DNA of 26,809 nucleotides from the IMG/VR virus record IMGVR_UViG_3300026518_000051, positions 1-26,809 of that record; one strand, 5' to 3'. This document shows, in pieces, positions 1 through 26,809 of this stretch. How positions within the stretch are numbered: position 1 is the stretch's first letter; each line of letters opens with the position of its first letter. This stretch comes from a virus. The notes beneath the pieces were generated by a model. The model was not told the origin of the DNA and did no database searches. It was given only the letters and a program-made list of their open reading frames with translations. A program made the translations under genes and the position numbers.

Positions 1-1530
1 ATTTAAAGAGTTACCTTGGTGCTTAATAATATTGTATAAATCACTATCTCTAGTAACATTCTCCATAAACACATCGGCTCTACGACTAATATCTTTGAGT
101 ATTAGATTTCTAGCTTCCGGATTATGAATAATGAGTTTGAACGTATTAGTTTCATTTGCTGTACCTATTGTTTGGTCAGTTAATCTAATAACATCCATCA
201 TATTTAGGATACCATTGTCTGCACCCTCTTTAAAACCATTAATCATATTAACTACATCTTCATCAGTATAACCATGCATATGCTGAATAGTTCTTAACTG
301 TTTGCGATATTTCTTAGGCATTTCATCAATAGTAGTAAATACCCTAGTACTACCACCTTTAGCTGCATCAGCATATATGTTACCAGCAGTTTTAAGTACT
401 TTACCAATAGTTCCAGCTACACCAGCATATGTAATAGCTTGTGCCGCCGCTTGCTTTTTACTATATCCCTGAGCTCTAGCTAAGGCATAGTCTGCTGGCA
501 TTGGCGCAAGTGCAAGGGCAATTAATGAAGATGGATTAAGCATAGCCATACCTGCAGTAGGTGCATAAGGTGCTATATCACTAATTGGATTAGATGTACC
601 ATATGTTTCTCTATAAGCTTGCTTAGCACCTTCTATCTCACCAGCTAATTCTTTTAAATCTGCTTGGCTAGTATTTAATTGCTTCTTAACTTCAGGTGCA
701 GATGCCACTATATTACCTACACCACCACCCACGGCACCTAATACTTTAGCAGTTGTAGGATTAGCTTCTGCCAGATCCGCTAAATCACTAATTAGTATAG
801 TACCCTGTAATTCTAACTCTTTAGCTGCCGTTAAAGTAGGTTGAGCTATACCTTCATTAATAGTCTTAAACAATTCTAATGCTGTAGATTTAAGAGCATG
901 CTTATCTATCTGACCATTACTAAGGCCTCTACGAGTATTAATAGCATTCTTAATATCTAACATAGTACCTCCAGCATCCTCTATGGCTTTAATAGCTGCT
1001 TGTCTAGCTTGGCCATTAGTAGCACCTTGCTCTTTGTTTTCTCTTACTATTTTGTTGAAATATCCTGTTACAGACTCTTTGGTAAATTTTTCACCATCAA
1101 ACCAATCAGGTACTATGTCTTCTTCTAGGTCGCTTTCATGGTTAGCCATCCCTTTCCAATAGTCTCTACTTTCATAGTTGGCTTTCTTTATAGCTGTATC
1201 TACTCTATTTATACGAGCTAAAGCTTCCATATTACTATTCATCTTAGATAGTTCAAAGGTCTTATTACCGTCTGGTGCATTATCCGGATTACCGACGTTT
1301 TTATCTAGGAAATTAGATACAATACCTGGCTGTTCTTTAGATGGCCCAAACATTGATAAGTCTTCTTTACTAGTACCTGAACCAGGCTGAACAGAGTTTA
1401 CTTGTTCTACTATAGGTGTAGACTCCGTTAGCTGAGGTCCAAAGGTATCTACTGCCTGAGGATTACTAGATTGTGGGTTATTTTGAGGAGTAGGAGCATC
1501 TTTAGCTCCAAACATTGATAAGTCTTCCAT
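1..1530 (-). CDS. Internal virion / ejection-like protein, 3' part beyond window
   Basis: An open frame of 510 codons starts with ATG at 1530 and reads without a stop to base 1, so the C-terminus is missing. The start is backed by AAGGAG just upstream and a TAATG overlap with the preceding gene. The first 65 residues are Pro/Gln/Asn-rich and low complexity, with the motif EDLSMFG at residues 2-8 and again at 56-62. The rest is Ala/Lys-rich and helical-looking, with a Gly/Val-rich stretch (GAVGGGVGNIV) and an Ala/Pro-rich hydrophobic stretch (LIALALAPMPADYALA) in the middle. It is the last visible gene of the late operon, after portal and a Gln-rich protein, where podoviruses encode proteins ejected with the DNA. 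I recognise no named family. The ejection role is inferred from position, size and composition; a structural protein of another kind is possible. Confidence 0.6.
   Translation of the reverse strand, partial: MEDLSMFGAKDAPTPQNNPQSSNPQAVDTFGPQLTESTPIVEQVNSVQPGSGTSKEDLSMFGPSKEQPGIVSNFLDKNVGNPDNAPDGNKTFELSKMNSNMEALARINRVDTAIKKANYESRDYWKGMANHESDLEEDIVPDWFDGEKFTKESVTGYFNKIVRENKEQGATNGQARQAAIKAIEDAGGTMLDIKNAINTRRGLSNGQIDKHALKSTALELFKTINEGIAQPTLTAAKELELQGTILISDLADLAEANPTTAKVLGAVGGGVGNIVASAPEVKKQLNTSQADLKELAGEIEGAKQAYRETYGTSNPISDIAPYAPTAGMAMLNPSSLIALALAPMPADYALARAQGYSKKQAAAQAITYAGVAGTIGKVLKTAGNIYADAAKGGSTRVFTTIDEMPKKYRKQLRTIQHMHGYTDEDVVNMINGFKEGADNGILNMMDVIRLTDQTIGTANETNTFKLIIHNPEARNLILKDISRRADVFMENVTRDSDLYNIIKHQGNSLN
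1346..1527 (-). repeat. 20-bp direct repeat encoding a repeated EDLSMFG peptide
   Basis: Twenty identical bases lie at 1346-1365 and 1508-1527, in the same reading frame of the minus-strand gene. They encode the DLSMFG motif at the extreme N-terminus and again about 54 residues later. A weaker echo (VDTFGP) lies between them. This looks like a duplicated short linear motif inside a disordered N-terminal tail. Confidence 0.7.
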
Positions 1531-3209
1531 TATTGCTCCTTAGTATATCCATTTTTCTGCAAATACAGATTATATGTTTCTGGTGTTACTTTATCTCCAT
1601 ATTGGGCTTTAAGCTCATCAAATGATTTAGGTTTGCCTTTAGGCAATGGCTTTAACTCACCTATACGTTTTCTAACACTATTCATATCCTCGAATGGAGT
1701 ATAAATAGCTCCTCGTTTACCTAAATTTTCACCCTCTCTAAAATATGCTGTAGAAACGAAATCTAGTAAGTTTTTAACTTTCATTTCTGCAGTAGCCGTA
1801 TTATCAAAGTATGATTTTTTATACGCACCTTCTAATGACTCTCTATCTGCATTAGATGCTTTAGCACCATATAATGCTTTAACTATCTGGCCTACAATCA
1901 TAGCTTCTTGACCTTTTAGTTTAAGTCTAAAATTTACATCGCTTCTAATTTTATCATTAGCAAGATATCTATCTACTTCATCAGGTGCCATTTTAAATAA
2001 ACTATTGATAGCTGAGCCAACAACGTCCATTCGTAGACCAGCTTTAACTGCTTGGTCAATAGTATCACGCATATCTAAAATAGCATTAACACCATTAGTT
2101 TTATCCATAAAGTTTACTACATCTTTATCAAGTTTCTTGTCTATACTACGAACATGTAGTTCAGCTTGTTTAGCATTGTCAGGTAGTATATATGTCCCAT
2201 TATCTTGCTTGCTTTTAATAATATAGTTGCCTAAGGATGTTGCACTATCCTTAATTTCTGTCTTACCAGATGCTGCTACCATAGCACTTCCACCTAATAC
2301 ATCAACTAAAGCTCGTTCACTAGGTGATAATTGGTCCCCTTTATTCATTTTTTGATATATAGGAGCTAAAGCCTTAAATTTAGACTGCCAAGAGTACCCG
2401 CTGCCAGATGCATCAGAGTTATCTTTACCCATTACAGCTCTTGCATATTGCTTAATTTCATCCGTAGATGGAGTCTTACCTTGTGCCTGTTGCTGTTTAA
2501 TCCAATCATCTAGCATACTAGCTGATGTAGGATTTTTAGCAGCTACTGGTGCTTTATACCAACCTGCTATAATTTCATTCATTCTTTTAGCTTCAGATGG
2601 CATAGCACTAGCTAAACCAGTTAGTGCAGCAATATCATGGAAGCCTACAACATCACCCTTAGGAGTTACTATTAACATACCACTACTTGACATAGAGTTT
2701 AGCTTAGTATAATCATCACGAATAGCATTCTGGCGTGCTTGCTCCATTTCATTAGGGTCTAACTCATTAGGAGCTCTATACTTCTTCTTACCATCTACTT
2801 CCTCAACAATATAAGGCTTAGTTGCCATACCTTTAGCTTGAAGATATTGTAAACCTTTTTCTCTTTCATCAGCATCACTACTAGAGAATAGCTTCATAGG
2901 AGGTTTGCCTGTTTGAAGATTTAGTTCTTCTAGCGCTTGCTCAGATGTATCTCTATTACTATCAGAGAATGCCTTTGCTATTGACTTATACATAGATACT
3001 TTTTTCTGCTCCTTTATGAGGGAATTTTGTGCATCTATCTTATGCTCAGTTTCTTGCAATTTAAGGTCATTTAGAGTCATCATTTGTTGTTGACTTTGTT
3101 GTTGTGCCTCAAACTGTTGTTTTTGCATTTTTAGTTGCTCTTGTTTTGTCTGTCTATTCTGCCCTTGTTCGTAACCTTGAACAAATGCACCTGGATTAAA
3201 GCCAATCAT
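1530..3209 (-). CDS. Gln-rich internal virion-like protein
   Basis: This 559-residue protein starts at ATG 3209, overlapping the portal stop as TAATG, with GGAGGGAAC as ribosome binding site. Residues 1-70 begin MIGFNPGAFVQGYEQGQ and continue as a Gln/Lys/Met-rich helix likely to form a coiled coil. The remainder is charged and helical-looking, with no membrane segment or catalytic motif that I recognise. A start of the type GFNPGAFVQGY followed by a Gln-rich helix is common in phage proteins coded just after the portal. It lies between portal and another large uncharacterised protein, so an internal-virion or ejection role is likely by position. The function is inferred, not shown by a motif. 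Confidence 0.65.
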   Translation of the reverse strand: MIGFNPGAFVQGYEQGQNRQTKQEQLKMQKQQFEAQQQSQQQMMTLNDLKLQETEHKIDAQNSLIKEQKKVSMYKSIAKAFSDSNRDTSEQALEELNLQTGKPPMKLFSSSDADEREKGLQYLQAKGMATKPYIVEEVDGKKKYRAPNELDPNEMEQARQNAIRDDYTKLNSMSSSGMLIVTPKGDVVGFHDIAALTGLASAMPSEAKRMNEIIAGWYKAPVAAKNPTSASMLDDWIKQQQAQGKTPSTDEIKQYARAVMGKDNSDASGSGYSWQSKFKALAPIYQKMNKGDQLSPSERALVDVLGGSAMVAASGKTEIKDSATSLGNYIIKSKQDNGTYILPDNAKQAELHVRSIDKKLDKDVVNFMDKTNGVNAILDMRDTIDQAVKAGLRMDVVGSAINSLFKMAPDEVDRYLANDKIRSDVNFRLKLKGQEAMIVGQIVKALYGAKASNADRESLEGAYKKSYFDNTATAEMKVKNLLDFVSTAYFREGENLGKRGAIYTPFEDMNSVRKRIGELKPLPKGKPKSFDELKAQYGDKVTPETYNLYLQKNGYTKEQ

Positions 3210-5062
3210 TAGTTCCCTCCTGTTGGTATTTGTAGTTGTTGTGATTTAGGCCCACCACCGTTAGACCCACCTAAAGCTTTACCCATTATAGCTTGCATAT
3301 CTCCACCTGTTTGAGCTAGTGAAGGGTCCATTTGACCTTGGCTAACTAGTTGTGCTGTTTGTGCAAGTACTTGAGCAATGTCTTGGCTATTTTTAGTACC
3401 AGTCTCACTAATTTGTAGTGCAGCAATTTTATAATATCCTGCTGGATTAGTCTGAAGTACAGCTTGACCAGTAGGACCATTTAAGAATGTCTCAAATAGT
3501 AACTGGTTTTGCTCAGCTGCATTATCATATGGTACAGTCTCTATTTTAATGTCTACATCTAAGAATTGTACATCAGTATCTGGGTCATTTAATGGTGTCA
3601 TCATAATGTTACCATTAGCATCTTCCATAGGTTTACCGGTGGCTGGGTCTATCTCTTCATCAAACACTGGAGTAGCTGAGCCGTCCGGCTTAGGCATTAA
3701 TAGCGGCTTATTAAGTTCCACATATCTATCACCATTAATTCTATCTGAAAGTCTAATAATTTGATTAGCTGTATAGTATTGCTGGATAAGTTTAACTATA
3801 TCTTCACCGATCATCTTATATAAAAACTGCATACGTTTAACTAATACAGTTAGTTGTGACTTAGATGAATTTTGTTGTAAATTTACTTTACGTCCACTAT
3901 CTGATGCAAATGCTTGGCCTAGAAATGAGTCATTGACACCTAAGACAGTTTTAATGCGCGCTAAGCCTTTATCGATAATGCTATACTGTGCTAGTACATC
4001 TCTACTAAGGTCTTCTACTTTTACACCTTGTATATCTTCTACTATAACCACGGCATTTACCTTGTTGAATGCTTCTTTAAATTCATCAACATCACCAACT
4101 GCATCTCGCTCTATCATAGCCTTCTTAGTATTAATAAGTAATTGTATTTGAATTAATGCCTGGTTGATTGCTTTTTGGGTTTCAACTATCTCTCTAAATG
4201 CACCATAAAATTCAGCTTTATCACTATGGTTTAACATAACTACGCGATATGGGTTAACCTTAAACGGTACCTTTTTCTTCTCTAAGATAATATTATTGTG
4301 CCATACTATAGACCAGAATGTATCCCCATCTCGCATTATAGTATGTACTACTAGATAGTTATTCCACTCTTTAAATTTACCTCTCAATCTAATACCATAT
4401 CTATTCTCAAAATCAGCACCGTTATCTTCAACTCCTGCTGTACTGTATGACTCTGCAACTTTAGTACCTCTACCTTTATGGTTTTCAGTAGACACATTAG
4501 GCCATCTAGTATTAAACTCTTCTTCATCCACCCATCGCCATCTTGATGTAAATCTAGCATCTGACATGTCATCCAGTCTAGCCATAGGATCAGTTTTTAA
4601 TTCATGTGCAGGTACGTGGGATATTTTAATCTCTTTAACAGCTCTACCAAAGGCATCTTTATTATTAGTATCTACTACTTCATAGTACACGCCCATCTTG
4701 CCTATTAACAACCCATCTAGTTCTACTTTAGATACTTCAGTTTCAAATTCATTACTATCTAGTGTATATTGAATAGTATCGTTCAACACAAGAGCTGCTG
4801 TAGGATTACTAGTATGCCTAGGTCTAGCTATAATAGTATTTACTACTGAGTCAAAGTATCCAGTGATAGCGTTACTAAATGTTTTAATTACATTAAACGT
4901 TTCTACAGGCTGGCCTCTAGTATTTAGCACATCAATCTCTGCCTGTGTATATTGTCGATTATGATACATATCGACAATTTCTTGTGCCTCTACATCACTA
5001 GCTAGATATACATCACGGGATATAGCAAATGCATCTTGTAAGTTTTCTATTGTAGGTTTCAT
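3209..5062 (-). CDS. Portal protein, P22-like
   Basis: A 617-residue protein that should form the dodecameric ring at the capsid vertex through which terminase packages DNA and on which the tail is built. Recognisable P22-like portal features include the N-terminal segment with YTQAEIDVLNTRGQPVETFN, then FSNAITGYFDSVVNT, and the central helical segment FREIVETQKAINQALIQIQ, followed by conserved helices towards a Gln/Gly-rich C-terminus (LGGSNGGGPKSQQLQ). Its length is near that expected for this family (P22 gp1 is somewhat longer). ATG at 5062 follows the ejection-like gene by three bases. Unusually, the portal lies far downstream of scaffold and capsid in this operon, rather than just after terminase; terL is on the other strand. 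Confidence 0.9.
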   Translation of the reverse strand: MKPTIENLQDAFAISRDVYLASDVEAQEIVDMYHNRQYTQAEIDVLNTRGQPVETFNVIKTFSNAITGYFDSVVNTIIARPRHTSNPTAALVLNDTIQYTLDSNEFETEVSKVELDGLLIGKMGVYYEVVDTNNKDAFGRAVKEIKISHVPAHELKTDPMARLDDMSDARFTSRWRWVDEEEFNTRWPNVSTENHKGRGTKVAESYSTAGVEDNGADFENRYGIRLRGKFKEWNNYLVVHTIMRDGDTFWSIVWHNNIILEKKKVPFKVNPYRVVMLNHSDKAEFYGAFREIVETQKAINQALIQIQLLINTKKAMIERDAVGDVDEFKEAFNKVNAVVIVEDIQGVKVEDLSRDVLAQYSIIDKGLARIKTVLGVNDSFLGQAFASDSGRKVNLQQNSSKSQLTVLVKRMQFLYKMIGEDIVKLIQQYYTANQIIRLSDRINGDRYVELNKPLLMPKPDGSATPVFDEEIDPATGKPMEDANGNIMMTPLNDPDTDVQFLDVDIKIETVPYDNAAEQNQLLFETFLNGPTGQAVLQTNPAGYYKIAALQISETGTKNSQDIAQVLAQTAQLVSQGQMDPSLAQTGGDMQAIMGKALGGSNGGGPKSQQLQIPTGGN

Positions 5063-5065
5063 TTA

Positions 5066-5869
5066 CTATCCTTGTAGTCCATTAGATGCACCCCAGGATG
5101 CTATTTGAGATGGTGATAAGTTCCCATAGTTATTAGTGCCATTAATAGCTCCCATTGAAGATAAACTAGTGCTACCCCCGAATGTACTATTACCGAAGCC
5201 ACCACCTAGCATATATCCTCCAAGCTGCATCATGCCGCTACCGAATTGGCCCCAGCCTTGAGCATTATGCATACCTATTTGAGCTTGCATATTTCCACCT
5301 TGTTGTACCGTATTTGCCATATTGTTATTGCTATTGACTATTCCTGCCGCTTGGCCATTAGCAACATTTCTAAGATTATTTTGCTGATTAGTACCCCAAT
5401 TAAGCCAGTTCATTTCTTGCTGGTTGTATTGATTTACAGCATTTTGTCTGTTCTGACCTAATAATTGCTCTCTAGCACTCTCAAGAGCTAGCTGGGCTGA
5501 TGCATGTTGGCCTGAACTATACATCCCATTATTACTAAACATAGCATCTACATTCTTTTGAGTTCTCTGGTATTGGCTCTCAATAGCTTCCTTGCCCTGA
5601 AGCTGAAACATTTCAGGAGATATGTTGTTGTAGTATTTAGCTAAGTTGTCTCTTATAGGACCAAATATATCCTCCAACTGAGCCACATCCTGCATATTCT
5701 TTTCATAGTTTGCCATCTGAAAGTCCATACCTTGCTGCTGCTGTGCCAGTGATGCTGCAGTTCCCTGGGCTTGCTTATCTGCAGCATCACTAGCTGCCTT
5801 ATTACTCATATAAGCCGCACCTGCTGCGCCTGCCGCAACTACTACGGCTGCTGTTATTGTACCTGACAT
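5066..5869 (-). CDS. Ejection-like virion protein with N-terminal hydrophobic helix
   Basis: This 267-residue protein begins with an Ala/Gly/Val-rich hydrophobic helix (about residues 4-25), then a Gln-rich helical segment (AAS...LAQQQQGMDFQMANYEKNMQDV), a central region with ALESAREQLLGQNRQNAVNQYNQQ, and a Gly/Asn/Gln/Ser-rich low-complexity C-terminal half. That layout resembles small DNA-transfer or ejection proteins (P22 gp7, T7 gp14-like) that enter the host envelope at infection. The ATG at 5869 lies 16 bases inside the end of the SET-domain gene, with AGAGGAGA as ribosome binding site. It precedes the portal by three bases. The ejection role is inferred from architecture and neighbours; I cannot assign a named family with certainty. 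Confidence 0.65.
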   Translation of the reverse strand: MSGTITAAVVVAAGAAGAAYMSNKAASDAADKQAQGTAASLAQQQQGMDFQMANYEKNMQDVAQLEDIFGPIRDNLAKYYNNISPEMFQLQGKEAIESQYQRTQKNVDAMFSNNGMYSSGQHASAQLALESAREQLLGQNRQNAVNQYNQQEMNWLNWGTNQQNNLRNVANGQAAGIVNSNNNMANTVQQGGNMQAQIGMHNAQGWGQFGSGMMQLGGYMLGGGFGNSTFGGSTSLSSMGAINGTNNYGNLSPSQIASWGASNGLQG

Positions 5870-6588
5870 GAAATCTCCTCTTTAAGTTTTGTAATGTTGT
5901 CACCATAATCTACAGTAAATTCAGTATCTATTTCTATATCTGTTATAGCATATACTGTCATTACCCCATCATTGAACTCCATTCTAGTGTTAGGGTTATC
6001 TGAATGATTGACATATCTACCTAGTTCAGAACGAATACCAGCCTTGCTGGCTACACCAATGTATTCTCCAGCATAAATATATCTATCAGAGAATAAACCC
6101 TTGCCATGTATAGGACTATCCTTGATAGTATAAATGTTTAAAGGCTCATATGTGCTATCATCAAATGAAATAGCATCTACATGCTCCCTTGTCAAACCAT
6201 GATTAGCAAGCATCCAATTAAACTTGTCCTCCTTAATGGTCATAAACTCATTCTCTATTTCATCTATGTCTTTGCTGTCAGTAGGAAATATGTTATGAAC
6301 TACGCATTTAGTGTATGCGAAACCTACCTTCCTACTCCCATCTAAACTCTCAAATGTAGTTGGAGCTTCTATTAATCTACTCTCATTACCTATTCTAATC
6401 TGCATAACGCCTTGAACAAGAGTAGTTAGGTGCTTAGTTTTATGCCCTGCACCTAAAATGATTGAACCTGCTGGTACTATCATCTCACGTATGCACACAC
6501 CATCACTAAAATAGTGGTTAGTTTCCGGCTTAAACTCCTGGCCATTATTGAGTAACACTTTTAATGGTTCAGTTATATCAGCATTCAT
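5854..6588 (-). CDS. Cupin-SET fusion, putative protein lysine methyltransferase
   Basis: A 244-residue two-domain protein. Residues about 33-105 look like a small cupin barrel: a promoter-proximal strand run REMIVPAGSIILGAGHKTKH offers H49 and H53, with H98 further on as possible metal ligands. Residues about 151-230 form a compact SET domain: HGKGLFS (161-167) for the S-adenosylmethionine loop, RYVNHSDNPN (191-200) with the NHS core, and EFTVDYG (223-229) with the expected catalytic Tyr228. SET enzymes transfer methyl groups to protein lysines. The inner SET region is short, about 80 residues against the usual 110-130, and no Cys-rich post-SET is seen. ATG 6588 has AGGAG upstream and overlaps the previous stop as ATGA. 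Sitting among virion genes, it may modify a virion or host protein; the substrate is unknown. Confidence 0.85.
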   Translation of the reverse strand: MNADITEPLKVLLNNGQEFKPETNHYFSDGVCIREMIVPAGSIILGAGHKTKHLTTLVQGVMQIRIGNESRLIEAPTTFESLDGSRKVGFAYTKCVVHNIFPTDSKDIDEIENEFMTIKEDKFNWMLANHGLTREHVDAISFDDSTYEPLNIYTIKDSPIHGKGLFSDRYIYAGEYIGVASKAGIRSELGRYVNHSDNPNTRMEFNDGVMTVYAITDIEIDTEFTVDYGDNITKLKEEISCQVQ

Positions 6589-6746
6589 TTTGTTAGCTCC
6601 TGCTTTAAATATGAGACAAAAGAGGCATAGTTAGGTTGATTACAAGCTTCAACTAGGGCTAATCTTATTATCTCTAATGCATCAGCAACCTGTTGATTAA
6701 ATATCTGCTGCAATTCTGGTTCCTCATTACTAGGTATATCAAGCAT
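6585..6746 (-). CDS. Small hypothetical protein, 53 aa
   Basis: A 53-residue frame fills the gap between the nozzle gene and the cupin-SET gene. Its ATG (6746) overlaps the nozzle stop by 8 bases, and its TGA overlaps the next ATG as ATGA, so translation is probably coupled on both sides. The protein is acidic at the N-terminus (DIPSNEEPELQQ) and otherwise a predicted helix ending LKQELTK. It is too short for most ORF callers but leaves no unused bases. I recognise no family and see no membrane or metal-binding motif. Confidence 0.7.
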   Translation of the reverse strand: MLDIPSNEEPELQQIFNQQVADALEIIRLALVEACNQPNYASFVSYLKQELTK

Positions 6747-9264
6747 TAGATCTCCCTTTTACAGAATACTCAATACCATGCAGCTTATCACATCCACTAA
6801 CCTCAAATTGGATAGAGTATCCTTTATTTTGCTCATTCGGAATGCCTATGATTGTTAAAGGCTCTACTATTGCTGCATTGCTTATAACTGCTACATCATC
6901 AATGTACACGGTTATAAAGCCTTTGCCCTCTAAGTTAACCCTTACTTTATCATACTCTTTTAGATTGGTAGTAGTTCCATCTACAAGTTTACCTGAGCGG
7001 TAAGACATTGTTCTAAGTGTCTTATTGGTTGAAAGCACTCCCGGCAATTCCCCTATTGACGTGAACACTATTTCTTCCCTACTACTATTAACAGAGCCAT
7101 AAAGTCTACCATCAATAGAACCTAGACCGTCTACTCCCTCAGCAAGTATATATGTAAACGTACTGTCCAGCATATTTAATCGAAGTATTCTACTATCGTT
7201 AAGTAACAGAAAATAATCCTCACCTACCACTGCAGATGATACTATGTGACCGACCATGTTTATTATACCTAGTTTCGCATAGCTTATAAGTTTAACTGTT
7301 CCACCATTAGTGACAATTATACCTTCAGCGCTTGCACACAATACTGAGCCTTGCCACTGCTGTATAGACTTAAAATCTATACACCCTTGGGAATTTGAAA
7401 TAGCTCTAAATGTAAAGTTATCACTTACTGTATTAGCTAATACATAAGTCTTGTGACTAGAAAACACTATTAGCCCGTTAGCAGATGATGCTAATCCTGT
7501 AATGGAATAACTATGGTTAAGGAAATTTAGACTGTCCCATGCATTGGGATTACCTAGATTTGACCAACGAAGAGTGAAATACTCATCTAAATTAACAGTA
7601 GTGTCATCATATACAATCCAACCTAAGTCCCTATAAACTATTCTACTTGCATTATCTACTGTCTGGCCTTTTAGGTCACCAGTAGTATATGTGTATGGTG
7701 CTGACAGCCCGCTAACTACATAGTAGTCTTTGTAGTTAGGAGTGCCAGCTGGATACTCACTAGTGCTGCTAGGGGTATACACTGTGTTAATGAATGTAAA
7801 ATCTTTTGTAGCACCAAACAATCTGCCTTTATGCTCAGTGAAGAACATTATATCTTCTGGTACAGCACCTAATGTTCTAGGAGGCATAAGTTTGCCTAGT
7901 CCCTCTATTAATGAGGAGTCTTGAAATGTTAGAGGTGTATCTAAAATGTTAAACTGCTTAACAAACAGAAATGATGTACCTCCACCATACAATCCTGAAT
8001 TACGTCGATACAAGTTTAGCAGGTGTGTATCGGCATTAGGTTCATCTAGCTTAGGTATGTTTACGGTTATAGCCTCACCAAAAGAGTTTATTATATCACT
8101 AATAGGTCCTGCAGTAGTCTCATTACCAGTAGTGTTCTCAAATGTTAGGGCATATTCAAATGAACCAGCAAGTGATTTATTCATTGGAGTAGTTAAGTCT
8201 AAATCACCACCTATACCATTAGCCACAGTAGATGAAAGTTCATATACTAGTGGAGTATTCTTGAACCACTTACTCTTCTCTATTACCTCGTATCCGTCAT
8301 ACTTAACAGTAAACTTCACAAAATATTTATAGCCATCCCCTGCAGGGCCATACCAACCCATATCAAACATTTTCATTCCAGCAATTCTGGTATCATCCCT
8401 AGTAGCTAAGTGTATTGTTACACAGCAGGCACCATCAGCAGCTGTATCAGTACTTACTGTGCCTTTAGCAAAATCTAATATATTTGACTGCGGTTCAGTG
8501 AATACCTTACCTGGATGAACTTTAGCCGTACCATCACCTAACCACTCTATTGTACAGTGTGCAATTGCAGCATATAATCTACGTACATCCCTACCATAAG
8601 GTATTCTACTATATCCTGCATAGAAATGGAAGTCCCTAATAATGCCTCCAGCATCACTACCCTTAAGAAGATAGAACTTATTACCTACTAATCTCCATAT
8701 ACGTACTATATTTGGAACAGCTGAGAAATCTACATCCACTGCAGATTGATTATGATTGCTATCACTAATCACTCTAACTGATTGGTACATTATATTTCCT
8801 GAACCATCATCAGTTTTAATCAAATACACATAGGCAGTATCAGCTTGTAATGCTCCATCCTCATTAGGATAGTTATATTGAAACGTTACTGTACCATCAG
8901 CAATGGTTATTAATTCAGTGGTTACTGGTTCACTAGGTGAAGCTATGCCCATTTCATACCATTCTATTGAGTTGGTACCTAGTGGCTTACCCAATGTATA
9001 TCTAGGTGACTTACCGTCAGATTTGAATAAGTAATCATGTACTTTGGCAAACTTTACAAGTTTACCATCTACTGATATAGTTCTGTTCTTGTAGTCTATA
9101 AATACAGGATGAACATTATCCTCTACATGGTATGAATGAGGTAAAGATGCCAAAGAACCTGACACTATGTCAGCATCCACAATATCAGCGGCTTCATTTA
9201 GTGCTAACTTGTGTAAGTCTTTTAAAGTGTTTACACCACCATTAAATAAATTCAGTTCTGGCAT
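6739..9264 (-). CDS. Tail nozzle / beta-propeller tail protein
   Basis: This 841-residue, beta-rich protein probably forms the nozzle or hub at the distal end of the short tail, the role of T7 gp12 and P22 gp10. Features seen include an N-terminal segment on domain-assembly helices (KDLHKLALNEAADIVDADIV) and a C-terminal series of blade-like repeats: FTEHKGRLFGATKD, LRWSNLGNPNAWDSLNF, then ITGLASSANGLIVFSSHKTYVLA and QGSVLCASAEGIIVTNGG. The RWS.. .NP..WDS..F followed by a GLIVFSS..TY block is the typical signature of these propellers. It is larger than P22 gp10 and near T7 gp12. A dedicated promoter with two TAAGATT boxes lies just upstream (9285-9315), with ATAAGGATG before the ATG at 9264 serving as ribosome binding site. 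Confidence 0.8.
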   Translation of the reverse strand: MPELNLFNGGVNTLKDLHKLALNEAADIVDADIVSGSLASLPHSYHVEDNVHPVFIDYKNRTISVDGKLVKFAKVHDYLFKSDGKSPRYTLGKPLGTNSIEWYEMGIASPSEPVTTELITIADGTVTFQYNYPNEDGALQADTAYVYLIKTDDGSGNIMYQSVRVISDSNHNQSAVDVDFSAVPNIVRIWRLVGNKFYLLKGSDAGGIIRDFHFYAGYSRIPYGRDVRRLYAAIAHCTIEWLGDGTAKVHPGKVFTEPQSNILDFAKGTVSTDTAADGACCVTIHLATRDDTRIAGMKMFDMGWYGPAGDGYKYFVKFTVKYDGYEVIEKSKWFKNTPLVYELSSTVANGIGGDLDLTTPMNKSLAGSFEYALTFENTTGNETTAGPISDIINSFGEAITVNIPKLDEPNADTHLLNLYRRNSGLYGGGTSFLFVKQFNILDTPLTFQDSSLIEGLGKLMPPRTLGAVPEDIMFFTEHKGRLFGATKDFTFINTVYTPSSTSEYPAGTPNYKDYYVVSGLSAPYTYTTGDLKGQTVDNASRIVYRDLGWIVYDDTTVNLDEYFTLRWSNLGNPNAWDSLNFLNHSYSITGLASSANGLIVFSSHKTYVLANTVSDNFTFRAISNSQGCIDFKSIQQWQGSVLCASAEGIIVTNGGTVKLISYAKLGIINMVGHIVSSAVVGEDYFLLLNDSRILRLNMLDSTFTYILAEGVDGLGSIDGRLYGSVNSSREEIVFTSIGELPGVLSTNKTLRTMSYRSGKLVDGTTTNLKEYDKVRVNLEGKGFITVYIDDVAVISNAAIVEPLTIIGIPNEQNKGYSIQFEVSGCDKLHGIEYSVKGRSNA

Positions 9265-9284
9265 CTAGACATCCTTATTTCTTT

Positions 9285-9315
9285 ATTATATCCAAATAAT
9301 CTTAAAATAATCTTA
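9285..9315 (-). promoter_or_regulatory. Internal late promoter with two phased TAAGATT boxes
   Basis: On the minus strand a perfect TATAAT (9290 to 9285) is preceded at exactly 14 bp by TAAGATT (9304 to 9298) and at 25 bp by a second TAAGATT (9315 to 9309), an 11-bp phase. The distal box overlaps the stop codon of the upstream 208-residue gene. The same geometry is present at the scaffold and RHH promoters. It should give a separate transcript for the nozzle gene and those behind it. Confidence 0.65.
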
Positions 9316-9327
9316 AACTAGTTTAAG
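9312..9327. other. 16-bp perfect palindrome at the end of the 208-aa gene
   Basis: CTTAAACTAGTTTAAG is fully self-complementary and covers the last codons and stop of the upstream gene. It overlaps the distal promoter box, so it may be an operator rather than a terminator. There is no loop long enough for a good hairpin. Confidence 0.45.
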
Positions 9328-9939
9328 AATTGTAATAGTTGCAGATGGACTGCTGGCCCAACCTGAGGCATTTAACACTGTACTAAACAACCCACCACTA
9401 TCATTACCAGCACTGTCTCTAATTATTTGAAGCTCTAGTGTGTCTGATGCTGCTGCATCTACTATAATAGTCTCCTCAAATGGCACATTTATATCATCAC
9501 TACTTAGGGCTACTAATCTACTAGAATTTAACTGGGTAGCATTCATTACCCATCTAATGCCTATTAGTGACGCAGGTTGTGATGTCACATGTCTTGCTGC
9601 CTGGAGCACTACCTTAATACTGTATTTGCCTTGCTTATTAAATGTTACTACGCCTGACACGTCCATCATTACATCATCAGACACAGAATTCTGAGCTGCC
9701 CCGAATTCTACTGTTAATGGAACATTAGTAGTACTAGGTTCCTGACTAGCAGCTGTTGATGCACCCTTAAGTGCAGGTGTAGCTAAGCCAGTACTAAATG
9801 ACTCAAGACCATTCACTCTATTGTCTAACCCATTAAGAGCTGTTTGGGTATTTGTGAAACCCTCTCTAATCTTTGCATTTGCTGATAACCCTGTATCAAC
9901 ACCTTCCTCTATGTCTTGCCAACCTACTGTATATGCCAT
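9313..9939 (-). CDS. Virion surface protein with jelly-roll-like C-terminal domain
   Basis: This 208-residue protein has a short N-terminal part (to about residue 50) with a helical NTQTALNGLDNRVNGLESF that could trimerise. The rest is beta-rich. From about residue 75, the pattern PLTVEFGAAQNSVSDDVMMD, VVTFNKQGKYSIKVVLQAAR and later IRWVMNATQLNSSR resembles C1q/TNF-like jelly rolls, in which a strand reading F...G.Y.I is typical. Such domains occur in phage head fibres and tail decorations. It lies between lysozyme and nozzle genes, starting ATG 9939 two bases after the lysozyme stop with GGGAGAATAATT as ribosome binding site. The fold call is from strand pattern only; it could be a head fibre or a tail-side protein. 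Confidence 0.55.
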   Translation of the reverse strand: MAYTVGWQDIEEGVDTGLSANAKIREGFTNTQTALNGLDNRVNGLESFSTGLATPALKGASTAASQEPSTTNVPLTVEFGAAQNSVSDDVMMDVSGVVTFNKQGKYSIKVVLQAARHVTSQPASLIGIRWVMNATQLNSSRLVALSSDDINVPFEETIIVDAAASDTLELQIIRDSAGNDSGGLFSTVLNASGWASSPSATITILKLV

Positions 9940-9941
9940 AA

Positions 9942-10331
9942 TTATTCTCCCATTCTTTTAGCTAACTCTTGTGCACGGTTAGGTGTCTGTTTAGCCCATC
10001 TACTATCAAGCATTTCTACTGCTGCCTGAACATAATCAAAGTTCTCTAATGCTTGCCACATTTTTTTAAACTTCAACACTCCATTAACTCCCATTTGATA
10101 AGCCATCTCAAATAAGATACCCTGTTTTTCTGATGGCAGGTTAAGTAACATTGGCTCTTTCTGTATGAGCTCATTACTCAGGATATCTAATCTGTTCTTC
10201 AAAAGCATTTCGCCCTCAGCCCTTGATATAGGTAATTTAGTCCCATATCCAATCGTTAAGAAGCCTTCAGTATCTCTATAAGGCTTTCCATCAAAGCCCT
10301 CATGCTCTTTGATACTATCTATTAATTCCAT
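9942..10331 (-). CDS. Endolysin, T4-type lysozyme (glycoside hydrolase family 24)
   Basis: A 129-residue muramidase cleaving the N-acetylmuramic acid to N-acetylglucosamine bond of peptidoglycan to release progeny. The T4 lysozyme catalytic triad is at the same numbering: Glu11 (KEHEGF), Asp20 (YRDTEG) and Thr26 (LTIGYG). The second lobe carries FEMAYQMGVNGVLKFKKMWQ, NFDYVQAAVEML and a SRWAKQTPNRAQELAKRM ending, all family hallmarks. It is shorter than T4 lysozyme (164 residues). There is no signal peptide or hydrophobic anchor, so export should rely on the holin coded two genes upstream. ATG 10331 lies 10 bases inside the zinc-ribbon frame, with CAAGGAAAATAA as ribosome binding site. Confidence 0.93.
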   Translation of the reverse strand: MELIDSIKEHEGFDGKPYRDTEGFLTIGYGTKLPISRAEGEMLLKNRLDILSNELIQKEPMLLNLPSEKQGILFEMAYQMGVNGVLKFKKMWQALENFDYVQAAVEMLDSRWAKQTPNRAQELAKRMGE

Positions 10332-10474
10332 TTATTTTCCTTGTAATGTTTTAGTGCTAACACTTTGTGATATACCCTAGCATATCGCTTACATTTAGCG
10401 CATTTTCCGTCATACTGAGGTATAAGCGCTATGTGAACTAGTTGATGCTTGATACAGCCACTACATAAAAACAC
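10322..10474 (-). CDS. Zinc-ribbon miniprotein, 50 aa
   Basis: A GTG-started frame of 50 residues fills the space between holin and lysozyme. The GTG (10474) shares a base with the holin TAG, and AAAGGT lies a few bases upstream, so coupling to holin translation is likely. Cys4-x2-Cys7 and Cys25-x2-Cys28 form a textbook four-cysteine zinc site in a very small basic protein that ends in KHYKENKWN. The stop lies 10 bases into lysozyme. The four cysteines in CxxC pairs in so short a frame are the main support. Its function is unknown; a small nucleic-acid-binding or host-interaction protein is plausible. Confidence 0.65.
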   Translation of the reverse strand: MFLCSGCIKHQLVHIALIPQYDGKCAKCKRYARVYHKVLALKHYKENKWN

Positions 10475-10911
10475 TATTTACCTTTATACACTTTAATTGA
10501 TTTCTCAACACTTCTACCTATTACATAACCACCTAGACCAAGCTCTAGTAACTTCCACATATTATCTGGTATCGGTAATGCTGTTGCAGTACCACCAAAT
10601 AGAGATATGTAAGGAAATAGAATGTAATTGTTAGCAATAATAAAGACAAATACTAGCATAGTAATAGGTCTCCAATTCTTGGCCATCCAGCTGTCACTGT
10701 TTGTTTCAGCCTGAATAATCTTGCTCTGTTCCTTGATTATTGTTTTGGAGTAGTCATTGAGTTGTCTGTTCATTTCAAGTTGATAGGCTTGAATTCCTTG
10801 CTCTAATTTAGCTTTCTGTTCAGGCGTTAAATCAGGCGGGAAATAACTCTTAATTAGTCCTGCCCCTGCATCAACTACTTTACCTATTAGGTCTCCAATT
10901 ATTGGTATCAT
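10474..10911 (-). CDS. Holin, GTA-type three-helix family
   Basis: A 145-residue membrane protein matching the 3TM holin family of gene transfer agents and related phages. Signature segments are SWMAKNWRPITMLVFVFIIA (residues 74-93), the second hydrophobic region YILFPYISLFGG, and the end LPIPDNMWKLLELGLGGYVIGRSVEK (written here as the MW.LLELGLGGYV.GRSVEK motif). An amphipathic N-terminal helix and a charged linker (residues 28-70) precede the membrane part. It should set lysis time and let the cytoplasmic lysozyme reach the wall. ATG 10911 overlaps the previous gene by 4 bases, with GGAGAACTAAATG as initiation region. Confidence 0.88.
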   Translation of the reverse strand: MIPIIGDLIGKVVDAGAGLIKSYFPPDLTPEQKAKLEQGIQAYQLEMNRQLNDYSKTIIKEQSKIIQAETNSDSWMAKNWRPITMLVFVFIIANNYILFPYISLFGGTATALPIPDNMWKLLELGLGGYVIGRSVEKSIKVYKGK

Positions 10912-11579
10912 TTAGTTCTCCTTGTTCCAAATTCCCAACTGTAACATTTTAATCCATTTACAGTATTGCGATATTTCCAACCAAAAACCCTATTAAATAT
11001 GGCAACACTAAATACTTTTTCATTAGTGCAAAGTTGGTTAAACTTATAGTTAAAATTATAAGCAGGATTACGAATTGTCCATAATAGCACGCTCCAAAAC
11101 TCATAAAGTGGATACTCTGCTCTTCTATCTCCTAAATCAAATGAGTTGCCTGTTATGGTTCCTTTTGTAGAGTTTATAGCATTGCCTAATTTAGTTTTTA
11201 TAAATCTAGGCATCCACTTCTTACGTTCCCCATTAACAATAGTTTCATTGAAATTCTTATCATAAGTATCTTCATTGCAATCATCATCAAGTAATAGCCA
11301 AAAGAATACAAATGAATAATACTCTAAGTGCGATATCTTTCTGAATTTTATCATTCCCCTATCATTACTATGTAAGTTTTTAAGATAATAATATCCTAAT
11401 AGCACATCAAGCTGAGGTTCTCGCTCAAGTAGTCTCTTTAATGGAATTTTATTTTGTAGATGATAGTTATACACCATGTTTCTTAGATAACCTCTAAATG
11501 GTATAGCAATAAATACCAATGGAAATATTAGTCGTCTAAAAACAACCAGTGTTAAGACAACGAAATAGTTACCAATCAT
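10908..11579 (-). CDS. Conserved-looking phage membrane-associated protein, 223 aa
   Basis: The N-terminal 30 residues are strongly hydrophobic with interspersed Arg (YFVVLTLVVFRRLIFPLVFI), suggesting one membrane anchor. The soluble part contains WSVLLWTIRNPAYNFNY, a pattern I have seen in other phage hypothetical proteins of lysis or tail-end regions, and a C-terminus ending GTRRTK. That C-terminal RRTK is dictated by the AGGAGAACTAAATGA sequence that also serves as ribosome binding site and start of the holin gene. ATG 11579 overlaps the previous gene by 4 bases. The role is unknown; position between a coiled-coil membrane protein and the holin suggests a part in lysis or superinfection control. 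It is not a known enzyme by any motif visible. Confidence 0.6.
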   Translation of the reverse strand: MIGNYFVVLTLVVFRRLIFPLVFIAIPFRGYLRNMVYNYHLQNKIPLKRLLEREPQLDVLLGYYYLKNLHSNDRGMIKFRKISHLEYYSFVFFWLLLDDDCNEDTYDKNFNETIVNGERKKWMPRFIKTKLGNAINSTKGTITGNSFDLGDRRAEYPLYEFWSVLLWTIRNPAYNFNYKFNQLCTNEKVFSVAIFNRVFGWKYRNTVNGLKCYSWEFGTRRTK

Positions 11580-11986
11580 TTAGTTCTCCTTTGTACTGAT
11601 GAGCAAGTTGATAAAGCTTCTATTAACTCGTCCAGCTTTCCCTCCATCTTTTCAACCTTTTGATTAGTGTTTTGCGCAACTAATTCTATGTTTCTAAGAT
11701 GTAGATTAAGCTCTTGTTTTGAGACAAATTTCTCTTCCACTTTGTTCATATCTAAATGTGTAGCTGTACTTTGTTCTAAAACAACAACTCTCTCGGTACA
11801 ACTATCTAACCTCTTAAACTGAGCAGAAAGTTTTCGGTCGCTCTCAGATTTATCTAGTGAGGCATCTTCAACATGCTTAGCCATATCTTTTTCAAGCCTC
11901 TCAACCCTATTCCTAAGAACTGCATATGTCCCAATAATACCTGCTAATGCTATGCCTACATTAACCATCCAACTTTCAATGCTCAT
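11576..11986 (-). CDS. Membrane-anchored coiled-coil protein, i-spanin-like candidate
   Basis: 136 residues with one N-terminal transmembrane helix (about 8-24, VGIALAGIIGTYAVL) followed by a long charged coiled coil (RNRVERLEKDMAKHVEDA... to VEKMEGKLDELIEAL). An N-terminal anchor with a periplasmic coiled coil is the layout of i-spanins, which with an outer-membrane partner fuse the envelopes in Gram-negative lysis. No embedded lipoprotein (o-spanin) frame was recognised, so the assignment is open; small holin-like or tape-like accessory proteins share this layout. The C-terminus RRTK* again arises from the ribosome binding site of the next gene. ATG 11986 overlaps the upstream stop by 4 bases. 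Confidence 0.6.
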   Translation of the reverse strand: MSIESWMVNVGIALAGIIGTYAVLRNRVERLEKDMAKHVEDASLDKSESDRKLSAQFKRLDSCTERVVVLEQSTATHLDMNKVEEKFVSKQELNLHLRNIELVAQNTNQKVEKMEGKLDELIEALSTCSSVQRRTK

Positions 11987-12219
11987 TCACCTATGCTCTC
12001 TTTACAATGATTTCCATCTCTAGGGTCTAACCATGACAAGAATTTACAGAGAGTAACTCTCCAATTAAGCTTACCATTGTCACCTCTTACTATATTCCTA
12101 CCCATACGAGAACTCATTGTCTCATCTGGGTTGCCTCCAAACAAAGTGTTTACGAACTGGTCCATACTAATAAGTATGTTCCAGAAGTATTGCTTTGGTT
12201 GTCTGAATGGGCTTACCAT
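11983..12219 (-). CDS. Small phage protein with FGGNPDETMSSR motif, 78 aa
   Basis: A 78-residue frame starting at ATG 12219 with GGGAG upstream, overlapping genes on both sides. The protein has SMDQFVNTLFGGNPDETMSS followed by RMGR and a C-terminal CKFLSWLDPRDGNHCKESI. Proteins with an SxDQxxNxLxGGxPDETxSSR core and a terminal NHC..S/Y motif are frequent in phage lysis regions, though I cannot give a function for them. One Trp-rich and hydrophobic stretch near the N-terminus (QYFWNILI) could sit on a membrane. The conserved-looking motif, tight packing and ribosome binding site make it a real gene. Confidence 0.75.
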   Translation of the reverse strand: MVSPFRQPKQYFWNILISMDQFVNTLFGGNPDETMSSRMGRNIVRGDNGKLNWRVTLCKFLSWLDPRDGNHCKESIGE

Positions 12220-12836
12220 ACTATTACTCCCACTTCTTCTACTGTTGTAGCTGCATCAACTTGTTTAGTAAGAGCTTGAAACTTTCCTAACAGAGGCATG
12301 TAGTATTGCTTATAAGCATCTGCATTAGCAACTACCTTATTCGCTAAGTCCAATACAGTTTCACCTAATCCTCTTGACTCTACTAATATAGATAAAACTG
12401 GTGTAGGAGATGTATTATCTTTTATATAAGCCCTTGCCTCATACTCTTGGTCTTTCCACGTAGCCATTTCTGAAGGCAGAGCATCAACAGCTTGCTTAGC
12501 AGCTGCATCAAGATTTCCTTTTAAATAGTCTTTTTGCTTTTCTTTGGCCTGCTCTAGTGTAGGGTTGCCATCCTGACCTAGTGGCTGAACCCATGCATTT
12601 ACTAAACTTGAAAGGTACACAATTTGAGTCTCCGTAAATTCATACACCTTATTGTCAGGAGATATGTAGAACTTTTCACTCCATTTTAAGTCATCAAATT
12701 GCAAATATTCATATGCTGTCCCTATGTCAGGTAATAAAGACAAATCATTTGATATGTCACACATAACACCATTTAGATATTTTGAGTTTATTATTTCTAT
12801 CTTATTATCTTTTACGAATACTTTTATGCTAATCAT
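12213..12836 (-). CDS. Tail fibre assembly-like protein (DUF4376-type C-terminus)
   Basis: This 207-residue protein follows the adhesin gene directly, the usual place for a fibre assembly chaperone. The C-terminal half matches the helical pattern of DUF4376-like fibre assembly proteins: YEARAYIKDNTSPTPVLSIL, VESRGLGETVLDLANKVVAN, then ADAYKQYYMPLLGKFQALTK and a final DAATTVEEVGVIVW. The N-terminal part (SIKVFVKDNKIEIINSKYL) is a short beta region. It is likely to help fold or trimerise the fibre or adhesin tip. ATG 12836 follows the adhesin stop by 10 bases. The assignment rests on pattern and position. Confidence 0.65.
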   Translation of the reverse strand: MISIKVFVKDNKIEIINSKYLNGVMCDISNDLSLLPDIGTAYEYLQFDDLKWSEKFYISPDNKVYEFTETQIVYLSSLVNAWVQPLGQDGNPTLEQAKEKQKDYLKGNLDAAAKQAVDALPSEMATWKDQEYEARAYIKDNTSPTPVLSILVESRGLGETVLDLANKVVANADAYKQYYMPLLGKFQALTKQVDAATTVEEVGVIVW

Positions 12837-12846
12837 TTATAGTCCT

Positions 12847-13488
12847 TTACCATGATATATTTATTTGGCCTCTGCCACCACTACCGGGATTGCCTGTAGT
12901 GCGGTATCCTACACCACCACCACCAGATCCTACACCGCCAGTGCCAGCTGAGTAATAGCCACTACCACCGACACCACCATTACTAAAACCTGATGACATG
13001 CCTCCATAGCCTACTGTATTACCATATACTACTTGAGTACCATCATTGCCTGTTCCACCACAAGTTGTACGAGCACCTCCATTGCCACCTACACCTCCTG
13101 TAGCACCACCAGCTGCTGATAAATATGAGCCAAATGAGGTTGTACCACTTTGACCACCTATTGTGCATGAGACGCTTGTGCCAGATGGTACTGATATTGT
13201 TGCACTAGATGCCACAGACCCTGCATATCCACCATAACCATTCACACTGGAATATGTTCCGCTCCCACCACCACCAACAAGACAGATAGATAGTAGTGTA
13301 TAAGCAGGAAAATCAACACCAGCAACGAGGGTTGTGGTTGCTGTAACAATCTTAGAACTTCCACCTGTCCATTTACTCCAAACCTTAGTACCATTAAAAT
13401 ATAAACTGCTTACTGCTGTGCCATTGAAAGAAAAATAATTTGATGCACTTTTATCTGGTATTACAGTTCCATTAAATACTAATCCCAT
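12847..13488 (-). CDS. Glycine-rich tail adhesin
   Basis: A 213-residue protein with two parts. The N-terminus carries three FNGT units (residues 5-8, 21-24, 31-34), each followed by a short beta element, the last ending KVWSKW; such units occur in tail proteins as attachment or spacer elements. From about residue 73 it becomes dominated by glycine runs (VGGGGSG, GGYAG, GGVGGNGGAR, GGVGGSG, GSGGGGVG) with Ser, Thr, Tyr and Asn, comparable in composition to the polyglycine-sandwich tips of T-even-like gp38 adhesins, where variable loops between glycine runs choose the host receptor. It should be the receptor-binding tip. AAGGATAAAAA precedes ATG 13488. Confidence 0.75.
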   Translation of the reverse strand: MGLVFNGTVIPDKSASNYFSFNGTAVSSLYFNGTKVWSKWTGGSSKIVTATTTLVAGVDFPAYTLLSICLVGGGGSGTYSSVNGYGGYAGSVASSATISVPSGTSVSCTIGGQSGTTSFGSYLSAAGGATGGVGGNGGARTTCGGTGNDGTQVVYGNTVGYGGMSSGFSNGGVGGSGYYSAGTGGVGSGGGGVGYRTTGNPGSGGRGQINISW

Positions 13489-13497
13489 TTTTTATCC

Positions 13498-14946
13498 TTA
13501 TGCATTATTTCCATCATTACGTAAATATAATGTTGAACCATTCAATCTTGCTTTTAGCGTACCACCTACTGTTGAAGTTGCATAGTCAGATTGTCTCACA
13601 ACAGTACTACCAAGAACATCAACTCTGCCCTCATATACTCTCATTACAGAAGTTAAGCGTGTTGCTGTGCCATTAGTTACACCTGATTTTGTCTGAAAGT
13701 CCATATAAGCACCAGTTGTTAAATCTGTATTGACAACAATTCTTGCTGAGTTTCCATCTTGCTCTGGTATTCCAGCCTTATGATTGAAAGTTAAGTTTGC
13801 ATTTCCATATCCATCATTGATTGTCATAGCAACACCACCAGAGCCTCTGCCTGACTCGATATTATTTGTTGTTGATATTTCAGATGTCTCTGTTCCATCA
13901 GTGTGAGCAAGATTATCTGGGTTAACGCTGGCTGCATATGCTTTTGCCTTAAGCTTATAGTGAGTAGCAGAATAATCTGTATGATTTGTATAACTAAACG
14001 TACCATCACCATTGGATGTATATAGCTTGACGTATACATCTTCAGGTTCTTCTGCAAATGATTGGGCTGTCATTTTCCAAGCTTCTGACTCCCACTGAAA
14101 TAATTGAGAGTTAGACTCAGATGTTGATGAATTACTTTCAGATGTAGCTGCATTGTTAGCGCTAGTAGCCGCATTACTTTCAGATGTAGCTGCATTGCTT
14201 GCTGAGGTAGCAGCTTCTGTAGCTTTAGTATATGCGTTTGTCTCAGATGTCTTAGCATTACTCTCACTAGTAGCTGCATTGGTCTCACTAGTAGCTGCAT
14301 TGGTCTCACTAGTAGCTGCTGCATTCTTACTAGCTAAGGCATTAGACTCACTAGTAGAGGCATTAGACTCACTAGTGGCTGCATTAGACTCACTAGTAGC
14401 TGCGGCTGCTGCGCTAACTGAAGCTTTATCTCTAGCAGTCTTAGCACTATCTACTCCAGTCTGCACAGTCTGTGTAAATGTGCCATCCCCATTAGAGGTA
14501 TAAACTATTACATCAGTGGACTCAACAGCATAAGACTCTGCGGTCATTTTAGATGCATCAGCTTTCCAATTCTGGGCATCTAGATTGCCATCTGCCTTAG
14601 CTTCATAATGTAGTGCGCTGTATGTGCCTGTTAATGACGTTACTGAGAATGACCCATCATTGTTTGATGTATATTCCTTAACCTCCACATTTTCAGCCTC
14701 TTTAGCGTATGAAGCTGCTGTCCTCTTTCTGGCTTCAGCTTCCCACGCATATTTTAATGCTAGATTAGTACCACTCTCTAAGGACTCAACTTTCTCACTT
14801 ATTGACTGAGTAGGGCTGTAGGGTATATGGGAGGCGTTTATCTGACTATATGTACCGGATACGCCATTCCTTACCTGTTCTACTGTACCTAATCCAAACT
14901 CTATGTCCTCGGCAACGGCTTTAACCTTTGTTATCTGCAGACCCAT
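13498..14946 (-). CDS. Tail fibre with heptad and module repeats
   Basis: About 482 residues using ATG 14946, preceded at seven bases by AGGTG; the longer frame starts with TTG at 14952. The N-terminal 55 residues (KAVAEDIEFGLGTVEQVRNG ... INASHIPYS) are homologous to the upstream 72-residue protein and probably attach the fibre to the tail. Then come three copies of a module of roughly 50 residues, with core KMTA.SYA.E..DV.V..YTSNGDGTF..T and ending SA.HY..KA. A run of about 14 seven-residue units (consensus SESNAAT) between modules two and three should form a coiled-coil or helical shaft. The C-terminal 120 residues are beta-rich (GGVAMTINDGYGNANLTFNH, ARIVVNTDLTTGAYMDFQTK) and may be the distal domain. 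Confidence 0.85.
   Translation of the reverse strand: MGLQITKVKAVAEDIEFGLGTVEQVRNGVSGTYSQINASHIPYSPTQSISEKVESLESGTNLALKYAWEAEARKRTAASYAKEAENVEVKEYTSNNDGSFSVTSLTGTYSALHYEAKADGNLDAQNWKADASKMTAESYAVESTDVIVYTSNGDGTFTQTVQTGVDSAKTARDKASVSAAAAATSESNAATSESNASTSESNALASKNAAATSETNAATSETNAATSESNAKTSETNAYTKATEAATSASNAATSESNAATSANNAATSESNSSTSESNSQLFQWESEAWKMTAQSFAEEPEDVYVKLYTSNGDGTFSYTNHTDYSATHYKLKAKAYAASVNPDNLAHTDGTETSEISTTNNIESGRGSGGVAMTINDGYGNANLTFNHKAGIPEQDGNSARIVVNTDLTTGAYMDFQTKSGVTNGTATRLTSVMRVYEGRVDVLGSTVVRQSDYATSTVGGTLKARLNGSTLYLRNDGNNA
14100..14420 (-). repeat. 21-bp-period heptad repeat in tail fibre
   Basis: About 14 imperfect 21-bp units encode seven-residue repeats of consensus SESNAAT with variants SETNAAT, SKNAAAT, SASNAAT and SANNAAT. 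The DNA shows frequent repeats of ctcactagtagctgcattg-type sequence, so the number of units is likely to vary by slippage or recombination, changing shaft length. Confidence 0.85.
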
Positions 14947-14948
14947 AA

Positions 14949-15167
14949 TCAAGCACCTAAACTATATAGGTAATCTAAAGCTGCTTTAACAGTTATAAGC
15001 TCTCCAGACGGGGTTCTGTAAGGTATTGTTTCAGCATTAATTTTAGTAACGTTTACAACCTCACCATCTCTAATCTGCTGCACATCGCCCTCGCCAAAAA
15101 GGATATCCTCTGAACCTATTAAGTCCTTAACAAAAATCAATTCATCCGTTGTAGTGTTAGTAGCCAT
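14949..15167 (-). CDS. Small fibre-attachment-domain protein, 72 aa
   Basis: This 72-residue protein starts at ATG 15167, overlapping the adaptor stop as TAATG, with GGAGGAATAGTATA upstream. Its core (EDILFGEGDVQQIRDGEVVN ... INAETIPYRT) aligns with residues about 14-50 of the tail fibre coded next (EDIEFGLGTVEQVRNG ... INASHIPYS). It therefore consists of little more than a stand-alone copy of the fibre N-terminal domain, ending in a short helix (VKAALDYLYSLGA). It could be an adaptor ring that joins fibre to tail or a cap that competes for the same site. The homology is visible directly; the function is inferred. Confidence 0.75.
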   Translation of the reverse strand: MATNTTTDELIFVKDLIGSEDILFGEGDVQQIRDGEVVNVTKINAETIPYRTPSGELITVKAALDYLYSLGA

Positions 15168-16228
15168 TATACTATTCCTCCATTGTATTTAGTTTCATAT
15201 TTCTTACTAGCAGAGCTATAATCAGTATAGCTTGATGTTATTTCTACTTTAAGGTCACGTTCATATCTAGATAAGAACAAACCTGCCCTCTGCATGTTGT
15301 TTGCATCATTATCATCTTGTAGAGCTGTACCTACTATCCAATTCACCATTGGCTCCACCCATGATGGACTTAAAGGGAATGCTTCCTCTAATGATGTGAG
15401 TATATGAGGCATGGCTTTATAATATAAATGCATGTACTCTGACTTGCTTAGTACACTTGTAACAGTACCATATCTGCCAGCTAATCTATAAGGAGCATTG
15501 TTAATAGTGCCTATTGTACCTCCATTATTAAGTTTGTCTGTTATTGTTACATTACTTGTGAATGATGTAAGCACGCCAAATGAACTGCCTGATGTTTTAA
15601 CTACAGTAGGGTCTCCTACAGTATGCACATCTGATAATAGGCCTGCTGTCTTAGGCTTCAAATTATCAAATATCGATGCTGGTAATGCGGCACCATTAGT
15701 AACCCCTAGAGGATTAAGTAAAGGATTAGCTGCTACACCATAAACATCATCGCCTATAACATACTGTACACCCCATAGCTGATCAGCTCTCCAGGATGAT
15801 GTATTGTTCCAAGTGCCATCAGACCACAAATCAAATGCTGGTTGAGGTATTGTAAAGCCTACTGGACCGCCAAATAATCGTTTAGCTCTAGAAGATACAG
15901 GAGGTAAATTTCTAAACTCAAGTATTCCTATGTTGAGTTGGTCCTTAGTCGCGGCTAAAGTACCTATATTATCCTGCTGGTTTACAAGTGGTACATTCTC
16001 ACCATTATAATATATGCTTGTCAACTGAAGTAAATCTGTAGGGAGTGGGTATCTATACCTATAAGGCTGAAGTTCAAAAAACCGCTCTTTTCTAAATGCG
16101 CCTGCATGCCTATTAATATCACGTAAACCAGCATTTACTATATCTAGCATGCGTTCATCTGTCCAACGAAATGCTTTGGTATCGCCTAGGATGCGTCTAG
16201 CTGATACTACTATGTCATTAATTAGCAT
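15167..16228 (-). CDS. Head-tail adaptor-like protein (DUF6682-type N-terminus)
   Basis: 353 residues. The N-terminus VSARRILGDTKAFRWTDERM followed by LDIVNAGLRDINRHAG is the typical opening of phage adaptor proteins that bind the portal (A..L.D....RWT...LL...N.G...I). The rest includes PYRYRYPLPTDLLQLTSIYY and SKSEYMHLYYKAMPHILTSL, with a C-terminal helical segment resembling the same family. About 150 central residues (WNNTSSWRADQLWGVQYVIG ... TITDKLNNGGTIGTIN) look like an inserted beta-rich domain, perhaps a surface decoration. It would seal the packaged capsid and connect the tail. ATG 16228 has TTAGGAGATAAA upstream. Confidence 0.7.
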   Translation of the reverse strand: MLINDIVVSARRILGDTKAFRWTDERMLDIVNAGLRDINRHAGAFRKERFFELQPYRYRYPLPTDLLQLTSIYYNGENVPLVNQQDNIGTLAATKDQLNIGILEFRNLPPVSSRAKRLFGGPVGFTIPQPAFDLWSDGTWNNTSSWRADQLWGVQYVIGDDVYGVAANPLLNPLGVTNGAALPASIFDNLKPKTAGLLSDVHTVGDPTVVKTSGSSFGVLTSFTSNVTITDKLNNGGTIGTINNAPYRLAGRYGTVTSVLSKSEYMHLYYKAMPHILTSLEEAFPLSPSWVEPMVNWIVGTALQDDNDANNMQRAGLFLSRYERDLKVEITSSYTDYSSASKKYETKYNGGIV

Positions 16229-16250
16229 TTTATCTCCTAATAAGTATAAT

Positions 16251-16272
16251 AAGACACTCCGTAAAGTGTCTT
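16251..16272 (-). terminator. Hairpin after the capsid genes
   Basis: Arms AAGACACT and AGTGTCTT (eight perfect pairs, six-base loop) are followed on the minus strand by TTATTATACTTATT, a moderately T-rich tract. It lies between the capsid cluster and the adaptor gene and may be a partial terminator that lowers tail-gene expression relative to capsid protein, or an RNA stabilising 3' end. It has no T-run on the plus side. Confidence 0.5.
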
Positions 16273-16278
16273 ATATAC

Positions 16279-16341
16279 CTACTTGCCCTTCGGCTTTGGT
16301 GTAGGTTTCGGTTTTGGTTTTTTCACTTGATGTACTGGCAT
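16279..16341 (-). CDS. Lys/Pro-rich miniprotein, 20 aa
   Basis: An ATG at 16341, three bases after the stop of the capsid accessory gene and preceded by GGAG, opens a 20-codon frame MPVHQVKKPKPKPTPKPKGK ending in TAG. It is strongly basic (nine Lys) with alternating Pro. The ribosome binding site and position between two structural genes suggest it is translated. Similar very short Lys-rich proteins occur in this place in other podoviruses, from memory, but I cannot name a family. It could bind DNA or RNA, or be a virion peptide. Confidence 0.5.
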   Translation of the reverse strand: MPVHQVKKPKPKPTPKPKGK

Positions 16342-16344
16342 GGA

Positions 16345-16797
16345 TTACTCCTCACCAATATAGCTCATCGTAGCTCTATCATAATCGATATACTCAACTA
16401 CAACCTTAGCTACTGCATTAGCATTACCACTATCTACTGTAAGTGAAGCAGGAGTAATTACTAGGTCCTGAGCACCTTCAAGTAGTAATGGAGCAGCTGT
16501 TGATGCAGTGATACCTGCAGTTGTTAGACTAGTAAGTGCAGGGATAACCTCTGTACCACCTAATGTAACAGTACAAGTACCAGCTACAAACTCACTACCT
16601 GTCTCTATAACAAGAAACACATTTGTGACAACTACATTTGATGGTACAGATACTAATGTATAAGCCTCATTTGTAGCAACTGTTGCTGCAGTACCTGAAC
16701 GAAGGTCTGCTGACTCAATAGAATACGGAAGTTCTCCAACTACCGCATTCGTTTCTCTACGTCTATTGTTTTCAAATAGTCCTCTTAAATCTGCCAT
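16345..16797 (-). CDS. Capsid accessory / decoration-like protein
   Basis: 150 residues, coded one base after the major capsid gene with GGAGCTATAAG as ribosome binding site. A short charged N-terminus (ADLRGLFENNRRRETNAV) is followed by a Val/Thr/Ala-rich all-beta region (YTLVSVPSNVVVTNVFLVIE, CTVTLGGTEVIPALTSLT, AVAKVVVEYIDYD). Small beta-rich proteins directly after the capsid gene are often decoration or stabilising proteins on the capsid surface. No enzymatic motif is visible. The assignment is by position and composition. Confidence 0.6.
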   Translation of the reverse strand: MADLRGLFENNRRRETNAVVGELPYSIESADLRSGTAATVATNEAYTLVSVPSNVVVTNVFLVIETGSEFVAGTCTVTLGGTEVIPALTSLTTAGITASTAAPLLLEGAQDLVITPASLTVDSGNANAVAKVVVEYIDYDRATMSYIGEE

Positions 16798-16798
16798 C

Positions 16799-18013
16799 TT
16801 ATAGCTCCTCTACGAATGTATCGAAATAAGCTAAACCGTAAGTCATATTACCAACTTTAGCTGATTTGTAATCGCCATTCTCTGGTTTAAGGATTGTAGC
16901 TTGAGCTTGTCCCCACCATTCCATCATTGACTCAGAGTCAATACCGAAATCTTCTGAAGATTGGAATTTATAGTCTGGGTCCATACCAATACCTTCAGAG
17001 AACGCCCCTGCACCTATGATTAAACCACGATCGATAACTTTAGTACCTGTTGTAGTCTCTTTATCATATGCTTCTGTACCTTCAAACAACTCTGTACCAT
17101 CAGCTTTAACCTTAATACGTCTGAGACCAGACATTTCAACTACTGATTTACCAAGTCCGTTGTTACCAACTTCATCTTCATAACCATGGTAAGATGGTGC
17201 TTCAACGTAGATGTTGTTACCAATTCTACCAACTACACCAGAGATAGTCATATTTCCACGACCACGAACATCCGCTTGAGATAAAATTGTTTGGAACTTA
17301 CTATCTAACTTAAGGTCAGCCATTTGCTGAGCTGTACAGACAATAAGATAAGTAGGAGCTGGATTAGCACCATTGTTTGCATCACCGCCAGTATATGGAA
17401 CCATTGGGCGACGGTTACCACCGATTGACCAACCTTTACCAGTTTTAGTAGCTGTTTCGAGTTTAATCAACTCATCGTAAGTCATTACATCCCCAGCAAC
17501 TAAATCTTTAGAAGCAGTTTTACCACCTGGTAAGTATGCATGAGTAGGTTTTGAACCACGAAGATAACCTTGTCCAATATCAAAGAAGAACTGGTCATTT
17601 TGACGTATCCAGTTATCTGCAAGTTTTGAACGAGAGTCAGTGTGCTCATTGATTGATAAGTCACCAATCTCTACGCCATCAAATTTGTCCCCATTGTTAA
17701 TTGGGTAACGTAATCTTTCTGAAGTAAGTTTGTCAGAGAACTTAAGTTTAACTCCACCATAACCAAATGCTTTTTCTTTGCCCTTACGAGCTGCACCTGC
17801 ATAGTTTCCGTCATAGTCCATAACAATTGTATGTCCTGCATCGGCCGTAGAAGTTTGTGACTGTACGATAACTGCGTCTAAAGTCTTGCCCTTTAAAGGA
17901 GACCAGAAAGACTGAGATTGTTTTTGAATAATCCCCTCTTTCATCCAGTTGTTACGTATAAGTCTAGATGTGATAGGTAATTTACCTGATTGACTTGCTG
18001 CTTGTGCTGCCAT
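16799..18013 (-). CDS. Major capsid protein, N4 gp56-like
   Basis: 404 residues, matching the N4 gp56-type (DUF4043-like) HK97-fold capsid family. Seen: the N-terminal SRLIRNNWMKEGIIQKQSQS, the E-loop region with GKEKAFGYGGVKLKFSDKLT, the central NDQFFFDIGQGYLRG, MTYDELIKLETATKTG, and the A-domain portion LIVCTAQQMADLKLDSKFQT and GNNIYVEAPSYHGYEDE, then IDRGLIIGAGAFSEGIGMDP. Its size is normal for the family. It lies 11 bases after the scaffold gene and should be the most highly expressed late gene. AAGGAAAGATTAA precedes ATG 18013. Its codon use appears more regulated and GC-poor third bases are less extreme than in neighbours, as expected for high expression. Confidence 0.9.
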   Translation of the reverse strand: MAAQAASQSGKLPITSRLIRNNWMKEGIIQKQSQSFWSPLKGKTLDAVIVQSQTSTADAGHTIVMDYDGNYAGAARKGKEKAFGYGGVKLKFSDKLTSERLRYPINNGDKFDGVEIGDLSINEHTDSRSKLADNWIRQNDQFFFDIGQGYLRGSKPTHAYLPGGKTASKDLVAGDVMTYDELIKLETATKTGKGWSIGGNRRPMVPYTGGDANNGANPAPTYLIVCTAQQMADLKLDSKFQTILSQADVRGRGNMTISGVVGRIGNNIYVEAPSYHGYEDEVGNNGLGKSVVEMSGLRRIKVKADGTELFEGTEAYDKETTTGTKVIDRGLIIGAGAFSEGIGMDPDYKFQSSEDFGIDSESMMEWWGQAQATILKPENGDYKSAKVGNMTYGLAYFDTFVEEL

Positions 18014-18024
18014 TTAATCTTTCC

Positions 18025-18717
18025 TTATAAAATTTCATAAGAGCTAGACTTCTTACTATCTGCTGCTTCATGCCCAGCTAGTTTACCAATATTAGTTTGG
18101 CCTAGTCCCTCATCTGTTGGTTTAACTACTTTACCTTTATTAAGATATTTCGCAACTTCTTCTAAGTAATCGTTGAACGGCATCTCATTAATCTTCTTTT
18201 GAAGACGAGGCGGAATGTCATTCTCCATTACATCATCGGTCAACTCTATACCCGTACGAGATGTAAAATCTGCAAGTGCAGTTTGACGCTGAACTACTGT
18301 TAGGTCCTTAACGGCTTTCTCAGCCGCTTCGTCCTCTAATGTTCTTAGTTTCTGTTCAAGAGTTGCTTTAGCAGTTCTCTCATAATCAAGTTTCTTGTTG
18401 AACCATGCATCAGGGTCCGTAAGTTTCAATTCCTCAAGCTCTGCCACTTGTTCTGCAGATAGTGACACAGAATTGGATAGTTGAGACTCTAGAGCTTCCT
18501 TAGCAGCTTTGATACGTGCCAACTCTTGCTGCGTTTTAGTAAACGTAGCTTGGTGGTCGCGCGCTTTCTTTTCGGCTATTACAGCTTTTTTAAATAGCGG
18601 GTCGACGTCTTCACCGAAAAGAACTTTACCTTTATCATCTACATTCTTTAATGCCTCATTGATTTTCTCGTCAAGAGTTGGCACATGCTCTTGAGGAGTG
18701 TTTGCTTTTTCAGCCAT
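18025..18717 (-). CDS. Capsid scaffolding protein
   Basis: A 230-residue, highly charged, mostly helical protein immediately upstream of the major capsid gene, the standard place for a scaffold. Helical segments include KAVIAEKKARDHQATFTKTQ, ELARIKAAKEALESQL, and KATLEQKLRTLEDEAAEKAV, all coiled-coil-like, with a Lys-rich segment near the C-terminus (YLNKGKVVKP) as a possible capsid-binding region. It should direct assembly of the procapsid and then leave. It is the first gene of the minus-strand late operon: its ATG at 18717 is preceded by AGGGGA and the promoter at 18747-18777. Confidence 0.82.
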   Translation of the reverse strand: MAEKANTPQEHVPTLDEKINEALKNVDDKGKVLFGEDVDPLFKKAVIAEKKARDHQATFTKTQQELARIKAAKEALESQLSNSVSLSAEQVAELEELKLTDPDAWFNKKLDYERTAKATLEQKLRTLEDEAAEKAVKDLTVVQRQTALADFTSRTGIELTDDVMENDIPPRLQKKINEMPFNDYLEEVAKYLNKGKVVKPTDEGLGQTNIGKLAGHEAADSKKSSSYEIL

Positions 18718-18746
18718 ACTAATTCCCCTAAATATAGATATAATGT

Positions 18747-18777
18747 ATCATATCATAATAATCTTAAACTAATCTTA
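18747..18777 (-). promoter_or_regulatory. Main late promoter with two phased TAAGATT boxes
   Basis: On the minus strand TATGAT (18752 to 18747), preceded by TGA as an extended -10, lies 14 bp after a TAAGATT box (18766 to 18760). A second box (18777 to 18771) is 11 bp further up. The 30 bases at 18751-18780 are an inverted copy, with one mismatch, of 18937-18966 in the opposing promoter. It should drive the scaffold-to-ejection operon. Confidence 0.65.
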
Positions 18778-18909
18778 ATCGCATATCTTTGATATATGGG
18801 TCGATAATATCTCAAGATATAGATAGATTATATAGATATTATCTTCTCATATAACCTAACTATGTCATCCTGGTCTATCATTATATATAGGACTCAGGAA
18901 TTAGAAGTA

Positions 18910-18957
18910 ATTAAGATTAGATTAAGATTAGATTAAGATTAAGATTAGATTAAGATT
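18910..18957 (+). repeat. TAAGATT operator array before the RHH gene
   Basis: Five TAAGATT boxes start at 18912, 18923, 18934, 18940 and 18951. Four intervals are 11, 11, 6 and 11 bp, so boxes mostly lie on one face of the helix. Tandem short repeats just upstream of an RHH gene are typical operators for RHH autoregulation. Apart from the promoters and this array, the 279-base divergent gap holds only AT-rich sequence. Confidence 0.65.
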
Positions 18958-18970
18958 ATTATGATAAAAT
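18951..18970 (+). promoter_or_regulatory. Promoter of the RHH-terminase operon
   Basis: TAAAAT (18965-18970) with TG one base before it forms an extended -10. The nearest TAAGATT box starts 14 bp upstream (18951), the same spacing as at two late promoters, and another is at 18940. Transcription would start near 18977, followed by AAGG and the GTG of the RHH gene. Confidence 0.6.
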
Positions 18971-18996
18971 AATAAAAATTAATACAAGGTAAAACT

Positions 18997-19158
18997 GTGA
19001 GAATATCTGTATCAATCCGTGATAAGGATGAAGTAGCAATAAAGGCATTAAAAGCTATAGAAAAGAAAGCTCAAACTAATGGTATGAGCCTATCATTGTA
19101 TATTAGAAATTTAATAGTAAAGGATTATAATGGTATATATAATAGCAGACATACATAG
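18997..19158 (+). CDS. Ribbon-helix-helix DNA-binding regulator, 53 aa
   Basis: A 53-codon frame starting with GTG at 18997, with AAGG ten bases upstream, and ending TAG at 19158, so overlapping the next gene by 29 bases. The N-terminal strand MRISVSIRDKDEVAI, first helix around KALKAIEKKAQTNG and second helix MSLSLYIRNLIVKDY fit a small Arc/MetJ/CopG-type fold. Such proteins bind as dimers, inserting the strand pair into short tandem DNA repeats. The array of TAAGATT boxes starts 85 bases upstream, suggesting autoregulation and control of the opposing late promoter. Fold assignment is by pattern; the target sites are inferred. Confidence 0.7.
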   Translation: MRISVSIRDKDEVAIKALKAIEKKAQTNGMSLSLYIRNLIVKDYNGIYNSRHT

Positions 19159-19588
19159 AGAATATATGAAAATAGGTGTAACATCTAATATAACTACGCG
19201 ATTAGCTACTCTACAAAGTAATTGCCCGTTAATATTGGAAATAGTAAAACTAATTAAATTACCTGATGCATCATTAGATTATGCATTAGAGAAAGAGCTA
19301 CATAGTAATGAGCTATTAGACAAAGTACAAGGTGAATGGTTTAAATATAACAAAGAATTTATATATGATGCAATAAATATAGCTAATATAGAATTAGTAG
19401 ATACCAAACCTATAAATAAAGAATGGCCTAAGGAAAATACTGTATCTGTTATTAGATATAATAATCTTATGTTAAAATATAATACGATTAAAAAGAAGAA
19501 TTCATACTATAAACGTAAAATACTAGAACTTAAAGATAAGATTGCAACTTTAAAATACAATGAAAATTATATACTAGGAGAACTATAA
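19130..19588 (+). CDS. GIY-YIG-superfamily (T5orf172/MUG113-like) protein
   Basis: 152 residues. The N-terminal domain (1-75) reads VYIIADIHREYMKIGVTSNI, with KIG at 14-16, Arg24, Leu-Gln at 28-29, Glu54-x3-His58 and GEWF at 68-71; these are the positions expected in T5orf172/MUG113-type GIY-YIG nucleases, with Tyr3, Arg24 and Glu54 or Glu69 as likely catalytic residues. Residues about 108-145 form a Lys-rich coiled coil that may bind DNA. It lies between the RHH gene and terS and overlaps terS as TAATG, with AAAGGA as ribosome binding site. Nuclease genes next to terminase are common, either as homing-type passengers or as packaging or exclusion factors. The role here is unproven. Confidence 0.75.
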   Translation: MVYIIADIHREYMKIGVTSNITTRLATLQSNCPLILEIVKLIKLPDASLDYALEKELHSNELLDKVQGEWFKYNKEFIYDAINIANIELVDTKPINKEWPKENTVSVIRYNNLMLKYNTIKKKNSYYKRKILELKDKIATLKYNENYILGEL

Positions 19589-20085
19589 TGAATAAAGAAG
19601 AAAGAAAACTAAAAGCAGAGGCCATGCTTATGGCGGGGACACCCTCTAAGGAAGTGTCAATTAAGTTAGGTATACCATACCAGACAGTACAATCTTGGAA
19701 ACGCAAGCTAGATACAGATACCAAAGATGTTAATACAGTTGTTAAGGTAGACTCTACTACATTACATGCTGTGGCAGATAAAATACGAGAAACTGCACCA
19801 GACAAAATAGCTAATAAAGTAGACAAACTAGTGGAGGGTGTAACGTCATTGCAGACACTTGAACCTAAGTTCCATTCTGTGGTTATGAACTTACTAGAAG
19901 CTGCAGAGGAAATGAGTATGCGAAACGACCTTAGTGTAAAAGACTGGTCCATGCTGTCTAGTGGTATAGGCCAACTATATGCTAACATTTTCAATAAGAG
20001 TGGCGTTAATGTCAATGTATTAAACCAGACGCAAGTAAACAATGAGAAGATGCAGATGTTTAAGGGGAGTATGAGAAATGTCTAA
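19588..20085 (+). CDS. terS: Terminase small subunit
   Basis: A 165-residue protein overlapping terL by 8 bases and directly upstream of it. The N-terminal 45 residues carry a helix-turn-helix (KAEAMLMAGTPSKEVSIKLG then IPYQTVQSWKRKL), the pac-recognition domain in this family. Next come helical oligomerisation segments (DKIANKVDKLVEGVTSLQTL, FHSVVMNLLEAAEEMS) and a C-terminal tail (NVNVLNQTQVNNEKMQMFKG) that would contact the large subunit. It should form a ring that selects phage DNA and stimulates packaging. ATG 19588 follows AGGAGAACTATA. Confidence 0.85.
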   Translation: MNKEERKLKAEAMLMAGTPSKEVSIKLGIPYQTVQSWKRKLDTDTKDVNTVVKVDSTTLHAVADKIRETAPDKIANKVDKLVEGVTSLQTLEPKFHSVVMNLLEAAEEMSMRNDLSVKDWSMLSSGIGQLYANIFNKSGVNVNVLNQTQVNNEKMQMFKGSMRNV

Positions 20086-21664
20086 CTGGTATCTAAACAT
20101 AGCTAAGGAGGAGTTTACTAAACTCTACCCTAATGCAGATATAACTATCTTTGAGCGAGAGCCAGATAGTGATGAAGATTTAGTGGCTAACTTCCTGCCT
20201 AGTAAACTATGGAGACTTAACAACCTCTATACTATTATTAATAAGGAAGGTGTTAAAGTCCCATTTATTATGAACCGTGCTCAGCACCGTGCATACTCTG
20301 CATTGCTACAGCATCCTAGACTAATTATTCTCAAGTCACGACAGCAAGGTATCTCTACATTTTGGCTCATTAACTACTTTGATGATGCCTTATTTATAGA
20401 GGACCTTAACATTGGTATGCTTGCTCAGGGGCTTGAAGAGGCAAGTACACTACTGGAGCGGGTTAAAATCGCTTGGGATGCACTACATCCAGGCATAAAG
20501 TCCTTCCTAGGCCTACATGTAGTCAAGGACAATTCCAAGGAGTACTCTTTCAACAACGGCTCTACCATCTTCATTCGTACATCGTTCCGTTCTGCTACAC
20601 TACAGAGACTACACGTATCAGAGATGGGCAAGATATCGGCCAAGGACCCTCAGAAGGCCAAGGAGCTCATGACAGGAACTATGCAGGCGATCAAGGCAGG
20701 TAACCCCGTTGTTATTGAGAGTACGGCTGAGGGTCGCAAGAACCAATTCTACAAGATGTGGTATGATGCTGTAGACTTCGTAGGACAGCGAGACCTTAAG
20801 GCCTTCAAGCCACTCTTCCTCTCCTGGGTCGATGATCCTGACTGTATCGCCGACATACCCCAACGTATTAGTGATGAGGACCAGGCCTACTTCTCTAAGG
20901 TTGAGCATGACCTAGGCATCACACTATCGAATGAACAGAAGTGGTGGTGTATCGGCCAACGGCGTGAACTCGGCGAGAACTTCGACCAGGAGTACCCATA
21001 TAACGCTGAGGCAGCCTTCGCCGCAGTACGCGACGGAGCTTATTATGCTCGCGCCTGGACCAAAGTACGCCGTATACTACCTGATCTGTACGACCCCGCA
21101 CTATCTGTGAAAGTAGCCATGGACCTTGGTATGAATGATACTATGGTGTTAGTATTCTGGCAGGAATACTATAACTCTAATGGTGTGCTAGAACTACGAA
21201 TAGTTAAGGAATATCATAATTCTGGCGAAGGGCTACGCCATTACTATGAGGTTATACGTGACACTGGATGGGCCATTGCCAAGGTTATACTACCGCATGA
21301 TGTTAAGGTTAAAGAGCTAGGTACAGGACGTAGTAGACTAGGTATACTTCGCGAAATGGGCATGCGAAACATTAAGGTACTACCACGAACTAATAATGTA
21401 GCCAATGACATAGAACTAGTTAGACAAGCGCTGCAACATATTGTTCTAGACGAGTCTTGCAGTTATATAGACAATATGTTCCATAACTATTCCAAGCAAT
21501 GGGATGAGAGACTAAGTAGTTGGAAAGATAAGCCACTCCATGATGAATGGTCTAACCCTGCTGATGCCGTTCGTTATATGGTGGTTAGTATCTTTGGCAG
21601 TCTTAAAAGAGCTGAGAAACCTGTACGTAGAGATAGTGGCGGCGGGAAAATGTTGGCACTCTAG
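20078..21664 (+). CDS. terL: Terminase large subunit (packaging ATPase-nuclease)
   Basis: 528 residues: the DNA-packaging motor and headful or site-specific nuclease. ATPase motifs: Walker A LKSRQQGIST (residues 85-94), a Walker B-like LHVSEMG (178-184, Glu182) and the coupling motif VVIESTAEG (211-219). The RNase H-like nuclease begins near residue 345 with KVAMDLGMNDTMVLVFW (Asp349), then VILPHDVK (Asp408) and HDEWSNPADAVRYMV (Asp489, Asp496). Length is typical. Around 20560-21110 the gene is far richer in GC than the rest: I counted 28, 31 and 35 G or C per 60 bases at 20701, 20821 and 20941, against 20 of 60 at 20221. This may be a recombined segment. Confidence 0.92.
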   Translation: MSNWYLNIAKEEFTKLYPNADITIFEREPDSDEDLVANFLPSKLWRLNNLYTIINKEGVKVPFIMNRAQHRAYSALLQHPRLIILKSRQQGISTFWLINYFDDALFIEDLNIGMLAQGLEEASTLLERVKIAWDALHPGIKSFLGLHVVKDNSKEYSFNNGSTIFIRTSFRSATLQRLHVSEMGKISAKDPQKAKELMTGTMQAIKAGNPVVIESTAEGRKNQFYKMWYDAVDFVGQRDLKAFKPLFLSWVDDPDCIADIPQRISDEDQAYFSKVEHDLGITLSNEQKWWCIGQRRELGENFDQEYPYNAEAAFAAVRDGAYYARAWTKVRRILPDLYDPALSVKVAMDLGMNDTMVLVFWQEYYNSNGVLELRIVKEYHNSGEGLRHYYEVIRDTGWAIAKVILPHDVKVKELGTGRSRLGILREMGMRNIKVLPRTNNVANDIELVRQALQHIVLDESCSYIDNMFHNYSKQWDERLSSWKDKPLHDEWSNPADAVRYMVVSIFGSLKRAEKPVRRDSGGGKMLAL

Positions 21665-21717
21665 GTATTCTTGGTATTGTTGGTATTCTTGGTATGATTG
21701 GTATGATTGGTATTATT
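21664..21717 (+). repeat. Six 9-bp tandem repeats after terL
   Basis: Six nonamers of consensus GGTATTNTT run without gap from the last base of the terL stop codon: GGTATTCTT, GGTATTGTT, GGTATTCTT, GGTATGATT, GGTATGATT and GGTATTATT. The last unit is also the left arm of a hairpin. It may be a packaging or protein-binding site; in one frame it would encode a Gly-Ile-Leu run, but no start codon with a ribosome binding site precedes it. Confidence 0.75.
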
Positions 21718-21737
21718 AAATTTTATTTAATAATACC
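21709..21737 (+). terminator. 12-bp hairpin behind terL
   Basis: Arms GGTATTATTAAA and TTTAATAATACC pair perfectly around a five-base loop (TTTTA), followed by TTGAAATTTT. It is the likely end of the terminase transcript, though the T-tract is interrupted. Two small hairpins follow at 21749-21763 (GGAAAA/TTTTCC) and 21766-21779 (AGTCC/GGACT). Confidence 0.55.
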
Positions 21738-21791
21738 TTGAAATTTTAGGAAAAAAATTTTCCAAAGTCCCCCCGGACTGCCTTAACCAAA

Positions 21792-21820
21792 TTGACGCCT
21801 TGACCCTTTCTTAGTTATAT
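21792..21820 (+). promoter_or_regulatory. Sigma-70-like promoter TTGACG-17-TTATAT
   Basis: TTGACG (21792-21797) and TTATAT (21815-21820) with 17 bases between them form a good housekeeping promoter. An inverted TAAGATA box (21824 to 21818) overlaps the -10 element, so a protein bound to the box would block it. The target is the early gene block beginning at 22049. Confidence 0.55.
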
Positions 21821-21848
21821 CTTAAGAATTAAATTTAATTTAAAAATT

Positions 21849-21879
21849 TAAGATACTCTCAACCATAATGTGATATAAT
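21849..21879 (+). promoter_or_regulatory. Extended -10 promoter with one TAAGATA box
   Basis: TATAAT (21874-21879) has TG one base upstream, a strong extended -10. A TAAGATA box starts at 21849, exactly 25 bp before the -10, the position of the distal box in the late promoters; the proximal box is absent. The box also pairs in inverted orientation with 21818-21825. Confidence 0.6.
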
Positions 21880-21906
21880 ATATATAAGAAAGAACGAAGG
21901 AGCAAG

Positions 21907-21918
21907 ATGATAGAATAA
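21907..21918 (+). other. Three-codon leader ORF
   Basis: AAGGAG, five bases, then ATG ATA GAA TAA: a strong ribosome binding site opens only three codons. It lies in the leader of the early transcript about 28 bases behind the -10 element. Whether it acts as a ribosome-loading or attenuation element is not known; it may also be chance. Confidence 0.35.
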
Positions 21919-21956
21919 ACAGAAACTAGAATAAAACCTTACTAGAATAATAACGA

Positions 21957-22025
21957 CCAACAGCTTTATGTCCTTGTTGGATTTGATGGGGCCCACCTAG
22001 GTGAGTACCCACAAAATTCAACAAG
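21957..22025 (+). promoter_or_regulatory. Structured leader with alternative pairings
   Basis: CTTGTTG at 21973-21979 can pair with the upstream CCAACA (21957-21962), giving a hairpin, or with the downstream CAACAAG (22019-22025). Between them is the perfect palindrome CACCTAGGTG (21994-22003). The two pairings exclude each other and lie just before the ribosome binding site of the 22049 gene, as in a regulatory leader. No known riboswitch class is recognised. Confidence 0.4.
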
Positions 22026-22048
22026 ACCCACAGGGCAAAGGATATAAA

Positions 22049-22507
22049 ATGAAAAAGTCAGAATTAATCGCACAGGTTAACGAAGTTATCGCAGGTATTA
22101 AAGACAAAAAATTGTCAGAAGAGTTAAGTCGTATTATAAATGAGTACGGAGCAACTAAAGGTGGCAATAAAGTCGATGAACACCCACCAGTTCTTAACAA
22201 AGATGGAAGTATCAAAGAACTATGGTGTACTAAACACTTGCAATACGAACCAGTTGAGTTATTTAGAAAGTCAACTCGCGGAGCTACTGGGTATCACTAT
22301 AACTGTAAAGTTGCAGATGCTCAATGGCGTGAGATTACTAACAAAATCAACGAAACAAACAAAGCGTTATCTGAGGCATTAACAGAGGCAAACTTTGAGG
22401 AAGCCGCTAAACTCAATGAAGAGAAAAAATCTCTTGAAGCTGAGAGAGCAGCACCTTATGAGTACGATGAGGACATTGAAGCTGAAATCAACTCGGAAGA
22501 TAAATAG
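22049..22507 (+). CDS. Small zinc-site protein with C-terminal helical hairpin
   Basis: 152 residues from ATG 22049, chosen because AAAGGA lies eight bases upstream; the frame could extend to GTG 22001 but that region is the structured leader. After an N-terminal helix (LIAQVNEVIAGIKDKKLSEE) comes a probable zinc site, Cys60-x2-His63 and His83-x2-Cys86, within ELWCTKHLQYEPVELF and GYHYNCKVADAQWR. The C-terminal part (INETNKALSEALTEANFEEA) is a charged helical hairpin, ending very acidic. Phage proteins with a W-C-x2-H-x2-YEP core and similar helices exist, but I know no function for them. As the first gene after the early promoters it may be abundant. Its codon use resembles the capsid genes more than its neighbours. 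Confidence 0.8.
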   Translation: MKKSELIAQVNEVIAGIKDKKLSEELSRIINEYGATKGGNKVDEHPPVLNKDGSIKELWCTKHLQYEPVELFRKSTRGATGYHYNCKVADAQWREITNKINETNKALSEALTEANFEEAAKLNEEKKSLEAERAAPYEYDEDIEAEINSEDK

Positions 22508-22510
22508 TTA

Positions 22511-22530
22511 GGGGCCTCTTTGGAGGCTCT
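22511..22530 (+). terminator. GC hairpin after the zinc-site gene
   Basis: GGGCCTC (22512-22518) pairs with GAGGCTC (22523-22529) around TTTG, with one G-U pair. Only two or three T follow, so it may be a weak terminator or an mRNA 3'-end stabiliser that separates the abundant first gene from the following small genes. Confidence 0.5.
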
Positions 22531-22569
22531 TAAGGTGTCTATCACCACATATTAACACAAAGGCTACTT

Positions 22570-22683
22570 ATGACTACTATGCATACAGTATTAGTCATAG
22601 TATTTATACTAATTGCTATCTTCTTAGTAATACCTAAAATGATACGCAATATAGTAGACTATGAAAGGAAAAATCGTGACTGA
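22570..22683 (+). CDS. Single-pass membrane miniprotein, 37 aa
   Basis: ATG 22570, with AAAGG seven bases upstream, opens a 37-codon frame. Residues about 6-24 (TVLVIVFILIAIFLVIPKM) are one transmembrane helix, followed by a basic tail (RNIVDYERKNRD) that would stay in the cytoplasm. The stop overlaps the GTG of the next gene (GTGACTGA), which suggests coupled translation. Early single-pass miniproteins of phages often act on host membranes or exclusion, but nothing here shows a specific role. Confidence 0.65.
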   Translation: MTTMHTVLVIVFILIAIFLVIPKMIRNIVDYERKNRD

Positions 22684-22909
22684 ATTTATTATAAGGGGTA
22701 GTGTAAACACTCACTACATAACAGTTGATAACAAGTGCTCTACAATCAGTATCAGTAGAGTAAGTATTAATGGTAGCAAACCAGTTGGGCTCAGCATAGC
22801 AGTGGCTAAAAATATATCATTTGTTGATGCAATGCGAAAGATTAATAACATTGTTAAACTAGATGATGAAATGTTTAACCTACTATCCACAACCGTAAGC
22901 GAAGAGTAA
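22676..22909 (+). CDS. Small hypothetical protein, 77 aa
   Basis: I choose GTG 22676 because GAAAGGA lies seven bases before it and the start overlaps the previous stop; an ATG at 22661 in the same frame has no ribosome binding site. The protein (MTEFIIRGSVNTHYITVDNK, then a beta-rich middle and a helical AVAKNISFVDAMRKINNIVK) looks like a compact alpha/beta fold. No family recognised. The TAA lies at the edge of a 28-bp palindrome, suggesting it ends a transcription unit. Confidence 0.6.
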   Translation: MTEFIIRGSVNTHYITVDNKCSTISISRVSINGSKPVGLSIAVAKNISFVDAMRKINNIVKLDDEMFNLLSTTVSEE

Positions 22910-22936
22910 TATTAAGCACTTTAAAGTGCTTAATAT
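22909..22936. terminator. 28-bp perfect palindrome
   Basis: Bases 22909-22936 are fully self-complementary, with core TTAAGCACT and its complement AGTGCTTAA meeting at TTTAAA. It begins at the last base of the preceding stop. It could be a two-way terminator (though without T-tract on the plus side) or a protein-binding site. The same nonamer recurs in an inverted repeat at 23527-23590. Confidence 0.5.
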
Positions 22937-22958
22937 ACCATAACTACAAAGGAATATT

Positions 22959-23204
22959 ATGTATGACCAAATAGAGCTATGGCTCATTAAAGAATACAAA
23001 GAAGCAGGTATTGAGGGCTTACAAATTAAGGCCGTCATGGGAGCTATTAAGGATACTATAAAACATACTAAAATAGTTGGCATGTTTGAACACAGGCTAG
23101 CAGTTAGTAAGTATATAAGTGTTTTAGTATACCCAAGCAACAATGTGGAAGTCCATATCAGTAGACCTGGACTATCTATCTATAAATATTTTACTAAAGG
23201 ATAA
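22959..23204 (+). CDS. Small hypothetical protein, 81 aa
   Basis: ATG 22959 is preceded by AAAGGAATATT. The N-terminal half is helical (MYDQIELWLIKEYKEAGIEG, KAVMGAIKDTIKHTKIVGMF) and the C-terminal half probably strands (YISVLVYPSNNVEVHISRPG). The protein ends YKYFTKG. No membrane segment, no cysteine pair and no family that I recognise. It is followed after three bases by the next gene, whose ribosome binding site (AAAGGATAAAT) overlaps its end. Confidence 0.65.
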   Translation: MYDQIELWLIKEYKEAGIEGLQIKAVMGAIKDTIKHTKIVGMFEHRLAVSKYISVLVYPSNNVEVHISRPGLSIYKYFTKG

Positions 23205-23207
23205 ATT

Positions 23208-23465
23208 ATGGATTATTTTGCAACATTCGGCAGCTCTCAGCTGTCTAACTATGATATTAATCCAATGAAGGTTATGCTGCTCTTGCCAGCTGGCTTAACA
23301 GAGGAGGAATTCCGAGCAGTACTAAAGATTAGGTTTGATAACAAGTATTGCACTGTATATCCAAGCATTGAAATGCGAGGACTGATGAAAGAGTATAATA
23401 TGCGAATGCTTACTATGGCACAGTTAGAACTACATAAACTAGATATAACAGGCAAGGAGGATTAA
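23208..23465 (+). CDS. Small hypothetical protein, 85 aa
   Basis: ATG 23208 is preceded by AAAGGATAAATT, inside the end of the previous gene. The protein has MKVMLLLPAGLTEEEFRAVL, a strand followed by an acidic helix, then KIRFDNKYCTVYPSIEMRGL and a helical MLTMAQLELHKLDITGKED. The alternation suggests a small alpha/beta domain. No catalytic motif or family is recognised. Its last bases (CAAGGAGGATTAA) contain the ribosome binding site of the next miniprotein, an arrangement that implies coupling. Confidence 0.65.
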   Translation: MDYFATFGSSQLSNYDINPMKVMLLLPAGLTEEEFRAVLKIRFDNKYCTVYPSIEMRGLMKEYNMRMLTMAQLELHKLDITGKED

Positions 23466-23519
23466 ATGCTTTGCTTTATATTAATTGTGGCATTGATTAT
23501 ATGCCTATACCTACACTAA
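23466..23519 (+). CDS. Hydrophobic miniprotein, 17 aa
   Basis: A near-perfect AAGGAGG seven bases upstream of ATG 23466 opens only 17 codons: MLCFILIVALIICLYLH. All but the last residue are hydrophobic or cysteine, enough for one short transmembrane helix. The strong ribosome binding site argues for translation; the shortness argues for caution. It could be a membrane-active peptide or a remnant. Confidence 0.4.
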   Translation: MLCFILIVALIICLYLH

Positions 23520-23526
23520 CATTAAC

Positions 23527-23590
23527 TATGGAGTGCTTAACTACTTTTAGACACTGTTAAGTATGACAATGCACTGTTAAGCACTCCATA
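23527..23590 (+). repeat. 15-bp inverted repeat with 34-base loop
   Basis: TATGGAGTGCTTAAC (23527-23541) is the exact complement of GTTAAGCACTCCATA (23576-23590). The loop holds another CACTGTTAAG, repeated at the start of the right arm. The arms carry the TTAAGCACT nonamer seen in the 22909 palindrome. It lies after the last small early gene and may be a transcript end or a binding site. Confidence 0.6.
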
Positions 23591-23911
23591 ACTACCTCGT
23601 TTCATCCATAACTATTGATAGTTTGGTCGATATTTAATCTTAAAAATTTCTTAATCAATATTTCAATAATTATATAATTATAAGAGATATAAAAAAATAA
23701 AAAAGATACAGAGGTAAGATAAAAAAAGTTGTCCGTATAGGGTCTATAATTTTATAATTATTATAATTATACTCTGGGGGTTAAATCTGTCTTAAATCAA
23801 ATTATAGGAAATTTAATTTGATTTAAGAAATATTTAAGATATAGAATATAATTATCTTTTATCTTATTTTAATATATAATTAGATATAATTATATATTAA
23901 AGGATAATGAT
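23591..23911. other. Very AT-rich gap, candidate replication origin
   Basis: No gene was seen in these 321 bases. A hand count of 23641-23700 gives 5 G or C of 60. There are many TATAATTA-like runs, a 14-bp inverted repeat (23791-23827) and one GC-rich spot, CTCTGGGGG, near 23773. Such an unwinding-prone block next to the primase-helicase gene suits an origin, but no known initiator-binding repeats are seen. Possible -10 elements lie near 23840-23852. Confidence 0.4.
23791..23827. repeat. 14-bp inverted repeat in AT-rich gap
   Basis: CTTAAATCAAATTA (23791-23804) pairs exactly with TAATTTGATTTAAG (23814-23827), leaving a nine-base loop. No T-tract follows, so it is more likely a binding site or origin element than a terminator. 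Confidence 0.55.
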
Positions 23912-24376
23912 ATGAAATACTACCATCTAAAGAAATTACTAGAAACACCTAACAACCCCGATTATTACAAGTTGTTGTCAGAGTATTCCAAGCCTATACT
24001 CAAGGCAATAGAGCATAAAAGTCAGTACGCAGTGGCCAAGGACCTCAACATGGTTCAACCAAAGCTATCAATAGTTAAAGAAATGTTAAAAGTTACAGAG
24101 GACATTCAATTAGATATAGGTTTTATATATTTAATAGTCTTCGAGGACTCTTATAAACTAGCATATACTACCACATTGAAAGAGTCACTCATAGAAGTCT
24201 CTCGCAATGAAGATGGGTCAGTAAAGCCAGTAATATCAATACAAGCTCACTCAACAAGCGAAGACATAGCAGCTCAAGTTATTCGTATATTCTCCACTCC
24301 ACTAAATATAGCAGTAGAACGAAACACAATCTCTACTAATACCTACAATCTACTTAGTATGTTAGATATAGGATAA
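23912..24376 (+). CDS. Helix-turn-helix protein with possible degenerate GIY-YIG domain
   Basis: 154 residues, ATG 23912, with AAAGGATAATG as ribosome binding site, followed after three bases by the primase-helicase gene. Residues about 24-60 form a helix-turn-helix (KPILKAIEHKSQYAVAKDLN then MVQPKLSIVKEML). The second domain (70-135) begins FIYLIVFEDSYKLAYTTTLK and runs on to SEDIAAQVIRIFSTPL. That strand-strand-helix order parallels the GIY-YIG protein at 19130, but KIG is replaced by KLA and the Arg is lost, so a nuclease would be inactive. It may regulate or initiate replication, being next to the putative origin. The HTH is fairly clear; the second-domain relation is a hypothesis. Confidence 0.65.
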   Translation: MKYYHLKKLLETPNNPDYYKLLSEYSKPILKAIEHKSQYAVAKDLNMVQPKLSIVKEMLKVTEDIQLDIGFIYLIVFEDSYKLAYTTTLKESLIEVSRNEDGSVKPVISIQAHSTSEDIAAQVIRIFSTPLNIAVERNTISTNTYNLLSMLDIG

Positions 24377-24379
24377 GCT

Positions 24380-26809
24380 ATGCCAGTACAAAACACATCA
24401 AACACATACAATCAACAAGTAGTAAGCACACTAAAAGACTTAACACAGCTAGAATTCTATGCCTCTGCATTGTACGAATTCACAGATGAAAATAAGAAGG
24501 TACCCAAGTATTTTCTAGCGGATAAAACGCCACTTCAAACTACGAAGAAGTTCAATGTCGCCAAGGCATATCTACAAAACAACATCATAGTGTTTGACTT
24601 TGATGACCCGGATATCCAATTAGATAAATATTACCAGCTATTCCCAAGCTTAAAAGACACGCTGCATACTACATCATCCCAGCCAAACAAGCACCATTTC
24701 TATCTAAGATATACAAACCCAGACTTCAACAATATCAGAGATACATACTCAATACCAGGTCTAGATATACTCACTACTGGGGTTATACAGGAGGGATATC
24801 CACAATCAACACTAGTATCTGCACGTGATATACTCACTCTCACTGCACAAGAAGAGGTATTACTGCAAACACTAGTTAAGCCGCGGGATGCCAAGGTTAA
24901 GGCTGGGACGTTCTACATATCATATGAGCAGCTAATGCATATAAACCATTTCACTATAGACCCAGCCACAATAGTAAAGCATAGAGCTAAGCTCAAGCAA
25001 TTTCTAGAGGCTATATTACCGAAAGACTTCTACGAGCAAGAGTACAAGAGCAAGAAAGGTAAGCTAGAGATGCCTAAGCTCAACTATCAGCTCTTCAACG
25101 ACATAATGACCAAGGTGTCGTATAATAGGGCAGTGAGCGTAGACCAGAGACAGGACTTCATTTATGCGCTCCTTGAATATTATGAAGTTGACCCGCACTC
25201 ACCAGAGTCACAACGTCGTCTAGGCCACATTTTGCCAAGCCTGCCTTCCAACGAGGGGTATGTTGAGGCAGATTATGATAACTTCACAGACTACATAAAG
25301 CACTCACATCTCCCACTGTACAAGAGCTATGTTGTGAGCTACGTAGTAAATAAAGACATAGTCTACACACTGATAGATGAGGCTACACTAGAGCCAAAGG
25401 TAGTAAGCGAGGGTGGACATCAGCTCAGTAAGACTGCACTTCATGTATTCGTAAGAGGGCAGGTGGTGGAGGACATAGCACAGGGTATGTATGGAGAGGA
25501 CACAGACCAAGATAAAATAATAACTTCATTCATCCGCCATGTTAAGCTTGTGAACCCCATAAACAGTCCTGCGCTGCCTCGCATAGGCTTTTCAGACCAG
25601 ATAATGATACCAGACTATAACTTCGCACCTATATCTAAATATCAAGCACAGGCAACACCAGAGTATCAACGCCCTGATAATAGTATAACCCGCCTAATAT
25701 ATAGTGTGTTTGGGCAGTACCAAGACTTTTACTATCACCTCTTGGCACACCAGGTGTACAATCCCAACCCGCCTCAAACCGTGTGTATGATTATATCACC
25801 TGAAACTGCAACTGGGAAGACAACGCTTGCCTCGGCACTACCTCAGGCATTGATAGCATCTGCTAGAGGAATAACACCAGAAGATGCAGCCTCAGGATGG
25901 GGTGACATTACCTTGGCTACAAAGTGGTTGGGGTTTAATGACCTACAGAAGCTAGGGCCTAAGACATGGGCTGCAGTGTATGCGTTCATAAAAGACTTTA
26001 CTAGTGGAGGGCAACGTAAACTTGTAAACAAGAAGTATGGAGGTATAACAACGGCCACACTGTCAACCATCAGCATGGGCGTGAGCTCTAACTACTATTT
26101 TCCGATAGATGATACAGACCGTAGGCTGTGGGTAATAGTTCCTCAGCATCTAGAGCTGGATGACAATAACAAGCCACTTACACCTAAGCTTAGTGAGGAC
26201 GACGCGGACCGTATACAAGAGATGTTTGAGGAGTATACACAGGACTACCATGAGGAGATACAAGCCGTAGCTAACTATCTATTGCATCTATACCAGTCTG
26301 AGCCAACCAAGTATAAGAGGGAGCTTACTAAGCGTGCACCAGAGACTAAGTACAAGTCCCATATGATTGACAAGCACTCATCATACACAGGGCGTATACT
26401 TAAGTCAATAGTTGAGGGGCCACAGAGCTTCAACAACATCTTGGATGAGGAGCATAGACCATTCATATACAAGATATTAATATTATCAACATATAACAAC
26501 AATACTGCACTGCCATATAAGTTCTTGGCGGATGTAATACATGCAGTGCAGGGTGGTGGCGAGGATAGTGTAGTTAAGACGAAGCTAGCACAAGTAGCGA
26601 ATGCACTGGATGTATTAGAGGACAAGTTTCAGAATAGAACGAAGTATCATTATCCATATAAACACAAAAGATGTATAGAGCTCACAGAGACAGAACAGAT
26701 GCAGGCTGAGACATATTCATATCAAGCCATGTTGGTACATATACCACCACATATAATAGAGGAGTATAAGCGTGAGATAGGTATTAGTATGAGGGACAAA
26801 ATAGCCCAG
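24380..26809 (+). CDS. Primase-polymerase / SF3-type helicase, 3' end beyond window
   Basis: 810 codons from ATG 24380 (AGGATAAGCT upstream) remain open at the window edge. The N-terminal domain looks like an archaeo-eukaryotic primase: VFDFDD (residues 71-76; Asp73 and Asp75 for metal), a TTSSQPNKHHFYLRY segment (97-111) for nucleotide binding, and GLDILTTG (127-134). After a linker, a superfamily 3 helicase core follows: Walker A variant PETATGKTT (474-482, with Pro in place of the first Gly), Walker B-like WLGFNDLQK (516-524), motif C VSSN (568-571) and the TDRRLWV arginine pair (Arg581, Arg582). It would prime and unwind DNA in phage replication. Low-complexity or frame breaks are not seen. 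Similar D5/VirE-type fusions are common in phages and plasmids. Confidence 0.85.
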   Translation, partial: MPVQNTSNTYNQQVVSTLKDLTQLEFYASALYEFTDENKKVPKYFLADKTPLQTTKKFNVAKAYLQNNIIVFDFDDPDIQLDKYYQLFPSLKDTLHTTSSQPNKHHFYLRYTNPDFNNIRDTYSIPGLDILTTGVIQEGYPQSTLVSARDILTLTAQEEVLLQTLVKPRDAKVKAGTFYISYEQLMHINHFTIDPATIVKHRAKLKQFLEAILPKDFYEQEYKSKKGKLEMPKLNYQLFNDIMTKVSYNRAVSVDQRQDFIYALLEYYEVDPHSPESQRRLGHILPSLPSNEGYVEADYDNFTDYIKHSHLPLYKSYVVSYVVNKDIVYTLIDEATLEPKVVSEGGHQLSKTALHVFVRGQVVEDIAQGMYGEDTDQDKIITSFIRHVKLVNPINSPALPRIGFSDQIMIPDYNFAPISKYQAQATPEYQRPDNSITRLIYSVFGQYQDFYYHLLAHQVYNPNPPQTVCMIISPETATGKTTLASALPQALIASARGITPEDAASGWGDITLATKWLGFNDLQKLGPKTWAAVYAFIKDFTSGGQRKLVNKKYGGITTATLSTISMGVSSNYYFPIDDTDRRLWVIVPQHLELDDNNKPLTPKLSEDDADRIQEMFEEYTQDYHEEIQAVANYLLHLYQSEPTKYKRELTKRAPETKYKSHMIDKHSSYTGRILKSIVEGPQSFNNILDEEHRPFIYKILILSTYNNNTALPYKFLADVIHAVQGGGEDSVVKTKLAQVANALDVLEDKFQNRTKYHYPYKHKRCIELTETEQMQAETYSYQAMLVHIPPHIIEEYKREIGISMRDKIAQ

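Follow-up and report, generated by a model that had tools for sequence, protein, structure and literature searches.

Genes and box promoters in the window

The window (the whole stretch of DNA analysed, 26,809 nt) is a 26.8-kb virus record with a podophage layout, in which scaffold-like, capsid and tail genes make up a leftward arm, and RHH, small terminase and large terminase genes make up a rightward arm. The scaffold-like ORF (18025–18717, minus strand, 230 a.a.) lies 5' of the major capsid gene and is named from synteny; its family is PHROG 24492 (unknown function). The RHH gene (18997–19158, plus strand) encodes a small ribbon-helix-helix-like protein of 53 a.a. with a weak NikA-like Pfam match, below the cut-off, and the nozzle/tail protein ORF (6739–9264, minus strand, 841 a.a.) is assigned to PHROG 511, labelled internal virion protein. 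An ORF further to the right (23912–24376, plus strand, 154 a.a.) is HTH-like by eye, with nothing over the cut-off in Pfam or PHROG; its counterparts in related phages are also preceded by a box.

Among the tail genes, an ORF at 5854–6588 encodes a SET-domain protein (Pfam PF00856, E-value 4e-10); related ORFs are present in three related records (G003–G005), with a box promoter directly 5' in G003 and G004. Between the RHH and small terminase genes lies a T5orf172/MUG113 (GIY-YIG-like) ORF (19130–19588) that overlaps the end of the RHH gene and was not seen at the same place in the relatives examined. A family of short ORFs recurs, usually right behind a box promoter (22049–22507 in the window, 10828–11373 in G003, 10317–10772 in G004 and 21191–21637 in G005); the two members scanned belong to PHROG 10459 and the remaining members were judged by eye.

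The composite TAAGATT-N4-TAAGATT-N7-(−10) has exactly three matches in the window: 9285–9315 (minus strand), 18747–18777 (minus strand) and 18940–18970 (plus strand). The scaffold-operon promoter TTAAGATTAGTTTAAGATTATTATGATATGAT (18747–18778, minus strand) has half-sites at 18771–18777 and 18760–18766 and a −10 hexamer TATGAT at 18752–18747; the RHH/terminase-operon promoter TTAAGATTAGATTAAGATTATTATGATAAAAT (18939–18970, plus strand) has half-sites at 18940–18946 and 18951–18957 and a −10 hexamer TAAAAT at 18965–18970; and the promoter of the nozzle (tail) gene, TTAAGATTATTTTAAGATTATTTGGATATAAT (9285–9316, minus strand), forms with the preceding T a perfect TTTAAG-N5-TTTAAG. The original prediction had placed TAAGATT seven bases before the −10 at these promoters (14 nt from start to start), with a second TAAGATT 11 nt further up, and both spacings are exact at all three. 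It had also described the 30-base halves at 18751–18780 and 18937–18966 as inverted copies, and alignment confirms reverse complements with one mismatch; this similarity is that of a single promoter present in two divergent copies. What is conserved at the core is TTAAG-N6-TTAAG: the repeats are one helical turn apart, and the distance from the proximal TTAA to the −10 is 15 or 16 nt. A scan of the window with the composite returned the three exact matches and two overlapping three-mismatch matches inside the RHH array, whereas dinucleotide shuffles of the window gave 0.04 matches at three or fewer mismatches, so the predicted excess over shuffled sequence of the same composition is borne out.

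Two boxes were first described at each promoter, but the RHH promoter has five half-sites (18912, 18923, 18934, 18940 and 18951). The extra ones occupy 18911–18940 (plus strand; starts 18912, 18923 and 18934) 5' of the promoter, and, counted from the predicted start, those at 18912 and 18923 would fall at roughly −48 to −65. Likewise, the claim that the box occurs nowhere else with this spacing holds for exact matches within the window, but not for degenerate copies. One weaker variant (21848–21879, plus strand), with a distal TTAAG, a proximal TCAA and then GATATAAT, is found 5' of the ORF at 22049–22507; another (23858–23890, plus strand), with TTTA-N7-TTAA and then GATATAAT, has its −10 start 27 nt from the ORF at 23912–24376, and an additional TTAAG-N6-TTAAG pair lies 5' of it at 23823–23838. 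Since these degenerate boxes precede two further genes of the window, the regulon exceeds three promoters.

Conservation and anatomy of the box in related viral records

A search with the capsid protein yielded six relatives, and a profile added a seventh. Their scaffold/terminase intergenic region has TTAA-N7-TTAA and, after it, TATAAT or a sequence close to it, with TAAGATT itself drifting; the exception is G001, which has a one-mismatch form only. A scan of related phage genomes, as first suggested, for TTAA-N7-TTAA-N11/12-TAWRAT gave 28 matches in five of the six related records (0 for the reversed pattern). Six relatives at a greater distance, KF-1, VPMS1, PH1 and Amaethon among them, had no match to this pattern. 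In five records the motif stands far above shuffles, with three to eight observed against 0.015–0.1 expected. When one mismatch is allowed, there are 39 sites in the window and seven related viral records: all 39 fall between genes, and in records with called genes nearly all are just 5' of one, most of the −10 hexamers being 14–60 nt before the start codon and some up to 358 nt. The view of the boxes as a coherent promoter (regulon) signature in the −35 region is upheld.

Both the box and the −10 served to select the 39 sites, which makes those consensus columns circular, but not the flanking columns and spacing counts. Among the unselected columns, the proximal TTAA is followed by G in 74% and by T in 23% of the sites, A stands directly before the −10 hexamer in 82%, and the position before that is G in 79% (the g of gnTATAAT). 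A −35-like hexamer (TTGACA with at most two mismatches, at 16–18 nt) is found at one of the 39 sites. TTAAG-N6-TTAA is a sharp spacing peak (37, vs. 2–14 at other spacings), and TATAAT most often follows TTAAG at 10/11 and 21/22 nt, so the half-sites lie near −38 and −27. This register is that of OmpR/PhoB-type activators at promoters lacking a −35 element, phoA being the promoter compared.

Two other arrangements were observed. In G005 (locus L024, 13891–14185), four tandem copies of the promoter, 84–89 bp apart, occupy non-coding DNA after the large terminase gene, possibly as a strong early promoter cluster. In locus L007 (3380–3450), one TTAA-N7-TTAA box is common to both of two divergent promoters.

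The box in bacterial genomes and in other phages

The pattern TTAAG-N6-TTAAG-N10/11-TATAAT is found in 137 of 298 Campylobacterota genomes, and its reversed form, which is the composition-matched control, in about six of the 298 (counted by eye). It is found in three of 299 Pseudomonadota genomes and in 10 of 199 genomes of the Ruminococcus phylum, counts to be read with the different base content of these phyla in mind. The repeated Campylobacterota copies that we inspected lie 5' of 16S rRNA, 23S rRNA and tRNA genes. A stringent motif matched GTDB genomes in several groups, five Campylobacterota among them; phage-like stringent copies lie 5' of tRNA-Glu in Sulfurovum and of tRNA-Phe in Nitratifractor, and the nozzle promoter matches a Sulfurovum tRNA-Glu promoter at 83% over 46 bp. 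The strict form with GATATAAT is rare in Sulfurovum's own family (5/60), and is also present in Ruminococcus, Streptococcus and a few gammaproteobacteria.

In Ruminococcus, TTAAGA-N5-TTAAGA-N9-TATAAT precedes genes at loci L053, L055, L060, L069, L071, L072 and L075, the adjoining genes encoding dockerin-like and VTC-like proteins (named by eye); these boxes probably represent a separate OmpR-family regulon. Such exact-pattern matches raised a Ruminococcus-type host for the phage, which is disfavoured by the counts (10/199, vs. 137/298 in Campylobacterota).

A host search of GTDB genomes with the capsid protein found no relative, and DNA matches of the phage in 397 Campylobacterota genomes included none callable as a CRISPR spacer. 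The best DNA matches are to the lysozyme gene: three at E < 1e-20 in the 397 Campylobacterota genomes and one (3e-19) in 398 Pseudomonadota genomes. Protein-level relatives of the lysozyme are found in many phages, and the DNA matches weakly favour a Campylobacterota host. The form of the promoters also suggests a host in the Campylobacterota, perhaps one near Sulfurovum.

Among viral contigs, one of the stringent-motif matches was Campylobacter phage CP220. It has 36 sites (one for the reversed control), and phage NCTC 12673 has 20 (none for the control); in the first 49 kb of CP220, eight out of nine plus-strand sites end 6–28 nt before an annotated gene. By RNA-seq, most transcription of NCTC 12673 has been ascribed to two novel AT-rich motifs (Sacher et al. 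2018, PMC6024767), a study that is not known to name an activator. A scan of T4, Staphylococcus phage K and H. pylori phage KHP30 (NC_019928) gave 0 sites; since KHP30 lacks the box, promoters of the type proposed below are not universal in Campylobacterota phages.

Candidate readers of the box

The OmpR/PhoB-family response regulator HsrA, known as HP1043 in H. pylori and CosR in C. jejuni, has a site very like the phage box. In H. pylori this site is a direct TTTAAG-N5-TTTAAG repeat, 11 bp centre to centre, which replaces the −35 upstream of the −10, and the top HP1043 ChIP peaks include tRNA and 16S rRNA promoters (PMC5253667). The sigma-70 promoters of Campylobacter and Helicobacter have the form gnTAnaAT, with no −35 and with a T signal at −27 and −38 (PMC3847290). 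The phage sites have a pair of TTTAAG-like direct repeats, spaced by 5 bp and of 11-bp period, in place of a −35 and just upstream of a housekeeping −10; and in Campylobacterota the same site type sits at rRNA and tRNA genes, in agreement with the ChIP peaks. An orthologue of HsrA/CosR is encoded by Sulfurovum G007; in its DNA-binding part it is almost the same as the C. jejuni CosR of entries 8UVX and 8UUZ (PMC10936212). Given the matches to the HP1043 site, the gnTAnaAT form and the host rRNA and tRNA promoters, HsrA is the best reading: we propose, with a probability of about 0.8, that the boxes are sites for this essential orphan host regulator, which would activate the promoters of a Campylobacterota phage family. 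That HsrA binds, that it activates and does not repress, and which host is involved are what we infer. An activator, one of the readers originally considered, is the likely one; its sign is taken from the position of the sites, because CosR represses some genes too (PMC10936212, PMC4943160). The genome of Sulfurovum G007 encodes 22 proteins with an HsrA-type DNA-binding domain, so another regulator might be the reader. Our literature search, largely outside subscription journals, found no paper linking CosR/HsrA to phage promoters.

The RHH protein, also proposed originally, could have the box as its operator, repressing (or activating) the scaffold and nozzle promoters as well as its own: the densest array of boxes is directly 5' of its gene, and at the same locus cultured Kafunavirus relatives have a palindromic, divergent operator-like element beside a homologous RHH gene. 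But the box and the RHH gene dissociate. A profile search for RHH matched the window, G002, G003 and G004, as well as KF-1, VPMS1, PH1 and Amaethon, which do not have the box; the box is present with no RHH detectable by this search in G005 and G006 (the latter a 4.7-kb fragment); and loci L033 and L045 combine the RHH N-terminus of KF-1 type (MAVYSFST) with a TTAAGA box. The box is found, moreover, at host rRNA and tRNA genes and in CP220 and NCTC 12673, and we rejected the RHH protein as reader, rating it very unlikely. (A protein search for RHH in viral contigs gave no matches.) A further rival is another phage-encoded activator, for example the HTH-like product of 23912–24376 and its counterparts, working like lambda CII, which reads direct repeats near −35. 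A box does precede the ORFs placed like this one in G003, G004 and G005, and a weak one precedes it in the window; neither it nor its counterparts have clear Pfam or PHROG support as regulators, however, and the same box stands at host stable-RNA promoters and in unrelated Campylobacter phages, so that we give this activator a very slim chance. No OmpR-type DNA-binding domain was found in the ORFs of the examined phages (phmmer with the HsrA domain, best E-value about 2), which together with the dissociation of RHH and box makes a host factor likelier. A non-standard sigma factor, the remaining suggestion, is unsupported: an unusual −10 or a single −35-like element would be expected, and what is seen is an ordinary gnTATAAT with two identical boxes one turn apart.

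Within the OmpR family, the PmrA-type box is HTTAAK-N5-HTTAAK, CtrA reads TTAAC and ArcA reads GTTAA. The box could belong to CtrA (in an alphaproteobacterial host), to PmrA/BasR or ArcA (in a gammaproteobacterial host), or to some other regulator of this family: CtrA sites are TTAA-N7-TTAA and host CtrA controls alphaproteobacterial phages (PMC9437464), in promoter regions where the sites of our phages likewise lie; PmrA-type boxes share the geometry of the phage box; and capsid relatives of the phage infect gammaproteobacteria. All three were considered for their geometry; the flanking bases and genome counts disfavour them. The base after TTAA is G in 56–74% and rarely C (3%), and the base before is rarely G (3%), a misfit to CtrA and ArcA; the pattern counts (3/299 Pseudomonadota, vs. 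137/298 Campylobacterota) and the gnTATAAT without a −35, which is the Campylobacterota form, also speak against this reading, which seems to us highly improbable. Least probable of all, no regulator would be involved and the pattern would be the AT periodicity of −35-less Campylobacterota promoters. Campylobacter sigma-70 promoters do show a periodic T signal and no −35 (PMC3847290), but the specific TTAAG half-site, the sharp N6 spacing and the conserved G go beyond a periodicity of T, and equal the footprinted HP1043 site.

Proposed mechanism and implications

On the HsrA reading, a dimer would sit on the two direct TTAAG half-sites, on one face of the DNA at about −38 and −27, and stand in for the −35 hexamer; it would recruit host sigma-70 RNA polymerase and aid opening at the gnTATAAT −10. 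One host-type promoter would drive both arms, with the structural genes read leftward, and RHH/terminase and replication genes rightward, the RHH promoter carrying extra half-sites placed like the distal HP1043 site of H. pylori rpoD. In this way one host protein may turn on most of the virus's genes. Because genes of growth, translation and energy are those with which HP1043 is associated, we speculate that the phage is most active in growing cells.

We consider it somewhat more probable than not that at least two unrelated Campylobacterota phage lineages (the podophage family and the Campylobacter myophages) independently put much of their transcription under HsrA/CosR, so that infection would read the growth state of the host, which could not escape by losing the regulator. 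If true, phage transcription would have in HsrA a named candidate activator, in a phylum whose phage promoter logic is poorly known, and this would explain how phage promoters without a −35 could be recognized. The box could also serve as a sequence mark by which uncultured phages are assigned to hosts in the Campylobacterota, and CP220 and NCTC 12673 make the idea directly testable in laboratory phage–host pairs.

Comparison with known systems

The phage promoters resemble HP1043/HsrA and CosR promoters in having direct TTTAAG repeats instead of a −35, upstream of a housekeeping −10, which at the HP1043 promoters is now and then of the extended type. The distal second site of HP1043 at H. pylori rpoD (−45 to −68; PMC5253667) resembles the array at the phage RHH promoter. 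The known promoters serve chromosomal genes, whereas those described here are phage promoters to which binding is predicted; and of the two HP1043 half-sites one is strong and the other weaker, whereas both are strong in the phage.

NCTC 12673 (Fletchervirus) and CP220 (Firehammervirus) share with the window the arrangement TTAA-N7-TTAA-N11/12-TATAAT, but they are T4-like myophages, unrelated to the podophage. Conversely, Kafunavirus and its relatives (KF-1, VPMS1, PH1 and Amaethon) have a homologous capsid (40–43% identity) and the same scaffold/RHH/terminase order with divergent promoters, but lack the TTAAG box and have gammaproteobacterial hosts. In KF-1, an Edwardsiella phage (locus L015, 41330–41370), a palindromic divergent promoter of the TATGTTTACAATTGTAC type lies between the scaffold and RHH genes. 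Box promoters stand where these gammaproteobacterial relatives have a different operator, as would be expected if a change of host rewrote the promoters.

Control of phage promoters by a host regulator has a known precedent in the CtrA-controlled phages, which likewise have sites for a host OmpR-family protein, with TTAA repeats of an 11-bp period in promoter regions (Mascolo et al. 2022, PMC9437464). The regulator is different and the phylum probably is too. Sites in the CtrA phages cluster in certain regions and have ties to the cell cycle and to pili and flagella (PMC9437464), whereas in the window phage they serve promoters genome-wide, and HsrA is linked to growth and translation genes.
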